From positions 1,240,001 through 1,304,000 of the forward strand of contig NC_010168.1 of NCBI RefSeq assembly GCF_000018885.1: a stretch of 64,000 nt of DNA. Direction: 5' to 3'. The position numbers and the translations under genes were made by a program. The notes under the pieces are model-generated. The model worked only from the letters and a program-made list of their open reading frames with translations, made no database searches and had not been told where the DNA came from. The DNA is from Renibacterium salmoninarum ATCC 33209. Lineage in GTDB: Bacteria; Actinomycetota; Actinomycetes; Actinomycetales; Micrococcaceae. This document shows positions 1 through 64,000 of this stretch, piece after piece. Position 1 is the stretch's first letter. Every line of letters begins with the position of its first letter.

Positions 1-1095
<1,095 letters not shown>

Positions 1096-1398
1096 ATGGC
1101 TGAGTCCTCCGAACACGCACTTGACGTAGAGATTGTCGCAGCGGATCACTTTGTGTGGTCCGGCGCGGCGAGCTTGGTCAAAGCTAAAACTTCTGACGGC
1201 GACATCGGCATTATGCCGGGGCACTCTCCAGTACTTGCGATTCTCGCTGCTGGCGAGCTGTCGATTGTGCCGTTAGAAGGCAACCGGATCGAAGTGAGCG
1301 TCGATGGTGGTTTCTTCTCCGTTGAAAGCAACCGCGTCGTGATCGTTGCGGACAACGCCAATGTAGTATCCGGGGTTACCTCCGCAGGGACTCGATAG
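1096..1398 (+). CDS. atpC: F1 ATP synthase subunit epsilon
   Basis: Epsilon subunit of ATP synthase, part of the rotating central stalk that couples proton flow to catalysis. The 100-residue product contains the epsilon beta-sandwich, with the conserved segments DGDIGIMPGHSPVLA and the GGFF strand. It is short compared with the ~130-140 residues of enterobacterial epsilon. It ends just after the beta-sandwich, so the C-terminal inhibitory helical hairpin is absent or vestigial. Short epsilon subunits are common in this actinobacterial group, so I do not read this as a truncation. It begins at the base after the atpD stop and is followed after 10 bp by the DUF2550 gene. Confidence 0.97.
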   Translation: MAESSEHALDVEIVAADHFVWSGAASLVKAKTSDGDIGIMPGHSPVLAILAAGELSIVPLEGNRIEVSVDGGFFSVESNRVVIVADNANVVSGVTSAGTR

Positions 1399-1408
1399 AT
1401 CTTCCTTG

Positions 1409-1840
1409 ATGAACGACCCTGGAATCCCGTTCATCACCATTGCAGTAATTTTCCTGTTGGTTATCGCCTCGCTCTGTCTTTTCGGAGTGAGGCGATTCCA
1501 GCTACGCCGTGCATTGGGCACGGTAGACGCCTCCATTTGCCGGTCGGGTGACCGCTGGCAAATGGGGGTTTGTCGTTATCAAGACCGGGACCTGGAATGG
1601 TTTCGGCTTTTGTCGCTTAACCCGCGGCCGCAATATAGCTACCGCAGAAGCTCACTAGAACTCCTAGGACGCCGGCACCCCAGCGAGGCAGAGCGTCCTT
1701 TGGTGCAACCTGATTCGGTCATCGTGTTGCTTCGTTATGAGGGCCAAGATTTCAGCATGGCGATGAAATTTGATGCCTATGCCGGACTGAGTTCGTGGCT
1801 TGAAGCTGGTCCCGTTGTTGGGGTGGGTACCTGGCGCTAG
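1409..1840 (+). CDS. DUF2550 membrane-anchored protein next to atpC
   Basis: Conserved actinobacterial protein of unknown function (DUF2550 family, the Rv1312 type). The family typically sits directly after the atp operon, as it does here. Residues ~8-26 form one hydrophobic segment (PFITIAVIFLLVIASLCLFG), followed by basic residues and a soluble domain of about 110 residues rich in aromatic and basic positions. I chose the ATG at 1409; a TTG one codon upstream (1406) is in frame. The 10-bp gap to atpC suggests co-transcription with the ATP synthase operon. No catalytic motif is visible, and a role in ATP synthase assembly or regulation is only a guess from position. Confidence 0.85.
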   Translation: MNDPGIPFITIAVIFLLVIASLCLFGVRRFQLRRALGTVDASICRSGDRWQMGVCRYQDRDLEWFRLLSLNPRPQYSYRRSSLELLGRRHPSEAERPLVQPDSVIVLLRYEGQDFSMAMKFDAYAGLSSWLEAGPVVGVGTWR

Positions 1841-1844
1841 CCGC

Positions 1845-1920
1845 CAGTATGTCCCGCTGAGTGGTCGCATGAACTGGGACATACTGTTTTGTCCCACTGA
1901 AACATGTTGGATACTGGGAC
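1845..1920. repeat. GGGACA/TGTCCC repeat cluster after the atp operon
   Basis: A 76-bp non-coding stretch contains four copies of a GGGACA/TGTCCC core. An 11-bp perfect inverted repeat CAGTATGTCCC (1845-1855) / GGGACATACTG (1876-1886) is followed by TTTTG. Then a second pair GTCCCA (1891-1896) / TGGGAC (1915-1920) follows. The first hairpin could end atp transcription. The nested arrangement also resembles the multiple terminal binding repeats of some transposons, but no transposase lies nearby. Nature uncertain. Confidence 0.5.
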
Positions 1921-1973
1921 CCACCTGGGGCATTCACTCTGAGCTGAACCCCCAAGAACCCTGTTAAAGGGCA

Positions 1974-2010
1974 ATAAAAATGGCTCCCAGCGCGAAGCTG
2001 GAAGCCATTC
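1974..2010 (-). terminator. Rho-independent terminator of the cold-shock gene
   Basis: Read on the minus strand, a 13-bp stem (AATGGCTTCCAGC with GCTGGGAGCCATT, one G-U pair) closes a short TTCG-type loop and runs into TTTTTATTG. It lies about 20 bp past the stop codon of the cold-shock gene. Confidence 0.85.
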
Positions 2011-2029
2011 TCTCGAGTATTTGCTCGAA

Positions 2030-2236
2030 TTAGGCGATTACGTTAACGCCTGTAGCCTGGGGACCCTTGGCACCCTGGCCGATTTCGAACTCTACGCGCT
2101 GGTTCTCGTCCAAAGTACGGAAACCCTTGGTCTGGATTTCCGAGTAGTGTACGAAAACGTCGTTCGGGGACTCATCAGGAGTGATGAAGCCGAAGCCCTT
2201 TTCCGCGTTGAACCACTTGACGGTTCCTTGAGCCAT
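2030..2236 (-). CDS. csp: Cold-shock domain protein (CspA family)
   Basis: Small single-domain nucleic-acid chaperone that melts RNA secondary structure. The 68-residue product begins [18 protein letters not shown] and has RNP1 (KGFGFI) and RNP2 (VFVHY), which covers the whole cold-shock fold. A longer in-frame extension upstream is possible, but the start at 2236 is fixed by the strong GAGGAGA ribosome-binding site 8 nt before the ATG and by the usual family length. The gene is monocistronic, with a terminator immediately downstream. Which paralogue (CspA, CspC or other) cannot be told from the sequence. Confidence 0.96.
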
Positions 2237-2506
2237 GTTACTTATCTCCTCGTGTGAAACGTTGTGGAGTTGCACCTTAATGTGCAGCTCCAGAGTTACT
2301 GCGCGAGAAGAATCCTGATCAGTGAAATACACCAGTCCGGGCGCTCCACGCTCGCAACTTGTCTTGCGAGCATGAAAAACACGTACACAAAGACTTCTCT
2401 AAGCATTCCATGGGAAATGATCTGGGTCAACGTCAGAAGGCGATATTTGCAGTAAAGATATTTTGTTTTGACTCAAATGTGCTTCAAATTAGTCTCAAAA
2501 GCGGAA
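2237..2506 (-). promoter_or_regulatory. Leader and promoter region of the cold-shock gene
   Basis: A 270-bp AT-richer gap lies between the 3' end of nagA and the cold-shock gene, both on the minus strand. It must carry the csp promoter. A TTGACC (2432-2427 on the minus strand) is the best -35-like element, but I see no convincing -10. If it is used, the transcript has a leader of well over 150 nt, as is typical of cold-inducible csp mRNAs. No coding sequence is convincing here. Confidence 0.4.
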
Positions 2507-3748
2507 TTACTCGCCAGATTCGAGCCAAATGCCACTTCGCATGACCAATCTCACATTCATTTGAGGCGCTAAGATAACCACGTCTGCGCGCAGTCCTCGG
2601 CGTAATCCACCTACCTCATCGGATAATCCCAAAAGCCGGGCAGGTACTGCGGTTGCGCTGAGAACTGCCGATTCAAGCGACACACCGGCATCAACAGTTC
2701 GTTTGACGACTTCGATCAAGGTTGCTGTGCCGCCGGCAATTGAACCAGTGGTATCTAGCGTGGCTACGCCACCGCTAACGGTGACGTCTGCGGGACCAAG
2801 CGAATACTTGCCATCTGCTAAACCCGTGGCCGCCATGGAATCCGTCACCAAGATAATGTTTTTGGCGCCAACGAGTTCAAAAACCATCAATACGGTTTGA
2901 GGGTCCAAATGAGTATTATCTGCAATGAGTTCGACGGCGGCGCCACCGGCGCGTGCGATGCGCAGACAGGCAGCAACTGGCCCAGGGGAGCGGTGGTGCA
3001 TCGGAGGCATCCCGTTGAAGAGATGCGTCACGGTGGGGCGTCCACTATTACCATCAAAGCCGGCTGACTCTAGTCCTTCGCGGACTCGGGTGAGTGAAGC
3101 AGCAGCAGTTTGCGTGTTGGAATCAGTGTGCCCCAAAGACGGCGTTACACCGTGGCTGGTCAAAAAATCGACTAGGGACTCTGCGCCTTCTAGTTCGGGG
3201 GCGTAAGTCATGGTGAGAATCTTGCCTTCGCCAGCATCGATGAGCCGCTGGGCTAGATGAAGATCTGGCGCTTTCAGAAAATCAGGGTCTTGAGCGCCGC
3301 ATCTGGCCTCCGAGAGAAAAGGACCTTCCAAATGAATTCCGGCGATGAGGCCTTCTTTGCTCAACTGGACATAGAGTTCGATTCCGCGAAGCAAATCTTG
3401 CTCTGAAGCGGTAACCATCGATGCCAATAATGTGGTGGTGCCGGCACGGTGTAAAAAATCGATCGCTTTCCGCGCAGCGGTCTCGTTGGCGCCGGGAAAA
3501 TCTCCACCCACAGCACCGTGGTTATGCACATCGATCAGGCCAGGAAGGATTAGCGAGCCTTCCGGAAGCCTTGTCTCTTCTGCCCCGGCGTCGGGGACAA
3601 AGCCAGCGGCGGGGCCCGCATAGCTGATTCGATCACCTTCGACCGCAAGCACGCCGTCGTCAATGCGATAACCATCGCTGATGAGGGTGCCGAAGACAAC
3701 GCGCTGCTGGGCCAAGGGAGGAGGTGTCATGCAGACAATTCTAGTCAC
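2507..3748 (-). CDS. nagA: N-acetylglucosamine-6-phosphate deacetylase
   Basis: Amidohydrolase that removes acetate from GlcNAc-6-P, the first committed step of amino-sugar catabolism before NagB. Family motifs appear in order: HNHG metal motif (~residue 75), HLEGPFL, SLGHTD, THLFNGMPPMHHR and the catalytic-Asp segment VTDSMAATG. At 413 residues it is slightly longer than the usual ~380-400. The start given is GTG at 3748. An ATG six codons in (3730) is equally plausible, and neither has a strong ribosome-binding site. A 7-bp inverted repeat (CGTCTGC/GCAGACG, 3759-3777) separates it from nucS upstream. Its pathway partner nagB lies 10 kb away on the other strand. Confidence 0.93.
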   Translation of the reverse strand: MTRIVCMTPPPLAQQRVVFGTLISDGYRIDDGVLAVEGDRISYAGPAAGFVPDAGAEETRLPEGSLILPGLIDVHNHGAVGGDFPGANETAARKAIDFLHRAGTTTLLASMVTASEQDLLRGIELYVQLSKEGLIAGIHLEGPFLSEARCGAQDPDFLKAPDLHLAQRLIDAGEGKILTMTYAPELEGAESLVDFLTSHGVTPSLGHTDSNTQTAAASLTRVREGLESAGFDGNSGRPTVTHLFNGMPPMHHRSPGPVAACLRIARAGGAAVELIADNTHLDPQTVLMVFELVGAKNIILVTDSMAATGLADGKYSLGPADVTVSGGVATLDTTGSIAGGTATLIEVVKRTVDAGVSLESAVLSATAVPARLLGLSDEVGGLRRGLRADVVILAPQMNVRLVMRSGIWLESGE

Positions 3749-3784
3749 CTGGCGTCGGCGTCTGCTTAACGCAGACGGCGCGAA

Positions 3785-4471
3785 TCAGAACAGTCGGGAA
3801 GCGCTGTCGTCAACGCCGCGCATTACGTCATAGTCCAAAGTGATGCAGTCTATGCCGCGGTCGTTTGCTAGGACTCTGGCTTGCGGCTTTATTTGCTGGG
3901 CAGCGAAAATTCCTCGGACGGGGGCCAGCAGGGGATCGCGGTTGAGAAGTTCCAAATACCTGGTGAGTTGTTCCACGCCGTCAATATCACCGCGGCGCTT
4001 TAGCTCAATCGCTACGGTCGCCCCTTTGGCGTCCCTGGCCAAAATATCCACCGGGCCTATGGCAGTGAAATACTCCCGTCGAATGAGCGAGAAGCCGTCG
4101 CCGAGCGTTTCGATCTGCGCGGCAAGTAGTCGCTGCAAGTCAGCTTCTACGCCATCTTTGATCAGCCCAGGATCGACGCCAAGATCGTGACTTGAGTCGT
4201 GACTCTTTTCGAGGATGTTGATAATCAACCGATCGTCAGTCTTTGCGGACTGGACAACCCATTGCTCCAATACGCCCTCGTCTAAGTCTTTTTCTACGAT
4301 CCGCAAAGTGGCAGGCTGGCTCATCCAATTGAGCGGCTTGTAGGAGCCGCCGTCGGAATGAACCAGTACCGAGCCGTCCGACTTAACCATCAATAGTCGG
4401 GTCGCGAAAGGCAGATGGGCTTTGAGCCGACCTTCATAATCGACTGAGCAACGAGCAATCACCAAACGCAC
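3785..4471 (-). CDS. nucS: Mismatch-specific endonuclease NucS/EndoMS
   Basis: Actinobacterial mismatch endonuclease that replaces MutSL in this phylum by cutting both strands at mismatches. The sequence follows the mycobacterial protein closely: N-terminal [48 protein letters not shown], the nuclease core GPVDILARD...[26 protein letters not shown], and [10 protein letters not shown]. The PD-(D/E)xK residues (Asp of GPVDIL, Glu-Leu-Lys of IELKR) are intact. The C-terminus ends RLF, like the clamp-binding tail of family members. I prefer the GTG at 4471; a TTG two codons upstream (4477) is in frame. About 230 residues, the family norm. Confidence 0.95.
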
Positions 4472-4560
4472 GTCCAAAACTCTACCGTGAGAATTCGCTC
4501 TGCGAGCACCATATAAGCGCGCGTTGGGTCAGATCGCGATGCCTGCGGCACAATAGTTCT

Positions 4561-4905
4561 ATGCCTCGATCCAATAGACCCCGTCGTCGAGGGTCGAGCA
4601 GAGCGGGCAGTAGAAATCCCGATCCGGGCGTTGAGCATGAGCCGTTAGATGCAGATCGCGTCTTTGCTGGCCGAGCCACGGTGGAGAGCGCTGGGGACGG
4701 CGAGTGGATGGTTCGGCAAATCACTGCCGTGCAGGCCAAAAAAGATTATGTTTGCCCAGGTTGCGGAAAAGGGGTCAAGGCTGGCATGGCGCATTTGGTC
4801 ATTTGGCGCGAAGACTGGATTTTTGGCGAGGCTGATGCGATTGCTGGTCGGAGGCATTGGCATACAGCGTGCTGGCGGGGCCGGAGTTTCCGAAGCCGAG
4901 CCTAG
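4561..4905 (+). CDS. Small hypothetical protein with zinc-ribbon-like C-terminus
   Basis: A 114-residue basic protein I cannot assign. The N-terminal ~20 residues are Arg/Pro-rich (MPRSNRPRRRGSSRAGSR) and probably disordered. The middle has VFAGRATVESAGDGEWMVRQI. The C-terminal half has VCPGCGKGVKAGMAHLV, then RRHWHTACW, a plausible Cys-x2-Cys plus His/Cys zinc site. Homologues are commonly seen in Arthrobacter-like genomes between nucS and a hydrolase, sometimes with uninformative product names. The start ATG has no clear ribosome-binding site and a leaderless mRNA is possible. The next gene starts 19 bp after its stop, so the two probably form a transcription unit. A nucleic-acid role is only a guess from the charge pattern. 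Confidence 0.75.
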   Translation: MPRSNRPRRRGSSRAGSRNPDPGVEHEPLDADRVFAGRATVESAGDGEWMVRQITAVQAKKDYVCPGCGKGVKAGMAHLVIWREDWIFGEADAIAGRRHWHTACWRGRSFRSRA

Positions 4906-4924
4906 GAAACCTAAGATAACGATT

Positions 4925-5737
4925 ATGAATGCTGCAACTTTTGCTTCCGCTGAGTTCAACCCAGACATCTTCCAATTTGTTGATTCCGGTGAATCCGAAC
5001 CTATTCGGGCGGGCTCCGTGCTGCCAGCGATTAGGGAGAATATTGAGCTGCATACCAGCGATGGATTGCGACTAGTAGGTGAATTGGCGCTACCAAGCGA
5101 CGGCGAAATCCGCGGCACCTTGGTCACACTGCACCCGCTTCCAACCCACGGCGGGTTCATGGATTCTCATGTTTATCGCAAGGCCTCCTACCGGTTGCCC
5201 GCATTGGCCAAAATTGCGGTGCTCCGCTTTAACACCCGCGGCACTTCGTCACCGCGGGGCACCAGCGATGGGCATTTTGAAGAAGGCATCGGCGAGCATG
5301 CGGATGTCACTGCAGCAAGCCAATTTGCGCTGGACCGAGGGTTGCCAAATCGGTGGCTCCTTGGCTGGTCCTTTGGCACTGAACTTGCGCTAAAGTACGG
5401 TGCTTTGAGCCCGGTTGCTGAGCAAATCGAGGGAGCAATTCTCCTTTCGCCGCCGCTTAAACGGGCTACCGATGAGGATCTGGAGAGCTGGGCTAAGACA
5501 GGCAAACCAGTTACCGCGCTGATTCCGGAGTTTGACGACTATCTTCGCCCGCCGGAGGCGCAGCAGCGATTCGCTCGGCTACCCCAGGCGCGAGTCATCG
5601 GTGTTGACGGTGCTAAACATCTCTTGGTCGGTGAAAAGTTCGCGGCACGAGCCCTGAACGAAATTACCGGCACCGTTTTAGGCCAACCGGTCGAGCTGTC
5701 CAGCAGCTGGCAAGGCCCGCTCGCCAGCGCCGGGTAA
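4925..5737 (+). CDS. Alpha/beta hydrolase of unknown substrate
   Basis: A 270-residue soluble alpha/beta-hydrolase-fold protein. Visible landmarks are the oxyanion segment LHPLPTHGG (~residue 66), the nucleophile elbow GWSFGTE (Ser), an acidic segment PEFDDYL, and the terminal His in GAKHLLVGE. The fold and the dienelactone-hydrolase/peptidase-like spacing suggest an esterase or acyl hydrolase; the substrate is unknown. The reading frame is open for another 92 codons upstream, but that part overlaps the preceding gene. I set the start at the ATG at 4925, after the stop of the upstream gene and with AGGAAA nearby. Likely co-transcribed with the zinc-ribbon-like gene. Confidence 0.85.
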   Translation: MNAATFASAEFNPDIFQFVDSGESEPIRAGSVLPAIRENIELHTSDGLRLVGELALPSDGEIRGTLVTLHPLPTHGGFMDSHVYRKASYRLPALAKIAVLRFNTRGTSSPRGTSDGHFEEGIGEHADVTAASQFALDRGLPNRWLLGWSFGTELALKYGALSPVAEQIEGAILLSPPLKRATDEDLESWAKTGKPVTALIPEFDDYLRPPEAQQRFARLPQARVIGVDGAKHLLVGEKFAARALNEITGTVLGQPVELSSSWQGPLASAG

Positions 5738-5763
5738 TCCGTCAAGAGCTGGAGCCGGAAGCG

Positions 5764-7020
5764 TTATTGGCGATCCTGACGGGCCAAGAAGATCTCTTTG
5801 ATCAACAACATGATCGCAGCTGCCGTGGGAATAGCTATCAGTGCACCAAGCACGCCTAGCAAGCTGCCGCCAGCGATAACCGAGATCACCGCGACCGCAC
5901 CTGGCACTGCCACTGCTCGTTGCATGATGCGTGGCGAAACGAAATACGCCTCAAACTGCAGATAAGCGAAGTACAGCACAGCATAAATGACCATGGTCTG
6001 CCAGCTATTAGTCAGCGCCACCAGGCTCACTAAGACGCCGGCAATCAAACCACCGACCAAGGGCACAAAGGCGAGCAGCGCTACGACAAAGGCCAGCAAG
6101 ATGCTGTAGGGCACTCCAACAATCGACATCACAACAAAAGCGAAAACTGCGTTAAGAATAGCTACGCAGGCTTGGCCGATCACGTAGTTGCCAACTGAAC
6201 GGGTAATCTGCTCGCTCAAAGCCTCAACCCGCAAGCGCCGGCTACGCGGAGCAAGCCGGTAAGCCCAGCGTTTCATCGATGGCAAAGATGCCAAGAAATA
6301 CAAACTGAGCACCAGCACTATCAACGTGCCGAAAAGCCCATTGGCAATGGTTGAGCCAACGCCCACGACGCCGCCGAACACGCCACCCACGGCTTGTGAA
6401 TCGGCGAAGAACTTTGTTACCTCTTCGGAAATTCGATCTCTGACGTGGAACTGTGAATCGATGCTCACAAAGAAGTCCCAGTTCAAAAAGTCCTTGATCA
6501 GCGTGGGGGCTTGCTGCACCAGTTGAGTAGTTTGTTCCACGATCGTGGGAATAAGCGTGGAAAAGAAACCCGCTATCGCGCAAAAGAGCACCACTAATGC
6601 GAGAACTATGCCGGCCGGGCGAGGAATCTTTCGTTTTTCAAGCCACCGAACTACCGGGTCTAATCCAAGGGCTATAAACAGCGCGGTAAGCATCCAGACC
6701 AGGAGCTGAGTGATATTGACCGCGACAAAATATAGACCAATTGCGATGCCGACGCCGACAGTACCCATGAAGCCGAAGTAAATTGGCCGCTGAAAGAAAA
6801 AGGGGACTACAGTGGGATTCTGCCGTTTCTCATCCTCAGCGGAAGGCGTTTCAACATCGCCTTCCGGTGGCATGTCGAATCGAATCCTTGGCTGCGCGCC
6901 GGGCAAAGGTTTGCCAAATAGCTTTGCTAGCCAGCCCTTGCGCTTGCTGGGCTCAGGCGTGCTTTCAGTGCTGTCTTGGGCAGTCTGAGCGCCCTTCTCA
7001 GCTGTATTCTCCGTGCTCAA
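5764..7020 (-). CDS. AI-2E family (PerM/YhhT-type) membrane transporter
   Basis: A 418-residue polytopic inner-membrane protein of the AI-2 exporter superfamily. The N-terminal ~85 residues are cytoplasmic and charged (Ser/Glu/Lys-rich). About eight hydrophobic segments follow, starting at IYFGFMGTVGVGIAIGLYFVAVNI. The family signature region is the C-terminal LLAFVVALLAFVPLVGGLIAGVLV stretch with the following loop FEAYFVSPRIMQRAVAVP. Members have been linked to signal, auxin or Na+ export, so the substrate cannot be inferred here. The start is TTG at 7020, chosen because GGAGG lies 9 nt upstream. It is convergent with the hydrolase gene, 26 bp away. Confidence 0.88.
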   Translation of the reverse strand: MSTENTAEKGAQTAQDSTESTPEPSKRKGWLAKLFGKPLPGAQPRIRFDMPPEGDVETPSAEDEKRQNPTVVPFFFQRPIYFGFMGTVGVGIAIGLYFVAVNITQLLVWMLTALFIALGLDPVVRWLEKRKIPRPAGIVLALVVLFCAIAGFFSTLIPTIVEQTTQLVQQAPTLIKDFLNWDFFVSIDSQFHVRDRISEEVTKFFADSQAVGGVFGGVVGVGSTIANGLFGTLIVLVLSLYFLASLPSMKRWAYRLAPRSRRLRVEALSEQITRSVGNYVIGQACVAILNAVFAFVVMSIVGVPYSILLAFVVALLAFVPLVGGLIAGVLVSLVALTNSWQTMVIYAVLYFAYLQFEAYFVSPRIMQRAVAVPGAVAVISVIAGGSLLGVLGALIAIPTAAAIMLLIKEIFLARQDRQ

Positions 7021-7309
7021 TGTGCCAGGCCTCCAGCGGGTTTCATGCGGTCCTTAATGCGGTGCTGTTTCAGCCAAACCATACCAGCGCAGCTTCGATG
7101 ATCCAGTGATTCCGCGCACTCATGGCGCTTTCAATAGGGTTCGGAAATGGCAAAACGGTTACCCTTAGTATTGATAAGAACACAAAATGCAGTCAGTAGA
7201 TTTTTTGCTGGCTCGACGAAATGTCTGTCAAAAGCAGACTGACAACAGCAAGTATCCGCGGCAGCGCATTCAGCTGCGGCACCGAACGATGACGATGAGG
7301 AATGGCCCA
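7021..7309. other. Divergent intergenic region
   Basis: A 289-bp space between the AI-2E gene (minus) and the large membrane protein (plus). It must hold both promoters. The segment around 7160-7240 is AT-rich, but I see no pair of hexamers good enough to name, and no RNA gene or repeat. The downstream frame is open back to 7187; that part is not convincing as coding sequence. Confidence 0.5.
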
Positions 7310-8998
7310 GTGCAACGACGACTCTCTTTGGCGGCACCGCTGCTGGTAATTGTGATCGGTTTACTCGTCCTGGCGCTTGGCATTGCGCAACGTACCATCT
7401 GGCAGCCGCCGGCGGATATCACCGCAGAAGTTGATGTTTCATCAGTCTCGGCCGGGCAGAATGCGCCGTTAGCAGTCATCGAATCTAAAGCCCTCAACCA
7501 GCGTCCTGGCCCGGTGAAGGTCAATGTACAAGGAAGCGGTTCTTTGCAAGTAGTGCAAGGACGAAGCGACGACGTCGATGCGTGGGTTGGCCAGACGCCA
7601 CATCTGAAGGTAGCGAGCGCCTCGGACAATTTCAGCTCGCTCAACGCTAGCTTTGTTGGTGGCGCCGGTGCCACTGCTAATCCGGCAGGTTCTGACCTCT
7701 GGACTAACGAACAAAGGGGTTCTGGTTCTTTGGATTATGAATGGAACGCCCCGGGCAGCGGTGACTGGTCGCTATTGGTTGCCAGCGACGGCAAAGCCTC
7801 TGCGGCACAAAAAATCTCCTTGACGGTGCCCAACGACACCTCCACGCCGTGGGCTGTTCCGCTGATTGTTTTCGGTTCGGTTCTGATCTTGCTTGGGTTG
7901 CTTTACTTGATCTTTGGTCGGGGCAAAGGAAAGAAAGATGGCGGCTCCGGTCGTCGAGCGGCAAGTGCTGCTGCGGTGGTGCTACTTGCCGCGTTAGCTC
8001 TTAGCCAAGCACCCGCCCAGCGAGCTGAGGCTGATGACAGCGCGACGCCGTCGGCTCCCGGATCCTCTGAATCAAGCAGTGCTTCAGCCTCGGCTAGCGC
8101 TGAACCAGACTCCTTAGCGGCTTCAGTAGTGACGGATGGTCAATTCACCAGAATTCTGGACTCTGTGGTCAAGACAGTTGCTAACGGTGATGCTGCCAAA
8201 GACGCTAATTTACTTCCCAGCAGAATTGCTGATCCAGCGCTGCAATTGCGCACAGGTAACTACAAAATCCGCTCCGTCGTTGCTGACTATCAAGCAAATG
8301 AGCCGATTGCGGACAAACTACTCACCAGGATTGTCAGCACCAATCGGGCTTGGCCACGATCTTTGGTCGCGGTAACCCAGGGCCCGGCCAATGTCGTACC
8401 TCAGCTGCTTACTCTGGTGCAAGCAACTCCTCGGGATAACTACAAACTGACCGCAACTGCGCGACTGTTGCCAGGTCAGAGTCTGCCGGAAGTCAATACC
8501 AACGGTGCCGCGATCGTTGCGGCAGACAAAAAGGGCACCGGACAAAAGACGCCCGCGGAGGCACTCGCCGCGCTAGGTGATCGGCTCACTAACCCGGACG
8601 GCGCGGCCAAGGATAGCTTTGCGGCGTCACAAGGCTTCAAATACCTTGACGAGGTGGCAAAGTTCCAGGCGGACACTGTTGCCGGCAGCCCCCAAGCGAC
8701 AATCGTGTTCAAGCACGATCCGCAGCCCAAATCGATCGTGGCCTTTGAAACCGCCGACGGTGGAACCCTAGTGTTTGGTACTTTCACTTTCACGCAAGAC
8801 GGCACACCAAAAGGTGAGGGTGACAAATTGAGCGTTGGCGACAACGCAGCGGCCTTTACCAGCGGCAAGGACACACTCAAAGGGTATGTGTTGACCTTCG
8901 ACGAACAAGCGGTGTTTTACATCCCGAAAGCCGGTCCGTCAGCGCCCATGACGATGTTGGCAGCAGAACGCGGACTCACCACCGCAGCCTTCAAATAG
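7310..8998 (+). CDS. Large membrane-anchored protein of unknown function
   Basis: A 562-residue protein that I do not recognise, apart from resembling uncharacterised membrane proteins of Arthrobacter-type genomes. Residues ~8-28 form a membrane segment. An extracytoplasmic domain of ~170 residues (Gly/Ser/Thr-rich, ending ISLTVPNDTSTPWAV) follows, then a second membrane span (VPLIVFGSVLILLGLLYLIFG), a Gly/Lys loop, a third hydrophobic stretch (AAAVVLLAALALSQAPA), a Ser/Ala-rich linker and a ~330-residue C-terminal domain. The third stretch looks like a signal sequence, so both large domains probably face outside. The start is GTG at 7310, with GAGGAA 8 nt upstream; ATGs at 7289 and 7295 are alternatives. 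The YbbN-like gene follows 14 bp later and may be co-transcribed. Confidence 0.75.
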   Translation: MQRRLSLAAPLLVIVIGLLVLALGIAQRTIWQPPADITAEVDVSSVSAGQNAPLAVIESKALNQRPGPVKVNVQGSGSLQVVQGRSDDVDAWVGQTPHLKVASASDNFSSLNASFVGGAGATANPAGSDLWTNEQRGSGSLDYEWNAPGSGDWSLLVASDGKASAAQKISLTVPNDTSTPWAVPLIVFGSVLILLGLLYLIFGRGKGKKDGGSGRRAASAAAVVLLAALALSQAPAQRAEADDSATPSAPGSSESSSASASASAEPDSLAASVVTDGQFTRILDSVVKTVANGDAAKDANLLPSRIADPALQLRTGNYKIRSVVADYQANEPIADKLLTRIVSTNRAWPRSLVAVTQGPANVVPQLLTLVQATPRDNYKLTATARLLPGQSLPEVNTNGAAIVAADKKGTGQKTPAEALAALGDRLTNPDGAAKDSFAASQGFKYLDEVAKFQADTVAGSPQATIVFKHDPQPKSIVAFETADGGTLVFGTFTFTQDGTPKGEGDKLSVGDNAAAFTSGKDTLKGYVLTFDEQAVFYIPKAGPSAPMTMLAAERGLTTAAFK

Positions 8999-9012
8999 AT
9001 AAACTGGGTTTC

Positions 9013-9975
9013 ATGACTAACTCAGCTTCACAGCCAACAACGAATCTTGGCGCGGGTAACACTCGCGGTGCGATCGATCTCTCCAGCTTGAATGGTTCAA
9101 GCCAACCGGTATCTGCTCAAGCAACGCCAGGGCAAAGAACTCCATCACAGAGTTTTGTGGTTGACGCAACCGAACAAAGCTTCCCAGAATTAGTGCAAAT
9201 TTCTGCCGAGGTGCCCGTTGTGGTGGCAATGTTTGCCAGCTGGTCACCACAATCACAATCCGTCGTTGCCACTTTGGAGAGTTTGATTCCAGCGTATGTT
9301 GGCAAGATTTTGCTGGCGCGCGCCAATATTGAGACTTTCCCGCAGCTTGCACAGGCTTTTGGCACGCAAGGTGTTCCAGCCGTCGTTGCTTTGGTCAAGG
9401 GACAACCCGTACCGCTGTTCAACGGGGAAATTGCTGAATCAGAAGTCAAGCGCTATTTGGAAGAGCTGCTCAAAGTTGCAGCCGCAAATGGCGTCAACGG
9501 TACTCTCGGCGATGAATCAGCTGAGCCGGAGGAAGCCCCATTGCCGCCGTTGCATCAAGAGGCGGTTGACGCCATTGACAACGGTGACCTGACCGCAGCG
9601 GAAGCTGCATATCGTAAAGCCCTTACCGCAGCGCCGGCTGACCGCGATGCCAAAGTAGGGCTTGCGCAAGTTCAGCTCATGCAACGCACTGACGGTTTAG
9701 ATACTGCAAGCCTTGAAAAGCTGCGCAGCGCAGCCGCCGAGCAGCCCGACGACGTCGACGCACAGCTTGCGGTAGCGGACATGGATTTGGTCGGCGGGCA
9801 TGTCGGTTACGCTTTGGACCGAGTAGTGGGTTATATCGCTGCGCATCCCGGTAGCACGTGGGAGTCTGAGCGAGAAAAGGCGCGATTGCGAGTTCTAGAC
9901 TTATTCGACATTGTGGGCTCGGCTGATCCACGAGTTGCCAAGGCGCGCCAAGCGCTGGCGCGAGCACTGTTCTAA
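9013..9975 (+). CDS. Thioredoxin-fold/TPR protein (CnoX/YbbN-like)
   Basis: A 320-residue protein with a thioredoxin-like domain at ~50-160 (SFVVDATEQSFPELVQIS...VVVAMFASWSPQSQSV) followed by tetratricopeptide-like helices. This is the architecture of CnoX/YbbN, a holdase that passes clients to GroEL/DnaK. The redox CxxC is replaced by SWSPQSQ and the protein has no active-site cysteines, so it cannot act as a disulfide oxidoreductase. The N-terminal ~45 residues are low-complexity. The cis-Pro segment GVPAVVALVKGQPV is kept. It lies 14 bp downstream of the large membrane protein and 6 bp upstream of the Old Yellow Enzyme gene, which suggests an operon. Confidence 0.88.
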   Translation: MTNSASQPTTNLGAGNTRGAIDLSSLNGSSQPVSAQATPGQRTPSQSFVVDATEQSFPELVQISAEVPVVVAMFASWSPQSQSVVATLESLIPAYVGKILLARANIETFPQLAQAFGTQGVPAVVALVKGQPVPLFNGEIAESEVKRYLEELLKVAAANGVNGTLGDESAEPEEAPLPPLHQEAVDAIDNGDLTAAEAAYRKALTAAPADRDAKVGLAQVQLMQRTDGLDTASLEKLRSAAAEQPDDVDAQLAVADMDLVGGHVGYALDRVVGYIAAHPGSTWESEREKARLRVLDLFDIVGSADPRVAKARQALARALF

Positions 9976-9981
9976 GCCAGC

Positions 9982-11079
9982 ATGTCTAAGTTATTTGAAC
10001 CTTTGACATTGCGAGGCCTGGAACTACGCCACCGGGGCTGGGTATCGCCAATGTGCCAGTATTCTGCCGATGAGTTAAACGCTCCGGGTGTGCCAAATGA
10101 CTGGCATCTGATGCACTTAGGACAATTCGCGGCCGGCGGAGCAGCGTTGATTCTTTCCGAAGCTACAGCAGTGCTTCCGGAAGGCCGGATCAGTCCTCGA
10201 GATACCGGACTCTACAACGATGACCAAGCCGCAGCCTGGCGCAGAATTGTTGATTTCGTACATCAGCAAGGCGCGGTGGATAGCAAAATTGGCATCCAAT
10301 TGGCGCATGCGGGCCGAAAAGCAAGCACCTGGTGGCCCTTCGCGGCAAACTCCGGTTCGGTTCCGCAAGCCCAAGGTGGCTGGCAAAGTCTGGGTGCGAC
10401 GTCGGAAGCCTTCACCGGTTATGCGCCGCCGCTCGCTATGAGCGAGACGCAAATAATGCAGGTGATTTCGGCTTTTGCTGATTCGGCGCGTCGAGCAGTG
10501 CAGATTGGCTTCGATGTCATAGAAATTCATGCAGCGCACGGATACCTTCTACACCAATTCCTTAGTCCGTTGGTCAACACTAGAGAAGACAAATGGGGCG
10601 GCAGCGAAGAACGTCGATTCCGGTTGACTCTTGAGGTCGTCGAGGCGGTTCGTGCGGTAATGCCAGAGTCAATGCCGCTGCTTCTTCGAGTCTCAGCCAG
10701 TGATTGGTTCCCCAGCGGGCTAGATGCTGACGCCGTCTCTCGGCTCGCTGTCTTGGCTAAGGCTCGTGGCGTTGATTTGATTGACGTATCTAGCGGCGGA
10801 ATCGTTGCTGAAGCGAAGATCCCAGTAGGGCCGGGATACCAAACAGCTTTTGCGCAGCAGATTCGGCGTGAAGCTGCGATCCCGGTGGCCAGTGTGGGTC
10901 TGATAACTGATGCTTTTCAAGCGGATCATTTGTTACGCACCGAGCAAGCGGATGCGGTATTGGTTGCGCGGGCTGCCTTGCGAAACCCACATTGGTGGCA
11001 ACAAGCGGCACATGATCTGGGCATCGTGCTGCCTTGGGCCCCGCAGTATGAACGAGCTACCCCGCGCGGACGGTTTTAA
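9982..11079 (+). CDS. Old Yellow Enzyme-family NADH:flavin oxidoreductase (YqjM-like)
   Basis: FMN-dependent ene-reductase with a TIM barrel, 365 residues. Diagnostic features are the N-terminal WVSPMCQYSADE with the YqjM-type redox-sensing Cys, the substrate-binding HAGRKAS, the His pair in EIHAAHGYLLHQFLSPLVNTREDKWGGSEERR, and the C-terminal FMN-phosphate region ASVGLITDAFQADHLL...ADAVLVARAALRNP. It reduces alpha,beta-unsaturated carbonyls; the physiological substrate is unknown and may be an electrophile-stress product. It starts 6 bp after the thioredoxin/TPR gene. Confidence 0.95.
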   Translation: MSKLFEPLTLRGLELRHRGWVSPMCQYSADELNAPGVPNDWHLMHLGQFAAGGAALILSEATAVLPEGRISPRDTGLYNDDQAAAWRRIVDFVHQQGAVDSKIGIQLAHAGRKASTWWPFAANSGSVPQAQGGWQSLGATSEAFTGYAPPLAMSETQIMQVISAFADSARRAVQIGFDVIEIHAAHGYLLHQFLSPLVNTREDKWGGSEERRFRLTLEVVEAVRAVMPESMPLLLRVSASDWFPSGLDADAVSRLAVLAKARGVDLIDVSSGGIVAEAKIPVGPGYQTAFAQQIRREAAIPVASVGLITDAFQADHLLRTEQADAVLVARAALRNPHWWQQAAHDLGIVLPWAPQYERATPRGRF

Positions 11080-11139
11080 GCGAGTCCCTTTAGTCCGCAA
11101 AGTTGGCTAATCTCGGTCAAAAGGCATTAGCGTAGAGAG

Positions 11140-11925
11140 ATGAGTGAAATCGCGCAGCCGCCCGGCGTCGTCCCTCCTTTGGCCTTGAGCATTCGTGGTC
11201 TGGTCAAAAAGTTTGCTGGAAAAGTGGCGGTCAACCGCATTAATCTAGATGTTCCCTCCGGATCGTTTTACGGTTTAGTCGGACCGAACGGTGCTGGGAA
11301 GACGACGACGTTATTAGCGGCCACCGGGCTTCAGCGCCCAGACGAAGGCGCTATCTTGGTTCAAGGCGTCAACGTGTGGGAACGGCCCTTAGAAGCGAAG
11401 AAACTGCTGGGCATCTTGCCTGACGGCGTGCGGTTGTTCGACCGCTTGAGCGGTGAACAACTTGTCACTTACGCGGGATTATTGCGCGGTATGGACCGGG
11501 AAACTGTAGCCACCCGAGTCAAAGATTTACTGGACGCCTTGGATCTCAGTAAGGATGCCGGCACGCTGGTTGTTGATTACTCGGCCGGGATGACTAAGAA
11601 AATTGCCCTAGCATCGGCGTTAATCCATGCGCCAAGAGTTCTGGTCTTGGATGAGCCATTCGAATCGGTCGATCCGATTTCCGCCGCCAATATTCGAGAC
11701 ATCTTGACTGATTATGTCCGGTCCGGTGGCACGGTGATTGTCTCTAGTCACGTTATGGACCTGGTGCAAAGAATGTGTGACCACGTTGCGGTCATCGCGG
11801 GCGGAAACGTCCTTGCCGCGGGAACTGTTGACCAGGTTCGCGGTGAATTGAGTTTGGAAGACCGATTTGTTGAACTCGTCGGCGGACGGACACACGGGGC
11901 GGGGCTGACATGGTTGCGCACTTAA
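11140..11925 (+). CDS. ABC transporter ATP-binding protein (ABC-2 exporter type)
   Basis: A 261-residue ATPase subunit with Walker A GPNGAGKTTT (~residue 48), signature region VVDYSAGMTKKIALASAL (a YSAGM variant instead of LSGGQ), Walker B RVLVLDEPFESVD and H-loop VIVSSHVMDLV. YSAGM-type signatures are normal in ABC-2 drug/multidomain exporters. The mRNA may be leaderless: TAGCGT lies 6 nt upstream of the ATG and no real ribosome-binding site is present. It overlaps the permease gene by 16 nt. Because that permease is broken, this ATPase is probably without its cognate partner. Confidence 0.92.
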   Translation: MSEIAQPPGVVPPLALSIRGLVKKFAGKVAVNRINLDVPSGSFYGLVGPNGAGKTTTLLAATGLQRPDEGAILVQGVNVWERPLEAKKLLGILPDGVRLFDRLSGEQLVTYAGLLRGMDRETVATRVKDLLDALDLSKDAGTLVVDYSAGMTKKIALASALIHAPRVLVLDEPFESVDPISAANIRDILTDYVRSGGTVIVSSHVMDLVQRMCDHVAVIAGGNVLAAGTVDQVRGELSLEDRFVELVGGRTHGAGLTWLRT

Positions 11926-13482
11926 TCCGGCTCAAACTCGCGATCCTCCGTAATTCACCCAAGCGAAGCACCGCACAGCTGGTTGGCATCATCATCGGCG
12001 GGATATATGGCGCATTTTTGATGATCTTCTTCGTGGCCGGGTTGATCACGTTGGCCTTCGCGCCAATCGAGTTAGCAAGGACAATTGTCGTGCTTGCCGG
12101 GTCAGCTCTGCTTTTGGGCTGGTGGATTGCGCCAATGCTGCTCTCCGGAGTCGATCTGACCTTAGACCCGGAAAGGTTTACTACTTTCGCTATTCCGCTG
12201 CGCCAGCTGCTGCTGGGACTGGGTATCGCAGCGGTAGTGGGGATTCCGGGCCTGGTGACATTGGTGGCCGCATTAGGCACATTGGTAACCTGGGCACGCA
12301 ACCCCTTCTCCGCCGTCGCCGCCTTACTCTGCGCCATGTTAGCTGTAGTTACCTGCGTGGTGGGGTCGAGGGCACTGACCTCGATGAGCGCCAACATGGC
12401 AGCATCGAGAAAATTTCGGGATCTCAGTGCGCTGCTTATCCTCATTCCGTTGATTCTGCTTGGCCCGATTATTAAAGGGCTGACGCAAGGCATCAAGTCT
12501 TTGGGGCAATCGATGCCTGGAATCGCAGAATCAATCTCCTAATACTCCCTTCGGTGCCGTATGGGCGGTTCCGGCCGACGTCGCTGCTGGGCAGTGGTGG
12601 CAAGCTGCGGTGAAGTTTCTTATCGCAATTGCGACGGCGGCCCTCTTAGCCTGGGCCTGGAAAATCAGCTTGGCTCGAGCTCTGGTAACGCCTACGCACA
12701 GCGGCGGTCAGCGTCGCGAGGGTGGGAAGTTGGCTGCCTTTGCGTTCTTTCCCGCAACAGCATGGGGTGCGGTGGCCGCTAGAACCTGTAGCTATTTTCG
12801 CCGTGATCCGCGCTACGCCGCCGCGGTCTTGATGGCACCGCTTTTGCCGATCATCATGGCGATTCCCGCGCTGCAAAGCGGGAATTTTGGCACCCTAGCC
12901 TTTTCTGGCAGTATTGCAGTTTTCTTTCTTACCTGGTAATTATCCACCGACACCTCTTATGACAACACAGCTTTTGCCTTGCATTTGGCAACCGGAGTCA
13001 GCGGCTTCCACGACCGGTTGGGTCGCGCGGTCGGTTACGCAGTTATCGCGCTGCCCTTAGGGCTAATTTATACCGTGTTGGGCGCTGTCTTGACTAACGG
13101 TTGGGTAATGTTTCCGGCCCAACTTGGCGTGATGCTTGGCACCGCGTTGAGTGGCCTTGGCTTGGGCTCGATCGCTTCAGCGTATTTCATTTACAACGTA
13201 CCCGCGCCGGGGGACAATCCGTTCAAATCCAGGCCAGGAAACAATTTCACCCAAGCACTGCGGCAAATGGCTGGACTGCTTGCCTTTGCCGTAGTTTGTC
13301 TACCGGAGCTGATTCTGCTGATCATTTCGCTAGCTACCGGATCGGTGCTGTTGGCTTGGATTACTTTTGTCACCGGGATCTTATTAGGCGCCGTGATGCT
13401 ATTTATCGGCCTACGAAGCGGTGCAAAAGCTTACGATCGGCGTGCGCCAGAAATTCTGACCCAATTGATAGCGCAAAACTGA
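11910..13482 (+). pseudogene. ABC-2 type permease, disrupted by frameshift and nonsense
   Basis: Remnant of a ~520-residue polytopic permease that partnered the upstream ATPase. Frame 1 (11910-12542) encodes the N-terminal third with several membrane spans and ends TAA at 12540. The sequence continues with good coding character one frame over (NTPFGAVWAVPADVAAGQWW...), so one base was gained or two lost near 12538. That frame runs to a TAA at 12937-12939 (...FFLTW*LSTDTSYDNTAFALH), then stays in the same frame to 13482. There are two independent lesions, so a sequencing error would have to occur twice. No full permease can be made. Confidence 0.88.
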
Positions 13483-13579
13483 GATATTTTGGACAGAGCT
13501 TGGTGGATCGGCTCGGTATTGCGGAGAATGAGTCGGGATCAATTCTCGATCCGTAGGGTTGTCGATGGAAGCAGGGTGC

Positions 13580-14362
13580 ATGGAAGTCGTCATTCTTTCT
13601 GACAAGGATGAAGCAGGTTCGCTGGCTGCAAATGCGATAGAAGCATGGCTCAAAGCAAAACCGCACGCAGTATTGGGCCTGGCCACGGGTTCTTCTCCGT
13701 TACCGATTTACTGCGAATTGGCTCTGCGACATGACCGCGACGGCGTGGATTTCTCGGGTGCACAAGGCTTCGCCCTGGACGAGTATGTTGGTTTGCCGGT
13801 AGGGCACCCACAGTCCTATGCCGAAGTTGTCCGGCAAGAGTTCAGCAGTCGGGTCAATATTGATCCGGAGCATGTCCACGCGCCAAATGGTGCTGCCACT
13901 GATATTGCGAGTGCCTGCGCCGAATACGAAGCCGCAATCACCGCAGCGGGCGGCGTCGATCTGCAGATCCTTGGCCTTGGTACTGATTGCCACATCGGCT
14001 TCAACGAGCCAGGCTCGTCACTGGCTTCGAGGACCCGAATCAAAACGCTCACCGAGCAGACTCGTCAAGATAACGCCAGGTTCTTTGACTCCATCGATGA
14101 AGTTCCACATCACGTGGTCACCCAAGGCTTAGGCACGATTATGAACGCGCGACACGTGGTGATGATTGCCACCGGTGCGAATAAGGCCGCCGCAGTTCGC
14201 GAGGCGGTAGAAGGCCCGGTGAGCGCACTTTGCCCTGGTTCTGTGCTGCAATTTCACCCACACGTCACTTTTCTTGTCGACGAGTCAGCTGCCACCGATT
14301 TGGCGCTCGCAGACTATTACCGCCATACCTGGCTCAATAAACCAGCTTGGCAGGGACTGTGA
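13580..14362 (+). CDS. nagB: Glucosamine-6-phosphate deaminase
   Basis: Converts glucosamine-6-P to fructose-6-P plus ammonia, following NagA. Motifs are LATGSSPLPIY (phosphate loop), the catalytic Asp segment GFALDEYVGLP, LGLGTDCHIGFNEPGSS with the ring-opening His, and ATGANKAAAVREAVEGP. At 260 residues it has the usual length. The start at 13580 gives the canonical MEVVIL N-terminus; an in-frame ATG at 13565 would add five residues and is preceded at the right distance by TAGGGT, which could mean a leaderless start. Isolated from nagA (2.5-3.7 kb, opposite strand). Confidence 0.95.
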   Translation: MEVVILSDKDEAGSLAANAIEAWLKAKPHAVLGLATGSSPLPIYCELALRHDRDGVDFSGAQGFALDEYVGLPVGHPQSYAEVVRQEFSSRVNIDPEHVHAPNGAATDIASACAEYEAAITAAGGVDLQILGLGTDCHIGFNEPGSSLASRTRIKTLTEQTRQDNARFFDSIDEVPHHVVTQGLGTIMNARHVVMIATGANKAAAVREAVEGPVSALCPGSVLQFHPHVTFLVDESAATDLALADYYRHTWLNKPAWQGL

Positions 14363-14427
14363 GTCAGCGAGTCGACAAGGCTGGGGCAAGGACTCATTGG
14401 GCTCAGCTAGACGGTAGGATGGTGGCT

Positions 14428-14730
14428 ATGAGTTTGCCACCAGATCCTTTCGAAAATGATCCCGGCAACCCCATGGGGCCTGGCGGATCAACAGCAACTA
14501 TTGAGCGCACTGAGCTGCGCGAAGAACTTGAGCCTGGCGATGCCGAGCGGTTCGCACACTATGTGCGTAAGGAAAAAATCCTAGAATCCGCACTCAGCGG
14601 CGAACCCGTTATCGCCTTGTGTGGCAAGGTTTGGACTCCTGGTCGAGATCCGAACAAGTTCCCGGTTTGTCCGGAATGCAAAGAAATTTATGACGGCTTG
14701 CGGCCGGGCAAAGACAGCGACAAGAAGTAA
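14428..14730 (+). CDS. DUF3039 protein
   Basis: A ~100-residue conserved actinobacterial protein of unknown function (DUF3039). The conserved part is the C-terminal half: ERFAHYVRKEKILESALSGEPVIALCGKVWTPGRDPNKFPVCPECKEIYDGL. Its Cys residues (ALCGK, VCPECK) probably form a zinc site. The N-terminal ~25 residues are Pro/Gly-rich. I chose the ATG at 14428, with AGGATGG upstream, over earlier in-frame starts. It usually sits beside a DEAD/DEAH helicase, as here (50 bp away), so a nucleic-acid-related role is a reasonable guess but unproven. Confidence 0.88.
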   Translation: MSLPPDPFENDPGNPMGPGGSTATIERTELREELEPGDAERFAHYVRKEKILESALSGEPVIALCGKVWTPGRDPNKFPVCPECKEIYDGLRPGKDSDKK

Positions 14731-14780
14731 GCACCACAACACAGCGCCGGTAGTTTTCTGCCGGTTCGGGAGCACCACAC

Positions 14781-16580
14781 GTGACAGAAACCCTCTTCGG
14801 ATCAGGCTCAACCGACCCTGATTTGAACACCCCCACGCTTGCGCTTTCTCCGGCCTACCCAGCACGAGCAGCGTGGGGTACCGCCCAGAAGCTGCGCGCT
14901 TGGCAGTCCGAGGCACTGCATAAGTATTTTGATGGTGATCGTCAGGACTTTCTCGCGGTGGCGACGCCCGGTGCCGGTAAAACTACCTTCGCATTGACTG
15001 CTGCGCGCAATCTTTTAGATAGCGGCCAGATCAATCGAATCACTATCATTACGCCAACTGACCACCTGAAACGGCAGTGGGCGGACGCCGCGGCCAGAGT
15101 TGGCATTGCCATCGATCCGAACTTCAAAAACGCCGATGGTAAACATGGCCGAGACTTCATCGGGGTTGCTGTTACGTATGCCCAGGTTGCTTCGAAGCCC
15201 GCTTTGCATCGAGCGAAAACCGAGGCTGGCAAAACTTTGGTCATCATGGACGAGGTGCACCACGCTGGTGACGCCTTGTCTTGGGGTGACGGAATCCGGG
15301 AAGCCTTTGAACCGGCCGCACGCCGTCTTGCTTTGACGGGCACGCCCTTCCGGTCTGACACTTCGCCTATTCCGTTTGTGGAATACGTTGAGGATAAAGA
15401 CGGTATTCGGCGTTCCCGGGCGGATTACACCTACGGCTACGGTTCTGCGCTAAAGGATCATGTGGTCCGGCCCGTGATCTTCATGGCCTACTCGGGGCAG
15501 ATGCGTTGGCGCACCAGTGCGGGCGAGGAAATGGCCGCCACGCTAGGGGCTGCGGTGACCAAAGACATCACTGCGCAAGCTTGGCGCACCGCGCTGAATC
15601 CCACCGGGGAATGGATTCCGGCGGTGATTGCGGCAGCTGATAAGCGGCTTTCTGAGGTGCGACGGACGGTGCCCGACGCGGGGGCAATGGTTATCGCCAC
15701 CGATCATGAAGATGCGCGGGCCTATGCTGGCCAGATTAAAAAACTCACGGGCGAATCCGCGACAATTATTCTCTCCGATGATGGCGGCGCGTCACGCAAA
15801 ATCGATGATTTTTCTGCAGGTACTACGCGCTGGATGGTTGCGGTGCGCATGGTTTCCGAAGGTGTCGACGTGCCACGGCTGGCCGTGGGTGTTTATGCCA
15901 CCTCAACAGCGACGCCGTTGTTTTTCGCTCAAGCAGTTGGTCGCTTTGTGCGCGCCCGAAAGCGTGGCGAGACGGCCTCAGTTTTCCTGCCCTCAGTGCC
16001 TCAACTCATGGCGTTGGCAAATGAACTTGAGCTCGAGCGGGACCACGCCTTAGACCGGCCCGAAGCCGAATCTGATGGATTTGTTGAAGAAGACGCCGAG
16101 ATGCTTGAAGCCAATCGGGAAGAAAAGGCTTCGGGGGAGTTGGAAAAGACCAAGTTTGAGGCGCTTGAGTCGCAGGCGTCTTTTGACCGGGTGCTTTTCG
16201 ACGGCGGCGAATTTGGTCTGGGCGGCGAAATGGGCAGCGAGGATGAACAAGACTTCTTGGGCATTCCGGGTTTGCTGGATGCAGATCAGGTGTCGATCTT
16301 GTTACGTCAGCGCCAGGCGGAACAGGTTAGCCGACGCCGCAAGAAGAACCCTGAGGCGTCGGCTGCTCCCGCGATACCTGATCATCGGATGCTGACTGAG
16401 CTGCGTAGCGACCTAGCTAAGAATGTCTCCGCCTGGTCGGCGCGGACTGGCACCCCGCACGGCGTGGTGCATTCTGAGCTGCGTCGTCTGGACGGTGGGC
16501 CAGCGGTGGCCCAGGCTAATGAGGCTCAACTGCAAGCGAGAATCAAGCGATTACAAGGCTGGTTCATCGGCCGAAAGTAG
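14781..16580 (+). CDS. DEAD/DEAH-box helicase (SF2), conserved in actinobacteria
   Basis: A 599-residue superfamily-2 helicase. Motif I is VATPGAGKTTFAL (~residue 60), motif Ia ITPTDHLKRQW, motif II VIMDEVHHAGD (DEVH) and motif III ALTGTPFRSD. The second RecA domain carries VAVRMVSEGVDVPRLAVGVYATST and motif VI FFAQAVGRFVRARK. The C-terminal ~170 residues are acidic and helical and end in a conserved tail, HRMLTELRSDLAKNVSAWSARTGTPHGVVHSELRRL. The last motif resembles a small DNA-binding or clamp region, but I cannot assign it. The start is GTG at 14781, with GGGAG upstream. Biological role unknown. Confidence 0.92.
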   Translation: MTETLFGSGSTDPDLNTPTLALSPAYPARAAWGTAQKLRAWQSEALHKYFDGDRQDFLAVATPGAGKTTFALTAARNLLDSGQINRITIITPTDHLKRQWADAAARVGIAIDPNFKNADGKHGRDFIGVAVTYAQVASKPALHRAKTEAGKTLVIMDEVHHAGDALSWGDGIREAFEPAARRLALTGTPFRSDTSPIPFVEYVEDKDGIRRSRADYTYGYGSALKDHVVRPVIFMAYSGQMRWRTSAGEEMAATLGAAVTKDITAQAWRTALNPTGEWIPAVIAAADKRLSEVRRTVPDAGAMVIATDHEDARAYAGQIKKLTGESATIILSDDGGASRKIDDFSAGTTRWMVAVRMVSEGVDVPRLAVGVYATSTATPLFFAQAVGRFVRARKRGETASVFLPSVPQLMALANELELERDHALDRPEAESDGFVEEDAEMLEANREEKASGELEKTKFEALESQASFDRVLFDGGEFGLGGEMGSEDEQDFLGIPGLLDADQVSILLRQRQAEQVSRRRKKNPEASAAPAIPDHRMLTELRSDLAKNVSAWSARTGTPHGVVHSELRRLDGGPAVAQANEAQLQARIKRLQGWFIGRK

Positions 16581-16598
16581 TACCGTTCGGCCCAGCTC

Positions 16599-17858
16599 TT
16601 AACGCATTACTGATGGTTCTCTGCGCTGAATTTTCTGCCGCATCAGTTCAATTGCTTCGGTGACTGGCAGGAGTTGAGCTGGCCGCGCGCCCGGAATACT
16701 GAGGCTCAGTTTTCCGGATTCGCTCTCTTGGCTGCCTACGACGGCGAGCCAAGAAACTCGCCGTTGACTTGTTTTACGCACTCGGGAACCGACGCTACCG
16801 TCGTGATCAACAATGACGCGGATCCCGGCGGCGAGAGCTTGCGCGCTGATCTCCGCACAGCGGGCTGCTTGGGTGTCGCTGACCGGAAGTACCGCGAGCT
16901 GTACCGGAGCCAGCCATGGTGGCATTTTCCCCTGATGCTTCTCGATGAGTAAAGCGACAGTACGTTCCATGGCGCCGAAAAGGCCTCGGTGCACCATCAT
17001 TGGTCGGTGCGCGGCACCGTCGTCGCCAATGTATGCCAAATCGAAGCGCTCTGGCTGCACAAAATCGAGTTGCACAGTGGACAAGGTTTCTTCTTTTCCA
17101 GCCGCGTCAAAGAACTGAACGTCAATTTTCGGTCCATAAAAGGCAGCTTCGCCAGCTACTCTGCGATACGGCAGGCCAAGTTCGTCCAGAGCGGCTTTCA
17201 ATACTGATTCCGCTGCGGCCCAATCCGAAGCAGAACCGGCAAAACTGGTGCCCGAGTCGCGAGCGGAGAGTCGAAAGTAGTCCGGTTCCAGACCAAGAAT
17301 TGAATAGCCAGCGCTGATGGCTTGGATGCCGCGGACCACTTCAGATTGAGCCTGTTCTGGGGTGCAAAATACGTGGCAATCATCCAGATTTATTTGCCGA
17401 ACACGACTTAGACCAGAAAGCACGCCAGAGAGTTCGCTACGGAACATGGAGCCGAGCTCAGCGTATCGAATAGGCAGCTCGCGCCAGGAGTGTGGGCGAG
17501 CGGCAAAGAGCATGGCATGATGTGGACAATTGGCTGGCCGGAGCACCAATTCTTCATTGCCAATTCGCAGTGGCGGAAACATATCTTCGGAGAATTTAGC
17601 CCAACGCCCACTGCGTTCGTAGAGTTCTCGTTTTGCCAGCACCGGGGAATACACGCGCTGGTAGCCACTCCGTAGTGACTCTTCAACCGCGAGTTTCTCT
17701 AATTCAGTACGAATCACTGCGCCATCAGGCAGCCAGAGCGGCAGCCCAGGACCAATAAGGGGATTAGAAGCAAAAAGGTCCAGCTCTCGGCCCAATTGGC
17801 GATGATCAGCCAACGCCTTGGCCTGGTCAATATTCGATTGGTCAACATCGTTATTCAT
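16599..17858 (-). CDS. thrS: Short threonyl-tRNA synthetase lacking TGS and editing domains
   Basis: Class II aminoacyl-tRNA synthetase of 419 residues. Only the catalytic core (motif 1; motif 2 region RYAELGSMFRSELSG...RVRQINLDDCHVFC; motif 3 VHRGLFGAMERTVALLIE) and the anticodon-binding domain (WLAPVQLAVLPV to the end) are present. The N-terminal TGS and Ser-editing domains of the usual ~640-residue ThrRS are absent. The catalytic zinc ligands are kept: Cys in RPANCPHHA, His in DDCH, His in MVHR. The start ATG at 17858 has GAGGA 7 nt upstream; a longer in-frame reading to 17960 would run through the attenuator and is rejected. Expression is probably controlled by the Thr attenuator directly upstream. 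A full-length ThrRS presumably exists elsewhere. Confidence 0.9.
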   Translation of the reverse strand: MNNDVDQSNIDQAKALADHRQLGRELDLFASNPLIGPGLPLWLPDGAVIRTELEKLAVEESLRSGYQRVYSPVLAKRELYERSGRWAKFSEDMFPPLRIGNEELVLRPANCPHHAMLFAARPHSWRELPIRYAELGSMFRSELSGVLSGLSRVRQINLDDCHVFCTPEQAQSEVVRGIQAISAGYSILGLEPDYFRLSARDSGTSFAGSASDWAAAESVLKAALDELGLPYRRVAGEAAFYGPKIDVQFFDAAGKEETLSTVQLDFVQPERFDLAYIGDDGAAHRPMMVHRGLFGAMERTVALLIEKHQGKMPPWLAPVQLAVLPVSDTQAARCAEISAQALAAGIRVIVDHDGSVGSRVRKTSQRRVSWLAVVGSQESESGKLSLSIPGARPAQLLPVTEAIELMRQKIQRREPSVMR

Positions 17859-17908
17859 AATTTCCTCAGGGTTTTTTGTGAAGTGCCCTAGGAAACGACG
17901 CCAGAAAC

Positions 17909-17938
17909 AAAAAGGCCCTGGGATTGTCTCCCAGGGCC
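17909..17938 (-). terminator. Attenuator terminator in front of thrS
   Basis: On the minus strand, a perfect 10-bp stem (GGCCCTGGGA / TCCCAGGGCC) with loop GACAA is followed by TTTTTG. It lies 22 nt after the stop of the Thr-rich leader peptide and 50 nt before the thrS start, so it would stop transcription before thrS unless disrupted. It also serves as the natural end of pncBA transcripts. Confidence 0.9.
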
Positions 17939-17941
17939 TGA

Positions 17942-17994
17942 CGGTGTTATTTGTTCGCACTCACACCGATGGACGCCGGGGGTGACCCGACGTC
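17942..17994 (-). promoter_or_regulatory. Alternative RNA hairpins of the thrS attenuator
   Basis: Two competing structures can be drawn on the minus strand. Hairpin A pairs GACGTCGGG (17994-17986, overlapping the third Thr codon) with CCCGGCGTC (17980-17972), 9 bp with one G-U. Hairpin B pairs CGGTGT (17968-17963, touching the leader stop) with ACACCG (17947-17942). B can be extended by GGC/GCC and CCC/GGG pairs that reach into the 5' arm of the terminator, so it is a candidate antiterminator. A ribosome stalled at the Thr codons would block A and leave B free; a ribosome at the stop would block B. Hand-drawn; no folding energies were computed. Confidence 0.6.
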
Positions 17995-18020
17995 GTCGTG
18001 CTGAACTTGAACAGATGCAT
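17961..18020 (-). CDS. Thr-rich leader peptide of the thrS attenuator
   Basis: A 19-codon open frame starts 4 nt after the pncA stop codon: MHLFKFSTTTSGHPRRPSV, then TGA. It contains three consecutive ACG threonine codons (17999-17991), the hallmark of a ribosome-stalling leader peptide, and is followed by the alternative hairpins and terminator ahead of a threonyl-tRNA synthetase. Translation could start by re-initiation from pncA or from the weak GTAGAG 7 nt upstream. The match between codon identity and downstream gene (Thr codons, ThrRS) is the main support. The peptide itself probably has no other function. Confidence 0.75.
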   Translation of the reverse strand: MHLFKFSTTTSGHPRRPSV

Positions 18021-18024
18021 GCCG

Positions 18025-18642
18025 TTACTCTACAACGAGTTCGACGCCGGCGTCTGCCATCTCTGCCAAAGCTGCTTCCGAGGCTTCGACATCCACACCG
18101 GCGCACAAGTTCACCAAAAGCCGCACATCGTAGCCAGCCTGGATTGCGTCTAAAGCGGTTGCGCGAACACAATGATCAGTGGCGAGTCCGGCGATGGTCA
18201 CCGTATGTACGTCATTTTCGCGTAGCCAATCGTCCAAGCTCGATCGATCCTCGCTAGTGAGTTCTTGGCTGGCTTTCGCCTCGCCTAACGGCACCTCTAG
18301 ATCTGCTGCTAGGATGCCCTCGAACCCCGAATATGCAGCTGAAAACTGGCCTTTTCGGAAGTAAGCATCAATGTACTCTGCGTCCAAATTTGCATGCAGC
18401 TGGGCTCCGCGTGAACCTGCCACGCAATGCACCGGCCATGAATCTTGAAAATTCGGCGTCTCAGAGAAATGTGAACCGGGATCAATGTGCCAATCCTGAG
18501 TTGCTGCCACCACATCGAACTCGGTGGCGTCGTCGAGCAGCTCACTGATTGCGGTGGCAACCTCAGCGCCGCCGTCGACCGCAAGCGAACCGCCTTCGCA
18601 GAAATCGTTCTGCACGTCCACGATGATGAGAGCTTGTGCCAT
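18025..18642 (-). CDS. pncA: Nicotinamidase (pyrazinamidase)
   Basis: Hydrolyses nicotinamide to nicotinate, the entry step of NAD salvage feeding PncB. Cysteine-hydrolase landmarks are the catalytic Asp in IIVDVQNDFCEGGSL, the metal-binding DWH...H in ATQDWHIDPGSHF, the catalytic Lys in YFRKGQ and the nucleophile Cys in GLATDHCVRATALDA. 205 residues, slightly longer than average. The start at 18642 has GGAGA 6 nt upstream; an earlier in-frame start would overlap pncB. It lies 29 bp after pncB on the same strand, so the two form a salvage operon. With nadB broken in this window, this route is probably essential for NAD supply. Confidence 0.95.
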   Translation of the reverse strand: MAQALIIVDVQNDFCEGGSLAVDGGAEVATAISELLDDATEFDVVAATQDWHIDPGSHFSETPNFQDSWPVHCVAGSRGAQLHANLDAEYIDAYFRKGQFSAAYSGFEGILAADLEVPLGEAKASQELTSEDRSSLDDWLRENDVHTVTIAGLATDHCVRATALDAIQAGYDVRLLVNLCAGVDVEASEAALAEMADAGVELVVE

Positions 18643-18671
18643 TGTCGTCTCCGTAATTTGCGCTAGCGGGA

Positions 18672-20012
18672 TCAGGATTGGTACTCGGTAGCGATCACGG
18701 GCTCGCAACGCTGTAGCTGCCGCCAAGATGATGGAAGTTCGTTGGTGGCGGAAAGATGCTTCGCGGCGGCTCGCACGACCGCTTCTGCGCCAGTCCAGCC
18801 GTCCTGAAGTACGCCATTGATCACAAAATCCTGCAGTAGCGGGCGATCGTTGCCGTCGTCGTCAGCATGATGCCCAATACCAACGACTTCGGTCTGCGCA
18901 ATACCGTCCTCGGAACGTCGACGCAAGGCAAATTTCTTACCGCCAACGCTGGTCTTGTTTTTGGAGGCCTTCGCCACCGAGACAAATTGGCCGTCGTCAC
19001 CAGCACGGCTGACTAATTTATAGACCATGCCGGCCGTCGGCGCACCCGAGCCAGTAACCAGCGAAGTGCCAACACCATAGGCATCCACGGGGGCTGCCGC
19101 TAGGCCGGCGATAGCAAATTCGTCCAGATCCGAGGTCACGACGATGCGGGTATTGAGGTTACCCAATGAATCAAGCTGAGCCCGGACTTGCCTCGCCTGG
19201 GCCAGCAAATCCCCTGAATCTAACCGGACTGCACCCAGATCTGGACCAGCCAACTCAACAGCGGTGTTGACCGCGGCAGCGACGTCATAGGTATCCACGA
19301 GCAACGTTGTTCCCACGCCTTGGGCTTCAAGTTGAGCTTGGAATGCTGCGCGTTCACTGTCGTGCAACAAGGTGAACGAATGCGCGGCCGTGCCCACCGT
19401 GGTCACACCGTAGCGCAACCCGGCTTCGAGATTAGAGGTGCTGGCAAAACCAGCGATAATCGCTGCCCGTGCTGCGGCAACAGCTGCTTCTTCATGCGTG
19501 CGGCGCGAGCCCATCTCGATGCACGGGCGTCCCTGCGCAGCGGAGGTCATCCGAGATGCGGCGGAGGCTATTGCGCTGTCATGATTGAGCACGGAAAGCA
19601 CATAGGTTTCTAAGATGCAGGCTTCAGCAAAGGTCGACTCGACCATCAGGATTGGTGAGTCCGGGAAATAGACCTCGCCCTCGGCGTAGCCATATATATT
19701 TCCAGAGAACTTGTAATCAGCCAGGAAATCCAGAGTTTGTTGGTTGACTACCTTATTGCTTTGAAGGTAATTCAGCTCCGCTTCTTGAAACCTGAAGTTA
19801 GCAAGACCTTCTAACAACCGGCCCGTTCCGCCGACCACGCCGTAACGGCGGCCTTCGGGCAGCCGACGAGCGAATACCTCGAAAACGCTGGCACGCATTG
19901 CGGTGCCGGAAAGCAAAGCTGCCTGGAGCATGGTTAGCTCATAGCGGTCGGTCAAAAGAGCAGTGTTCGCGGCTGCGCTGGGGCGGGCTGGCCGGGCATT
20001 GATCGAAGTCAC
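18672..20012 (-). CDS. pncB: Nicotinate phosphoribosyltransferase
   Basis: Converts nicotinate plus PRPP (with ATP) to nicotinate mononucleotide, bypassing quinolinate synthesis. Family features are the N-terminal LLTDRYELTMLQAAL, the segment EMGSRRTHEEAAVAAARAA, ASTSNLEAG and the phosphate-binding AVRLDSGDLL...VVTSDLDEFAI...YGVGTSLVTG. At 446 residues it matches the actinobacterial PncB1 length. It begins 36 bp from the divergent clpS start, the same neighbourhood as in mycobacteria (pncB1-clpS). No NrtR-type palindrome is visible upstream, so it may not share the control of the nad operon at 59-64 kb. Confidence 0.95.
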   Translation of the reverse strand: MTSINARPARPSAAANTALLTDRYELTMLQAALLSGTAMRASVFEVFARRLPEGRRYGVVGGTGRLLEGLANFRFQEAELNYLQSNKVVNQQTLDFLADYKFSGNIYGYAEGEVYFPDSPILMVESTFAEACILETYVLSVLNHDSAIASAASRMTSAAQGRPCIEMGSRRTHEEAAVAAARAAIIAGFASTSNLEAGLRYGVTTVGTAAHSFTLLHDSERAAFQAQLEAQGVGTTLLVDTYDVAAAVNTAVELAGPDLGAVRLDSGDLLAQARQVRAQLDSLGNLNTRIVVTSDLDEFAIAGLAAAPVDAYGVGTSLVTGSGAPTAGMVYKLVSRAGDDGQFVSVAKASKNKTSVGGKKFALRRRSEDGIAQTEVVGIGHHADDDGNDRPLLQDFVINGVLQDGWTGAEAVVRAAAKHLSATNELPSSWRQLQRCEPVIATEYQS

Positions 20013-20048
20013 ATCTGTACTCTAATCCGGCCCGCCTAGAATGGGCAT

Positions 20049-20363
20049 ATGAGTATCAGCACCTTGGCGGAGCCCGTTGAACAGAGCGCGGTGGAAAACT
20101 CGCCTGCCCAGGACGCCTCGGGGGAGCATCCGTGGTCTGTTGTGGTCTGGGATGACCCAATCAACACCATGGACTATGTGAGTTACGTTTTCCAGAGCTA
20201 TTTTGGTTATGGCAAAGAACGAGCGGAAGCGCTCATGCTTCAAGTTCACAACGGTGGCAAAGCGGTGGTGTCCCGTGGGGCGCGCGAAAAAGCCGAAACG
20301 GACATGATGGCGATGCATTCCTTTGGTTTGCAGGCTACCGTGCGGAAGGGCTCCGATGTCTGA
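20049..20363 (+). CDS. clpS: ATP-dependent Clp protease adaptor ClpS
   Basis: Adaptor that delivers N-degron substrates to ClpA/ClpC-ClpP. The core WSVVVWDDPINTMDYVSYVFQSYFGYGKERAEALMLQVHNGGKAVV contains the DDPINTMDYV substrate-binding motif and the hydrophobic pocket. 104 residues, with a typical disordered N-terminal extension. A TAGAAT hexamer ends 6 nt before the ATG and there is no ribosome-binding site, so the transcript may be leaderless. It overlaps the DUF2017 gene by 8 nt and heads the clpS-DUF2017-murI-PDE-rph-rdgB cluster. Confidence 0.97.
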   Translation: MSISTLAEPVEQSAVENSPAQDASGEHPWSVVVWDDPINTMDYVSYVFQSYFGYGKERAEALMLQVHNGGKAVVSRGAREKAETDMMAMHSFGLQATVRKGSDV

Positions 20364-20937
20364 AGCGTTTAGAGTGAGCTCGGAAGGCATTACCGCCATC
20401 ATCGGCGAGGACGAACGGCGCATTTTGCAGGCAGTATTCGCCTCAGTAATCGCGATCCTGGAACCGAGCGAGTCAGAGGATTCGCTTGCGGCGCTGGTCG
20501 GTTGGGATGAAGATGTTGAGCTGCCCAGCGATCCGGCGCTGCTGCGCCTACTGCCCAACGGTATTGAAGGCGACGACGATGAGGCGTTGGAGCTACGCAG
20601 ACTCACGGAGCGATCCATTCGGCAGAGCAAGATCGGTGCATTGCGTGCTGCTAGTCTGATGCTTGAAGCTCAGGAACTGACCCTTAGCCGCGCACAAGCT
20701 GAGCTGCTCGCCCGGGCATTGAACGACGTCCGAATTGTGTTTTCTGAACGGCTTGGTCTCCATTCCGCCGAGCAAGTAGAGGCGCTGCACCGAGATTTGG
20801 AGTCCGAAGAAACCGCTGAAGCAACCGATCACGAACTGCGGACGCTACTTTATTTTGTGGGCGCGGTGCAGAACGGCGTAGTTCAGGCGCTTTTGGCCGA
20901 CCTGGACCAACAAAAACCGGAGGGCGCGGCCGGATGA
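20356..20937 (+). CDS. DUF2017 protein
   Basis: Conserved actinobacterial protein of unknown function (DUF2017), always next to clpS. 193 residues, predominantly helical and acidic, with no catalytic motif. Recognisable segments are [17 protein letters not shown] near the N-terminus, PDP-like [20 protein letters not shown], and [22 protein letters not shown] near the end. The start ATG at 20356 lies inside the end of clpS (8-nt overlap), which implies translational coupling. The stop overlaps the murI start (ATGA). A role in the ClpS/N-degron pathway is suggested only by neighbourhood. Confidence 0.9.
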
Positions 20938-21854
20938 ATCAACACCCTGTAGTTCAAGCCCAGGCGCCATTGGGAATCTTCGATTCCGGCGTCGGTGGCT
21001 TGACCGTTGCCCGCTCAGTCATTGATCAATTGCCAAATGAATCGATCTTTTATGTTGGAGATACTGCCAACGCTCCGTATGGGCCGTTGCCGATTGCCGA
21101 GGTCCGCGCGAACGCCCTGGGTGTAATGGATGAATTGGTGGATTCTGGCGTCAAGCTGTTGGTCATAGCCTGCAACTCGGCAACAGCCGCGGTTCTGCCA
21201 GATGCCCGTGAGCGCTACACGTTACGGCACGGAATTCCGGTCGTTGAAGTGATTCGGCCAGCAGTTCGCCGGGCGGTGGCAGCAACCCGGAACGGTCGAA
21301 TCGGCGTGATCGGAACCGAGGCTACTATTGGCTCGCGCGCCTACGAGGACTCATTTGCCGTCGCATCGGACCTGCAAGTAACGTCCGCGGCCTGCCCAAA
21401 GTTCGTCGAGTTCGTCGAACTGGGTATCACCGCTGGGCCCGAGCTGCTCAATACCGCGGAGGAATATCTTGCGCCGCTGAAGGCTGCCGGGGTGGATACC
21501 CTGGTGCTGGGCTGCACGCATTACCCATTGCTAACTGGCGTTATTTCGTATGTCATGGGCGACGGCGTGACGCTAGTTTCTAGCGCCGAGGAGACTGCCA
21601 AAGACGTCTATAAGGCGCTCATAGAGCACGATCTGGAGCGTACAGAGAATCTGCCACCGCAGCATCGCTTTATTTCAACCGGTGATGCTGAGGGTTTTGG
21701 CACCTTAGCCCGGCGTTTCCTCGGGCCGGAAGTTCTTTCAGTTGAACATGCCGCCCATGTTTCGGCACATTATCCAACCGGCTCGCTGGCTCGAATTACC
21801 CCGGAGATGCTGCGCGATGCGCATGCTTCGGCGAAGGCTGGGGGACTGCGATGA
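20934..21854 (+). CDS. murI: Glutamate racemase
   Basis: Interconverts L- and D-glutamate, supplying D-Glu for peptidoglycan. Cofactor-independent racemase with two catalytic cysteines: [10 protein letters not shown] (~residue 80) and [11 protein letters not shown] (~residue 195). The N-terminal [15 protein letters not shown] and PYGPLP are also typical. 306 residues, somewhat longer than the ~265 average, with a C-terminal tail. Start and stop overlap the neighbouring genes by 4 nt (ATGA) on both sides, so it is translationally coupled within the cluster. Confidence 0.97.
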
Positions 21855-22648
21855 AGCTCACGATAGTAGGCTGTAGCGGCTCATTCCCGGGCCCGCAATC
21901 ACCAGCTTCGTGCTACCTGTTGACCGCGCATGACGGTATTCGACCGTGGCGGATTCTGCTTGATTTAGGCAGCGGTGCCTTGGGTGCAGTCCAAAAATAT
22001 ATGGACCTTCGTGACATCGACGGCATATTCCTGAGCCACTTGCACCCGGATCACTGCATGGATTTATGCGGCTTGCACGTGGCTGTCCGCTGGGATCCAG
22101 ATGGTTGGGACGCCGGCCGAATTCCGGTCTGGGGACCAGCCGCCACCGCTGACCGGCTTGCCACCGCTTATGGCCTGGACCCAGAACCCGGTATGCGCGA
22201 AGAATTTGATTTCATTACGTGGTCTGAACGCACGGCCGTCTCACTGGGACCGTTCACGATCACGCCCTACGCAGTGGACCATCCGATGGAGGAGGCCTAT
22301 GCACTGAGGGTGGAGGTCAGCGAGTTTGACGGCACTGGCGTGGACCGGCGAGTGGTTTTGGCATATTCGGGCGACACCGACACTTGCCCTGGTCTGATCG
22401 AGGCCGCCCAAGGTGCACATTTTTTCCTGTGCGAGGCAGCATTTCAAGAGGGCCGCGATGACGCGATCAAAGGCGTGCATCTTACGGGTAAACGGGCAGC
22501 CGAAGCGGCAACAGAAGCCGGCGTCCGTCGTTTGCTTTTGACACATTTGCCGGTCTGGACCGATCCGTCCGTCGTCGTTGCCGAAGCCAAAGCTGCCTAT
22601 TCCGGTGAAGTAGCCGTTGCCGTGGCCGGAGTGCATTACACGATTTAG
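21851..22648 (+). CDS. Metallo-beta-lactamase-fold hydrolase (Rv1339-type cAMP phosphodiesterase)
   Basis: A 265-residue metallo-beta-lactamase-fold enzyme with the two-metal motif [14 protein letters not shown] (~residue 60), a further metal-ligand region AYSGDTDTC, and a late His in [10 protein letters not shown]. The gene order murI - this gene - rph - rdgB is that of mycobacterial Rv1338-Rv1341. There, the equivalent Rv1339 is an atypical class II cAMP phosphodiesterase. I infer the same activity. An RNase Z-like role is the alternative, given the neighbouring RNase PH. Confidence 0.87.
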
Positions 22649-22693
22649 ATTTTTGCTCAGATCGGCCAGGCAATTTTCGGTAGGCTTGGAGTT

Positions 22694-23446
22694 ATGTCTT
22701 CGACTTCTGTTACTTCCGACCTGCGCGCCGACGGCCGTACCGCTGATCAACTTCGCGATATTTCCATTACTCGTGGCTGGTCTAGTCAAGCTGAGGGATC
22801 CGCGCTGATCGAATTCGGTAACACGCGAGTGCTGTGTACTTCTTCGCTCACCGAGGGCGTTCCGCGCTGGTTGCGCGGCGAAGGGCGGGGCTGGGTCACC
22901 GCCGAATATGCGATGCTTCCCCGGGCCACTAATACCCGTTCAGATCGCGAGTCCGTAAAGGGAAAAATCGGCGGACGCACGCACGAGATTTCGCGGTTGA
23001 TCGGACGCTCGTTGCGCTCAATCATCGATACTAAAGCTTTGGGCGAGAATACGATCGTTCTTGACTGCGACGTCCTCCAAGCCGACGGCGGCACCCGGAC
23101 TGCCGCGATTACCGGCGCCTACGTAGCGCTCGCAGAGTCGATCCGTTTCGCGCGTGAAAACAAGCTCATTTCCGCGACAGCTCAGCCGTTGACAGATACC
23201 GTGGCGGCGGTCTCAGCTGGGATCATTGATACTGTGCCGATGCTGGACTTGGCCTATGTGGAAGATGTTCGAGCAGAAACCGATATGAACGTCGTGGTGA
23301 CCGGAAGCGGCAAATTTGTTGAGGTACAAGGCACCGCGGAAGGGGCACCTTTCGACCGAAATCAGCTTGACGCATTACTGGACTTGGCTTTGCTCGGCAC
23401 TGCGCAACTTGCTCAGATTCAACGCGAAACTCTCGGTTTGCTCTGA
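22694..23446 (+). CDS. rph: Ribonuclease PH
   Basis: Phosphorolytic 3'-exoribonuclease that trims tRNA precursors. Conserved parts are [28 protein letters not shown], the RNase PH signature [38 protein letters not shown], and the phosphate/metal site [23 protein letters not shown]. 250 residues, full length. A TAGGCT lies 7 nt before the ATG. The stop codon overlaps the rdgB start (TGATG). Confidence 0.97.
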
Positions 23447-24087
23447 TGCCGGAGCTTGCAAGCGCTGAGCAACCACGACTCATTCTGGCTACCCATAACC
23501 AAGGCAAACTCCGCGAATTGCGCGAGCTGCTACGAGGCCAAGTGCCGGGACTTGATGTCGATAGCCAAGTGATTGATGCCGCGAGTGCGGGTGCACCTGA
23601 TGTTGCCGAGACTGGCGTCACCTTCGCAGAGAACGCCCTTTTGAAAGCACACGCCGTTAGTGCAGCCACTGGATTACCAGCGATTGCTGACGATTCTGGC
23701 CTCGCGGTGGAAGTTCTTGGCGGTTCGCCAGGAATTTTCTCCGCACGTTGGGCCGGTCAACACGGCGATGACAAGTCAAATTTGGCGTTATTGCTCGCGC
23801 AACTCGGGGATATTGGCCCGGAGCATCGTGCGGCAAAGTTTATTTGCGCGGCAGCGCTCGTAGCACCTGGCGTGGAAACGGTTGAACTAGGTGAGCTGAA
23901 AGGCGCCCTATTGGCCGCGCCGCGAGGTGAAAAAGGCTTCGGCTACGATCCCATTTTGCAGCCAGAAGGCTTAGATCGGTCCTGTGCCGAGCTGGAACCG
24001 GCAGAAAAGAACGCCATTTCACATCGTGGCGAGGCATTCCGAAAATTGTTGCCCGCGATTGTGGAACTGCTGAAGCCGCGCGTCTAA
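23446..24087 (+). CDS. rdgB: Non-canonical purine NTP pyrophosphatase (dITP/XTP)
   Basis: House-cleaning enzyme that hydrolyses dITP and XTP to monophosphates, keeping deaminated purines out of DNA. Motifs are the N-terminal LATHNQGKLRELRELL, the active-site segment TFAENALLKA, PAIADDSGLAVEVLGGSPGIFSARWAG, and GEKGFGYDPILQPEG. 213 residues, full length. Coupled to rph by a one-base overlap. The convergent DedA gene's stop is immediately adjacent, so the two transcripts must overlap at their ends. Confidence 0.96.
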   Translation: MPELASAEQPRLILATHNQGKLRELRELLRGQVPGLDVDSQVIDAASAGAPDVAETGVTFAENALLKAHAVSAATGLPAIADDSGLAVEVLGGSPGIFSARWAGQHGDDKSNLALLLAQLGDIGPEHRAAKFICAAALVAPGVETVELGELKGALLAAPRGEKGFGYDPILQPEGLDRSCAELEPAEKNAISHRGEAFRKLLPAIVELLKPRV

Positions 24088-24813
24088 CTAGGCTTGTTTC
24101 TTCTTCTTGCTGGCGCGCCAGCCCCGGATGACCTCGATCAGAATCGGCACAACCGAGATCAACACGATGATAACGAAGATCAAGTCTAGGTTGGCAGTAA
24201 CCCAGGGGAATCGATCGCCCAAAATAAAGCCAAGTAGCGTGACGCCGCCGGCCCAGAGCACGCCACCAATGACGTTGAAGAGGAAGAATTTCTTCCGGTC
24301 CATCTGCGCTACGCCGACAATTACCGGCACAAAGGTCCGCACAATGGGTACGAATCGGGCTAACACGAGTGCTTTGCCACCGTGCTTTTCAAAGAATGCG
24401 TGCGCTTTGGCGATGTTTTCCTGCTTGAAGAAACGAGAGTCAGGGCGCTTGAAGATGGCGGGACCGGCTTTTTTGCCGATCAGATAGCCCACTTGGTTGC
24501 CCACAATCGCACAGATGATCAGCAACAGCGCTAGAACCCAAATATTGATCGGCAGCTTACCTGCGGCGGTTAGCAGGCCGGCCGTGAAGAGCAACGAGTC
24601 GCCGGGCAGGAAGAACCCGATCAACAGCCCCGTTTCGGCAAAGATAATGGCACAGGCGATCACAATGACCCAGACGCCAAGCGTTGGGTTTAAGATGTTG
24701 ATCGGATTGAGCCAGTCGGGCAATAGTCCGGTACGCACAGGACCGCCGGTAAAACCCGAAAGCGTGCTGGAAGCGGACAATAGGGCGTGGCTGATCGTTG
24801 CAAGAGTCACCAC
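24088..24813 (-). CDS. DedA family membrane protein
   Basis: A 241-residue inner-membrane protein of the DedA/SNARE-associated family. These proteins act as polyprenyl-phosphate or phospholipid flippases and support membrane homeostasis. Diagnostic segments are the membrane re-entrant motif FAETGLLIGFFLPGDSLLFTAGLL, then NQVGYLIGKKAGPAIF, and the Arg-containing region FEKHGGKALVLARFVPIVRTFVPVIVGVAQM with the two conserved arginines. About five hydrophobic segments and a Lys-rich C-terminus (ASKKKKQA). The start codon is GTG. Confidence 0.93.
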   Translation of the reverse strand: MVTLATISHALLSASSTLSGFTGGPVRTGLLPDWLNPINILNPTLGVWVIVIACAIIFAETGLLIGFFLPGDSLLFTAGLLTAAGKLPINIWVLALLLIICAIVGNQVGYLIGKKAGPAIFKRPDSRFFKQENIAKAHAFFEKHGGKALVLARFVPIVRTFVPVIVGVAQMDRKKFFLFNVIGGVLWAGGVTLLGFILGDRFPWVTANLDLIFVIIVLISVVPILIEVIRGWRASKKKKQA

Positions 24814-24876
24814 TCAAGGGTACGTTACGCCGCTGTGCGAGTTTCTCAGCAACGCCGGGAACTAGCGACCAAATGC

Positions 24877-26782
24877 TTAGCCAAGGAGCTCGTCTGGGTA
24901 GCACCAGCGCCACGATTCGCCCGGCTCAATGCTGTGCATGACAGGATGCTTGGTTTCGCGCCAGTGTTGATCCGCGTGCCGACCGGGGGAGGAGTCGCAA
25001 CAACCCACTTCGCCGCACTGCAGACACATGCGCAGATGCACTGGCTCAACGCCCTCTCGGAAGCATTCCTCGCAGACAGGCTCCGTTGGGGCCCGGGGGT
25101 CTTGCGCGGCTAACAAGTGCTCACAGCCATCGTTACGGATCGCCAGCTCGGAGGGGTCACCAAACTCACTGTCCTCGGTGGCGTTTTCCAACATCGATTC
25201 CTCAACATCCAGACGATCGAGAACTTCGCTCAGCACTTCGTGGGCATATTCGCCAGTGCGGCGCAGGTTCAACACTTCAGCTCGTTCTGCTTCAAGCATT
25301 GCCCGCCGAAGCTGTCCATAGCGCTGCGAGGGCGTTTGGCCATCTGCCTCGGGCCGGCCTAATCGTTCCCAGGCGGCCAATCCTCGCTCCTGGGTGCGGC
25401 GTTTGAGCATCGCAAGCACTTCTGGCGGATCATCTTCGATGGTGATCTCTTTGAGCTTACTGAGCCCCGTCGTCGTCGCTCTTTGCATCAGCGCTGCCTC
25501 AGATAATAAGTCCTCGCGACGATCCGGGCCGCGGACGCCCAAGAGTCGGACCAAGGCCGGAAGCGTAAAGCCTTGGAGAGCTAAGGTGCCGGCGACAACG
25601 ACCATACCCGCTAAAATCAACACATCGCGATGCTCAAATCCAATGGGTAGCGTCAAAACCGCGGCCAGCGTGACCACACCGCGCATGCCGGCCCAGGAAA
25701 TGATTGCCGGATTAGTCCAAGGCGGCCGGGGTTCGTTTCTTCTGGCTGCCGGAATGAGCCGTGGTAAATAGGTGGCGGGAAAAACCCAAATCGGTCGCAA
25801 GAGCAACACCGCGCCAAGAATCGCAAGGCAGCCCCACCAAATGGTTTCCAGACCGAAATCATCTTGGCTGACTTTCGCCAGAATTGATTGTCCTTGCAGG
25901 CCGATCAATAAAAACACCGAATTTTCCAGCAGGAACTGCACGGTGGCCCAGTTGCTGCGCTGGCTCAACAGTGAGGCGCCGCCGGGCATGGCTGGGCTTT
26001 TGGCACCCATGAGTAAGCCGCAGACGACGACGGCGAGCACGCCAGAAGCGGGCATGTCTTCGATGCCGAGCGCGGGGATGTGCAGGGATCTCAGCTCTTC
26101 AGCCGGCAAATTAGGCCAGGAATGGCGCGGCCAATGACATTGAAGTGTTGATCGCAACGTTGCGCACGCGCTTGCGGATGTAGATCAGAATGATGGCTGC
26201 AACCAGACCGATCACAATGCCGCCGCCAGCTGCCCAGACAAATTGTGTGCCAATCTGCCAGGCGGAGACGGTTCCGGCCGAGGCAGTTATTGCGGCCCGT
26301 AGACAGACTAAGGCAGTCGCGTCATTGACCAACGACTCGCCCTCTAAAATGCTCACCACCCGGCGGGGCAGGCCAACCTTTCGCGCAATGGCGGTTGCCG
26401 CCACGGCATCCGGCGGCGCCACCACCGCGCCCAACGCAATGGCTGATGCCAGCGGAATACCGGGGAAAACCAGCCAAGCGACTAAGCCGACGCCCACGGT
26501 GCTGAAGATGACGTAACCGACCGAAAGCAGCCCGATGGCCCGCCGATTGGTACGGAAATCGATGAGCGAGGTTTGCAATGCTGCGGCATAAAGCAAAGGA
26601 GACAGCAGTGCGAGCAGCACAAATTCTGGGTCAAGCACGATCGGCTCAACGAACGGCAAATACGACACACCAGCACCAATGATCACGAGCAACAGTGGTG
26701 CGGAAATTCTGAGTTTGCGGCCGAGCCCGCTGACCGCGCAGACCAGCAGAATGACGAGCAAGAGCGTCAGCGAAAATTGCAT
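24877..26782 (-). pseudogene. Na+/H+ antiporter fused to UBP zinc finger, frameshifted
   Basis: CPA1 (NhaP-type) sodium/proton antiporter split by one extra base. The N-terminal ~220 residues (26782-26111) carry the membrane core with GAVVAPPDAVAATAIARK and EGESLVNDATALV. They end ...SMSLAAPFLA then TAA, where TAT TTG is expected; removing one A near 26117 restores ...PFLAYLPAEELR. The second frame continues to 24877. After the membrane part there is a cytoplasmic helical region. The last ~80 residues (CEHLLAAQDPRAPTEPVCEECFREG...LRMCLQCGEVGCCDSS...HADQHWRETKHPVMHS) form a complete UBP-type zinc finger. The antiporter-ZnF-UBP fusion is known in actinobacteria. Expression as a single protein is unlikely here. 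Confidence 0.87.
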
Positions 26783-26931
26783 AGACCTATTCTGTCAGTA
26801 GCGGGTCTGAGAGCATTCTCGAACGGTCAGATTTTGTGTGTCGAGTTTGTGCCGTGCGAGCTAGCGGGCTTCGATGACATACGTCATTGAGCCTGCGGGG
26901 CCAAGGTGGCAACATGGAGAGGTGATATGCC

Positions 26932-27726
26932 GTGAATGAGTCGTTGAATACCGTCCTAACCTTCATTGGTGAGCGCTGGTGGTTGATCTTTTTGCTGCCA
27001 GTCTTTGGCGGAATAGTTCGCTCGACCTTCGGCCGCGGCAAATCTCGACGTAGTCGGCTTGAGCAGCGTCGAGCTGATCGGCATGGCGGTTACCAAAACC
27101 GGGAGCAGAACTATGGGTCGCAGCCCGAGGTTTCTGTTCCGGTGGAAAAGACGCCTGCACAATTACGACTTGAGGAAACGCAGCGGCTTTTCGTTGATCA
27201 TGATGCAGTTAACGCACGTTGGCTCGATTACGAGCTTGATGTAGCTAAGCTGATCGATTTTCCGATGATGTCCGATGTGCGAGAGCCGCTTACGGTTGAA
27301 TTTTTACGGGCCAAACGACTAGCTGATGGATTGCGTCCGGAGAGCCCTTCCGGGGTTGTCAACGATGCGCAGCTGAGCGAGTACCGGCAAGCGTTACGCA
27401 ATTTTGAGGTCGCATTTGACGTGGCAGAGCGCGAAGCGCGAAGAATCAAGGATGCGCATTACACCGAGCCAGAGCGGCAACGGTTAGGTACGGCACGTAA
27501 ATTGTTCACAATGGCTGTTGACGATGCGTCGACCCAGGCGGAAAAACAATTGGCGTAAAGCCGGGCTCGTAAGGAACTTGACGGGCTTTTAGTGTTGCCC
27601 GAAGAGGCAATTGCCGCCCTAGAGCAACGAATTCAGGCGTAGCTTCTGCCCGGAACGACGCCGGTGGCTGAGCCAGTTGCGGAGCCTGTATTGCGGGTGC
27701 AACCACGAATGGGCCACGCGGAGTAG
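26932..27726 (+). pseudogene. Conserved membrane-anchored hypothetical protein with two nonsense codons
   Basis: An unassigned protein starting GTG (26932) with a near-perfect GAGGTGA ribosome-binding site. An N-terminal membrane span (WWLIFLLPVFGGIVRS) is followed by Arg-rich and helical regions (LDYELDVAKLIDFPMMSD..., FEVAFDVAEREARRIKD). The open frame stops at TAA 27556 after 208 residues. The same frame continues with clear coding character to a TAG at 27640 (SRARKELDGLLVLPEEAIAALEQRIQA) and then to a final TAG at 27724 (LLPGTTPVAEPVAEPV...). Both internal stops are one C-to-T change from Gln codons. The 208-residue product might still function, but I read this as a decaying ~264-residue gene. 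Confidence 0.65.
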
Positions 27727-27743
27727 CAAGATATTAGCCCGTT

Positions 27744-28154
27744 TCAGGGCTGGGAAATGAAGCGATCACGCAATGTTGGCAACAAAAAGTGCCGCAGTAG
27801 TGGTGCTAGTTCTGGCCCGTCAGCGTCGAGTGGAATCCAACGCAATTCAGCAATCTCAGCTTGCGGCGCTGCCTGCCACAGCCCATCGGCGAGATAGAGA
27901 TCGGCGCAGACTTGGTCGGCGTCGTCATTTGCTGCTTCGCCGAGCCAACGTCCTAGTGAGGTCAAGGCTGAGCTTGGCACCTCAATGCCGGTTTCCTCTC
28001 GGACCTCTCGGATGGCTGTTTCTAGCGGAGTTTCGCCGTCGTCGGGTTTGCCGCCGGGAAGTCGGAAACGTTGTGAATTCCTTTTTCGGACGGTGAGCAG
28101 TTCGTTGTTCTGATTGAGAAATGCCACTGCGCTGACGGTCACGATCCGGTTCAT
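27744..28154 (-). CDS. NUDIX hydrolase
   Basis: A 136-residue MutT-like hydrolase with an intact Nudix box (GGKPDDGETPLETAIREVREETGI, ~residues 34-57, matching GX5EX7REUXEEXGU), so it is catalytically competent on a nucleoside-diphosphate-linked substrate. The N-terminus VSAVAFLNQNNELLTVRKRNSQRFRLPGG resembles the 8-oxo-dGTP/nucleotide-cleaning group. Substrate unknown. Convergent with the disrupted membrane-anchored gene. Confidence 0.92.
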   Translation of the reverse strand: MNRIVTVSAVAFLNQNNELLTVRKRNSQRFRLPGGKPDDGETPLETAIREVREETGIEVPSSALTSLGRWLGEAANDDADQVCADLYLADGLWQAAPQAEIAELRWIPLDADGPELAPLLRHFLLPTLRDRFISQP

Positions 28155-28190
28155 TTTTCCACTTTAGTCAGGAAAGTCTGCCAACTCGGG

Positions 28191-28219
28191 TTGACATCGG
28201 AAAGACCGCGCCTTAGGTT
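28191..28219 (+). promoter_or_regulatory. Promoter of the GntR/ABC operon
   Basis: TTGACA (28191-28196), a 17-bp spacer and TAGGTT (28214-28219) form a good sigma-70-type promoter. The predicted start (6-7 nt after the -10) falls on the ATG at 28226, so the transcript would be leaderless. An inverted repeat GGTTAG/CTAACC straddles the start region and is a possible operator for the GntR protein. Confidence 0.65.
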
Positions 28220-28225
28220 AGTTGT

Positions 28226-28288
28226 ATGAGTAATGAACCGGCTAACCAAGTAACCAGCTTTGTTGGCCGTGAACGGGGGCTTTTGTGA
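28226..28288 (+). CDS. Short leader ORF coupled to the GntR regulator
   Basis: A 20-codon frame (MSNEPANQVT...) begins at the predicted transcription start. Its TGA (28286-28288) overlaps the GTG start of the gntR gene (28285) in a GTGA junction. This geometry implies that gntR is translated by re-initiation after this small frame, or that the frame is a leftover. Translation is unproven. The peptide has no Cys or repeated codon that would suggest attenuation. Confidence 0.4.
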   Translation: MSNEPANQVTSFVGRERGLL

Positions 28289-28674
28289 TTGATGACAGTA
28301 AGCCGATTTTTCTGCAGATCGCGGAGCTGATCGAGAACGAAATCGTGGACGGAACATCGGCCGAAGAGGCGCAGGTGCCATCGACCAATGAATTCGCGGC
28401 ATTTCACCGAATCAATCCAGCGACCGCTGCAAAGGGCGTCAATCTCCTGGTTGACGAAGGAATCTTGTACAAACGACGGGGAATTGGCATGTTCGTGGCA
28501 ACCGGAGCCCGGAACACCTTAGTGGTCCGCAGACGCGAAGAGTTTTTCCAGCAATATGTCCAGCCACTGCGACTGGAGGCCCGCAAATTGGGCATAGACA
28601 ACGACCAACTCGCCGAGATGATTACCCGTGCGAGTGAACCCATGACCGACCATGAAAGGGCCGTGAATCGATGA
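28285..28674 (+). CDS. GntR-family transcriptional regulator (YtrA type)
   Basis: A 129-residue regulator with an N-terminal winged helix (PIFLQIAELIENEIVDGT...QVPSTNEFAAFHRINPATAAKGVNLLVDEGILYKRRGIGMFVATGAR) and only a short helical tail (~50 residues). That layout defines the YtrA subfamily, which dimerises through the tail and typically represses a linked ABC transporter. The start is GTG, in GTGA overlap with a short leader frame. The stop overlaps the ABC ATPase gene by 4 nt, so the regulator, ATPase and permease form one operon, probably autoregulated. Confidence 0.92.
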   Translation: MIDDSKPIFLQIAELIENEIVDGTSAEEAQVPSTNEFAAFHRINPATAAKGVNLLVDEGILYKRRGIGMFVATGARNTLVVRRREEFFQQYVQPLRLEARKLGIDNDQLAEMITRASEPMTDHERAVNR

Positions 28675-29616
28675 GTAGAACGCTGACCGCCCCTGCGCCT
28701 GTTGTGAAGGTGCAGAACCTCACGAAGCGATACCGTAACTTCACCGCGCTGGACAAGGTGAGTCTTCAGCTGGAGCCGAATAAGATCTACGGACTGTTAG
28801 GCCGAAACGGTGCTGGAAAAACCACCATCATGTCTATCCTGACCGCACAGGGATTCAAAACCAGCGGCGCAGCCGAGGTTTTCGGCGGTGACCAGTACGA
28901 AAATGACAAGATTCTTGATCGAATCTGCTTTATTCGGGAGTCTACAGAAATACCCGGACGACTTCAGCGCTCAGCATGCTTTCAAAGCGGCCAGAATCTT
29001 CTTCAGTGGCTGGGATCAAGCTCTAGCTGAGCGATTGGTCGAAGATTTCCAGCTACCGATGAAACGCCGGATTAAAAAGCTTTCGCGGGGACAGCTTTCT
29101 GCTGTCGGTGTGATTATCGGGTTAGCATCCCGAGCCGAATTGACCTTTTTCGACGAGCCTTATTTGGGTTTGGATGCCGTGGCGCGGCAATTGTTCTATG
29201 ACCGTCTGGTGGAAGACTATGCCGATTTTCCGCGAACTATCGTGTTGTCTTCACACCTGATCGATGAGGTGGCCAATCTTTTGGAGCACGTCATTGTGAT
29301 CGATAAAGGCAAGATCATCATGGACAACGACGCCGAGGAAATTCGCGGCAGTGCGGTGACCGTGGTTGGCGTAAAAGCACGATTGGAGCACTTTATTGCC
29401 AACCGTGAGGTGCTACACCGAGAAAACTTCGGTTCACTTTCTTCTGTAACCGTAAACGGGCATCTGAGTCAAGCCGAACGTCAAGAGGCTGCTGAGCTGG
29501 GGCTGGAATTGGCCCCAGTTTCGCTCCAGCAGCTGATTGTCCGCAAAACAATTGGTTCCGCCGGCTCAGATTTCACTGAGACCGAGAACGAACTCAGCAA
29601 GGAGGCTGTCCGATGA
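28671..29616 (+). pseudogene. ABC transporter ATPase of the YtrA-type operon, frameshifted
   Basis: ATP-binding subunit of ~315 residues split by a one-base insertion near 28944. The first frame has Walker A LLGRNGAGKTTIMS and runs to ...ICFIRES before shifting; it ends at 29030. The second frame supplies QKYPDDFSAQHAFKAARIFFSGWDQALAERLVEDF, the signature KKLSRGQLSAVGVIIGLAS, Walker B LTFFDEPYLGLD and VLSSHLIDEVANLLEHV. Deleting one base in TCTACAG joins them exactly. The downstream permease and upstream regulator are intact. The transporter is non-functional unless another ATPase substitutes or the frameshift is bypassed. Confidence 0.87.
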
Positions 29617-30302
29617 ATAAGGCACTCAATGTGATCCGCATGCAGCTGATCAACAAATGGACATTCTTAGGCATACCCGCAGTGATCTTGGTATCAGCTT
29701 TCCTGCTCAGTCTTGCGATCTGGGCGATGATTCCAAACACTGTTGGCTATAAATTCGCTGGGGCCGGGCAAGCGCCAATCTGGTATTTTTTCGCGCTCGG
29801 TATCCAAGCCCTCACGCTAACTTTTCCTTTTTCACAGGGGCTGAGCATTAGCCGGAAAGCTTTTTATCTGGGTTCGATGTTACTTTTCGGTGGTGTCGCC
29901 TTGGCCATGGCAATAATTTTTTGGTTGGCCGGTCTCATCGAAGGAGCCACCAATGGCTGGGGCATGAACGGTCACATGTTCAAATTGCCTTGGGTTTCGG
30001 ACGGGCCTTGGTTTGCCGTGATCTTATTCTTCTTTTCGGCGATGTTGCTGCTGTGTCTGCTCGGTTTCCTCGGTGCCACAATTTACAAGCGCTGGCGGGT
30101 TATGGGCTTGCTTATCACCAGCGCTTCGCTTGCCATCATCCTGGTCGGATTGGGCGCACTATTGACCTGGTCGGGCAAATGGCCCGAGTTCGGCGGTTGG
30201 CTTTCTGGGCAGACCAATCTCAGCGTTGCGGCATCGGCGCTCGTTATCGCGGTAGTGCTGGCTGGTGGCTCATATCTGATCTTGCGCAAGACGACGCCGT
30301 AA
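29613..30302 (+). CDS. ABC transporter permease (YtrA-operon type)
   Basis: A 229-residue integral membrane protein with six hydrophobic segments (first at FLGIPAVILVSAFLLSLAIWAMI, last at ALVIAVVLAGGSYLIL). It has no other domain, which is typical of the small permeases linked to YtrA-type regulators. The start ATG overlaps the ATPase stop (ATGA). It ends the operon, with a long palindrome 19 bp downstream. Substrate unknown; such systems often respond to cell-wall stress or antimicrobial peptides, but nothing here proves that. Confidence 0.85.
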   Translation: MNKALNVIRMQLINKWTFLGIPAVILVSAFLLSLAIWAMIPNTVGYKFAGAGQAPIWYFFALGIQALTLTFPFSQGLSISRKAFYLGSMLLFGGVALAMAIIFWLAGLIEGATNGWGMNGHMFKLPWVSDGPWFAVILFFFSAMLLLCLLGFLGATIYKRWRVMGLLITSASLAIILVGLGALLTWSGKWPEFGGWLSGQTNLSVAASALVIAVVLAGGSYLILRKTTP

Positions 30303-30320
30303 CAATCAACCCCCAAAACC

Positions 30321-30367
30321 GTCGAGTTGTGGTCGGAAAACAACGTGTTTTCCGACCACAACTCGAC
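30321..30367. repeat. Long perfect palindrome, bidirectional terminator candidate
   Basis: A 22-bp perfect inverted repeat around a 3-nt centre (ACG). The outer arm reads GTCGAGTTGTGG, the inner part TCGGAAAACA. It lies between the 3' ends of two convergent genes and could terminate both. The outer 12 bp recur in the palindrome at 52907-52977. Confidence 0.9.
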
Positions 30368-30402
30368 ACTCGCTGCCTTGTGGCGGAATTCAGAGACGAA
30401 GA

Positions 30403-30999
30403 TTAGAGTCTGAGTTCGGTGGAAAGGTCGACGCCGGGATGATGCAGCACGGTGCGCAGACCCAAAGCTGCGGCTGCGTCCAGGTTCTCCTTCCGGTCAT
30501 CAATGAAAGTCACATTTTCGGCCGAGACTGATAACTCAGCCAAGACGTGTTCGAAGATCGCTTTTTCGGGTTTGATCAAGCCCAAATGACCGCTGAAATA
30601 CAGTTTGGAAAAGTACTTGGCCCAGGCACTGGAGTGCTGGAAGAAATCAGCCATTTCTGTGGGCATATTGGACAGCAATGCCATGTTGGCGCCGGTGGAA
30701 TCTATCGCCTCAAGCACATCGAGCGTATCCGAATTGAGGTTGGACCACGCTCGGATATCAAGCGCATGAAGTTCCTCGCGCAATCCATCGGAAATTTCAC
30801 GTCCCAGAACCAGCTCCCAATATTGCGAAACATTGAGTTTACCGGCGTCATAATCTGCGCGATTCTGCCAATAAGGACCCTTCGGAGTCGCTAACTCTAA
30901 GCCTGCGGCCTCGCTTAGCGCTCGCCAATCTTGCTCAGTTGGTGCGTCCGAAATCACCATGCCGTAGTCGAATAGATACCAATTCACTTGTGAGCTCAC
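30403..30999 (-). CDS. HAD-superfamily hydrolase
   Basis: A 198-residue haloacid-dehalogenase-type hydrolase. Motif I is YLFDYGMVISD (nucleophile Asp present, the +2 acid replaced by Gly), motif II LLSNMP, and motif III/IV GLIKPEKAIFEHVL...NVTFIDDRKENLDAAAALGL. The Asp-x-Gly motif I also occurs in YihX-like phosphatases, so it need not mean loss of activity. The cap is a small helical insert (residues ~15-85). Substrate unknown, probably a small phosphorylated metabolite. Convergent with the ABC operon, with the palindrome between them. Confidence 0.88.
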   Translation of the reverse strand: MSSQVNWYLFDYGMVISDAPTEQDWRALSEAAGLELATPKGPYWQNRADYDAGKLNVSQYWELVLGREISDGLREELHALDIRAWSNLNSDTLDVLEAIDSTGANMALLSNMPTEMADFFQHSSAWAKYFSKLYFSGHLGLIKPEKAIFEHVLAELSVSAENVTFIDDRKENLDAAAALGLRTVLHHPGVDLSTELRL

Positions 31000-31086
31000 C
31001 TTTGCAGCCTATCGAAACCTTTCCGCCTCTGATGCTCGGGGCGTGCCGGAGGCAAAAACGTCGGACCGCAGCGCTAACCTTGAGAG

Positions 31087-32070
31087 GTGAGTTTGGATTT
31101 CACGGCGATCGACTTTGAGACCGCCAACGGTTTCAGGGGATCGCCCTGCGCAGTGGGCTTGAGTAGAGTCCGCGGTGGTGAAATTGTCGAAGAGGCTTTT
31201 TGGCTGATGCGACCACCAGCTGGGCACGACCGTTTTGATCCGCGGAATATTGCCATTCACGGTGTCACGCCGCAGCAAGTGGCCAGTCAGCCTAGGTTTG
31301 ATCGCGTTTTTGATGAGGTGCAGCGATTCATCGGTCAAGACATTTTGGTGGCACATAACGCAGCTTTTGACACCGGCGTCATGCGTTCTGCCCAGGAAGT
31401 ATCGGCGAAATCGGGACCACGGTATGACTACGCCTGCACCGTAATGTTGGCGCGGCGTAGTTATTCTTTGCCTTCCTATTCATTGCCCTTCGTTGCCGAA
31501 GCCGCGGGCGTGCCGCTGATCAACCATCACGACGCCGTCGAAGATGCCAGAGCCTGCGCCGGAATCATGATCGATATTGTCGCCAGGCATGATGTGGCTA
31601 ATATTGCAGAGCTCTATCGAAAATTTGGCCTGACCTTGCCGTCGCTGGAAGTATTTCAACCGAGTGATCTGCCGGCAGCAACAAGTTTGCTAGCTGATTC
31701 TGCCGCTTCGAATCAGGAGCGTAACTGGCTCGGCTGGCCCGAAGAAGGTGCTAACCCCGCTGCTAATACGGCGGCGGATGCCAACCATCCGTTGTTTGGC
31801 CAGACCGTAGTTTTCACTGGGAACCTCCAAATTCCGCGCGGAAATGCCAAAGTAAAAGCAGCCGAACTGGGCGCGCAACCAGCCTCAAGTGTGACCCGAC
31901 GAACCACCGTTCTGGTGGTAGGAGACGGCTTCATCGCCGCAGACCTGCGCCGCGGTGAAACCAAAGGCTCTCGACTCACGGCAAAAGCCAAGCGAGTATT
32001 GGAATTACACGGAAAAGGTCAACAGATTGAGGTGCTCTCCGAAGGAGAGTTCATGCAAATGATCGGCTAA
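31087..32070 (+). CDS. DEDDh 3'-5' exonuclease fused to a BRCT domain
   Basis: A 327-residue protein. The N-terminal ~170 residues form a DnaQ-like exonuclease: motif I FTAIDFETANG, motif II LVAHNAAFDTGVM, motif III INHHDAVEDARACA, giving a full DEDDh set. After a linker, a C-terminal BRCT domain (~236-327: LFGQTVVFTGNLQIPRGNAKVKAAELGAQPASSVTRRTTVLVVGD...KAKRVLELHGKGQQIEVLSEGEFMQM) is similar to that of DNA ligase. The pairing suggests a DNA-repair or proofreading role. The start is GTG. Its stop overlaps the end of the convergent SDR pseudogene by 4 nt. Confidence 0.93.
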   Translation: MSLDFTAIDFETANGFRGSPCAVGLSRVRGGEIVEEAFWLMRPPAGHDRFDPRNIAIHGVTPQQVASQPRFDRVFDEVQRFIGQDILVAHNAAFDTGVMRSAQEVSAKSGPRYDYACTVMLARRSYSLPSYSLPFVAEAAGVPLINHHDAVEDARACAGIMIDIVARHDVANIAELYRKFGLTLPSLEVFQPSDLPAATSLLADSAASNQERNWLGWPEEGANPAANTAADANHPLFGQTVVFTGNLQIPRGNAKVKAAELGAQPASSVTRRTTVLVVGDGFIAADLRRGETKGSRLTAKAKRVLELHGKGQQIEVLSEGEFMQMIG

Positions 32071-32953
32071 AAATCGAAGTCGACTTTTGTAGCGGCAACG
32101 GAAGCCTGCCAAAGTCGGCTGGCCGCGACGCGATCATAGGCCGTCGAAGCAGCCGAGACCTTTGTTGGTTCGCCCACCATGCCAAATAATCGGTCCGGAC
32201 CCCAAAAAGATCCGCCGGATACATCGGAATCGATTGCGGCATGAACCACAGGCTTGGCTCCGGCATCTTTACCCTCTGAAAATGGCGCCGTCAGTGCTTT
32301 CAATACTTGATTCATCGGCGCGCTGAGCGAAAGTCCTGGACGGTTTGGCGTGTAAGCACTTGGCGCATTACCTGGATGTGCCAGCACCGAAAGCAGATCT
32401 ACTTCACGTCGTCGCAAGCGTCGGTCCAGCTCGAAGCCGAATTGCATTACTGCAAGCTTAGAGTTCATGTAATTGGTGAACCATCCGAGTTTCCCTGGTT
32501 CGCCAGTAATTGGTTTGGCACCGAGGTGGGACAAACTGCCGAGGTGGACGATTCTGGCCCCGGGGACGGCTTTAGAGCCGGAAAGAGCTGCGCCAGCAGG
32601 GCGAAATGACCAAGGTGATTGGTGCCAAAAAATAACTCGTAACCGTCCGCGGTGCTCGGAGCTTCGTGGCCGTGCACCACGCCAGCATTCGCGATCACAG
32701 CGGCCAGCTGCCCAGCGTCGGAAAGCTCAGCGGCGGCCCGTCGGACTGACGCCAAAGAGCCCAGATCGAGTTGCTGGAAGCTCACCTTTGCCAGCGGAAC
32801 GCGGGCCCGGATCGCCTCAATGGCGTGCTGCGCGCGTTCGGGATTGCGAGCCGCGATGATCACCTGATGACCGGCACGGGCCAACTGTTCGGAAACGAAG
32901 TATCCGATTCCATTGCTGCCACCGGTAACTACATAAGCGCCTGGTCCACTCAT
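32067..32953 (-). pseudogene. Short-chain dehydrogenase/reductase, frameshifted
   Basis: SDR-family oxidoreductase of ~295 residues. The first frame (32953-32465) has the cofactor motif VVTGGSNGIGYFV and the NAG motif VIANAGVVHG up to LFPALK. Loss of one A near 32573 (expected AAA GCC GTC) breaks the frame. The second frame continues VPGARIVHLGSLSHLGAKPITGE...WFTNYMNSKLAVMQF with the catalytic YxxxK. Sequence similarity on both sides is continuous, so only a one-base deletion separates it from a working gene. It resembles oxidoreductases of the retinol-dehydrogenase-like group; substrate unknown. Confidence 0.87.
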
Positions 32954-33004
32954 CGGTTCAACCTATTGATGGTTGCAGCCTATCTTGAGGACTAATCTTG
33001 ATTT

Positions 33005-33424
33005 ATGGCCCACCCGAAGATGTACGACGACGGCGACTTTGGCTTGGCCCCGTTGCGCGAGCTGGCTTTGGCTTTTCCAGAGGCCTTGGAAAAAGAAGCG
33101 CACGGCAGACCGACTTTTCGGGCGGGGGAGAAGGGCAAGATCTTTGCCTACTTCGGTCAAGGGCAATCTGGGCGGCCGCATCCGAGCTCGGTGCAGATAC
33201 TTGCCTTTGGTTCGGAACGCGATGCTCTCCTTGCCGATGAGCGCTGCTATTTACCAGCCTATTTGGCTCCAGCGGGTTGGATTGGCTTGGACTTTGCAGT
33301 CGCTACCGTCGATTGGCAGGAGATTGCGGAGCTTTTGGACTCCTCATACCAGGCCATTGCCTCTGCACGGTTGCTGGCAAAAATAGATCTTGCTGGCGGT
33401 CCAGCCACATCTAAGCAGTCTTAG
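33005..33424 (+). CDS. MmcQ/YjbR family protein
   Basis: A 139-residue single-domain protein of the MmcQ/YjbR family, which has a CyaY-like double-wing fold proposed to bind DNA. Typical segments are LRELALAFPEALEKEAHGRPTFRAGEKGKIFAYF at the N-terminus and CYLPAYLAPAGWIGLDFA...DWQEIAELLDSSYQAIA near the end. Function is poorly defined even in model species. It lies just upstream of the IS element; the 34 bp between them are unremarkable. Confidence 0.9.
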   Translation: MAHPKMYDDGDFGLAPLRELALAFPEALEKEAHGRPTFRAGEKGKIFAYFGQGQSGRPHPSSVQILAFGSERDALLADERCYLPAYLAPAGWIGLDFAVATVDWQEIAELLDSSYQAIASARLLAKIDLAGGPATSKQS

Positions 33425-33508
33425 TTCGACACATTACTAGGGCCTATTGCAAGAGCAGTGAATCGCCCCGGTGTGTCCGGAGACTTTCTTGTTTGAGAGG
33501 ATCAGGAC

Positions 33509-33874
33509 ATGGCAGGGAAAACTACGACACGGTATCCGCAGGAGTTGAAGGATCATACGGTGCGCATGGTGGCGGAGATGGAGGGTGCGTCTTCGGAGTG
33601 GGCGGCGATGCAAAAAGTTGCCCAGCTTTTGGGTGTGGGTGTGCCGGAAACGGTGCGTAAATGGGTCCGGCAAGCCGAGATCGATGTTGGTACTAGAACT
33701 GGAACAACGAGCACGGAATCGGCCGAGCTGAAACGGTTACGGCGTGAGAACGCTGAGCTGAAACGGGCGAACGCGATCCTTCGGAGTGCTTCAGCTTTTT
33801 TCGCGGTCGAACTCGACCGCCACAACACTGATCGTGAAATACATCAAGGACCATGCCGGTCACCGCGAGAATAA
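33509..33874 (+). CDS. IS3-family OrfA (helix-turn-helix protein)
   Basis: A 121-residue OrfA with an N-terminal HTH of the Tnp_1 type (TTTRYPQELKDHTVRMVAEMEGA...QKVAQLLGVGVPETVRKWVRQAEID) and a heptad region (ESAELKRLRRENAELKRANAILRSASAFF) that acts as a leucine zipper for multimerisation. AGAGGATCAGGAC precedes the ATG. The frame ends at TAA 33872-33874. A run of six T's in GCTTTTTTCGC lies at the usual position of the programmed frameshift site. Confidence 0.92.
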   Translation: MAGKTTTRYPQELKDHTVRMVAEMEGASSEWAAMQKVAQLLGVGVPETVRKWVRQAEIDVGTRTGTTSTESAELKRLRRENAELKRANAILRSASAFFAVELDRHNTDREIHQGPCRSPRE

Positions 33875-34775
33875 TGGATTGCGGTGGGGTGTCGAGTCGA
33901 TCTGCCAGGTGCTTACTGGGACGGGGTGAAGACCACCCCGTCCCACGTACTACGAATGGGTGGATAAAACACGATCTCACCGAGAACAACGTGATGAGGT
34001 GCTCAAGCCCGTGATCCAGAAGGTGTATGCCGCTAATTACGGGGTTTACGGCACCAGGAAAGTCTGGTTGGCGATGAACCGTGAAGGTGTGCCGGTGGCC
34101 AGGTGCACGGTAGAACGGCTCATGGGGTTACTTGGCATACAGGGTGCGGTCCGTGGCAAGGTCAAACGCACCACGATCAAAGACTCGAAGGCGGCCCGAG
34201 CGAAGGACTTGGTCCGCCGTGATTTCACACCAACGGCACCGGATCGGCTATGGGTAGCTGATTTCACCTATGTTTCGACCTGGTCCGGGTGGGTCTATGT
34301 TGCCTTCGTGATCGATGCTTACTCTCGGAGGATCCTGGGCTGGTCAGCGAGTGCTTCTATGAACACCGTGCTAGTGCTCAACGCAGTTAATCAGGCAATC
34401 TGGAGTCGTGAACGGGCCGGGGCTGAGATTTCCGGGGTGATTCATCATCACGATGCCGGGGCTCAATACGCCTCCTTGGCCTTCACCGAACGCCTGGCCC
34501 AGGCCGGTATCCGCCCCTCGATCGGTTCTGTGGGTGATAGTTACGACAACGTCTTGGCGGAAACCATCAACGGGCTTTATAAGACCGAGCTGATCAAACC
34601 CGGCAAGCCCTGGCGGACTCTAGAAGAAGTCGAAATCGGCACCGCTGAATGGGTCGATTGGTACAACCACCGAAGGCTCTACCAGTACTGCGGAGACATC
34701 CCACCAGTAGAGCTAGAAAACCACTACTACAATCACTACCAGAGCACGGCAGCCGCCGACAGGCTCATCGTCTGA
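33834..34775 (+). pseudogene. IS3-family OrfB transposase with compensating indels
   Basis: DDE integrase-type transposase. The catalytic triad is intact: D in VADFTYVSTWSGWVY, D in IHHHDAGAQYAS, E in ETINGLYKTELI. Upstream of it the frame is disturbed: reading IKDHAGHRENNGLRWGVESICQVLT, a G is missing near 33920, so TGA appears at 33927. Between 33920 and 33943 the expected residues (DGVKTTPS) lie in another frame, and an extra C near 33944 restores the original one (TYYEWVDKTRSH). Two compensating indels leave only ~8 codons out of frame, but the stop makes this copy defective. The longest uninterrupted part begins at 33960. Confidence 0.85.
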
Positions 34776-34823
34776 GAAACCCTCAGGACACACCGGAGCG
34801 ATTCACAGATCTACGCTTTGAAA

Positions 34824-35405
34824 ATGGCACAGTTATTTGAATCAAAGGGCGCTAGCGCATTAGCCGGCACGGTTTCGGCCACAGATTTTATTAGTGTGCC
34901 GCAATCTCGGTTTAAACGAATCTTCGCATTTCCCAATCCGGTCAATGAATATACTGCGCGATTTACCGCCGGATTAGTCGTCATCTTGGCTTTGGTGACT
35001 CTTGCTACCGGCTGGGGCTGGGGGTTGGTAATTTTGGCTGCCGGCTTCGTATTACGAGTGCTGTTTGGACCCCGAATTTCACCTTTTGCCTTGCTATCGG
35101 TCAAGGTACTTGCGCCAAGGCTTGGCGAAGCCAAGTTGTTCGCCGGGCCACCAAAGCGCTTCGCACAGGGCATGGGCGCCGTGATCTCATTGGCGGCTAC
35201 GGTGTTCTTTTTCGCCGGGATTCCCGTAGTCGCTTGGGCGATTTTGGTGCTTTTTATCGTGGCATCATCCTTGGAATCATTCCTGGGGTTCTGCTTGGGT
35301 TGTGTGATCTTCGGCTTCTTGCAACGTCGCGGGGTGAACCCGGAGTCAGTTTGCGAAGCCTGCAATAACGTGAGCCTGCGTTCGGTATTTAGTCAGCAGA
35401 GCTAG
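34824..35405 (+). CDS. DUF4395 membrane protein
   Basis: A 193-residue protein with four hydrophobic segments (FTAGLVVILALVTLATG, GLVILAAGFVLRVLFG, MGAVISLAATVFFFAGIPVVAWAIL, and one over SFLGFCLGCVIFGFL). It has two Cys pairs: FCLGC inside the last span and VCEAC in the tail. These are typical of DUF4395, a family often linked to thioredoxin or rhodanese partners. The ATG at 34824 has no ribosome-binding site, and an in-frame TTG lies two codons earlier. The IS element ends 18 bp before the start, so the native promoter or leader is probably displaced and expression may depend on the IS. Confidence 0.82.
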   Translation: MAQLFESKGASALAGTVSATDFISVPQSRFKRIFAFPNPVNEYTARFTAGLVVILALVTLATGWGWGLVILAAGFVLRVLFGPRISPFALLSVKVLAPRLGEAKLFAGPPKRFAQGMGAVISLAATVFFFAGIPVVAWAILVLFIVASSLESFLGFCLGCVIFGFLQRRGVNPESVCEACNNVSLRSVFSQQS

Positions 35406-35410
35406 CAGAC

Positions 35411-36493
35411 TCAACTAGCTGGCTCAACACTGCAAGCATCGAGCAGGGCGTCAGCCACCGCATAGATAAGTTCCGGTGCCTCGCAAAGTCGCAGCCAACC
35501 TTCTGGCAAACACTGTATTCCGTAGCGGGCACCAATAATGTTGCCGGCAATTGCCGCGGTGGAATCCGAATCGCCACGATGATTAGCCGCGATCCGTATT
35601 GAGCTTAGAAAATGCGCCGTCGGGCTGTTGCCGGCTTCATGAGAGCCGCTCACGATGGCCGCATAGAGCGCGAGGCTTAGGGCCTCCTCGGCGACCCAGC
35701 CGTCACCGAGTGCGTCGTTAAGTTCGTTCCCGGTGCGGACCCGACCGGAGTCAAGATCTGCTCGACTCAGCACCACGGCGTTCTGAACCGCGGCTAGTAG
35801 ACCGGCTTCGGCCGGGATTGACTCGAGGTACTCGAGCATGGAATCAGCAGCGTCACCGAGCGAAAGTTCGACGACGGCAAGCTGGTGGATCAGCCAGCTA
35901 AAGGCCGCAGATGCCTGGATAGCAATCGGATGACCGTGCGTCAACGCGGCTCCATCCATGCTCATCCGGGCCGCCAAACCGGCATCGATATGCGGAATTA
36001 GCCCGAAAGGCGCCGAGCTCATGACCGTTCCGCACCCTTTCGCCTCGCGATTAATAGGACGAGACAGGGTGCCGATCGCACCGGTTTTGAGCGACGTCAG
36101 GCAGGCATTGCCGGGGTGCCGGCGATGTTGTAAGACCTCTTGTTGGTCGATCCAGCGCAACGGTGGCGTCGGTGCCTCTTCCGGAAGTTGTTCACCCTGG
36201 GTTCGAAGCCAACGAAGGTAACCCAGCCAAAGACAGGCCGTGGGATCTGCCGCGATGCCTTGCTTTGCCCAATCGAGGACTTCCGTCAGACCGTCCGCGG
36301 TGTACAAAGTCAGCTGAGTGTCGTCCGAAAAATGCACGGCACCGGGCACCTGGGATAGGTCGAGAAGGCCCGCCGGGCCAAAATTGCGTTGAATAGTCGC
36401 GAGATCGTCAGTTTCAACAAGATAGCCAAATGAATCACCCAATGCGCCGCCCATCAGACAGGCGCGGACGCGGGAGGGGAAACTGATCTGCAT
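35411..36493 (-). CDS. ADP-ribosylglycohydrolase family protein
   Basis: A 360-residue enzyme of the ADP-ribosyl-glycohydrolase/DraG family, which removes ADP-ribose from proteins or metabolites using two Mg2+. Metal-site motifs are RACLMGGALGDSFG at the N-terminus, VHFSDDTQLTLYTADGLTEVL, and HRGDSDSTAAIAGNIIGARYG near the C-terminus; all expected acids are present. I chose the ATG at 36493, which gives the family N-terminus. No ribosome-binding site is evident, so it may be leaderless. Target unknown. Convergent with DUF4395 and divergent from the aquaporin gene. Confidence 0.93.
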   Translation of the reverse strand: MQISFPSRVRACLMGGALGDSFGYLVETDDLATIQRNFGPAGLLDLSQVPGAVHFSDDTQLTLYTADGLTEVLDWAKQGIAADPTACLWLGYLRWLRTQGEQLPEEAPTPPLRWIDQQEVLQHRRHPGNACLTSLKTGAIGTLSRPINREAKGCGTVMSSAPFGLIPHIDAGLAARMSMDGAALTHGHPIAIQASAAFSWLIHQLAVVELSLGDAADSMLEYLESIPAEAGLLAAVQNAVVLSRADLDSGRVRTGNELNDALGDGWVAEEALSLALYAAIVSGSHEAGNSPTAHFLSSIRIAANHRGDSDSTAAIAGNIIGARYGIQCLPEGWLRLCEAPELIYAVADALLDACSVEPAS

Positions 36494-36654
36494 TTGAACT
36501 AATCTACCGGGATATTCAACGGAATGACTCCTTGCCGGAATCTCCCAAGGTTTTGTACGGCGTGGACACAGCCGCCTCACAGAGCCGAACCGGTACAGTA
36601 ATCTGCAGAATCAGCGCAGTAACGCTAATCCCAACGCTCAAACAAAGGAACTCC

Positions 36655-37635
36655 ATGGCTGAGGCCGCCGTACCCACAATAATTACACCCGAAGCAGCGC
36701 CGAAAGGGCATTCACTTTATGCTCGCTTGGGCGCCGAGTTTCTGGGTACCTTCATCTTTATTTTCGCTGGCATCGGTGGCACGCTCGCCGTCGTCCAGCA
36801 AAACAGTGCCTCGGTTCAGACCGCGCTGGGCTTCGGGCTTGCCCTGGTTGCCGTGACGGTTTTGTTCGGTAAGGTTTCCGGCGGGTACTTCAACCCTGCT
36901 GTTACCCTCGCCTCGGCAATCGCCGGGCGGATCAAGTGGCTGCACGCACTGTATTACGTCGTTGTGCAAGCTGTCTCGGCATTACTTGCCGTGCTGGTGC
37001 TTTACGTAGTGTTCAATTCGCTGCCTGTGTTCCGGACCCCTTCGCCCAACGGCGGCGGTGTCAGCGCAGTATTCAAGGCTGCCTCGAACGGATTCGATGC
37101 TTCCTCAACCGCTCAGGTGCCGCTGTACAGTGCGATCCTGATTGAAGTAGTTGCCACCGCAGTTCTCGTCGCAGTTGTTCTCGCTGCTTGGCGGCCAACA
37201 GTGAACAAAGCGGTAGCACCGATCGCCATCGGATTCACCTATGCCACCTTGACGCTCGCGCTGCTGCCGTTGACCAACTCTGGCATCAACCCGGCACGGA
37301 CGCTTTCGGTTGCCTTCTTCGCCGGTGGCGATGCAATTGGTCAGCTTTGGGTGTTTGTCCTGGCCCCGCTAGTAGGCGCTGCCTTGGCCGGTCTGATTTA
37401 CCGCGGATTTGTGGTCCCGGACGGCGACGGCGCTAAGGAAGCTGTGGCAGTCGTCGCTGAGGCGACTGATGAAAATGTTGCTGACGCCGCTGACGAGCAA
37501 GCCGCTGATGGTGCACCGGTAAAGGTAGCTACTGCTGAGGTTCCCGTTGACAAGTCAGTCAAAGCTGAGCCCTCCGAGGATGAGGCTCGCGAATTCTTTG
37601 ACAACAAGGCAAAGAAAACCACTGACGATAAGTAG
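36655..37635 (+). CDS. Aquaporin (MIP family)
   Basis: A 326-residue water/small-solute channel with six membrane spans and both half-helix motifs: GGYFNPAVTLASAIAG (first NPA) and NSGINPARTLSVAFF (second NPA). The C-terminal ~80 residues after LIYRGFVVP are cytoplasmic and strongly acidic with a Lys-rich end (Ala/Glu/Asp-rich: EATDENVADAADEQAADG...DNKAKKTTDDK), longer than in most bacterial aquaporins. AAAGGAACTCC precedes the ATG at 36655. The gene is monocistronic with a strong terminator. Confidence 0.95.
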   Translation: MAEAAVPTIITPEAAPKGHSLYARLGAEFLGTFIFIFAGIGGTLAVVQQNSASVQTALGFGLALVAVTVLFGKVSGGYFNPAVTLASAIAGRIKWLHALYYVVVQAVSALLAVLVLYVVFNSLPVFRTPSPNGGGVSAVFKAASNGFDASSTAQVPLYSAILIEVVATAVLVAVVLAAWRPTVNKAVAPIAIGFTYATLTLALLPLTNSGINPARTLSVAFFAGGDAIGQLWVFVLAPLVGAALAGLIYRGFVVPDGDGAKEAVAVVAEATDENVADAADEQAADGAPVKVATAEVPVDKSVKAEPSEDEAREFFDNKAKKTTDDK

Positions 37636-37649
37636 TCATGAGGTTTTAG

Positions 37650-37686
37650 AAAGCCGGGCCTTGATCAGGGCCCGGCTTTCTTTTTG
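37650..37686 (+). terminator. Rho-independent terminator of the aquaporin gene
   Basis: An 11-bp stem (AAAGCCGGGCC / GGCCCGGCTTT) around a TTGATCAG loop, then CTTTTTG, starts 15 bp after the aquaporin stop codon. Confidence 0.92.
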
Positions 37687-37735
37687 TGTGCTGTGACCTT
37701 TTTACGCTGTGACTTTTTACGCAGTCGCGCAATGA

Positions 37736-40393
37736 CTAAACAGCGTTGGTTTCGCGCTCCAGCCGAATGGTGGTTGCGGATCCGATGCTCCAACGGCCTG
37801 GTGTGCAGGTGAAAAGGAAGATCTGCGCCTCAGAGCTAGCCGTCACGGTGCCCAGGAGGGCGCTCAGTAATCGAATCCGGCCTGGATCCGAATAGCCAAG
37901 GGCATCGTCAATCAGCAGCGGAACGCCATCATCTGGGTCAACCATGGCCGCACAAGCTAATCGAGCCATAATCTCTAACTGCTCTTTTGCGCCCGCTGAT
38001 AAGGCATCGTAGGGAATCGAGAGCCCACCAATTGTTCGGGTGGTGATTTGAAGGTTGCTGTTCAGATCGACGGAAAAATCTTTTCCGTAAACAAAACGAC
38101 CCAATTTGTTGACCTGGTCTTGAAATGGCTTAACGTATTGCTGCTTGGCGAAGTCTCGGTGTTTTTGCATCACCTCGTGCAGCAGCTTGGTCGCTTGAGC
38201 GCGCGCTCTGACTGTTTTGAATTTCTTTTCGGTATGGTCCAGGCGAGATTCTGCTACGTCGAGCGCTTCTTGTCGGCCCTGGCTGCCAGCGATTTCAAAA
38301 CGAGCTTTGGCCTCGGTCAGTACTGCCCGCATTTGCTCAATTTGCTGATGGAGGCTCAGGGTGAGCTCTTCGGCGTTCTGGCTTCGGTCGCGCAAATTTG
38401 GTAGATCAGAGTCGGCCAAATCTGTTGAGAACTGGCGTTCCAGCAGCTGGGCCGTGGTCAGGTTTTCTTGGGCTTGTTTTAAATTGCCGGCGAGGATCTC
38501 GTCTGCCACGACCTCTCGAGCTTGTTGAATTGAAATTTGCGCTTTTTGTAACTCATCCTCATGGACTTTGAGTTCGGATTGCGCAATGCCCAGTTCAAGT
38601 TGGACAGCGCTCCAGGCGCTTTGGTATTGAGTTAGTGCAGTTAGCCCAAGGTCATAAGCGGCACGCGACTCTCGCTCTGCAGATTCAGCATCGTGACGCA
38701 ACGATTTGGCTGTGGCCTCATCCGCCGGCAGCGGATGCGAGTCTTCTCGGTCTGCGAGGTAGCTTTGCTGCTGCGTCTCTAACTGCGCAAACCGCGCCCT
38801 GAGTGTGCTTTCGTCATCGGTACCCAGTAGCCGCTGACGTTCTTTTTGAGCTGATCGGAGCTCGTCGTCGGCCTCTCGGCGTTGCAGATGTTTGAGGCGA
38901 GCTTGCGCAGTATCTGTTGCTTTAGCTTGTCGAAGCAACGTGTTCAGTTCTTCGGTGGCGGTGGCAACCTCGGTTGCGAGCTGGCCAGCGTCAGCAGCTG
39001 ACCGGAGCACCAACTTGATAATGCCAGGAACTACGAACTCAACAGCTTTGCTCAGCGAGACCTCATGCTCGGCTGCGGGGGAGATCCGTAACGGAATCCC
39101 GTCAATTTCAACGTTGACTTCCGGACTGAGCGCCTGGGCAGTCAGCTGCGCTGAGGCGGCCCGAAGGGTGGCTTCAGCGATATCTACCGCGGACTTCGCT
39201 TTTTCAATCTTTGCCAATAACTGGGCATCCACGATCTGAGCGGCAATGGTCCGATGAGCTGCGTCGATTCGTTCTGCGAGTTTAGCCAGGCCGGTCAGCT
39301 GAGCACTGAGCCGAACAGTCTCTTGGCCGCTTTGCCAGTGATCTACATCGGCACGTGCAGTTTCCGAAATTGCGCGGTTGGCATCGGCTGCCTGCCGCAA
39401 CGTATTTGTCGAGAGCTGGTGGTGTTCTAGCTGTGTTGCTACCCGTGTTGATTCCAGGGATTTTTGTTCGATCGAGGTTTGCAATGTGGCTGCCGCTGAC
39501 GCGCGTTTTCGTTCAGACTCAAGGAGTTCAGTCCGGCGGAGCTGATCTTGCTCAGCGCGTTCGGCAAGTTGTTGCGCGGCTTCGCTGGCCTCGGCGGCTT
39601 CGAGTTGCCGTCGTTCCAACTCATGCCAACCTTCGATTTGCTCGTTGAGCACCACTAACTCTTCTTCAGTCACCGACCGTTGAGTGCCGAGCTGCTCGAT
39701 TCGCGCCGTGAGTGACTCGTGTTTTGCGACGTCGAGCGCGATTTCAGCCACGGCGCTGTTGGCCTTCGCAACCTCTGCGCGCGCTGACTCGAGCTGATTC
39801 TCAAGGGCAAGGTACTGACCGGTGATTTTGCCGGTTTTGGTGAAATATTTCAGGTACTCAGTTTCGATCGCGGTGATCAGCGGATCGTTTCCTTCGTGAT
39901 CTGCGGTGGTGCCGGCAGCACGGTCGAGCGCGGTAGTTAGCGAGCCGCTCTCCGCCAAAGCTACCTGGCTAAGCGGCTGCGCCTGCATCATCCTAAGCGC
40001 TTTCCAAAGCGCTTGATCTAAGGTCTCGGCAAGAATTGTTTGGACTCGCTCATGAGCTTCTGCACCGCTGAGTTGCACGGCGGAGGGCTTGCTAATTTTT
40101 AGCGTGGTTGAGCTGGTGCGATTGAACTGTTTTCGATACACAAATCGATATGGCCCGGTGCTGATCTCAGCTTCTACTGAACTGCCAACGTCTGCATTGA
40201 CTGGTTTTATTGCTCGTACGGCAGCTTTATTTGAGCTGTCTTTCTCCGTGATGAGTAGATCGAGGGCTTCGATCATCGAGGTCTTCCCGACTTCGTTCTC
40301 ACCCTCGATGACAATCGCGCCTGTTTCCGGGAAATCAAGGCTTCGTGCCGAGATTCCGCGGAAGTTTTCCAAGCTCAGCCGATGCAGTTTCAT
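37736..40393 (-). CDS. SbcC/YhaN-like AAA ATPase with long coiled coils
   Basis: An 885-residue SMC-like ATPase. The N-terminal half of the ATPase head begins MKLHRLSLENFRGIS with Walker A GENEVGKTS (~residues 31-39). The C-terminal half has the ABC signature YDALSAGAKEQLEIMARLAC and Walker B VPLLIDDALGYSD. Between them are ~700 residues of Ala/Glu/Gln-rich coiled coil interrupted by a small globular part (PEVNVEIDGIPLRISPAAEHEV...). No Cys-x-x-Cys zinc hook is present, which argues for YhaN rather than true SbcC/Rad50. It pairs with the nuclease gene upstream (ATGA overlap) as a probable DNA-end processing complex. Confidence 0.9.
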   Translation of the reverse strand: MKLHRLSLENFRGISARSLDFPETGAIVIEGENEVGKTSMIEALDLLITEKDSSNKAAVRAIKPVNADVGSSVEAEISTGPYRFVYRKQFNRTSSTTLKISKPSAVQLSGAEAHERVQTILAETLDQALWKALRMMQAQPLSQVALAESGSLTTALDRAAGTTADHEGNDPLITAIETEYLKYFTKTGKITGQYLALENQLESARAEVAKANSAVAEIALDVAKHESLTARIEQLGTQRSVTEEELVVLNEQIEGWHELERRQLEAAEASEAAQQLAERAEQDQLRRTELLESERKRASAAATLQTSIEQKSLESTRVATQLEHHQLSTNTLRQAADANRAISETARADVDHWQSGQETVRLSAQLTGLAKLAERIDAAHRTIAAQIVDAQLLAKIEKAKSAVDIAEATLRAASAQLTAQALSPEVNVEIDGIPLRISPAAEHEVSLSKAVEFVVPGIIKLVLRSAADAGQLATEVATATEELNTLLRQAKATDTAQARLKHLQRREADDELRSAQKERQRLLGTDDESTLRARFAQLETQQQSYLADREDSHPLPADEATAKSLRHDAESAERESRAAYDLGLTALTQYQSAWSAVQLELGIAQSELKVHEDELQKAQISIQQAREVVADEILAGNLKQAQENLTTAQLLERQFSTDLADSDLPNLRDRSQNAEELTLSLHQQIEQMRAVLTEAKARFEIAGSQGRQEALDVAESRLDHTEKKFKTVRARAQATKLLHEVMQKHRDFAKQQYVKPFQDQVNKLGRFVYGKDFSVDLNSNLQITTRTIGGLSIPYDALSAGAKEQLEIMARLACAAMVDPDDGVPLLIDDALGYSDPGRIRLLSALLGTVTASSEAQIFLFTCTPGRWSIGSATTIRLERETNAV

Positions 40394-41523
40394 TTGCTGC
40401 CCCCGGCTAATCGATAGAGCAAGGACAAGGCATCTTGTGCAGTTGCGGCATCGTCTCCAGTTCCAGCGCTGGTCGCCATCAACTCGGCTACCGCCTCTGC
40501 CGCGAATCCGTTGACGCCAAGATCGCCTAATTCCTGACCATCAACGTATACCTGCAAGTCGGTATGACGCTCCCAGAGATGGACCGAAGCGAAACGCAAA
40601 CTATTGCTTTCCAGCAGCAGGTCCAATTCGGCTTTGTCTTTGAGCGATAACGTGCCTTTCAGACTGAGCCTCAGCACGGTTCGATCCTTGTTTTCAAGCG
40701 CGTCAAGCTCAGCGGCCAAGTCTGTTAGATCAAACGAATTATTGAGCTCGAAGGCCAAATCAAGGAATGCCCAAGTGCCGATTTGATGCTGACTAACCTT
40801 GGGCGTTGTAGTCGAGGAGTCCAGATCAACAAGCAGAACCTTGCCCGGGTTCGGCTCTCGAGATGAGGTAACTTCCTGTGTTCCGGAGTACCAAATTCGT
40901 CCGGTGTCTCCGACTTTAGTTGCTGAGTGTTTATCACCCAATGCGACATAGCGAAGGCTTCCTTGGCTGAGGGCCTCTTCTAGTTTGGCGACCCGGATCA
41001 AGGCGGGGTTTGTCTGGTCTGGATCGAGCAAGTCCGTACCACCGTGCGCTACCAGCACTCGAAGCGTGCCGTCCGGCTGTAACTGGGAAATTGCTGCTGC
41101 GGCAAGATCTTCTAGCGGTTTTTTGGAAAACCAGGGTGCGGCTAAGATTTCCACGCCGGGGGAGACTTGGTGGGCGCCAGGCGTCAGCAGGACGGTGACA
41201 TTTTCGGGGCAGGCAGCTTTGAATGATGCCCTTGTGTAAATTGATGAAGCTTCGAGCGGATCGTGATTTCCAGGCAGCAAATAGACCGGTAACCGGATGG
41301 AACGCATCGCTTCTAAAGCACGACTAACCACTCCTGGAGCAACAATATTGGTTTCGAAAACATCGCCACACACCACAACGAACTCGCAATTTTCACGCTG
41401 TGCCAGCGCGGCGATTTCCCGAATAGCATCGATTCGGGCTGCGGTATAGCGCGGCTGGGCGTCTTCGTCCAGGAAATGACGGGTCATCCCGAGTTGCCAA
41501 TCTGCGGTATGCAGAAACTTCAC
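40390..41523 (-). CDS. SbcD/YhaO-like DNA exonuclease
   Basis: A 377-residue metallophosphoesterase-type nuclease, partner of the coiled-coil ATPase. Phosphoesterase motifs are FLHTADWQLG (residues 3-12), VVVCGDVFETN, LLPGNHDPLE, VLVAHGG and YVALGDKHSATKVG. Together they build the Mn2+ site of the Mre11/SbcD fold. The C-terminal ~130 residues form the ATPase-binding region. It sits at the head of a two-gene operon. The 195-bp gap to the divergent MFS gene should hold both promoters. Confidence 0.92.
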   Translation of the reverse strand: MKFLHTADWQLGMTRHFLDEDAQPRYTAARIDAIREIAALAQRENCEFVVVCGDVFETNIVAPGVVSRALEAMRSIRLPVYLLPGNHDPLEASSIYTRASFKAACPENVTVLLTPGAHQVSPGVEILAAPWFSKKPLEDLAAAAISQLQPDGTLRVLVAHGGTDLLDPDQTNPALIRVAKLEEALSQGSLRYVALGDKHSATKVGDTGRIWYSGTQEVTSSREPNPGKVLLVDLDSSTTTPKVSQHQIGTWAFLDLAFELNNSFDLTDLAAELDALENKDRTVLRLSLKGTLSLKDKAELDLLLESNSLRFASVHLWERHTDLQVYVDGQELGDLGVNGFAAEAVAELMATSAGTGDDAATAQDALSLLYRLAGGSK

Positions 41524-41718
41524 CGTGGGCTCCCGGTTCTCGAAGGGTTATCGCACTGCTTCGAGCCTAGGCGGTGCCACCGACAATCACCAAGGCAGCA
41601 ATTTCGCTGCGGCGGCTGGGCTAGTATGCAATGCTCGGTCAGCTAGAATAGTGGTGTAACCGGTTTGGGTGCAGCGGGCGGAGGGACGTTGCACATGTCT
41701 TAGGTGTGTTCAGATTCT

Positions 41719-43011
41719 ATGACGACTAATTCGACATTGCCGACGGCGCCCACTGGTGGCCGTTTTTCCCGGATTACCGCCCTTTCGGGCCGGGGCTTTA
41801 TCCCCTTAGGACTTTTTACCCGCTTGCCGTTGGCCATGGTGACCGTGGGAGTTCTTACCCTGGTAACCGGCGTCAGCCATTCGTATGCAATTGGCGGGTT
41901 CGCCGCTGGCGCAGTAGGTATTGGCGCCGCGATGGGTGCACCGATCGCGGGATTTCTTGCTGATCGAATCGGCCAAAAGCCAGTATTAATTTCAGCTGCG
42001 CTGGCGAACACCATCGTGGTGATCGCCGTGGTGATCCTCAGCTACAGTATTGCCGCCAGCGACGATGGCTTTGCACCGGCGGCCGTCGTTTGGCTACTGG
42101 TTGTGGCCTGGTTGGCTGGCGCTAGCTCGCCGCAAGTCGGACCGCTGGCTAGGGTGCGCTGGATGGCGATGGTTGGCAAAGCCCCGCAAGAACGCAGGGA
42201 TGGCCTTTTAGACACTGCATTGTCTTATGAGAGCACCGCGGACGAACTAACTTTTGTGCTGGGACCGGCAATTGTGGGCCTCCTGGCTTCATTGATTGCA
42301 CCTTGGCTACCTTTGGTTATCTCGGCCGCCTTGACTATTACCTTGGTGACACTTTTCGCGCTGCATCACACAGTGAATTCTGTCGCGATCCAACGTGGTG
42401 GCAAGCATGCCCCGGCTCCGCAAGAACAAATTGTGGATCGCTGGCTTTGGTTGAAAGTCGCAGTTCCGGTGCTAGGCATGCTCTGCATGGGTACCTTTTT
42501 CGGAGCCACCCAAACTTCATTGAGCGCTTTCGCCGGCGAGGTCGCGCCCACTGCGGGCGGTTCTGAACTGGCCGGATTGCTTTACGCGGTGATGGGTCTG
42601 AGCTCGGCTGCCGCAGCGCTCTCCGTTGCCTATTGGCCGCGGAAGTTCGTGCCGCGTTGGCGATGGGTATTTTCCGCCGCGGCGATGGCCGGGCTGGCTT
42701 GGCTATTGTTGCTGCCTACTGAAATCTGGCCGATGCTCGTGGTGTTATTTTTGCTTGGCATCCCAGTGGGGCCGACCATGGTGACCATCTTTACCATCGG
42801 TGGAATAGTGGCACCGCGCCGCTGGTTGGGCACAGTGATGACTGCGTTGGCCAGCGGGATCGTCGCCGGCACCGCGTTGGGCGCGGCTCTGTCCTGTTCA
42901 CTGGCCCAGAGCCAGGGTTACCATCAGGCCTTCGTGGTTCCCGTGGTGGCCGCGACATTGCTTTTTGTTTTGGGTTTGGTCACCGCTTTGACCTTGCGTC
43001 GTTCGGTTTAG
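41719..43011 (+). CDS. MFS transporter of unknown substrate
   Basis: A 430-residue major-facilitator protein with 12 hydrophobic segments. The loop 2-3 region reads GFLADRIGQKPVLIS, a recognisable MFS signature (GxLaDRxGrkpvl). The N-terminal ~30 residues are cytoplasmic. I start at the ATG at 41719; a GTG at 41704 would add five residues. Related proteins are annotated as putative drug exporters, but nothing here points to a specific substrate. Divergent from the YhaO/YhaN operon. Confidence 0.88.
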   Translation: MTTNSTLPTAPTGGRFSRITALSGRGFIPLGLFTRLPLAMVTVGVLTLVTGVSHSYAIGGFAAGAVGIGAAMGAPIAGFLADRIGQKPVLISAALANTIVVIAVVILSYSIAASDDGFAPAAVVWLLVVAWLAGASSPQVGPLARVRWMAMVGKAPQERRDGLLDTALSYESTADELTFVLGPAIVGLLASLIAPWLPLVISAALTITLVTLFALHHTVNSVAIQRGGKHAPAPQEQIVDRWLWLKVAVPVLGMLCMGTFFGATQTSLSAFAGEVAPTAGGSELAGLLYAVMGLSSAAAALSVAYWPRKFVPRWRWVFSAAAMAGLAWLLLLPTEIWPMLVVLFLLGIPVGPTMVTIFTIGGIVAPRRWLGTVMTALASGIVAGTALGAALSCSLAQSQGYHQAFVVPVVAATLLFVLGLVTALTLRRSV

Positions 43012-43076
43012 CCGCGATGCTATATCAGTCCTCTGCGGCGGAGTAACGTAAGAGAGTGCTATCGGAGGGAGATCGG

Positions 43077-43619
43077 GTGAACTCACCTACATCGAGCAAA
43101 TCAGGTCAACGTACCCTGCGCTCGCGGGATCACCATTTTCGAGGTTCGCTGGGTCGGTTTGCCACCGGAGTGGCTATTGTGACTTTCGATGGCGCCGGAA
43201 TTGCCGAGGCAGCTGGCAAACGGCATGGCATCACCGTCAATTCTTTTACGTCGGTCTCCATGGAGCTGCCATTAGTTTTAGTCTCAATCGCTCGGAGCAC
43301 TAGATCCCATGATGAGCTCAAGGACCGGCCCTTCACCGTTAACATTCTTGGCGCCGAACAGCAGGGCCTGGCGATGTATTTCGCTGGCCGGCCAGCGCAT
43401 GAACCGGTGTGGGTTGAGGGCTAAGTGGCCCCGAGGTTGAGTAATGTGCTGGCCTTCTTTGAATGCAAGCCCTGGGCGGAGTACAACGGCGGCGATCACA
43501 CGCTCTATCTCGGCGAGGTAGTTGATTTTAACTACCGGAACGGTGATGCCCTGGCTTTCGCGAACAGCCGATTTACGACAATTCCGGAAAGCCAACTGGG
43601 CGTCGAAGATTTGCTCTGA
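43077..43619 (+). pseudogene. hpaC: Flavin reductase of HPA 3-monooxygenase, nonsense mutation
   Basis: Small flavin:NAD(P)H reductase that supplies FADH2 to HpaB, ~180 residues. The reading frame RGSLGRFATGVAIVTFDG...GITVNSFTSVSMELPLVLVSIARSTRSH is typical of the family. It is interrupted by TAA at 43422-43424 (VWVEG*VAPRLSNVLAFFECKPWAEYNGGDHTLYLGEV), a one-base change from a Leu TTA in the same frame, and then runs to 43619. GGAGGGA precedes the GTG start at 43077. The C-terminal third, including the flavin-binding HTLYLGEV strand, is lost, so the product should be inactive. It starts the plus-strand hpaCB unit. Confidence 0.88.
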
Positions 43620-43666
43620 GACCGTCGTCGAACATTTTTAGTACCTTCTCGAAGGAAGCAGAACAC

Positions 43667-45134
43667 ATGGGCATTCGAACTGGTCAGCAGTACTTAGCTA
43701 AATTGAATTCGATGCACCCCCATGTGGTTATCGACGGCCAGGTGGTCAGCGAGAGTATTGCCGAGCATCCCGCTTTTGCGAACGTAGCGCGTAGTTACGC
43801 GAAACTCTTCGATATGCAGCACGAGCCGAGGTATCAAAGCGCACTTACCTACGACTCGCCGAGTACTGGCGATAAAGTCAGCGCGTCGTTTTTGATCCCC
43901 CGAACCCAAGAGGACTTGGCACATCGCAGAGCCGCGATTTCCACCTGGGCCGAGTATGCGAATGGGTTCTTGGGCCGGACCGGCGACTACATGAACGCTG
44001 CCTTGACCGCGTTGGCTGCGGCCGAGAAGTGGTTCGCCCAGGCTGGTACCGAATCCGGCATCGATTTTGGTGCCAATATAAGGGCTTACTACGAGCATTG
44101 CCGTGAAAACGATCTGTTAGCAACGCATACGTTGATCCCGCCGCAAGTCAACCGATCGGTCTCTGGCTCGGAACAGCTTGGCGGTCAGCTGGCTGCTCGA
44201 ATCGTCTCGGAGCGCGAAGACGGCATTGTGATCCACGGTGCGCGAATGCTCGCTACTAGCGCGCCGATCGCGGACGAATTATTGGTCTTCCCCTCGACGG
44301 TATTGCGCGGCACGCAAGAAGACGCCCCGTATTCGTATGCCTTTGCGATCCCCAATGACACCGAGGGTGTGCGATACCTATGCCGCTCTTCGCTCTATAC
44401 CGGCAAGAGCGTGCATGACGAACCGCTGGCTGCGCGCTTTGAAGAGATGGACGCAGTGGTGGTTTTCGACAACGTCTTCGTCCCTAACGAACGAATTTTC
44501 ATGTTGGGCCACCCGGAGCTGTGCAATAACTTTTATTCGGAAACTGACGCGGTAGCAATTGATGACCCACCAGGTAGTCACCAGAACCATTGCCAAAAGC
44601 GAGTTCTTCCTGGGCCTAGCTTCAGAGCTGGCAGATTCGATTGGTATCGACGGTTTTCAACATATCCAAGAGGATTTGGCCGAGCTGATCCAGACTGTCG
44701 AGATTGGCAAAGCGCTCATGCGATCCTCCGAGGCGGACGCCGCATTGACTGACGACGGCGTATTGCTGCCCCGTTGGTCCAGTCTCAACACTGCGCGCAA
44801 TTGGTACCCCAAAGTGGCCCAGCGTTTCCCACAGATTATCCGCAAGTTCTCCGCGAGCGGACTGATGGGACTGCCCGGCGAAGCAGATCTGAATTCTGAA
44901 GCCCTGCCAGATATTGAGCTGTAGCTGCAGGCTAAAACGCTCACCGGGCCGGAGCGAATTCGCCTGTTCAAGCTCGCCTATGATACGTCAATCTCCTCGT
45001 TCTCCGGCCGGCAAGCGCTGTACGAATACTTCTTCTTTGGCGATCCCGTCCGAATGGCCTGTGCCTTGGTCAATTCTTATGACCGCGAACAAGTACGGGA
45101 ACGCGTCCGCGAGTTTTTGAGTCGCGCAGAATGA
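43667..45134 (+). pseudogene. hpaB: 4-hydroxyphenylacetate 3-monooxygenase oxygenase, frameshift and nonsense
   Basis: FADH2-dependent ortho-hydroxylase of 4-hydroxyphenylacetate, ~489 residues if intact. The first frame (43667-44752 as an open frame) is good up to LCNNFYSETDAVAI. One extra base near 44558 shifts the remainder (MTHQVVTRTIAKSEFFLGLASELADSIGIDGFQHIQEDLAELI...) into another frame. That frame is further stopped by TAG at 44922-44924, where Tyr is expected, before LQAKTLTGPERIRLFKLAYDTSISSFSGRQALYEYFFFGDPVRM and the true end at 45134. Two lesions make it clearly non-functional. Together with the broken hpaC, the first step of HPA catabolism is lost. Confidence 0.9.
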
Positions 45135-45165
45135 AGTCGGCGGCTTGCGGGTTGAGGCTGACCCG

Positions 45166-45699
45166 GTGAATTTATTCGCCGCCTTTGACCACGGCAAACG
45201 ATCGGCGCCAGCCCCTGCTGGACTTCTCATCAGAGGCCCGGTAGAATCGGATTTTCGGGCGCTTGAGCGCATTGAGCAATTGATCCGAGGCGGCGATGGC
45301 GAAGCTCGCAGAAGCAGTTGGGTCCGCAGCATTGAGCGTGAAGATGCGCTGCTCATGGTCGCAGAAATCGGTTCAGCTGTAGTGGGGTATGCCAAGGCCA
45401 GCAGGCTGGAACCCGCAGCTGACGACGTCGCCAGACCGGGTTTCTATCTAGTCGGTTGCTCGGTACATCCCGAATTCCGGCGGCAGTCTGTTGGCCGCGA
45501 ACTCACCAAAGCCCGTCTGAGCTGGATCGCTGAACGTGCGGATGAGGCCTGGTATTTCTGCAATGCGCGGAATGAGTCCTCAGTGGCAATGCACGATGAG
45601 TTTGGCTTTAGCGAAGTCCTTCGCGCGGAACGCATTTACGGCGTGCAATTCTCCGGTGGCGAAGGGCTGTTGCTGCGGGCCAAACTCATCGTGCATTGA
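45166..45699 (+). CDS. GNAT-family N-acetyltransferase
   Basis: A ~177-residue GNAT acetyltransferase. The acetyl-CoA site is the segment YLVGCSVHPEFRRQSVGRELTKARLSWI (R-x-x-x-(V)G-x-(E/L) pattern), followed by WYFCNARNESSVAMHDEFGFSEVLRAERIYGVQF. The N-terminal ~35 residues are variable. I chose the GTG at 45166, with GAGG ~9 nt upstream; a TTG at 45145 is in frame. Substrate unknown. It follows hpaB by 31 bp and may be co-transcribed, but it is not a known member of the HPA pathway. Confidence 0.85.
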   Translation: MNLFAAFDHGKRSAPAPAGLLIRGPVESDFRALERIEQLIRGGDGEARRSSWVRSIEREDALLMVAEIGSAVVGYAKASRLEPAADDVARPGFYLVGCSVHPEFRRQSVGRELTKARLSWIAERADEAWYFCNARNESSVAMHDEFGFSEVLRAERIYGVQFSGGEGLLLRAKLIVH

Positions 45700-45757
45700 C
45701 AGTTACGAATCACGGCGAAAAACAATCGCCGTTCGCGGTTGCCCATTTTGCTGTTGT

Positions 45758-47095
45758 TTATTTTGTGGTCGCCTCATGTGAGTCGGCGACCCGAAGCCGC
45801 GCACCCTTTGTCTCTTTCACCAAAGACACGCCAACTATTGAAATAACACAAAGCACGATCATGTAAATAGCGATGCTGCCGGACCATTTGGTGTTATCAA
45901 GAAGCCATTGGGAGAGCAGTGGAGCAAACGCTCCGCCGAGGATTGCACCCAGAGCGTAGCCGATTGAGACACCTGAGTAGCGCACTTCGACGGGAAACAT
46001 CTCTGCATACAGTGCGGACATTGGTCCATAGGAAAGCCCCAGGCCAAAACCCATCACGATAACGGCAATCAGGAAGAGCCAGATATTGGTGCTGTCAATC
46101 AGCAAAAACATCGGAATCATCCACACGATCAACGCAATGTAGTCAATTTGGAAGGTTCTGACTCTGCCGATTCGGTCGGAGAGCGAGCCACCATAAAGTG
46201 AGAACGCGAGCCAACTGAGCGCACCAACCATCACAATGGGCAGCACGGTGCTGGTGGGCATTTTGAGTGTTTTGGTGGCGTAGGAGGAGAAGAAGGCGAT
46301 CAGCAAATAACCTACGGCATTGTTGCCAATGAAGATCAGCGCGGTAAGGATCACCTGTTTGGTGTTCTTGCGGAACAGCTGCACTATTGGTGCCGAAGAC
46401 TCGCGCTTGCGCTCCGCGAGCTCCTTGAAGACTGGGCTTTCAGACACTGCTCGGCGAATCACATAACCGACCACAATCAGAATTACCGAAACTAGGAACG
46501 GTACGCGCCAACCCCAGGCCAAATACTGTTCAACGCCAAGCCATGCGTTGAGTGCAAAGATTACCGAGGAGGCCAAAATGAGGCCGACCGGCACGCCAAT
46601 TTGCGGGTAGGCACCCCACCAGCCGCGCTTCGCCGTCGGCGCGTGTTCTACCGCCATCAAGGCCGCACCGCCCCATTCACCGCCAGCGGAGAAGCCCTGC
46701 AGTACCCGTAGAAGCGTCAAGAGCAACGGAGCCCAGATGCCGATCTGCACATAGGTCGGCAGTACGCCAATGAGCGCAGTGGAAGCGCCCATCATGATTA
46801 GCGTCAGCACCAGCATCGCCTTGCAGCCAATTCGGTCACCGAGGTGACCGGCGACTATTGCACCAAGAGGGCGGAACAGGAAAGAAATGCCCACCGAGGC
46901 CCAAGAGAATAGCTGAGCGACCGGCGAGTTGGCCGGGCCCATCGGAGCAAAGTACAACTGGGCGAAGACCAAGCCAGCAGCTTGGGCATAAATGAAGAAG
47001 TCATACCACTCAATCGTGGTGCCAACCAGCGTCCCCGCGAGGACTTTCCGGTCTTCCCGCGACATCTTCTTGCGTGTGATTGCGGTATTGCTCAT
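45758..47095 (-). CDS. MFS transporter, metabolite:H+ symporter (MHS) type
   Basis: A 445-residue, 12-span proton symporter of the MHS subfamily (proline/alpha-ketoglutarate/shikimate type). Landmarks are GTTIEWYDFFIYAQAAGLVF at the N-terminus, the loop 2-3 signature AGHLGDRIGCKAMLVLTLIMMG, GFSAGGEWGGAALMAVEHAP and GSLSDRIGRVRTFQID. AAAGGAGTTCG precedes the ATG. It follows the dioxygenase gene by 45 bp at the end of the minus-strand HPA operon, so 4-hydroxyphenylacetate or a related aromatic acid is the likely substrate. Intact. Confidence 0.92.
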   Translation of the reverse strand: MSNTAITRKKMSREDRKVLAGTLVGTTIEWYDFFIYAQAAGLVFAQLYFAPMGPANSPVAQLFSWASVGISFLFRPLGAIVAGHLGDRIGCKAMLVLTLIMMGASTALIGVLPTYVQIGIWAPLLLTLLRVLQGFSAGGEWGGAALMAVEHAPTAKRGWWGAYPQIGVPVGLILASSVIFALNAWLGVEQYLAWGWRVPFLVSVILIVVGYVIRRAVSESPVFKELAERKRESSAPIVQLFRKNTKQVILTALIFIGNNAVGYLLIAFFSSYATKTLKMPTSTVLPIVMVGALSWLAFSLYGGSLSDRIGRVRTFQIDYIALIVWMIPMFLLIDSTNIWLFLIAVIVMGFGLGLSYGPMSALYAEMFPVEVRYSGVSIGYALGAILGGAFAPLLSQWLLDNTKWSGSIAIYMIVLCVISIVGVSLVKETKGARLRVADSHEATTK

Positions 47096-47140
47096 GCGAA
47101 CTCCTTTGTTCGTAGCGCCAAACCTCCCGTTGAGGGGTGC

Positions 47141-48220
47141 TTAGAGCTGCTTGCCGAGTTTGAAGCCTTGTTCTTCGCCGGGTTCGCCTGATTCGGTGGT
47201 GCCGCGAGTGTAAGAGAACCCATCAGCGCCAACGGTTACTGCCATTTCAGACTTGTCTTCCCGCGCCACAATGGGTTGCGGTTTGCCGTCAAGATCTCGC
47301 ACCGGCGAGGCTTCGGTGTACCAGCTCGGAAAGACGGGGTTGCCCCACCAGTCCCGGCGCTGATTGTCGTGCACATCCCAAGTGACCGTGGGGTTGTCCG
47401 GGTCACCGGTGTAATAGTCCTGCGAATAGATCTCCACTCGGTGCCCGTCTGGATCCCGAATGTAGAGGTAGAAGGCATTCGAAACGCCGTGCCGGCCGGG
47501 GCCACGTTCAATCTGATCTGAGATGCGCAGCGCACCCATCTTGTCGCAGATCTGGATGATGTTGTGTTTCTCATGCGTGGAAAAGGCGATGTGATGCAGA
47601 CGAGGGCCGTCGCCGCCGGTCAGCGCCGTATCGTGCACAGTCTGCTTACGGTACATCCAGGCGGCGTAGGTGACGCCGTCGGAATCCTGAATATCCTCCG
47701 AAACCTTGAAACCTAAGTCTTCGAGGTAGGCGCGGCCCTTGGGCACATCGGGCGTTACCTGGTTGAAGTGGTCCAGCCGGACCAGCTCACCAGCGTTGTA
47801 CAGGTCGTAGCGCTGGGTAAGCCGCTCAACGTGTTCGGTCTCGTAGAAGAATTCGTACGGGAAGCCGAGCGGATCCTCCACGCGAACCGAGTCGCCGATG
47901 CCCTTGGTAAAGCCATCACGACGGCGTTCGGTGCGGCAACCGCGCTCGGCGTATCAAGCCTCGGCTTTATCCACATCCTCCGGCGTGCGCACCCGGTAGG
48001 CGAAGGCCGCAGCAGCGGCGCTCGGACCTTTCCGCAGGACCAAATTATGGTGGATGAACTCTTCGAATGAGCGCAGGTAGATTACTTCGTCGTCTTCTTC
48101 CGTGACGTGCAATCCAAGGACATCGACGTAGAAAGCACGTGAAGCGGCCAGATCAGTAACTACCAGGTCAAGATACGCACAGCGGACAATATCAGGGACG
48201 GGAGAGGTATAGGCGTTCAT
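47141..48220 (-). pseudogene. hpcB: 3,4-dihydroxyphenylacetate 2,3-dioxygenase, in-frame TGA
   Basis: Extradiol ring-cleavage dioxygenase (vicinal oxygen chelate fold, Fe/Mn-dependent) of 359 codons. The N-terminal domain reads VRCAYLDLVVTDLAASRAFYVDVLGLHVTEEDDEVIYLR. The frame stops at TGA (47956-47954) in ...DKAEA*YAERGCRTERRRDGFTKGIGDSVRVEDPLGFPYEFFYE, then continues in the same frame through the metal ligands (His in VRLDHFNQVTPD, His in PRLHHIAFSTHE, Glu in DPDGHRVEIYSQDYY). The metal site lies entirely after the stop, so the first 88 residues alone are useless. There is only one lesion, in a codon expected to encode an aromatic residue. Confidence 0.9.
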
Positions 48221-49728
48221 CGGGAAGCTCCAAATTTTGGCGTGTGTACAGCACCCAGCGTGATGTGCACGGCTTGCTGGTCGGTGTAGAAGTCAATCGA
48301 ACGGTAGCCGCCCTCATGGCCCAGCCCCGAGGACTTGACGCCGCCAAAAGGCGTGCGCAGATCACGCACGTTATACGAATTGAGCCAGACCATTCCGGCT
48401 TCAACGTTTTGCGCAAAGTTGTGAGCGCGGGTGAGATCTTGCGTCCAGATGTAAGCAGCCAGACCATATTTCACGCCGTTGGCTAGTTCGAGCGCCTCTT
48501 CATCGGTGTCGAATGGCGTAATTGCTACTACCGGGCCGAAGATTTCTTCCTGGAAGATCCGGGCACTGGGGGCAACGTCGGCAAATACTGTGGGGGAGAC
48601 GTAACTGCCGTTTTCTTGCCCAGCAGGCAGATTCTCCGGACGGCCGCCGCCCGCAAGCAACCTTCCCTCGGTCTTGCCGATCTCCACGTAGGACATCACT
48701 TTGGCGTAGTGCTCCGGGTGCACCAGCGCGCCGACTTCAGTGGCCGGATCGTGCGGATCGCCGACGACGATGTTCTTGGCCCGCTCGGCATAGCGCTCGC
48801 AGAAATCGTCATACACGCTGCGGTGTACCAAAATTCGCGAACCGGCGGTGCAACGCTCACCGTTAAGTGAGAAGACGCCGAACAGCGTCGAATCAATGGC
48901 GGCGTCCAGATCGGCGTCTGCAAAGATGACGGCAGGGGATTTGCCGCCGAGTTCCATCGAGAGTCCTTTGAGTCCGGCTGCTGCATTTCGGAAAATGGTC
49001 TGCCCGGTAGTGGTTTCGCCGGTGAAGGAGATCAGTGGAACATCGGGGTGCTTGACCAAAGCATCGCCAGCCTCTTCGCCCAGCCCATTGACCAAGTTGA
49101 ACACGCCGTCGGGCAGTCCAGCGTCTTTGAAGATCGTTGCCCAGAGTGATGCGGAGAGCGGCGTGAACTCCGCAGGTTTGAGCACTACACAGTTACCGGT
49201 GGCTAGTGCGGGGGCAAGCTTCCACGACTCCAGCATGAACGGTGTGTTCCATGGCGTGATCAGGCCGGCGACACCGATTGGCTTGCGGTTCACATAGTTG
49301 ATCTGAGCGCCCGGGACCTTCATCGCGTCGTCGAACTGGGCAACGATCAAGTCGGCAAAGAAGCGGAAATTCTCCGCGGCGCGCTGTGCCTGGCCACGAG
49401 CTTGCTTAATCGGCAGGCCAGTGTCGAAGGTCTCTAACTCAGCGAGTCGGTCTTCTTGGGCTTCGACGGCGTCGGCAATCCGGTTCAGCACCCGAGCACG
49501 TTCCCGCGGCTTCATCCGTGGCCAGGTGCCAGTGCGGAAAGCCTCGCGAGCAGCGGCGACGGCGGTATCAATATCTTCTTTTTGGCCAGCCGCAGCGGTG
49601 GTGTACGTCGTGTTGGATACCGGGTCCAACACCTCGAAAGTGGCGCCATTGATCGAGTCAACAAACTCACCGTTGATTTAATGCTGGATTTTTTCCGGCA
49701 ATTTTTCTGGAATATAGTGCTGGCTCAT
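48217..49728 (-). pseudogene. hpcC: 5-carboxymethyl-2-hydroxymuconate semialdehyde dehydrogenase, early nonsense
   Basis: NAD-dependent aldehyde dehydrogenase acting after ring cleavage; 503 residues if intact. The true start is the ATG at 49728 (ATGA overlap with the upstream gene): MSQHYIPEKLPEKIQH, then TAA (49680-49678) where Tyr is expected, then INGEFVDSINGATFEVLDPVSNTTYTTAAAGQ in the same frame. The rest is intact, including catalytic Glu in MELGGKSPAVIFADADLD and Cys in NGERCTAGSRIL. An internal start near 49632 (TTG) could give a 471-residue protein lacking the N-terminal strands, so partial activity cannot be ruled out. Confidence 0.85.
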
Positions 49729-50687
49729 GCCTTCGGCTCCGTAACTTCGGTGAGGTATTCCCTGCCTGCTTCGAGCAGGGCATTGATTTTGGTCAGGCCG
49801 CCTTCGGTGGGGCGGATCAGCGGCGGCCGCACGTAGTCCGAGGAGATCAGGCCGCGCTGAGCCATCAGCCATTTAGCCGGGGCCGGGTTGGTCTCTGCGA
49901 AGAGTAGATCGACCAGCGGATGCACTCCGTAATGGATGCGTTGTGCGGTCTCCAGATCGCCAGCTGTCCAGGCGTTGTACATTTCGGCGGACGCTTTCGG
50001 CGCGATGTTGGCTAGCGCAGAGATGAAGCCGATCCCGCCAAGGGCCATCAGCGGCAGGCAGAGCAGTTCTAGCCCGCTCCAGACGAGCAGGTCTTTGCCT
50101 GCTACGTGCAGAACCCTGGAGAAATGCTCAAAGTCCTTGGTCGTTTCCTTGATGCCCACGATGTTGTCGAAATCGCGAAAGAGCCGGCCAACGGTTTCCG
50201 GCGCAATGTCCACCGCAGTGCGCGAAGGCACGTTGTAAATAATGAACGGCATGCTGGGGAATTCCCGCGCAATGGTGGCGTACCACTGGTACAGCGCTTC
50301 CTGTGTGGGCCGCGCATAGTAAGGGGTGATAATCATCGAGGCGTCTACGCCGGCGTCGACCGCTACCTGAGTTAGTTCCAGCGTCTCGGGGAGTTGAGCG
50401 GTGCCAGTTCCTGCCATAAAAGGCACGCGATTATCCACGGCGGCCGCTACCGTGCGGATTACTTCTGCGCGCTCTTCAACGGACTGGGCGCCGGGTTCAC
50501 CGGTCGAACCGGTCGAACCGCCGATGGTCACGCCGTGTGAGCCAGAAGAAATTTGCCATTCCACCATGCGGCGCAACGAATGGTGATCGACTGTGCCGAT
50601 GCCCGGTTCTGCAGGCTCATTGAACGGCGTGAACATTGCGGCAAATGATCCGCGTAAGTGGGTAGCCGGATCGGATCGGAATTTCAT
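49725..50687 (-). CDS. DapA/NAL-family class I aldolase in the HPA operon
   Basis: A 320-residue TIM-barrel Schiff-base lyase of the dihydrodipicolinate synthase/N-acetylneuraminate lyase family. The Lys is in NIVGIKETTKDFEH and the general-base Tyr in FIIYNVPSRTAVD. GSTGSTGEPGAQSVEERAEVI is the substrate-carboxylate loop. Placement between the FAH/GntR genes and hpcC, with ATGA overlaps on both sides, suggests that it performs the final retro-aldol of 2-oxo-4-hydroxyheptanedioate to pyruvate plus succinic semialdehyde. Enterobacteria use the unrelated HpaI for that step. True DapA activity is unlikely in this context. Inference only. Confidence 0.87.
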   Translation of the reverse strand: MKFRSDPATHLRGSFAAMFTPFNEPAEPGIGTVDHHSLRRMVEWQISSGSHGVTIGGSTGSTGEPGAQSVEERAEVIRTVAAAVDNRVPFMAGTGTAQLPETLELTQVAVDAGVDASMIITPYYARPTQEALYQWYATIAREFPSMPFIIYNVPSRTAVDIAPETVGRLFRDFDNIVGIKETTKDFEHFSRVLHVAGKDLLVWSGLELLCLPLMALGGIGFISALANIAPKASAEMYNAWTAGDLETAQRIHYGVHPLVDLLFAETNPAPAKWLMAQRGLISSDYVRPPLIRPTEGGLTKINALLEAGREYLTEVTEPKA

Positions 50688-51358
50688 GGATTCTCCTGCG
50701 AGGTTTTTTGTTGGCTGAGATAAGCATCAAGAGTTGCGGATCGATGTGCCCGAGCGGCGTTTTCCACGACGTCTGCGGCAGCTTTTGACTCGATGAGTCG
50801 CAGTAATTCTTCGTGTTCGGCGACCGATTGCGCGGCACGGCCCGGGATGAAATTGAACGTCGAAGTGCGCAATGCGTTCAACCGGTTCCAACCGCGGTGC
50901 ACCAAATCAAGCAGGTGCGGATTGGGGCACGAGCGGTAGAGGAGTTCGTGGAAGTCGTGATTGAGCGTGGTAAATCGAACCGGGTCGAATTGCGCCAGGC
51001 AATCTTGCATCGCGGCGTTGATTCGATGAGCTTCAGCCAAATCTGCGGCACCGAGCGCGGGCAGTGCGAGTGCGGTAGCTGCGCTTTCCACAATGCTAAG
51101 TGTCTGCATCGTATAGAGGTACTCCGTTGGATCGATACCCGCAACAGTCGCGCCAATATTGCGTTTGAACGTCAAGAGCTTTTCAGCTTCCAGCCTCCGG
51201 ATGGCCTCGCGCACAGGTACAACGCTGACGCCCAGATCACTGGCGATCCGAGCCAGCACCAGCCGATGACCGGGAGCATAGTCACCAGCGAGAATGTGGC
51301 CTCGAATCGAGCTATAAGCCAGTTCCGATTTACTAGCCGCGCTAGTTTCGAGACTCAT
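50684..51358 (-). CDS. GntR/FadR-family (FCD) transcriptional regulator
   Basis: A 224-residue regulator with an N-terminal winged helix (ELAYSSIRGHILAGDYAPGHRLVLARIASDLGVSVVPVREAIRRLEAEKLLTFKRNIGATVAG) and a C-terminal FCD ligand-binding domain. FCD metal/ligand histidines are present (TTLNHDFHELLYRSC...SVAEHEELLRLIESKAAADVVENAARAH). The start ATG at 51358 overlaps the upstream stop (ATGA), and the stop overlaps the DapA-family gene. Embedded in the HPA operon, it probably senses a pathway intermediate and controls the operon. Confidence 0.92.
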   Translation of the reverse strand: MSLETSAASKSELAYSSIRGHILAGDYAPGHRLVLARIASDLGVSVVPVREAIRRLEAEKLLTFKRNIGATVAGIDPTEYLYTMQTLSIVESAATALALPALGAADLAEAHRINAAMQDCLAQFDPVRFTTLNHDFHELLYRSCPNPHLLDLVHRGWNRLNALRTSTFNFIPGRAAQSVAEHEELLRLIESKAAADVVENAARAHRSATLDAYLSQQKTSQENP

Positions 51359-52815
51359 GGCTGTAGCGGATTCGCTGCTGCCCAGAGCAAGTATTTCTCT
51401 TTCCAAGCCGCGTTCATCGGATACAGCCCATCGACGCCATGACCTTCGCGGACCATCTGCGCGATGAAGTTTTCTTCATGTTCTTGCTGCAAAGAGTCGT
51501 CGGCCAGCTCGGCGGCAAGCGCCGGCGGAATGACCAGGATGCCGTCGTCGTCGGCAACGATGATGTCGCCCGGTTGTACAGCGCTGCCACCACAGCCGAT
51601 GGTTTCATCAACCGCCCAGGGCACATGCTTTCGGCCCAAAACTGCCGGGTGCGGGTTTGCCGCGAAGACGGGTAACTCTAGCTCAGCCACGGCGGTGTAA
51701 TCGCGAACACCGCCGTCGGAAATAATTGCTGCCGCACCGTTGTGTATTGCTCGCAGTGCGAGAATGTCACCAAGCGTTCCGGTGCCTTTTTCTCCGCGGG
51801 CTTCCATCACCAGAACTTCGCCCTCTTTGAGCGTGTCGATGGCGCGCTTTTGCGCGTTGTAGCCGCCGCCGAACTCTTTGAAAAGGTCCTCGCGATTGGG
51901 GATGTATCGCAACGTACGCGCGGTGCCCACAACCTTTTCACCGGGTCGGGTGGGGCTCAGGCCGTCGATGCTAACGTTGTTGAAGCCGCGTTTGCGCAGT
52001 TGTGAGCTCAGCGTGGCGGTAGCGACTCTGGCTAGTTTTGCCTTGAGCTCTGGGCTCAAAATCGCTTCGGGCTCCGGAGCTGGCGTGCCCCACGCTTCGG
52101 CACGCTGCACGTCGTCGGCCTTTGACTTCGCGCCGTACTCTGCGAGCGGGACGGTGCCCGCGATAACTTCGGTGCGTAGTCGCCCGGTCGAAGTCTCGCC
52201 GGCAAAGACTTCGACCTCGACGATGTCGCCCGGAACCGCGACCGAGGCGCCAGCCGGCGTGCCAGTAAGGATCACATCGCCTGGCTGCAGGGTAATCAGC
52301 TGGCTCAAATCAGCGGCCAATTGGCTAAACGGGAAAAGCAAGGTGTCGGTGCTGTCGTCCTGAACAAGTTCGCCGTTGAGCCAGGTCTGAATGCGCAACT
52401 GAGCTGGATCGACGTCAGAGGCCGCAATGAGGCCGGGTCCTATCGGGGTGAAACCGTCGCCGCCCTTGGAGCGCAAATTTGAACCCTTGTCGGCGTAGCG
52501 CAGGTCGTAAACACCTAAGTCGGTGCTCGCGGTGACCCACTTAACGTGTTGCCAAGCGTCTGCGGGGGAGACTTGCCGAGTGGTGCTTCCAATGATCAAC
52601 GCGATTTCGCCTTCAAAGCCGAGTAGCTCGCAGCCTAGCGGTCGTTCTACCTGGCCATTCTGCGCAAGCGACGTTGAAGGTTTGAGGAAATACGACGGCA
52701 ACTTCGGTGTGCGGCCGCGCTGAGCTGCGCGGGAGGGATAGTTGATGTGGACCGCGATGACTTTGCCAACGGAACTCAGCCGGTTGTCGTCGATCGGCTG
52801 CACGCTCGCGCTCAC
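51355..52815 (-). CDS. Fumarylacetoacetate hydrolase domain fused to RraA-like aldolase domain
   Basis: A 486-residue two-domain protein. Residues ~15-225 form an FAH-fold domain (VIAVHINYPSRAAQRG, ELLGFEGEIALIIGSTTRQVS, GYD-like DLRYADKGSNLRSKGGDGFTPIGPGLI, DTDTLLFPFSQLAADLSQLITLQPGDVILTGTPAG), as in the HpaG isomerase/decarboxylase. Residues ~255-480 form an RraA/HMG-aldolase-like domain (LKRGFNNVSIDGL..., GDILALRAIHNGAAAIISDGGVRD, VQPGDIIVADDDGILVIP) that in relatives binds Mg2+ and decarboxylates oxo-acids. It probably performs the decarboxylation/isomerisation steps after hpcC. GAGGAG lies 7 nt before the GTG at 52815; an in-frame TTG at 52830 is less likely. It heads the minus-strand operon. 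Confidence 0.88.
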   Translation of the reverse strand: MSASVQPIDDNRLSSVGKVIAVHINYPSRAAQRGRTPKLPSYFLKPSTSLAQNGQVERPLGCELLGFEGEIALIIGSTTRQVSPADAWQHVKWVTASTDLGVYDLRYADKGSNLRSKGGDGFTPIGPGLIAASDVDPAQLRIQTWLNGELVQDDSTDTLLFPFSQLAADLSQLITLQPGDVILTGTPAGASVAVPGDIVEVEVFAGETSTGRLRTEVIAGTVPLAEYGAKSKADDVQRAEAWGTPAPEPEAILSPELKAKLARVATATLSSQLRKRGFNNVSIDGLSPTRPGEKVVGTARTLRYIPNREDLFKEFGGGYNAQKRAIDTLKEGEVLVMEARGEKGTGTLGDILALRAIHNGAAAIISDGGVRDYTAVAELELPVFAANPHPAVLGRKHVPWAVDETIGCGGSAVQPGDIIVADDDGILVIPPALAAELADDSLQQEHEENFIAQMVREGHGVDGLYPMNAAWKEKYLLWAAANPLQP

Positions 52816-52906
52816 AGGGATACTCCTCAAATCGTCGTCGATAAGATATCAAATCGTATACGATCAGAATAAGCGGGTGCCTTACATCACGTCAAGAGCA
52901 AAACCC

Positions 52907-52977
52907 CTTCCGTCGAGTGTCGAGTTGTGGCTGGTTTTCGACTCGAAAACCAGCCACAACTCGACACTCGACGGAAG
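52907..52977. repeat. 71-bp near-perfect palindrome, terminator candidate
   Basis: 35-bp arms, perfectly complementary, around a single central C (52942). The arm contains GTCGAGTTGTGG, shared with the palindrome at 30321, and an outer GTCGAGTGTC that makes the inner motif a tandem repeat. It starts 9 bp after the kinase stop codon and would end kinase transcription on the minus strand before the HPA operon. Confidence 0.93.
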
Positions 52978-52986
52978 AAGGAGGGG

Positions 52987-53838
52987 TTAGGCGGCGTGTG
53001 CGGCTTGGCGAAGTTGCAGTTCGAAAAGTGCCTCGGTGCATTCCGTCGCCGTAGGCCTGTCAGCAGCAACGCGATCGGTCATTGCGGTGACCAGCTGAGA
53101 CCACTCGGAGCCAAGCCACTCAGGGATGACGGGATCACGCAGCAGCCGGGCAATTGACGCTTCCAAGGCGGACCCTGGGAAAGCTTTGACTCCGGTGAGG
53201 CATTCCAGCAGCACCAGACCTAAAGAGTAAATATCTGCGCTGGCGTGCACCGGCTCGCCAAGTGCCTGTTCTGGACTCAAGTAGCTGGCGGTGCCGATAG
53301 TGATGCCGGGGATGGTGGCCTCGGCGCTGTCGTGAAGCCGGGAGACACCAAAATCGCAGAGCTTAGGTAACCCCGAAGTGTCGATGAGAATATTTGCGGG
53401 TTTGACGTCGCGGTGCACCACCGAATTTGCGTGCACAGTTTCTAGGGCCTGGGCCAATACCCAGCCAAGCCGGGCTACTTTTGCCAATGGCATGCCAGTA
53501 GAATGTTTAGCGATCATGGCACGAAGGTCTGATCCGGCGACGTATTCCATCACCATGAACGGTCGGGGAGCGCTCAGTTCCTCAGCCCAGACACCGCAAT
53601 CGAGAATTGTCACCAGGAACGGGTGCTGCAGTCGGGCAAGGATGGCTAGCTCGGACTCCCAACTGGTGGGGCCGGCGGAAAAGACCTTCACAGCCACCGG
53701 TCTAGACAGTCGAAGGTCCTCAGCACGAAAAACCGCAGCGCAGGCACCAATGCCTATTCGCTCAGCGAGTCGGTATCGCGTTAGTAGGACACGGTCAGGG
53801 GCAACATCGGAACAATCGCGGTCCATTGCGTTCCTCAA
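52987..53838 (-). CDS. Soluble serine/threonine protein kinase
   Basis: A 283-residue Hanks-type kinase with no transmembrane segment, PASTA or other sensor domain. The glycine loop is GIGACAAVFRAED, the ATP Lys is in VAVKVF, the catalytic loop is VVHRDVKPANILI, the Mg loop LCDFGVSRL and the APE-equivalent YLSPEQALGEP; all required residues are present. The activation-loop region has TIPGITIGTASYLSPEQ with phosphorylatable Thr. Alone in the region; its targets are unknown. A long palindrome lies just after the stop. The ATG is followed by a short, partly charged N-terminus. Confidence 0.93.
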   Translation of the reverse strand: MRNAMDRDCSDVAPDRVLLTRYRLAERIGIGACAAVFRAEDLRLSRPVAVKVFSAGPTSWESELAILARLQHPFLVTILDCGVWAEELSAPRPFMVMEYVAGSDLRAMIAKHSTGMPLAKVARLGWVLAQALETVHANSVVHRDVKPANILIDTSGLPKLCDFGVSRLHDSAEATIPGITIGTASYLSPEQALGEPVHASADIYSLGLVLLECLTGVKAFPGSALEASIARLLRDPVIPEWLGSEWSQLVTAMTDRVAADRPTATECTEALFELQLRQAAHAA

Positions 53839-53949
53839 AATGAGTGGGAAGTGAACACATGTGGCTTTGACTGTTAGTTTAAGCCCGCGGTAGCAGACGA
53901 CGGCGGCAACTGGTCGGTAGTGGCGAGTCGCCGCCGTGCGCAGAGGTGC

Positions 53950-54738
53950 TTAGGCTGCGAAAAAGGCGATAGCGGCTTGTTTGAACGCCCTTGAAGTAAT
54001 GGCGTTGAAGTGGTTCCGGGCCGGCAAAATCAGAATCTCGGCGTGACCATTCAACTCGGCCAGCTTTGGCATTTTCTCAGCTAATTTGTCCTTCTCGCCG
54101 GCCACAAACAGGATCGGCATCTTCGGGACTGACTCGGTTGCGTCGTAGGGCTCAGTTTTGACGGCCCGAGCCATCGACAGCAGCGCGAACATGTCATTTC
54201 CGGGGATCTGTTGCGCCCAGCCAATAAGATCGGCTGTCACCGGATCAGCGATCGGAGTTCCCGAAGTTAGCATCTCCTCGGCCTGTGCCAAGTTGAAGTC
54301 AGCGAGTGGATCATCGGCCGCCGGGCCACCCAAAACCATTCGATGCACTAGCTCAGGCTGAGCTGCGCCGAATTCCCAAGCGAAGCGGGCACCCAGCGAA
54401 TAGCCGATGATGTCCACGCCCGAGGTTGGATCTTCGGCGTCGAGCGGTTTGACGCCTTCATCGGCCAGAAGCTGGAGGATTTCGGCTCGAATCCGGCTTG
54501 GTGTGTATTCGTCCAGCGCCTCCGGTGCCGGGTTACCGCCATGCCCGGGTAGATCAACCGCTATCACCCGTCGTCCAGCATCGGTGAGCGGCTGAATCCA
54601 GCCAGATTGCACCCAGTTAAATTCTGCTGACGAACCAAAGCCGTGCAGCATCAGTAGCGGACGGCCGGAATCTGCGCCGAAATGATGCACGCGCAGCGTG
54701 GAAGCCCGTCCTTCTACTGAGTGAACTGAGTGCGGCAT
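53950..54738 (-). CDS. Alpha/beta hydrolase of the 2-oxoacid dehydrogenase operon
   Basis: A 262-residue alpha/beta hydrolase with oxyanion motif LMLHGFGSSAEFNWVQSG, nucleophile GYSLGARFAWEFG, acid in LFVAGEKDKLAEKMPK and His in PARNHFNAI. Its ATG overlaps the stop of the lipoyl-domain gene (TAATG). Lipoyl domain plus alpha/beta hydrolase in a row matches the two halves of AcoC-like acetoin dehydrogenase E2 proteins, in which the two are fused. A similar unit, here split into two genes, is the simplest reading. Substrate unknown. Confidence 0.88.
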   Translation of the reverse strand: MPHSVHSVEGRASTLRVHHFGADSGRPLLMLHGFGSSAEFNWVQSGWIQPLTDAGRRVIAVDLPGHGGNPAPEALDEYTPSRIRAEILQLLADEGVKPLDAEDPTSGVDIIGYSLGARFAWEFGAAQPELVHRMVLGGPAADDPLADFNLAQAEEMLTSGTPIADPVTADLIGWAQQIPGNDMFALLSMARAVKTEPYDATESVPKMPILFVAGEKDKLAEKMPKLAELNGHAEILILPARNHFNAITSRAFKQAAIAFFAA

Positions 54739-55067
54739 TAGTCCTCATCCAGGTTCATGGACAAACGAACCCGACGTTTCGGTGCTTCTTCGGTCGGGAC
54801 GGTGCCAACGATCCCGGCCGTGTCATCTGGCACCTCGAAGATAATCAGCGGGTCGCCGACCTGAATTACGTCGCCAGGTTCACCGAAAATCTTGACAACT
54901 TTTCCGGCTTGCGGTGAGGGGAGTTCCACCGATGATTTAGTGGTCTCTACTTCAACCATCGGCGTGTTTCGTTCAATCTGATCGCCTTCGGCTACCAACC
55001 ACTCAAGCACGGTTGCATCGATCAAGCCTTCGCCCAGATCCGGCAAAGGGAAAGAAATTTCAGCCAC
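54738..55067 (-). CDS. Stand-alone biotin/lipoyl-domain protein (E2-like)
   Basis: A 109-residue protein made of a single lipoyl domain: MAEISFPLPDLGEGLIDATVLEWLVAEGD, the lipoylated Lys in VEVETTKSSVELPSP, and GDVIQVGDPLIIFEVPDD, followed by a ~25-residue tail. Canonical E2 components add a subunit-binding domain and a ~230-residue acyltransferase; neither is here. The GTG at 55067 overlaps the end of the E1 beta gene by 8 nt, so the gene has an in-operon start and not an accidental truncation. It presumably carries the acyl group from E1 to an acceptor or to the adjacent hydrolase. Confidence 0.87.
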   Translation of the reverse strand: MAEISFPLPDLGEGLIDATVLEWLVAEGDQIERNTPMVEVETTKSSVELPSPQAGKVVKIFGEPGDVIQVGDPLIIFEVPDDTAGIVGTVPTEEAPKRRVRLSMNLDED

Positions 55068-56091
55068 GTCGGTACTCCAATACCCGTTGAATGCCAAAGA
55101 GAATTCGATCCACGTTCGGGACGTACTCGTCTTCGAGGTCTCCTGAGGGATACGGTACGTCGAAGCCGGTCACCCGTTCAACTGGTGCTTTGAGCGTGTC
55201 GAAGCAATGTTGAGTTACCTGCGCGGCAATCTCGCCGCCCATTCCGGCGGTCAGCGGGGCCTCATGCACCACGACGGCGCGTTGGGTTTTGGTCACCGAG
55301 GCCGCAATCGTGGCAATGTCTAGCGGCTTGATCCAGCGCACATCCACCACTTCGACGTCGATGCCGTCTTCAGCGGCCAGCTCGGCAACCTTGAGGCAAC
55401 GGGCAACCATGGCGCCATACGCAATGAGGGTCAGGTGTTTGCCTTCGCGGGCCACTCGCGCTCCGTTGAGCTCGCCCGGGTTGGCTAGGTCGACGTCGTC
55501 CTTTTGCCAATAGCGTGGCTTCGGCTCTAAGAACATCACCGGATCTGGCATCTTGGCGGCTAACCGCATCAGGTGATAGGCCTGGTGCGGATTCGATGGC
55601 GAGACCACTTTGAGGCCGGGCACATGCGCGAAGAGCGCTTCCAAGCTTTCGGTGTGCATCTCTGGGGCGCGCAAGCCGCCAAAGCTGGGTACCCGAAGAG
55701 TGATCGGCATTGGCATCGTGCCGCGGCTGCGATAGTTCAGTCGACCGATTTGGCCGATAATCTGGTTCACCGCGGGGTAGGCAAAACCGTCGAATTGCAC
55801 TTCAGGAATGGGGTGATAACCAGCGATGGCTAGGCCGACGCTCATACCGAGGATGCCGGATTCGGCCAACGGAGTATCGAATACCCGGCGGTCGCCGAAC
55901 TCAGCTTGGAGGCCATCAGTCACGCGGAAAACTCCACCGAGCTGACCGACGTCCTCGCCGAGGATAACAACTTTGGCATCTTCGCGCATCGCATCAGCCA
56001 ATGCGCGATTGATTGCTTTTTGCATTGAAATCTCTGTTGTTGCGGTGTTCGTCACCGATGCCGCCTCTCGTTCCAAAACCGACTCAGACAT
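55060..56091 (-). CDS. 2-oxoacid dehydrogenase E1 component, beta subunit
   Basis: A 343-residue transketolase-like beta subunit of a thiamine-diphosphate 2-oxoacid dehydrogenase. Typical segments are QKAINRALADAMREDAKVVILGEDVGQLGGVF, FDTPLAESGILGMSVGLAIAGYHPIPEVQFDGFAYPAVNQIIGQIGRL, HTESLEALFAHVPGLKVVSPS and VVDVRWIKPLD. It overlaps both flanking genes, in a strict alpha-beta-lipoyl-hydrolase order. The substrate could be branched-chain oxo-acids (as in bkd operons), pyruvate or acetoin. The neighbouring amino-acid permease and Lrp-type regulator favour an amino-acid-derived oxo-acid. Confidence 0.93.
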   Translation of the reverse strand: MSESVLEREAASVTNTATTEISMQKAINRALADAMREDAKVVILGEDVGQLGGVFRVTDGLQAEFGDRRVFDTPLAESGILGMSVGLAIAGYHPIPEVQFDGFAYPAVNQIIGQIGRLNYRSRGTMPMPITLRVPSFGGLRAPEMHTESLEALFAHVPGLKVVSPSNPHQAYHLMRLAAKMPDPVMFLEPKPRYWQKDDVDLANPGELNGARVAREGKHLTLIAYGAMVARCLKVAELAAEDGIDVEVVDVRWIKPLDIATIAASVTKTQRAVVVHEAPLTAGMGGEIAAQVTQHCFDTLKAPVERVTGFDVPYPSGDLEDEYVPNVDRILFGIQRVLEYRRG

Positions 56092-57157
56092 GTTCGCTCT
56101 CCTCGCGCCACGCCGCGGCCTGGGCTTTCAAAGCCTCGGTGGGCTCCTGGAAGACGAAGTCGAAGATCTCGGTTCCCGGGCGGGCACCAAGGGCCTCGAT
56201 CCCATGCCGAGTGGATTCTTCTTCAGCTTCGGCTGCGCTGAGAGCCTCGGCAAAGAACGCGTCATCGGCAACGCCTTGGGCGCGCAGCGCATCAGCGTAT
56301 CGATCCACCGGATCTTGGCCACCTTCAGCGCGTTCTTCCTCGAGGGAACGGTAGCGTCCTGGATCATCACTGGTCGAGTGTGGTCCACGTCGATAGGTCA
56401 TTGCCTCGATCAATACCGGGCCGTTGCCTGCTGAAGCATATGCTCGGGCGGCTTTGGTCGCCGCGTAGACAGCCTCGACGTCGTTGCCGTCGATCTGCAC
56501 GGTGGCTATCCCGTAACCGGCGGCGCGCGCTGATACTGAGCCGCCAGCTACTTGCCGTTCGGTGGGCACTGAAATGGCCCAACCGTTGTTTTGCACGAAG
56601 AAGATCACCGGAGCTTTGAATACCGCGGCAAAGTTCATCGCCTCGTGTACATCGCCTTGCGAGGAGCCGCCATCACCGAAATAGGTCACTGCGACATTTA
56701 GTGGCGCGCCCGCTTCGGCTTGGTCCAGAGTCTGGCCATGAGCCCAGCCGACGGCGTGTAGCACCGAACCGGCAACCACGGCCTGGATTGGTGCAAACCG
56801 ACTCGCCATTGGGTCGTAAAGGCCACCATGCCACGTGGCTTTATGTGTACTCATGTAGGCGATCATGTCCACGCCCCAGGCCCGCGCCACACCCACTTCA
56901 CGGTAGGTAGGGAAGATAAAGTCTTTCCCCTTTTCCAGCGCATAGGCGCTGCCAACTTGAGCCGCTTCTTGGCCGCGTCCTGGCGCATAGCCCGGGATGA
57001 TGCCTTGGCGTTGCCACCCAATGGTGGAGACGTCCAGGTGGCGGACGGCGGCCATCAGTTGGTACAGCTCACGCTGCTGGTCAGCGCTCAGGTTCGACGG
57101 TGGCACCTCAAGGGTGGTAACCGTCGTCGAGCGCTCATTTCGGGGTGCGGTACTCAC
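56084..57157 (-). CDS. 2-oxoacid dehydrogenase E1 component, alpha subunit
   Basis: A 357-residue alpha subunit of the E1 decarboxylase, which binds thiamine diphosphate through the motif VTYFGDGGSSQGDVHEAMNFAAVFKAPVIFFVQNNGWAIS. The HST phosphorylation-loop equivalent is MTYRRGPHSTSDDPGRYRS. The N-terminal region includes YQLMAAVRHLD and GQEAAQVGSAYAL. I chose the GTG at 57157 (AGAGG 6 nt upstream); ATG starts at 57217 or 57211 would add ~20 residues. The four-base overlap with E1 beta shows co-translation. Confidence 0.92.
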   Translation of the reverse strand: MSTAPRNERSTTVTTLEVPPSNLSADQQRELYQLMAAVRHLDVSTIGWQRQGIIPGYAPGRGQEAAQVGSAYALEKGKDFIFPTYREVGVARAWGVDMIAYMSTHKATWHGGLYDPMASRFAPIQAVVAGSVLHAVGWAHGQTLDQAEAGAPLNVAVTYFGDGGSSQGDVHEAMNFAAVFKAPVIFFVQNNGWAISVPTERQVAGGSVSARAAGYGIATVQIDGNDVEAVYAATKAARAYASAGNGPVLIEAMTYRRGPHSTSDDPGRYRSLEEERAEGGQDPVDRYADALRAQGVADDAFFAEALSAAEAEEESTRHGIEALGARPGTEIFDFVFQEPTEALKAQAAAWREESEHV

Positions 57158-57258
57158 ATCAGCCTCTCTGCGAACAGGTGTCGCTGTGAGCCTAGTCACC
57201 TGAACGGTCATCTGCAATCTTGCTTAGTCAAGGTGTGTATATTGACACAATTTGTCTA

Positions 57259-58656
57259 TTATTTCTTTGTTTTATCTGACAATTTGAGACCAATCCAACT
57301 GAGAATAGCGATTCCGGCGGTGAGGCCGATCGTGCTCAGCAGCTGAATAGCTACTTGGGCATCTGTGAAGCCAAGAACAAAGACTGCAGCGATCAAGGCC
57401 AGCGTCAGCCAGGACAAATACGGGAAGCCCCACATGGGTAGGCTCATCTTTTCACCGGCGGCATTGGCTCTGCGGCGCAGGATCAATTGGGAAGCCACTG
57501 TTGAAAGCCACATCATCAATACTGTGGAGCCCACGAATTGAAGCAGAATCTTGAGCGCATGCTCTTGATCGATGTAGTTCAGCACAACGGCCATGAATCC
57601 GAAGAGAACTGAGGCGAGTACTGCGATCCGTGGCACCCGATCGGTGCCGAGTTTGCTGATGAACTTCGGTGCCATGCCACGTTCGCTCAGCGAAAAAATC
57701 ATGCGAGAAGAGCCGTAGAGGTTGGCGTTGAGTGCGGAAAGCACCGCAATGGCAATGACTAAAGTGGTCAGCTCTTTGGCGTACGGAATATGAGCTTCGG
57801 CCAGCACCGAGGCGAACGGGTTCTTGGTCTCTGCGGAATCCCAAGGCAGTACCGCTACCATCACCAAAACGGAGCCGATGTAAAAAACCAGGATCCGCCA
57901 AAGTACTGAACGGATGGCGCGGCCCACATTGCGCTCGGCATCTTCCGTTTCCGCGGCAGCAATAGTCACCAGTTCGGTGCCGCCAAAGGCAAAGACCACA
58001 ATAAGCAATCCGGCGGCGACGCCCGCCCAACCAGTAGGTAGGAATCCGCCATGGTCAAACAAGTTGCGAAAACCCGCGCCCGAGCTGCTGGGGATGATCC
58101 CCACGATGAGGAGCACGCCAACAACCAGGAAAATCACGATTACGGCGACTTTGAGGATCGCGAACCAAAACTCAAGCTGACCAAAGCGGCCTACGCCGAG
58201 CAGGTTGATCCCAGTAAATAGCACCATGAAGACCAAAGCGAGCAGCCACTGCGGCAGTACTGGCCAAAGTTCACTTAAGATTTGTGCGGCTCCGGTGGCC
58301 TCGGCAGCAACGACGACGACGATTTGCACCCACCACAGCCAGCCAACAGTAGCGCCGGCAACCTTGCCCATCGCGCGTTCTGCGTAGTAGGAAAAAGCTC
58401 CGCTGTTTGGGTGGGCTGCTGCCATTTCACCCAGCATCCGCATGACGAAGATCAGAATTGCGCCCGCGATCAGGAAAGAGATCAGTACCGCTGGTCCGGC
58501 GACGCCGATGGCTGAACTTGAACCAATGAAGAGGCCGGTGCCAATCGAGGATCCAAGCGCCATCATGATGAGTTGGCGAGGCTTAAGACCACGAGTTAAG
58601 GACTTCTGCGAGCTCTCCAGGGCAGTGGAGGTTTTCGCGGTTTTTGTGTTCGCCAT
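57259..58656 (-). CDS. Amino-acid permease (APC superfamily, GABA-permease type)
   Basis: A 465-residue, 12-span amino-acid:H+ symporter. Signature parts are LKPRQLIMMALGSSIGTGLFIGSSSAIGVAGPAVLISFLIAGAILIFVMRMLGEMAAAHPNSGAFSYYAERAMG and VVFAFGGTELVTIAAAETEDAERNVGRAIRSVLWR, typical of the AAT family (GabP/AnsP/ProY). The N-terminal tail is Ser/Thr-rich. It sits upstream of the E1 operon on the same strand, ~100 bp from the E1 alpha start, and could be co-transcribed with it. It is divergent from a broken Lrp-type regulator, suggesting amino-acid-responsive control. Confidence 0.93.
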   Translation of the reverse strand: MANTKTAKTSTALESSQKSLTRGLKPRQLIMMALGSSIGTGLFIGSSSAIGVAGPAVLISFLIAGAILIFVMRMLGEMAAAHPNSGAFSYYAERAMGKVAGATVGWLWWVQIVVVVAAEATGAAQILSELWPVLPQWLLALVFMVLFTGINLLGVGRFGQLEFWFAILKVAVIVIFLVVGVLLIVGIIPSSSGAGFRNLFDHGGFLPTGWAGVAAGLLIVVFAFGGTELVTIAAAETEDAERNVGRAIRSVLWRILVFYIGSVLVMVAVLPWDSAETKNPFASVLAEAHIPYAKELTTLVIAIAVLSALNANLYGSSRMIFSLSERGMAPKFISKLGTDRVPRIAVLASVLFGFMAVVLNYIDQEHALKILLQFVGSTVLMMWLSTVASQLILRRRANAAGEKMSLPMWGFPYLSWLTLALIAAVFVLGFTDAQVAIQLLSTIGLTAGIAILSWIGLKLSDKTKK

Positions 58657-58685
58657 TGAAAGCTTTCTTCTGATGGGGCATGGGT

Positions 58686-58719
58686 CATATTGTGTGAGTT
58701 ACGACACTTACCATATTGT
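58686..58719. promoter_or_regulatory. CATATTGT direct repeats between permease and Lrp-type gene
   Basis: Two CATATTGT copies start 26 bp apart (58686 and 58712) in the 98-bp divergent region. A related ATTGTGTCAAT palindrome (ATTG/CAAT) lies upstream of the E1 alpha gene near 57243-57253. Similar spacing is compatible with Lrp/AsnC-family operators, which bind several phased sites. No footprint data; only a pattern. Confidence 0.4.
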
Positions 58720-58754
58720 CAGGTGAACGGTATTTCAACCTTAAGGATTGACTA

Positions 58755-59220
58755 GTGGTAGATGCATTCGATGCAAGAATTGTCAAGCTCTACACCCAAG
58801 AGCCGCGCACTTCTGTTCTTGAGGAGTCACGGCAACTTGGCGTTGCCCGAGCCACCCAGGTTTCGCGGTTGGAGAAGCTGCAAGCCTCCGGCGCAATTCG
58901 GTCTTGGGCTCCCACTTTGGAGCCGGTGAATTTTGGCTATCCAGTCTTAAGCGTTTTGTTTTCTGACGATCCAGCAGGACCAAGGGCATGATGCGGTTGT
59001 CTCTGCGTTGGTCGGTATCCCCGAAATTATTGATGTGCATACCGTCTCGGGTGAGAGCGACATGTTGGTCAAGGTCGCTGCCCGATCAAATTCGGATTTA
59101 CAGCGCGTTTTAGACGCCATCGCCTCAACCAAAGTCGTGGTTCGATCGTCGACGGTGCTTGCGCTGAATACTCATTTCGAAGCTCGGACGCTGCCGCTTT
59201 TCGAAGCCTCAGCAGAATAA
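58755..59220 (+). pseudogene. Lrp/AsnC-family regulator, frameshifted
   Basis: A ~155-residue transcriptional regulator. The N-terminal HTH frame (58755-58991) reads MVDAFDARIVKLYTQEPRTSVLEESRQLGVARATQVSRLEKLQASGAIRSW with an AAGGA ribosome-binding site and GTG start. Near 58948 the frame changes: the expected sequence (AFCFLTIQQDQGHDAVVSALVGIPEIIDVHTVSGESDMLVKVAARSNSDLQRVLDAIASTKVV) is in the next frame and runs to 59220 as the RAM/AsnC ligand-binding domain. One indel separates it from function. It faces the amino-acid permease and E1 operon, so its loss may make them unregulated. Confidence 0.88.
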
Positions 59221-59234
59221 CCTCCCTCTTATTT

Positions 59235-59301
59235 CAAACGGTGCACCACTTTTGGGCCTTAAAACCCCTAGTTTTAAGGCCCAAAAGTGGTGCACCGTTT
59301 G
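59235..59301. repeat. 31-bp-stem palindrome after the Lrp-type gene
   Basis: Perfect 31-bp inverted repeat (59235-59265 with 59271-59301) around a 5-nt loop CCCTA. The arm contains GGTGCACCAC and GGGCCTTAAAAC, which is unrelated to the GTCGAGTTGTGG palindromes. It starts 15 bp after the regulator's stop codon and would form a very stable terminator-like hairpin ahead of the nad operon. Confidence 0.92.
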
Positions 59302-59347
59302 CTGGTGGGATGGGGAGGATTTGATTGCGTCGGTGAGCGGGTCTACT

Positions 59348-59378
59348 ATTAGTTAAAGTCAAAATGACTATAACTAAT
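59348..59378 (+). promoter_or_regulatory. NrtR-type operator over the nrtR start codon
   Basis: Inverted repeat ATTAGTTAAAGTCA (59348-59361) / TGACTATAACTAAT (59365-59378), with 13 of 14 positions complementary and a 3-nt centre. The GTCA...TGAC core with flanking TTA/TAA is the layout of NrtR boxes. The ATG (59364) lies inside it, so binding would block initiation directly and autoregulate the whole nad operon. Assignment rests on the identity of the adjacent gene. Confidence 0.75.
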
Positions 59379-60143
59379 CTTGGTCGAGGGGAGGCGCACG
59401 TCAACGCTGATTATGCCAACGCGACCAATGTATCGGAGCGCCAATCTGCTCCGCCCACACTGGCTATTTCAACGGTCATCTTTGCACTTCGCGAAGCTGA
59501 AGGAACCGGCAGGACTAGCCTCTGGCTACCCCTTGTGTGTCGAATCCGGGAGCCTTTTAAAGGCCAGTGGGCTTTACCTGGCGGCCCTTTGAGTCACGAA
59601 GAATCTTTGCAGGGCGCGGCTGGGCGCAATTTGGCCGAGACTACCGGTTTGAAGCCGCTTTATCTAGAACAGCTGTACGCCTTTGGTGGCTTGCAACGTG
59701 CTGCGAGCTGCGCGCCAAACCTAGCGGCTCCACGAGTGGTGTCGATCGTCCACTGGGCGCTAGTTCAATCAACCGAAGCCGCCCTGGCCTTGGAATCAGA
59801 TAATGTGCGCTGGTTTAAAGCTGATTCCTTGTCCACAACTCTGCCTGAGGGCCTGGCCTTCGATCACAACGAGATTGTCGATTATGCCCTGTGGCGGCTG
59901 CGCAACAAGATCGAATACGGCTCAATTGCCTACCACCTATTAGGCGAGAAATTTACGTTGGCCCAAGTTCGCGAAGTCTACGAGGCGGTACTGGGCCGGG
60001 AGCTGGAGCCAGCTAATTTCAGGCGTCAACTCAAATCCACGCCAGATATTGCCGAAACTGATGAATATTTGCAAGGCGGGAAGCACCGCCCGCCCAAGCT
60101 TTACCGCTACACCGGTAACACCGACGTCATTAGCTCGAATTGA
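59364..60143 (+). CDS. nrtR: NrtR: Nudix-related NAD biosynthesis regulator
   Basis: A 259-residue protein with a Nudix-like ADP-ribose-sensing domain (~30-165) and a C-terminal winged helix (EYGSIAYHLLGEKFTLAQVREVYEAVLGRELEPANFRRQLKSTPDIAETDEYLQGGKHRPPKLYRY). The Nudix box is degenerate: in GGPLSHEESLQGAAGRNLAETTGL the catalytic RE and EE become RN and ET, so hydrolase activity is probably lost, as in known NrtR repressors. It heads the nadA-nadB-nadC operon with a palindrome at its own start. NAD-related metabolites such as ADP-ribose would relieve repression. The start at 59364 lacks a ribosome-binding site, so the mRNA may be leaderless. Confidence 0.88.
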   Translation: MTITNLGRGEAHVNADYANATNVSERQSAPPTLAISTVIFALREAEGTGRTSLWLPLVCRIREPFKGQWALPGGPLSHEESLQGAAGRNLAETTGLKPLYLEQLYAFGGLQRAASCAPNLAAPRVVSIVHWALVQSTEAALALESDNVRWFKADSLSTTLPEGLAFDHNEIVDYALWRLRNKIEYGSIAYHLLGEKFTLAQVREVYEAVLGRELEPANFRRQLKSTPDIAETDEYLQGGKHRPPKLYRYTGNTDVISSN

Positions 60144-60169
60144 ACAACTCCTAGATCAGTGAGAAGACC

Positions 60170-61462
60170 ATGAGTTCAGTCAACACCGCAATCCAGCTTT
60201 CCGTCCGCGGCGCTAGCAATAGCGCCACCTGTGGCACGGACTTGGCCCAAGGCCCGTGGGAATTCGACCTCGCCGAGGCACTCAATGGCGTTCCTGGCTA
60301 CGGTCCGGGGGCATCGGTGGCCGATACGGCGCCAAGTAGTACGCCACGGCAAGGCGATATTCCGCAAGAGTATAAGGACGCAAGCAACGAGGAGCTCGAT
60401 GCTCGCATCCTTGCCGCGCAAGCGAAGCTGGGCGAACGAGTGGTAGTTCTGGGCCACTTCTACCAGCGCGATGAAGTGATCAAATACGCCGATTTCGTGG
60501 GCGACTCCTTCCAGCTGGCGAATGCCGCGAAATCTAAACCGGCAGCTGAAGCCATCGTCTTTTGCGGCGTGCATTTCATGGCCGAAACGGCAGACATGCT
60601 TTCTGGCCCAGAGCAAGCAGTCATCCTGACCAATTTGGCGGCTGGTTGTTCGATGGCGGATATGGCCGATATTGCCTTGGTGGAAGCTTGCTGGGCGCAG
60701 CTTGAAGAGATCTATGGTTCGATGACGACGCCGGACGCCGAAGGTAAGGTGCCGGTTATCCCGGTAACCTACATGAATTCCTCGGCAGCGCTCAAAGGGT
60801 TTTGCGGCGAGCACGGCGGCATTGTCTGCACATCGTCGAATGCTAAGACCGTTCTAGAGTGGGCTTTCCAGCGCGGGCAGCGAGTGCTGTTCTTCCCTGA
60901 TCAGCATTTGGGCCGCAACACGGCTAAGGCTATGGGTGTTCCGCTTGAAGAAATGCCGATGTGGTCGCCTCGTAAGCCTTTTGGCGGCAACGATCCACAA
61001 TCGCTCCAGGACGCCCGGGTCATTTTGTGGCACGGCTTCTGCTCGGTACACAAGCGATTCAGTGTGGCGCAAATTGCCAAGGCTCGTGAGGATTTTCCTG
61101 GTGTTCGGGTGATTGTGCACCCTGAGTGCCCCATGCCGGTGGTCGACGCCGCAGATGAGGCAGGCTCGACGGACTACATTGTGAAAGCGATTCAGGCGGC
61201 ACCAGCAGGGAGTACCTTCGCCATTGGCACAGAAATTAACCTGGTCAATCGGCTTGCTGAAGAATACCCTCAGCACACCATTTTCTGCTTGGACCCGGTA
61301 ATCTGCCCTTGCTCAACGATGTACCGGATTCACCCAGGCTATTTGGCTTGGGTCTTGGAATCTTTCCTTGACGGTGAAATTCAGAATCAAATTACCGTTT
61401 CTGAAGACGTTGCGGTGCCGGCACGGGTGGCCTTGGAGCGGATGCTGGCGGCCCGGCCGTGA
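60170..61462 (+). CDS. nadA: Quinolinate synthase
   Basis: A [4Fe-4S] enzyme that condenses iminoaspartate with dihydroxyacetone phosphate to quinolinate. 430 residues. Cys ligand candidates lie in IVFCGVHFMAETADML, GIVCTSSNAKTVLEWA and VICPCSTMYRIHPGYLAWVLE. HPECPMPVVDAADEAGSTDYI and FPDQHLGRNTAKAMG are also typical. The N-terminal ~70 residues are an extension common in actinobacteria. It follows nrtR by 26 bp. A cysteine desulfurase-like gene at the end of the operon could build its cluster. Intact, but its substrate supplier (nadB) is broken. Confidence 0.95.
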   Translation: MSSVNTAIQLSVRGASNSATCGTDLAQGPWEFDLAEALNGVPGYGPGASVADTAPSSTPRQGDIPQEYKDASNEELDARILAAQAKLGERVVVLGHFYQRDEVIKYADFVGDSFQLANAAKSKPAAEAIVFCGVHFMAETADMLSGPEQAVILTNLAAGCSMADMADIALVEACWAQLEEIYGSMTTPDAEGKVPVIPVTYMNSSAALKGFCGEHGGIVCTSSNAKTVLEWAFQRGQRVLFFPDQHLGRNTAKAMGVPLEEMPMWSPRKPFGGNDPQSLQDARVILWHGFCSVHKRFSVAQIAKAREDFPGVRVIVHPECPMPVVDAADEAGSTDYIVKAIQAAPAGSTFAIGTEINLVNRLAEEYPQHTIFCLDPVICPCSTMYRIHPGYLAWVLESFLDGEIQNQITVSEDVAVPARVALERMLAARP

Positions 61463-61469
61463 GTCGATC

Positions 61470-62953
61470 ATGCTGAAAGTAGCCATCGTTGGTTCTGGAC
61501 TAGCTGGGCTTACCGCAGCGATCGGACTTGCTGGCCGTGCCGAGGTCACCTTGCTGAGCAAGGCTGAGCTAGGCGAATCGAACTCGCGCTACGCCCAAGG
61601 TGGGATTGCCGCGGTGCTTAGCGAGCAGCTTCGTACCCCCGGTGATTCCGTCGCTTCGCATGTCTCGGAGACCATGACCGCGGGTGCGCAGCTCAACTAC
61701 CGAGACGCCGTCGAACTGTTGTGCGAACAGGCGCAGCACACTATCGAATCGCTAGCGGACAATGGGCCCTTGGGCTAGAGGCTGCGCACAGTTTTGCTCG
61801 AATTCTGCACGTCGGTGGCGATGCGAGTGGCGCTGGCATTGTGAAGGCTTTGGCCGCGATTGTGTTGGAGTTTGCGCGGGACGGAAAGCTCCACTTGCGT
61901 GAAAAGACTGAACTGGTAGATCTACAGGTGGATTCCGGCCAAGTCACGGGCTTGCAGTTGCGCAGCGACGAAGGTCAAAAGATGACGGAAACCTTCGACG
62001 TCGTCGTACTCGCCAGCGGGGGCGGCGGCAAGCTCTTTGAGCACACCACTAATCCGGAGGGCGCAACCGCAGACGGTCTTGCCGTTGCTTGGCGCGCTGG
62101 GGCGGTGGTGCAAGATCTGGAATTCTTCCAGTTCCACCCCACGCTGATTGAGCACGAGCGGCCATTCATGGTGTCCGAAGCGGTTCGTGGCGAGGGCGCG
62201 GTGCTTATTGACCAAACCGGTGAACGGTTCATGCTGACCGTAGACGCGGCGGCCGAGCTAGCGCCGCGTGATGTGGTTTCTCGGGGCATCGCCGCGGTGA
62301 TCGCCGCTGGCGGCAAGGCTTTTCTAGATGCTCGACCGGTGGCGGCCAAGCATGGTCTCGGCTTTCTGGCCAAGCGGTTTCCAGGCATTTCGGCGCAACT
62401 GCTTGATCGCGGAATCGATTGGGAACGGGAGCCAGTCCCGGTAATCCCCGGGGCACATTATTGGATGGGTGGCATTGCTACCGATTTATCTGGCCGGAGC
62501 TCGATCCGAAACCTCTTCGCGGTTGGTGAGGCGGCTTGCACCGGCGTGCATGGCGCGAATCGCTTGGCTTCAAATTCCTTGCTTGAAGCTGCGGTATTTG
62601 CGGCACGTTCAGTGCAAGCAGTACTTGCGCTGCCGGTGAGGGCCGAATGGCCCAGCTTCGCTGCACAACCATTGGCCCTGGAAAACAGCGTCCTCACGCC
62701 GGAACGTGGCGAATTGCCGCAGCTTATGATGAGCCATGCCAGCTTGATTCGTGATGCTGATTCGCTCGCAGTAGCGGCAAAACAACTTTCGCAATTTAGT
62801 GCCGATGCACCACTTGTCACGGCCGCCCAGCTCCTAGTGGCGGCCGCGCAAAATCGTCAGGGCTCGATCGGCGCACATTGGCGTTCCGACTTTCCCGAGC
62901 TGCGCGATCAACCCCGTCATTGCTGGATCAAAAATGAAAGTTCGGTACCGTGA
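61470..62953 (+). pseudogene. nadB: L-aspartate oxidase, frameshifted with apparent deletion
   Basis: FAD enzyme that makes iminoaspartate for NadA. The first frame from ATG 61470 (MLKVAIVGSGLAGLTAAIGLAGRAEVTLLSKAELGESNSRYAQGGIAAVLSE) runs to IESLADNG and ends in TAG at 61776-61778. The rest (WALGLEAAHSFARILHVGGDASGAGIVKAL...SEAVRGEGAVLIDQTGERFM...GVHGANRLASNSLLEAAVFAAR) is one frame over. The ~10-15 residues that normally link these parts (a FDR-like segment) are missing, so a small out-of-frame deletion near 61757 is likelier than a one-base slip. FAD-binding and active-site parts are separated into different frames. Not functional. The stop overlaps nadC by 4 nt. Confidence 0.9.
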
Positions 62954-63852
62954 CCACCTTAAACACTGTGACCATTCAAGCTCTTACTAAGCAGCAGATC
63001 GAGGCAGTGGTTGCTGCCGCGCTGCTGGAAGACGCACCGTATGGCGATATCACTTCGCAGACACTGATCCCCGCGGACGCAACGGCTATTGCCACCGTAG
63101 GCGCGCGTGAAGCCGGTGTGTTGAGCGGCAGTGCGGTCTTCGATGCGGCGATGAAAATGACAGATCCAACGATTGAAGTCAGCTGGTTGCTGGCCGATGG
63201 TGAGCAGTTCGACGCCGGTGCACATCTGGCGACGGTCAAAGGGGCAGCCCGATCGGTGCTCACCGCAGAGCGAGTGGGATTGAACCTGCTGCAGCGTATG
63301 AGCGGCATTGCAACCTTGACTGCACAGTTCGTCGCGGCGCTAGCCGGGACAAAAGCCCGGATGGTGGATACTCGAAAAACTACGCCCGGTCTGCGTGCCC
63401 TAGAACGCTATGCGGTGCGTTGCGGTGGCGGGCACAATCATCGCTTCAGCCTCTCGGACGCCGTGATGGCAAAGGACAACCACTTAGCGGTGCTGACCGG
63501 AGGCGATCCGGAAAAGCTCACCGAGGTGTTGTCTGGTTTGCGTGGAAAGCTTTCGCATACAACGCATATTGAGGTTGAAGTAGACCGAATCGCGCAAATC
63601 GAACCGGTGCTGGCAGCCGGGGTGGAAACCATCCTGTTAGACAATTTCTCGCTGCCCGAATTGCGCCAAGGCGTGGAGTTGATTGGCGGCCGAGCTCTCA
63701 TCGAAGCAAGCGGAAACGTTCGGTTGGATACTGTCGCTGAGATTGCTCAGACCGGCGTCGATATCATCTCCGCCGGGGCCCTCACACACAGCGTTCGAGC
63801 ACTCGACTTGGGCCTGGATATTTCCTTCAATGCCCAAGGGGCGGAAGCCTAA
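62950..63852 (+). CDS. nadC: Nicotinate-nucleotide pyrophosphorylase (quinolinate phosphoribosyltransferase)
   Basis: Converts quinolinate and PRPP to nicotinate mononucleotide, CO2 and PPi. 300 residues. Conserved parts are LLEDAPYGDITSQTLIP, TAERVGLNLLQRMSGIATLT, MVDTRKTTPGLRALERYAVRCGGGHNHRFSLSDAVMAKDNHL and VETILLDNFSLPELR. GTG start in GTGA-type overlap with the nadB stop. Intact, but with nadB broken its substrate must come from elsewhere or the pathway is idle. Confidence 0.96.
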   Translation: MTTLNTVTIQALTKQQIEAVVAAALLEDAPYGDITSQTLIPADATAIATVGAREAGVLSGSAVFDAAMKMTDPTIEVSWLLADGEQFDAGAHLATVKGAARSVLTAERVGLNLLQRMSGIATLTAQFVAALAGTKARMVDTRKTTPGLRALERYAVRCGGGHNHRFSLSDAVMAKDNHLAVLTGGDPEKLTEVLSGLRGKLSHTTHIEVEVDRIAQIEPVLAAGVETILLDNFSLPELRQGVELIGGRALIEASGNVRLDTVAEIAQTGVDIISAGALTHSVRALDLGLDISFNAQGAEA

Positions 63853-63856
63853 TACC

Positions 63857-64000
63857 GTGATTTACCTTGACTCTGCGGCCACCTCGCCCGTACGCCGCGA
63901 AGCAATAGAGGCAATGTTTCCCGACCTCACAGGTTCTTTTGGCAATCCCTCCAGTCACCATAGTTTGGGGATGGCGGCAGCCCGCGCGCTTGCGGATGCA
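63857..64000 (+). CDS. Cysteine desulfurase (NifS/IscS-like), 3' cut by window
   Basis: The first 48 codons of a PLP-dependent aminotransferase-fold protein: MIYLDSAATSPVRREAIEAMFPDLTGSFGNPSSHHSLGMAAARAL is the characteristic NifS/IscS N-terminus (LDxAATxP ... FGNPSSxHxxG). The GTG start lies 4 nt after the nadC stop, so it belongs to the nad operon. That position fits a dedicated sulfur donor for the NadA iron-sulfur cluster (NadA-linked NifS-type genes are known), but catalytic Lys and Cys lie beyond the window. Confidence 0.88.
   Translation, partial: MIYLDSAATSPVRREAIEAMFPDLTGSFGNPSSHHSLGMAAARALADA

What the first reader, a model, noticed from the sequence alone, without database searches (positions are those of the whole stretch)
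17909..18020. Threonine-codon leader peptide and attenuator in front of a threonyl-tRNA synthetase
Seen: between pncA and thrS lies a 19-codon frame with three adjacent ACG (Thr) codons, a 9-bp hairpin overlapping the last of them, a CGGTGT/ACACCG hairpin ending at the stop codon that can extend into the terminator's 5' arm, and a perfect 10-bp G/C-rich hairpin plus T-run before thrS. Known: attenuation by stalling at codons for the cognate amino acid is classic for trp, his, leu and ilv operons. In actinobacteria, T-boxes and trp/leu/cys-type leaders have been described. Inference: thrS is turned on when Thr-tRNA is scarce. I am not aware of this control for an editing-less ThrRS in this family.
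Basis: partly seen in the sequence, partly recalled or inferred. Interest (0 to 1): 0.85.

Follow-up and report, generated by a model that had tools for sequence, protein, structure and literature searches.

The report
Threonine-sensing switch for a spare synthetase
A short threonine-rich mini-gene in front of a spare enzyme that loads threonine onto its tRNA very probably acts as a starvation sensor; it is conserved across actinobacteria, and the spare gene almost never uses the threonine codon that its sensor reads.

Summary
Confirmed and extended. Of 82 loci of this ThrRS and its relatives, 78 carry an upstream ORF with Thr-Thr-Thr; the 4 without are two contig ends and two long-type enzymes. 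Controls: 0 of 20 canonical thrS, 2 of 32 distant homologues. New here: (a) leaders use ACG for 226 of 234 Thr codons, the regulated genes for 6 of 710, a Thr-specific purge shared by three leader-bearing full-length thrS genes; (b) a covarying helix between the terminator's 5' arm/loop and a downstream segment that can also cover the thrS ribosome-binding site; (c) a WblC/WhiB7-type promoter motif, exact in 24 of 73 loci, not in the window. All 79 searched genomes with the short ThrRS hold a second ThrRS. Prior art: thrL of S. lividans. No expression data; folding allows only a kinetic switch and its controls are weak.

The parts
18027..18032 (-). candidate -10 box TAGAGT, 6 nt before the leader ATG (overlaps the end of pncA)
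   Evidence: TANNNT within 3-11 nt before the start in 73 of 78 loci, 6-7 nt in 70 of these, 10 nt in 3
17961..18020 (-). leader ORF, 19 codons plus TGA, MHLFKFSTTTSGHPRRPSV
17991..17999 (-). three adjacent ACG (Thr) regulatory codons
17986..17994 (-). P1 5' arm (region 1) GACGTCGGG, overlaps the last two Thr codons
17972..17980 (-). P1 3' arm (region 2) CCCGGCGTC, also 5' side of the antiterminator
17942..17968 (-). apical hairpin CGGTGT...ACACCG, tip of the antiterminator
17929..17939 (-). terminator 5' arm (region 3) AGGCCCTGGGA
17913..17923 (-). terminator 3' arm (region 4) TCCCAGGGCCT
17905..17912 (-). T tract TTTTGTTT of the terminator
17885..17896 (-). region 5 GTTTCCTAGGGC: 12 contiguous pairs (2 G-U) with 17937-17926 of the terminator 5' arm/loop, or covers the thrS ribosome-binding site
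   Evidence: read; folds; family-wide complementarity and covariation
17860..17871 (-). region 6: CCCTGAGGAAAT holding the thrS ribosome-binding site GAGG (17867-17864), paired with region 5 in the OFF fold
16602..17858 (-). thrS2: 419-aa threonyl-tRNA synthetase without TGS and editing domains
   Evidence: the genome's other ThrRS is 39% identical

Best explanation
A leader-peptide attenuator that controls an auxiliary, editing-less ThrRS. Transcription probably starts at or within a nucleotide or two of the leader ATG (inferred from the -10 position), so leader translation starts as soon as the RNA emerges. If the Thr-tRNA that reads ACG is charged, the ribosome passes the three ACG codons and reaches the stop codon, covering region 2; region 3 pairs with 4, transcription ends, and any read-through RNA hides the thrS start in the 5:6 hairpin. 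If it is uncharged (Thr shortage, or the main ThrRS inhibited), the ribosome stalls on ACG and masks region 1; region 2 pairs with 3 before 4 is made, the polymerase reads on, and region 5 can then pair with the loop side of region 3, which would hold off the terminator and keep the thrS ribosome-binding site free. The thrS2 mRNA itself almost lacks ACG and is poor in Thr, so it can be translated in the state that induces it. Shown: leader ORF, Thr codons, hairpins, codon purge, conservation, covariation of 3:4, 3:5 and 5:6. Inferred: stalling, antitermination, kinetics, the start site, and which stress matters.
For: 78 of 82 loci have the TTT leader; the 4 misses are 2 contig ends and 2 long-type enzymes. 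Controls 0 of 20 canonical thrS and 2 of 32 distant homologues, against 78 of 78 in the same test on the short-type loci. -10 box before the start in 73 of 78. Masking the Thr codons raises expected 2:3 pairs from 1.0 to 10.6; at least 3 pairs in 77 of 78 masked against 7 of 78 free. Covariation scores above all 500 shuffles for the terminator, 3:5 and 5:6. Model R1: 63 hits at E up to 1.1e-5 in 394 class genomes, 59 before the short thrS, 3 before a full-length thrS that is the only match in its genome, 1 at a contig end; 58 of the 63 were training sequences. Leader ACG 226/234 against thrS2 ACG 6/710; no such split for seven other amino acids. Each of 79 genomes with the short enzyme has a second ThrRS. 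The zinc ligand positions C334, H385, H511 and also R363 and Y462 are kept in 78 of 78.
Against: At equilibrium the terminator hairpin forms in every state (mean pairing 0.93-0.95), so the switch can work only kinetically. 2:3 pairing is partly composition: shuffled region 2 still gives 8.6 pairs against 10.6, and only 19 of 78 loci beat at least 19 of 20 shuffles; by longest run, 2:3 beats 95% of shuffles in 11 of 78. P1 and 2:3 show no informative covariation. A simple T-tract test passes in 41 of 78, so termination is doubtful in many Streptomyces-like loci. Computed accessibility of the ribosome-binding site hardly changes (0.28 in both states over 77 loci; higher by more than 0.2 in 3 of 78). 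5:6 complementarity beats 95% of shuffles in only 13 of 78, and two of its five shuffle measures are not unusual (70 and 272 of 500). Rows are related by descent, which inflates shuffle tests. No expression data for the window.
Confidence: 0.87

Rival explanations
1. The leader mainly senses ribosome-targeting antibiotics: a drug stalls the ribosome on the Thr-Thr-Thr-Pro stretch, and uncharged Thr-tRNA is a secondary cue.
For: thrS2 is named in the WblC/WhiB7-activated regulon of S. coelicolor (PMC7157823, Table 1 passage); the WblC motif GAAAWY stands 32-34 nt before the -10 in 24 of 73 loci and at no other distance between 20 and 60 nt. A passage in PMC12121999 says chloramphenicol stalls ribosomes after Ala, Ser or Thr codons.
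Against: The conserved feature is the codon ACG, not only the residue (226 of 234), and the gene avoids ACG but not ACC, which fits tRNA charging better than peptide-dependent stalling. The window has no GAAAWY (best match 2 mismatches) and Ser, not Pro, after the Thr codons.
Confidence: 0.15
2. In the Streptomyces-type loci the element controls translation only: hairpin 3:4 is not a terminator but sets whether region 5 hides the thrS ribosome-binding site.
For: 37 of 78 loci fail a simple stem-plus-T-tract test; the S. lividans authors saw one hairpin but no U-rich stretch; 3:5 has the strongest covariation, 0.283 against 0.205 shuffled, and 5:6 covaries too.
Against: Computed accessibility of the ribosome-binding site does not differ. 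The window and its nearest relatives L004 and L005 have a clean T tract. G+C-rich hairpins without T tracts may still end transcription in Streptomyces (recalled).
Confidence: 0.3
3. The auxiliary ThrRS is kept as an inhibitor-tolerant copy (borrelidin or obafluorin type), and the leader is its induction device; threonine shortage as such is not the selected signal.
For: At positions that contact borrelidin (PMC4389257, passages) the short enzymes differ from canonical ones: residue 381 Leu in 78 of 78 (Gln in 20 of 20 canonical); residue 489 Gln in 71 of 78, Leu 4, Met 2, Lys 1 (canonical Leu 16, Glu 4 of 20). Precedent: the auxiliary, antibiotic-resistant TrpRS of Streptomyces under attenuation (title seen in a reference list).
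Against: G463, whose change gives tolerance in ObaO (PMC11252418, passages), is unchanged in 78 of 78. The same leader precedes the only ThrRS matched in three genomes. The single ThrRS matched in G870 also has Gln at 489 although the only leader found in that genome lies on another contig. No inhibitor test exists.
Confidence: 0.4
4. The hairpin is just the terminator of the pncB-pncA genes and the Thr codons are chance.
For: The leader starts 4 nt after the pncA stop codon in the window.
Against: A pncA relative lies in the 1000 nt upstream of the leader in only 3 of 78 loci, the window and its two genus-mates, yet 78 of 78 have leader and hairpin. Controls are 0 of 20 and 2 of 32.
Confidence: 0.02

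Closest known systems
thrL-thrS of Streptomyces lividans TK24 (PMC8079986, passages and Table 4 seen)
   Same: Leaderless threonine leader peptide before a ThrRS gene; its exact peptide stands before the short ThrRS in two genomes.
   Different: Two Thr codons instead of three, and no U-rich stretch reported there; the passages seen contain no comparative analysis, codon purge, downstream helix or note that the enzyme is auxiliary.
Auxiliary, antibiotic-resistant TrpRS under ribosome-mediated attenuation (Vecchione and Sello 2010; only the title seen, in a reference list; Streptomyces coelicolor recalled)
   Same: Leader-peptide attenuation of a second, auxiliary aminoacyl-tRNA synthetase in an actinomycete.
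   Different: Amino acid, enzyme class and leader unrelated; whether that gene avoids its sensing codon was not examined.
Classical attenuators predicted at trpS and leuS in Streptomyces (PMC1262725, passages seen)
   Same: Leader ORF plus competing antiterminator and terminator before a synthetase gene.
   Different: That survey reports no conserved RNA structure upstream of threonine operons; the word thrS does not occur in it.
Enterobacterial thr operon leader (eight ACC codons, PMC1183508 passage)
   Same: Thr codons as regulatory codons in transcription attenuation.
   Different: Controls biosynthesis and uses ACC; here ACG senses and ACC is left for the gene.

Membership tests
Ribosome-mediated transcription attenuator | short leader ORF rich in codons of the controlled amino acid | tested here: met
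   78 of 82 loci with Thr-Thr-Thr; translation itself not measured
Ribosome-mediated transcription attenuator | intrinsic terminator between leader and gene | tested here: met
   window 17939-17905; over the family a T-tract test passes in only 41 of 78
Ribosome-mediated transcription attenuator | mutually exclusive antiterminator released when the ribosome stalls on the regulatory codons | tested here: inconclusive
   forms in 77 of 78 when masked against 7 of 78 free, but shuffled controls come close and covariation is uninformative
Ribosome-mediated transcription attenuator | read-through rises when the cognate tRNA is uncharged | not testable with these tools
   needs expression data
T-box leader | match to an Rfam model | tested here: not met
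   no Rfam family at gathering score in the window or in 10 loci
Threonine operon leader of Rfam | match to the Rfam family | tested here: not met
   (gathering score only)
S. lividans thrL type | Thr leader peptide of the MKRxxx..TTPxxVPAR kind, with a -10 box just before its start, ahead of the short thrS | tested here: met
   for relatives; the window's peptide keeps TTT, position and spacing but not the flanking residues
WblC/WhiB7 regulon promoter | GAAAWY 3 bp upstream of the -35 | tested here: not met
   not met in the window; exact in 24 of 73 loci with a -10, at most one mismatch in 47 of 73
Threonyl-tRNA synthetase | class II core and anticodon domain, zinc ligands | tested here: met
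   TIGR00418 above cut-off, PF00587 and PF03129; C334, H385, H511 in 78 of 78

The most novel reading that the evidence does not exclude
An isoacceptor-specific, self-insulated standby synthetase: the leader reads only ACG, that is one Thr-tRNA species, and the regulated thrS gene has been purged of ACG and thinned of Thr so that it is translated exactly when ACG decoding fails. The RNA is a two-tier kinetic switch in which the terminator's 5' arm is traded among regions 2, 4 and 5, so that one stall both prevents termination and frees the ribosome-binding site; in many actinomycetes it is wired into the WhiB7 drug response.
Probability: 0.45. Interest if true: 0.78.

Novelty: new variant of a known kind. 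Interest (0 to 1): 0.64.

Why it matters
It gives a clear natural case, over many genera, of the idea that a starvation sensor and the gene it controls should use different codons of the same amino acid: ACG in 226 of 234 leader codons, 6 of 710 in the gene. It makes the selective-charging theory directly testable outside E. coli. It also points to a widespread inducible second ThrRS in actinomycetes, linked by promoter motif and a published regulon to the drug response, which bears on how these bacteria tolerate ThrRS inhibitors. The covarying 3:5 helix suggests joint control of termination and initiation, which I did not find described for this gene in the papers that my searches listed.

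Tried and rejected
T-box or riboswitch: no Rfam match. Equilibrium folding as an explanation of the switch: rejected, the terminator wins in all states. Exposure of the ribosome-binding site at equilibrium: not supported. Covariation of P1 and 2:3: uninformative. P1 as the reason for ACG: it does not explain the first codon, which lies outside the CGCCGG arm in the Streptomyces-type loci yet is ACG in 73 of 78. General bias against G-ending codons: rejected by seven other amino acids. A His-rich N-terminal tail as a common feature: 7 of 70 tails (an eighth hit, L062, is an artefact of my motif). Other genes under the same RNA: of 22 model hits weaker than E = 1.1e-5, 7 were opened and none lies by a ThrRS gene; 15 were not opened. 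A first control with distant homologues (2 of 37) was drawn mostly from inside their coding region, so I replaced it (2 of 32, upstream of the frame). Literature: no paper held all of ThrRS, attenuation, leader peptide and Streptomyces.

Rows dropped or hand-set: L106, L125, L126, L127 left the 82; seven terminator hairpins were re-picked in a narrower range; start codons were chosen with preference for a -10 box, which favours the 73 of 78; the hairpin pick always returns some hairpin; the 20 canonical upstream regions were placed 655 codons from the gene end, not at an annotated start; the 94 neighbour ORFs were filtered by third-position G+C; one search reports a stop inside the L109 match. 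The class, order and family draws overlap. One search used a wrong folding constraint and is discarded; one search replaces it.

Full report
What is there. On the minus strand between pncA (stop 18027-18025) and a thrS gene (ATG 17858) lies a 19-codon ORF, MHLFKFSTTTSGHPRRPSV, with ACG ACG ACG at 17999-17991. GACGTCGGG/CCCGGCGTC folds over the last Thr codons, CGGTGT/ACACCG follows at the stop codon, and an 11-bp G/C-rich stem with TTTTGTTT precedes thrS. The region folds 5 standard deviations better than dinucleotide shuffles. The genome is one contig of 3,155,250 bases, which I recall as the size of Renibacterium salmoninarum, a fish pathogen; no call names it.

The gene. The 419-aa product is a ThrRS by TIGR00418 with only the catalytic and anticodon domains. 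The genome has a second ThrRS, open frame 742 aa, 39% identical. The short type occurs in 5 of 295 genomes sampled from the family (E up to 1e-100), 16 of 396 of the order (E up to 1e-95) and 63 of 394 of the class; two of the 63 (G893, G928) are long-frame, 41% identical, and not of this type. The E cut-off loses some: G739 has a short ThrRS with an insertion that the class search missed. Each of 79 genomes holding the short enzyme shows at least two ThrRS matches at E up to 1e-60. The zinc ligand positions C334, H385, H511, and R363 and Y462, are kept in 78 of 78.

Conservation of the leader. I scanned upstream DNA of 82 loci (L001, L004-L008, L052-L127). 78 hold an ORF with Thr-Thr-Thr; L106 and L125 have 57 and 109 nt of upstream DNA, L126 and L127 are the long type. 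Controls: 0 of 20 canonical thrS and 2 of 32 distant homologues, against 78 of 78 in the same test on the short-type loci. A pncA relative lies upstream in only 3 of 78 loci, the window and two genus-mates, so the leader goes with thrS2, not with pncA. A TANNNT box stands just before the start in 73 of 78, 6-7 nt away in 70 and 10 nt in 3; start choice favoured such boxes. Peptides are of the kind MKRAAMTTTPESVPAR. The S. lividans thrL peptide of PMC8079986 (passages seen) occurs in 2 of 343 genomes of one genus, both times before the short ThrRS. That paper reports leaderless transcription and no U-rich stretch.

Structure. On an alignment of 78 loci (A1) the terminator pairs in 83.3% of cells, covariation 0.147 against 0.087 shuffled. 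A helix I had not expected, between the loop side of the terminator's 5' arm and a segment downstream of the terminator (3:5), pairs in 84.7% of cells, score 0.283 against 0.205, 8 of 10 pairs with changes on both sides (reached by 18 of 500 shuffles), and scores 0.07-0.18 when slid. The downstream segment also pairs with the region of the thrS ribosome-binding site (5:6, 71.5%, 0.169 against 0.129; but its counts of changed pairs and of pair types are reached by 70 and 272 of 500 shuffles). The covariation scores of all three exceed 500 of 500 shuffles, but rows are related, which inflates this test. P1 and 2:3 hardly vary and give no information. Without the alignment, 3:5 complementarity beats 95% of shuffles in 51 of 78 loci, 5:6 in 13 of 78, 2:3 in 11 of 78. 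In the window region 5 offers 12 contiguous pairs with the terminator arm and loop (read; see the fold).

Switching. At equilibrium the terminator forms whether or not the Thr codons are masked, so the model must be kinetic. Folded just before the terminator's 3' arm is made, masking from the first Thr codon gives 10.6 expected 2:3 pairs against 1.0 in the free RNA; 77 of 78 against 7 of 78 have at least 3. Shuffling region 2 still gives 8.6 and only 19 of 78 loci beat 19 of 20 shuffles, so this is only modestly specific. With region 4 kept single-stranded and region 6 not yet made, 3:5 forms (at least 4 pairs) in 77 of 78; in the full-length RNA in 27 of 78, and the ribosome-binding site becomes clearly freer in only 3 of 78. 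Control of initiation is therefore suggested by covariation, not by energy.

Codons. Leaders use ACG for 226 of 234 Thr codons (70 of 78 leaders ACG ACG ACG); the 78 thrS2 genes use ACG for 6 of 710, and 74 of them never. Canonical ThrRS cores in 20 genomes: 65 of 328; 94 neighbouring ORFs: 739 of 2267. Thr content is 2.2% against 4.0% and 5.7%. G-ending codons of Pro, Ala, Ser, Val, Gly, Leu and Arg show odds ratios of 0.66-1.76 against 0.034 for Thr. In three genomes (G876, G975, G995) the leader stands before a full-length ThrRS, the only match at E up to 1e-40; the last 655 codons of those genes have 0 ACG in 67 Thr codons against 145 of 630 in the 22 other canonical genes counted. PMC1183508 (passages) gives the theory: the regulatory codon should be read by the isoacceptor that loses charge first. 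The window's thrS2 has 0 ACG in 9; six window genes including it have 31 in 124. Whether one tRNA alone reads ACG in these genomes was not checked.

Specificity. A covariance model (R1) gave 63 hits at E up to 1.1e-5 in 394 class genomes: 59 before the short thrS, 3 before full-length thrS, 1 at a contig end. 58 of these were training sequences; G739, G870, G876, G975 and G995 were new. Of 22 weaker hits, 7 were opened; none is by a ThrRS.

Role. thrS2 is listed among WblC-activated genes in S. coelicolor (PMC7157823, passages). The WblC motif GAAAWY occurs exactly in 24 of 73 loci, all 32-34 nt before the -10, and within one mismatch in 47 of 73; the window lacks it. Residues at borrelidin-contact positions differ from canonical enzymes: 381 Leu in 78 of 78, 489 Gln in 71 of 78 (positions from PMC4389257 passages), while G463, decisive in PMC11252418 (passages), does not differ. 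Gln at 489 also occurs in full-length enzymes of G870, G975 and G995, and 4 of 20 canonical enzymes have Glu there. An inhibitor-tolerant standby enzyme is plausible and untested.

Verdict. Observation confirmed, interpretation supported, mechanism likely. The concept is known and a Streptomyces example is in print; the breadth, the ACG/ACC split and the 3:5/5:6 tier were not in the papers that searches listed and whose passages I saw. The library holds only open-licence papers.

Noticed in passing
L053-L055, L068, L070, L077, L080 and other relatives, about 45 nt before the leader ATG: GAAAWY motif at fixed spacing upstream of the leader promoter, the published WblC/WhiB7 signature; exact in 24 of 73 loci, absent in the window.
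   Followed up: yes
L181, L182, L183: In three genomes the Thr leader stands before the only matched, full-length ThrRS, whose gene has no ACG codon in its last 655 codons.
   Followed up: yes
L179: This short ThrRS carries a tandem GERLG repeat insertion about 90 residues from its start.
   Followed up: no
L180 (G870, contig C18 end): An intact-looking Thr leader and hairpin with no ThrRS match on the fetched stretch; the genome has one ThrRS match, on another contig.
   Followed up: partly
canonical ThrRS in L134, L135, L137, L138, E. coli positions 308, 488, 489: These 4 of 20 canonical ThrRS have Arg, Phe and Glu at these positions instead of Gly, Asn and Leu.
   Followed up: no
window 17960-16602, minus strand: The thrS2 frame is open back to a GTG right after the leader stop codon, through the terminator; probably fortuitous.
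   Followed up: no
L095, L119, L115, L116, L107: Some short ThrRS start with a His-rich tail in place of the lost N-terminal domains (7 of 70 tails with at least 4 His).
   Followed up: partly
G977: This genome has a third ThrRS match, 45% identical, 681-aa frame.
   Followed up: no
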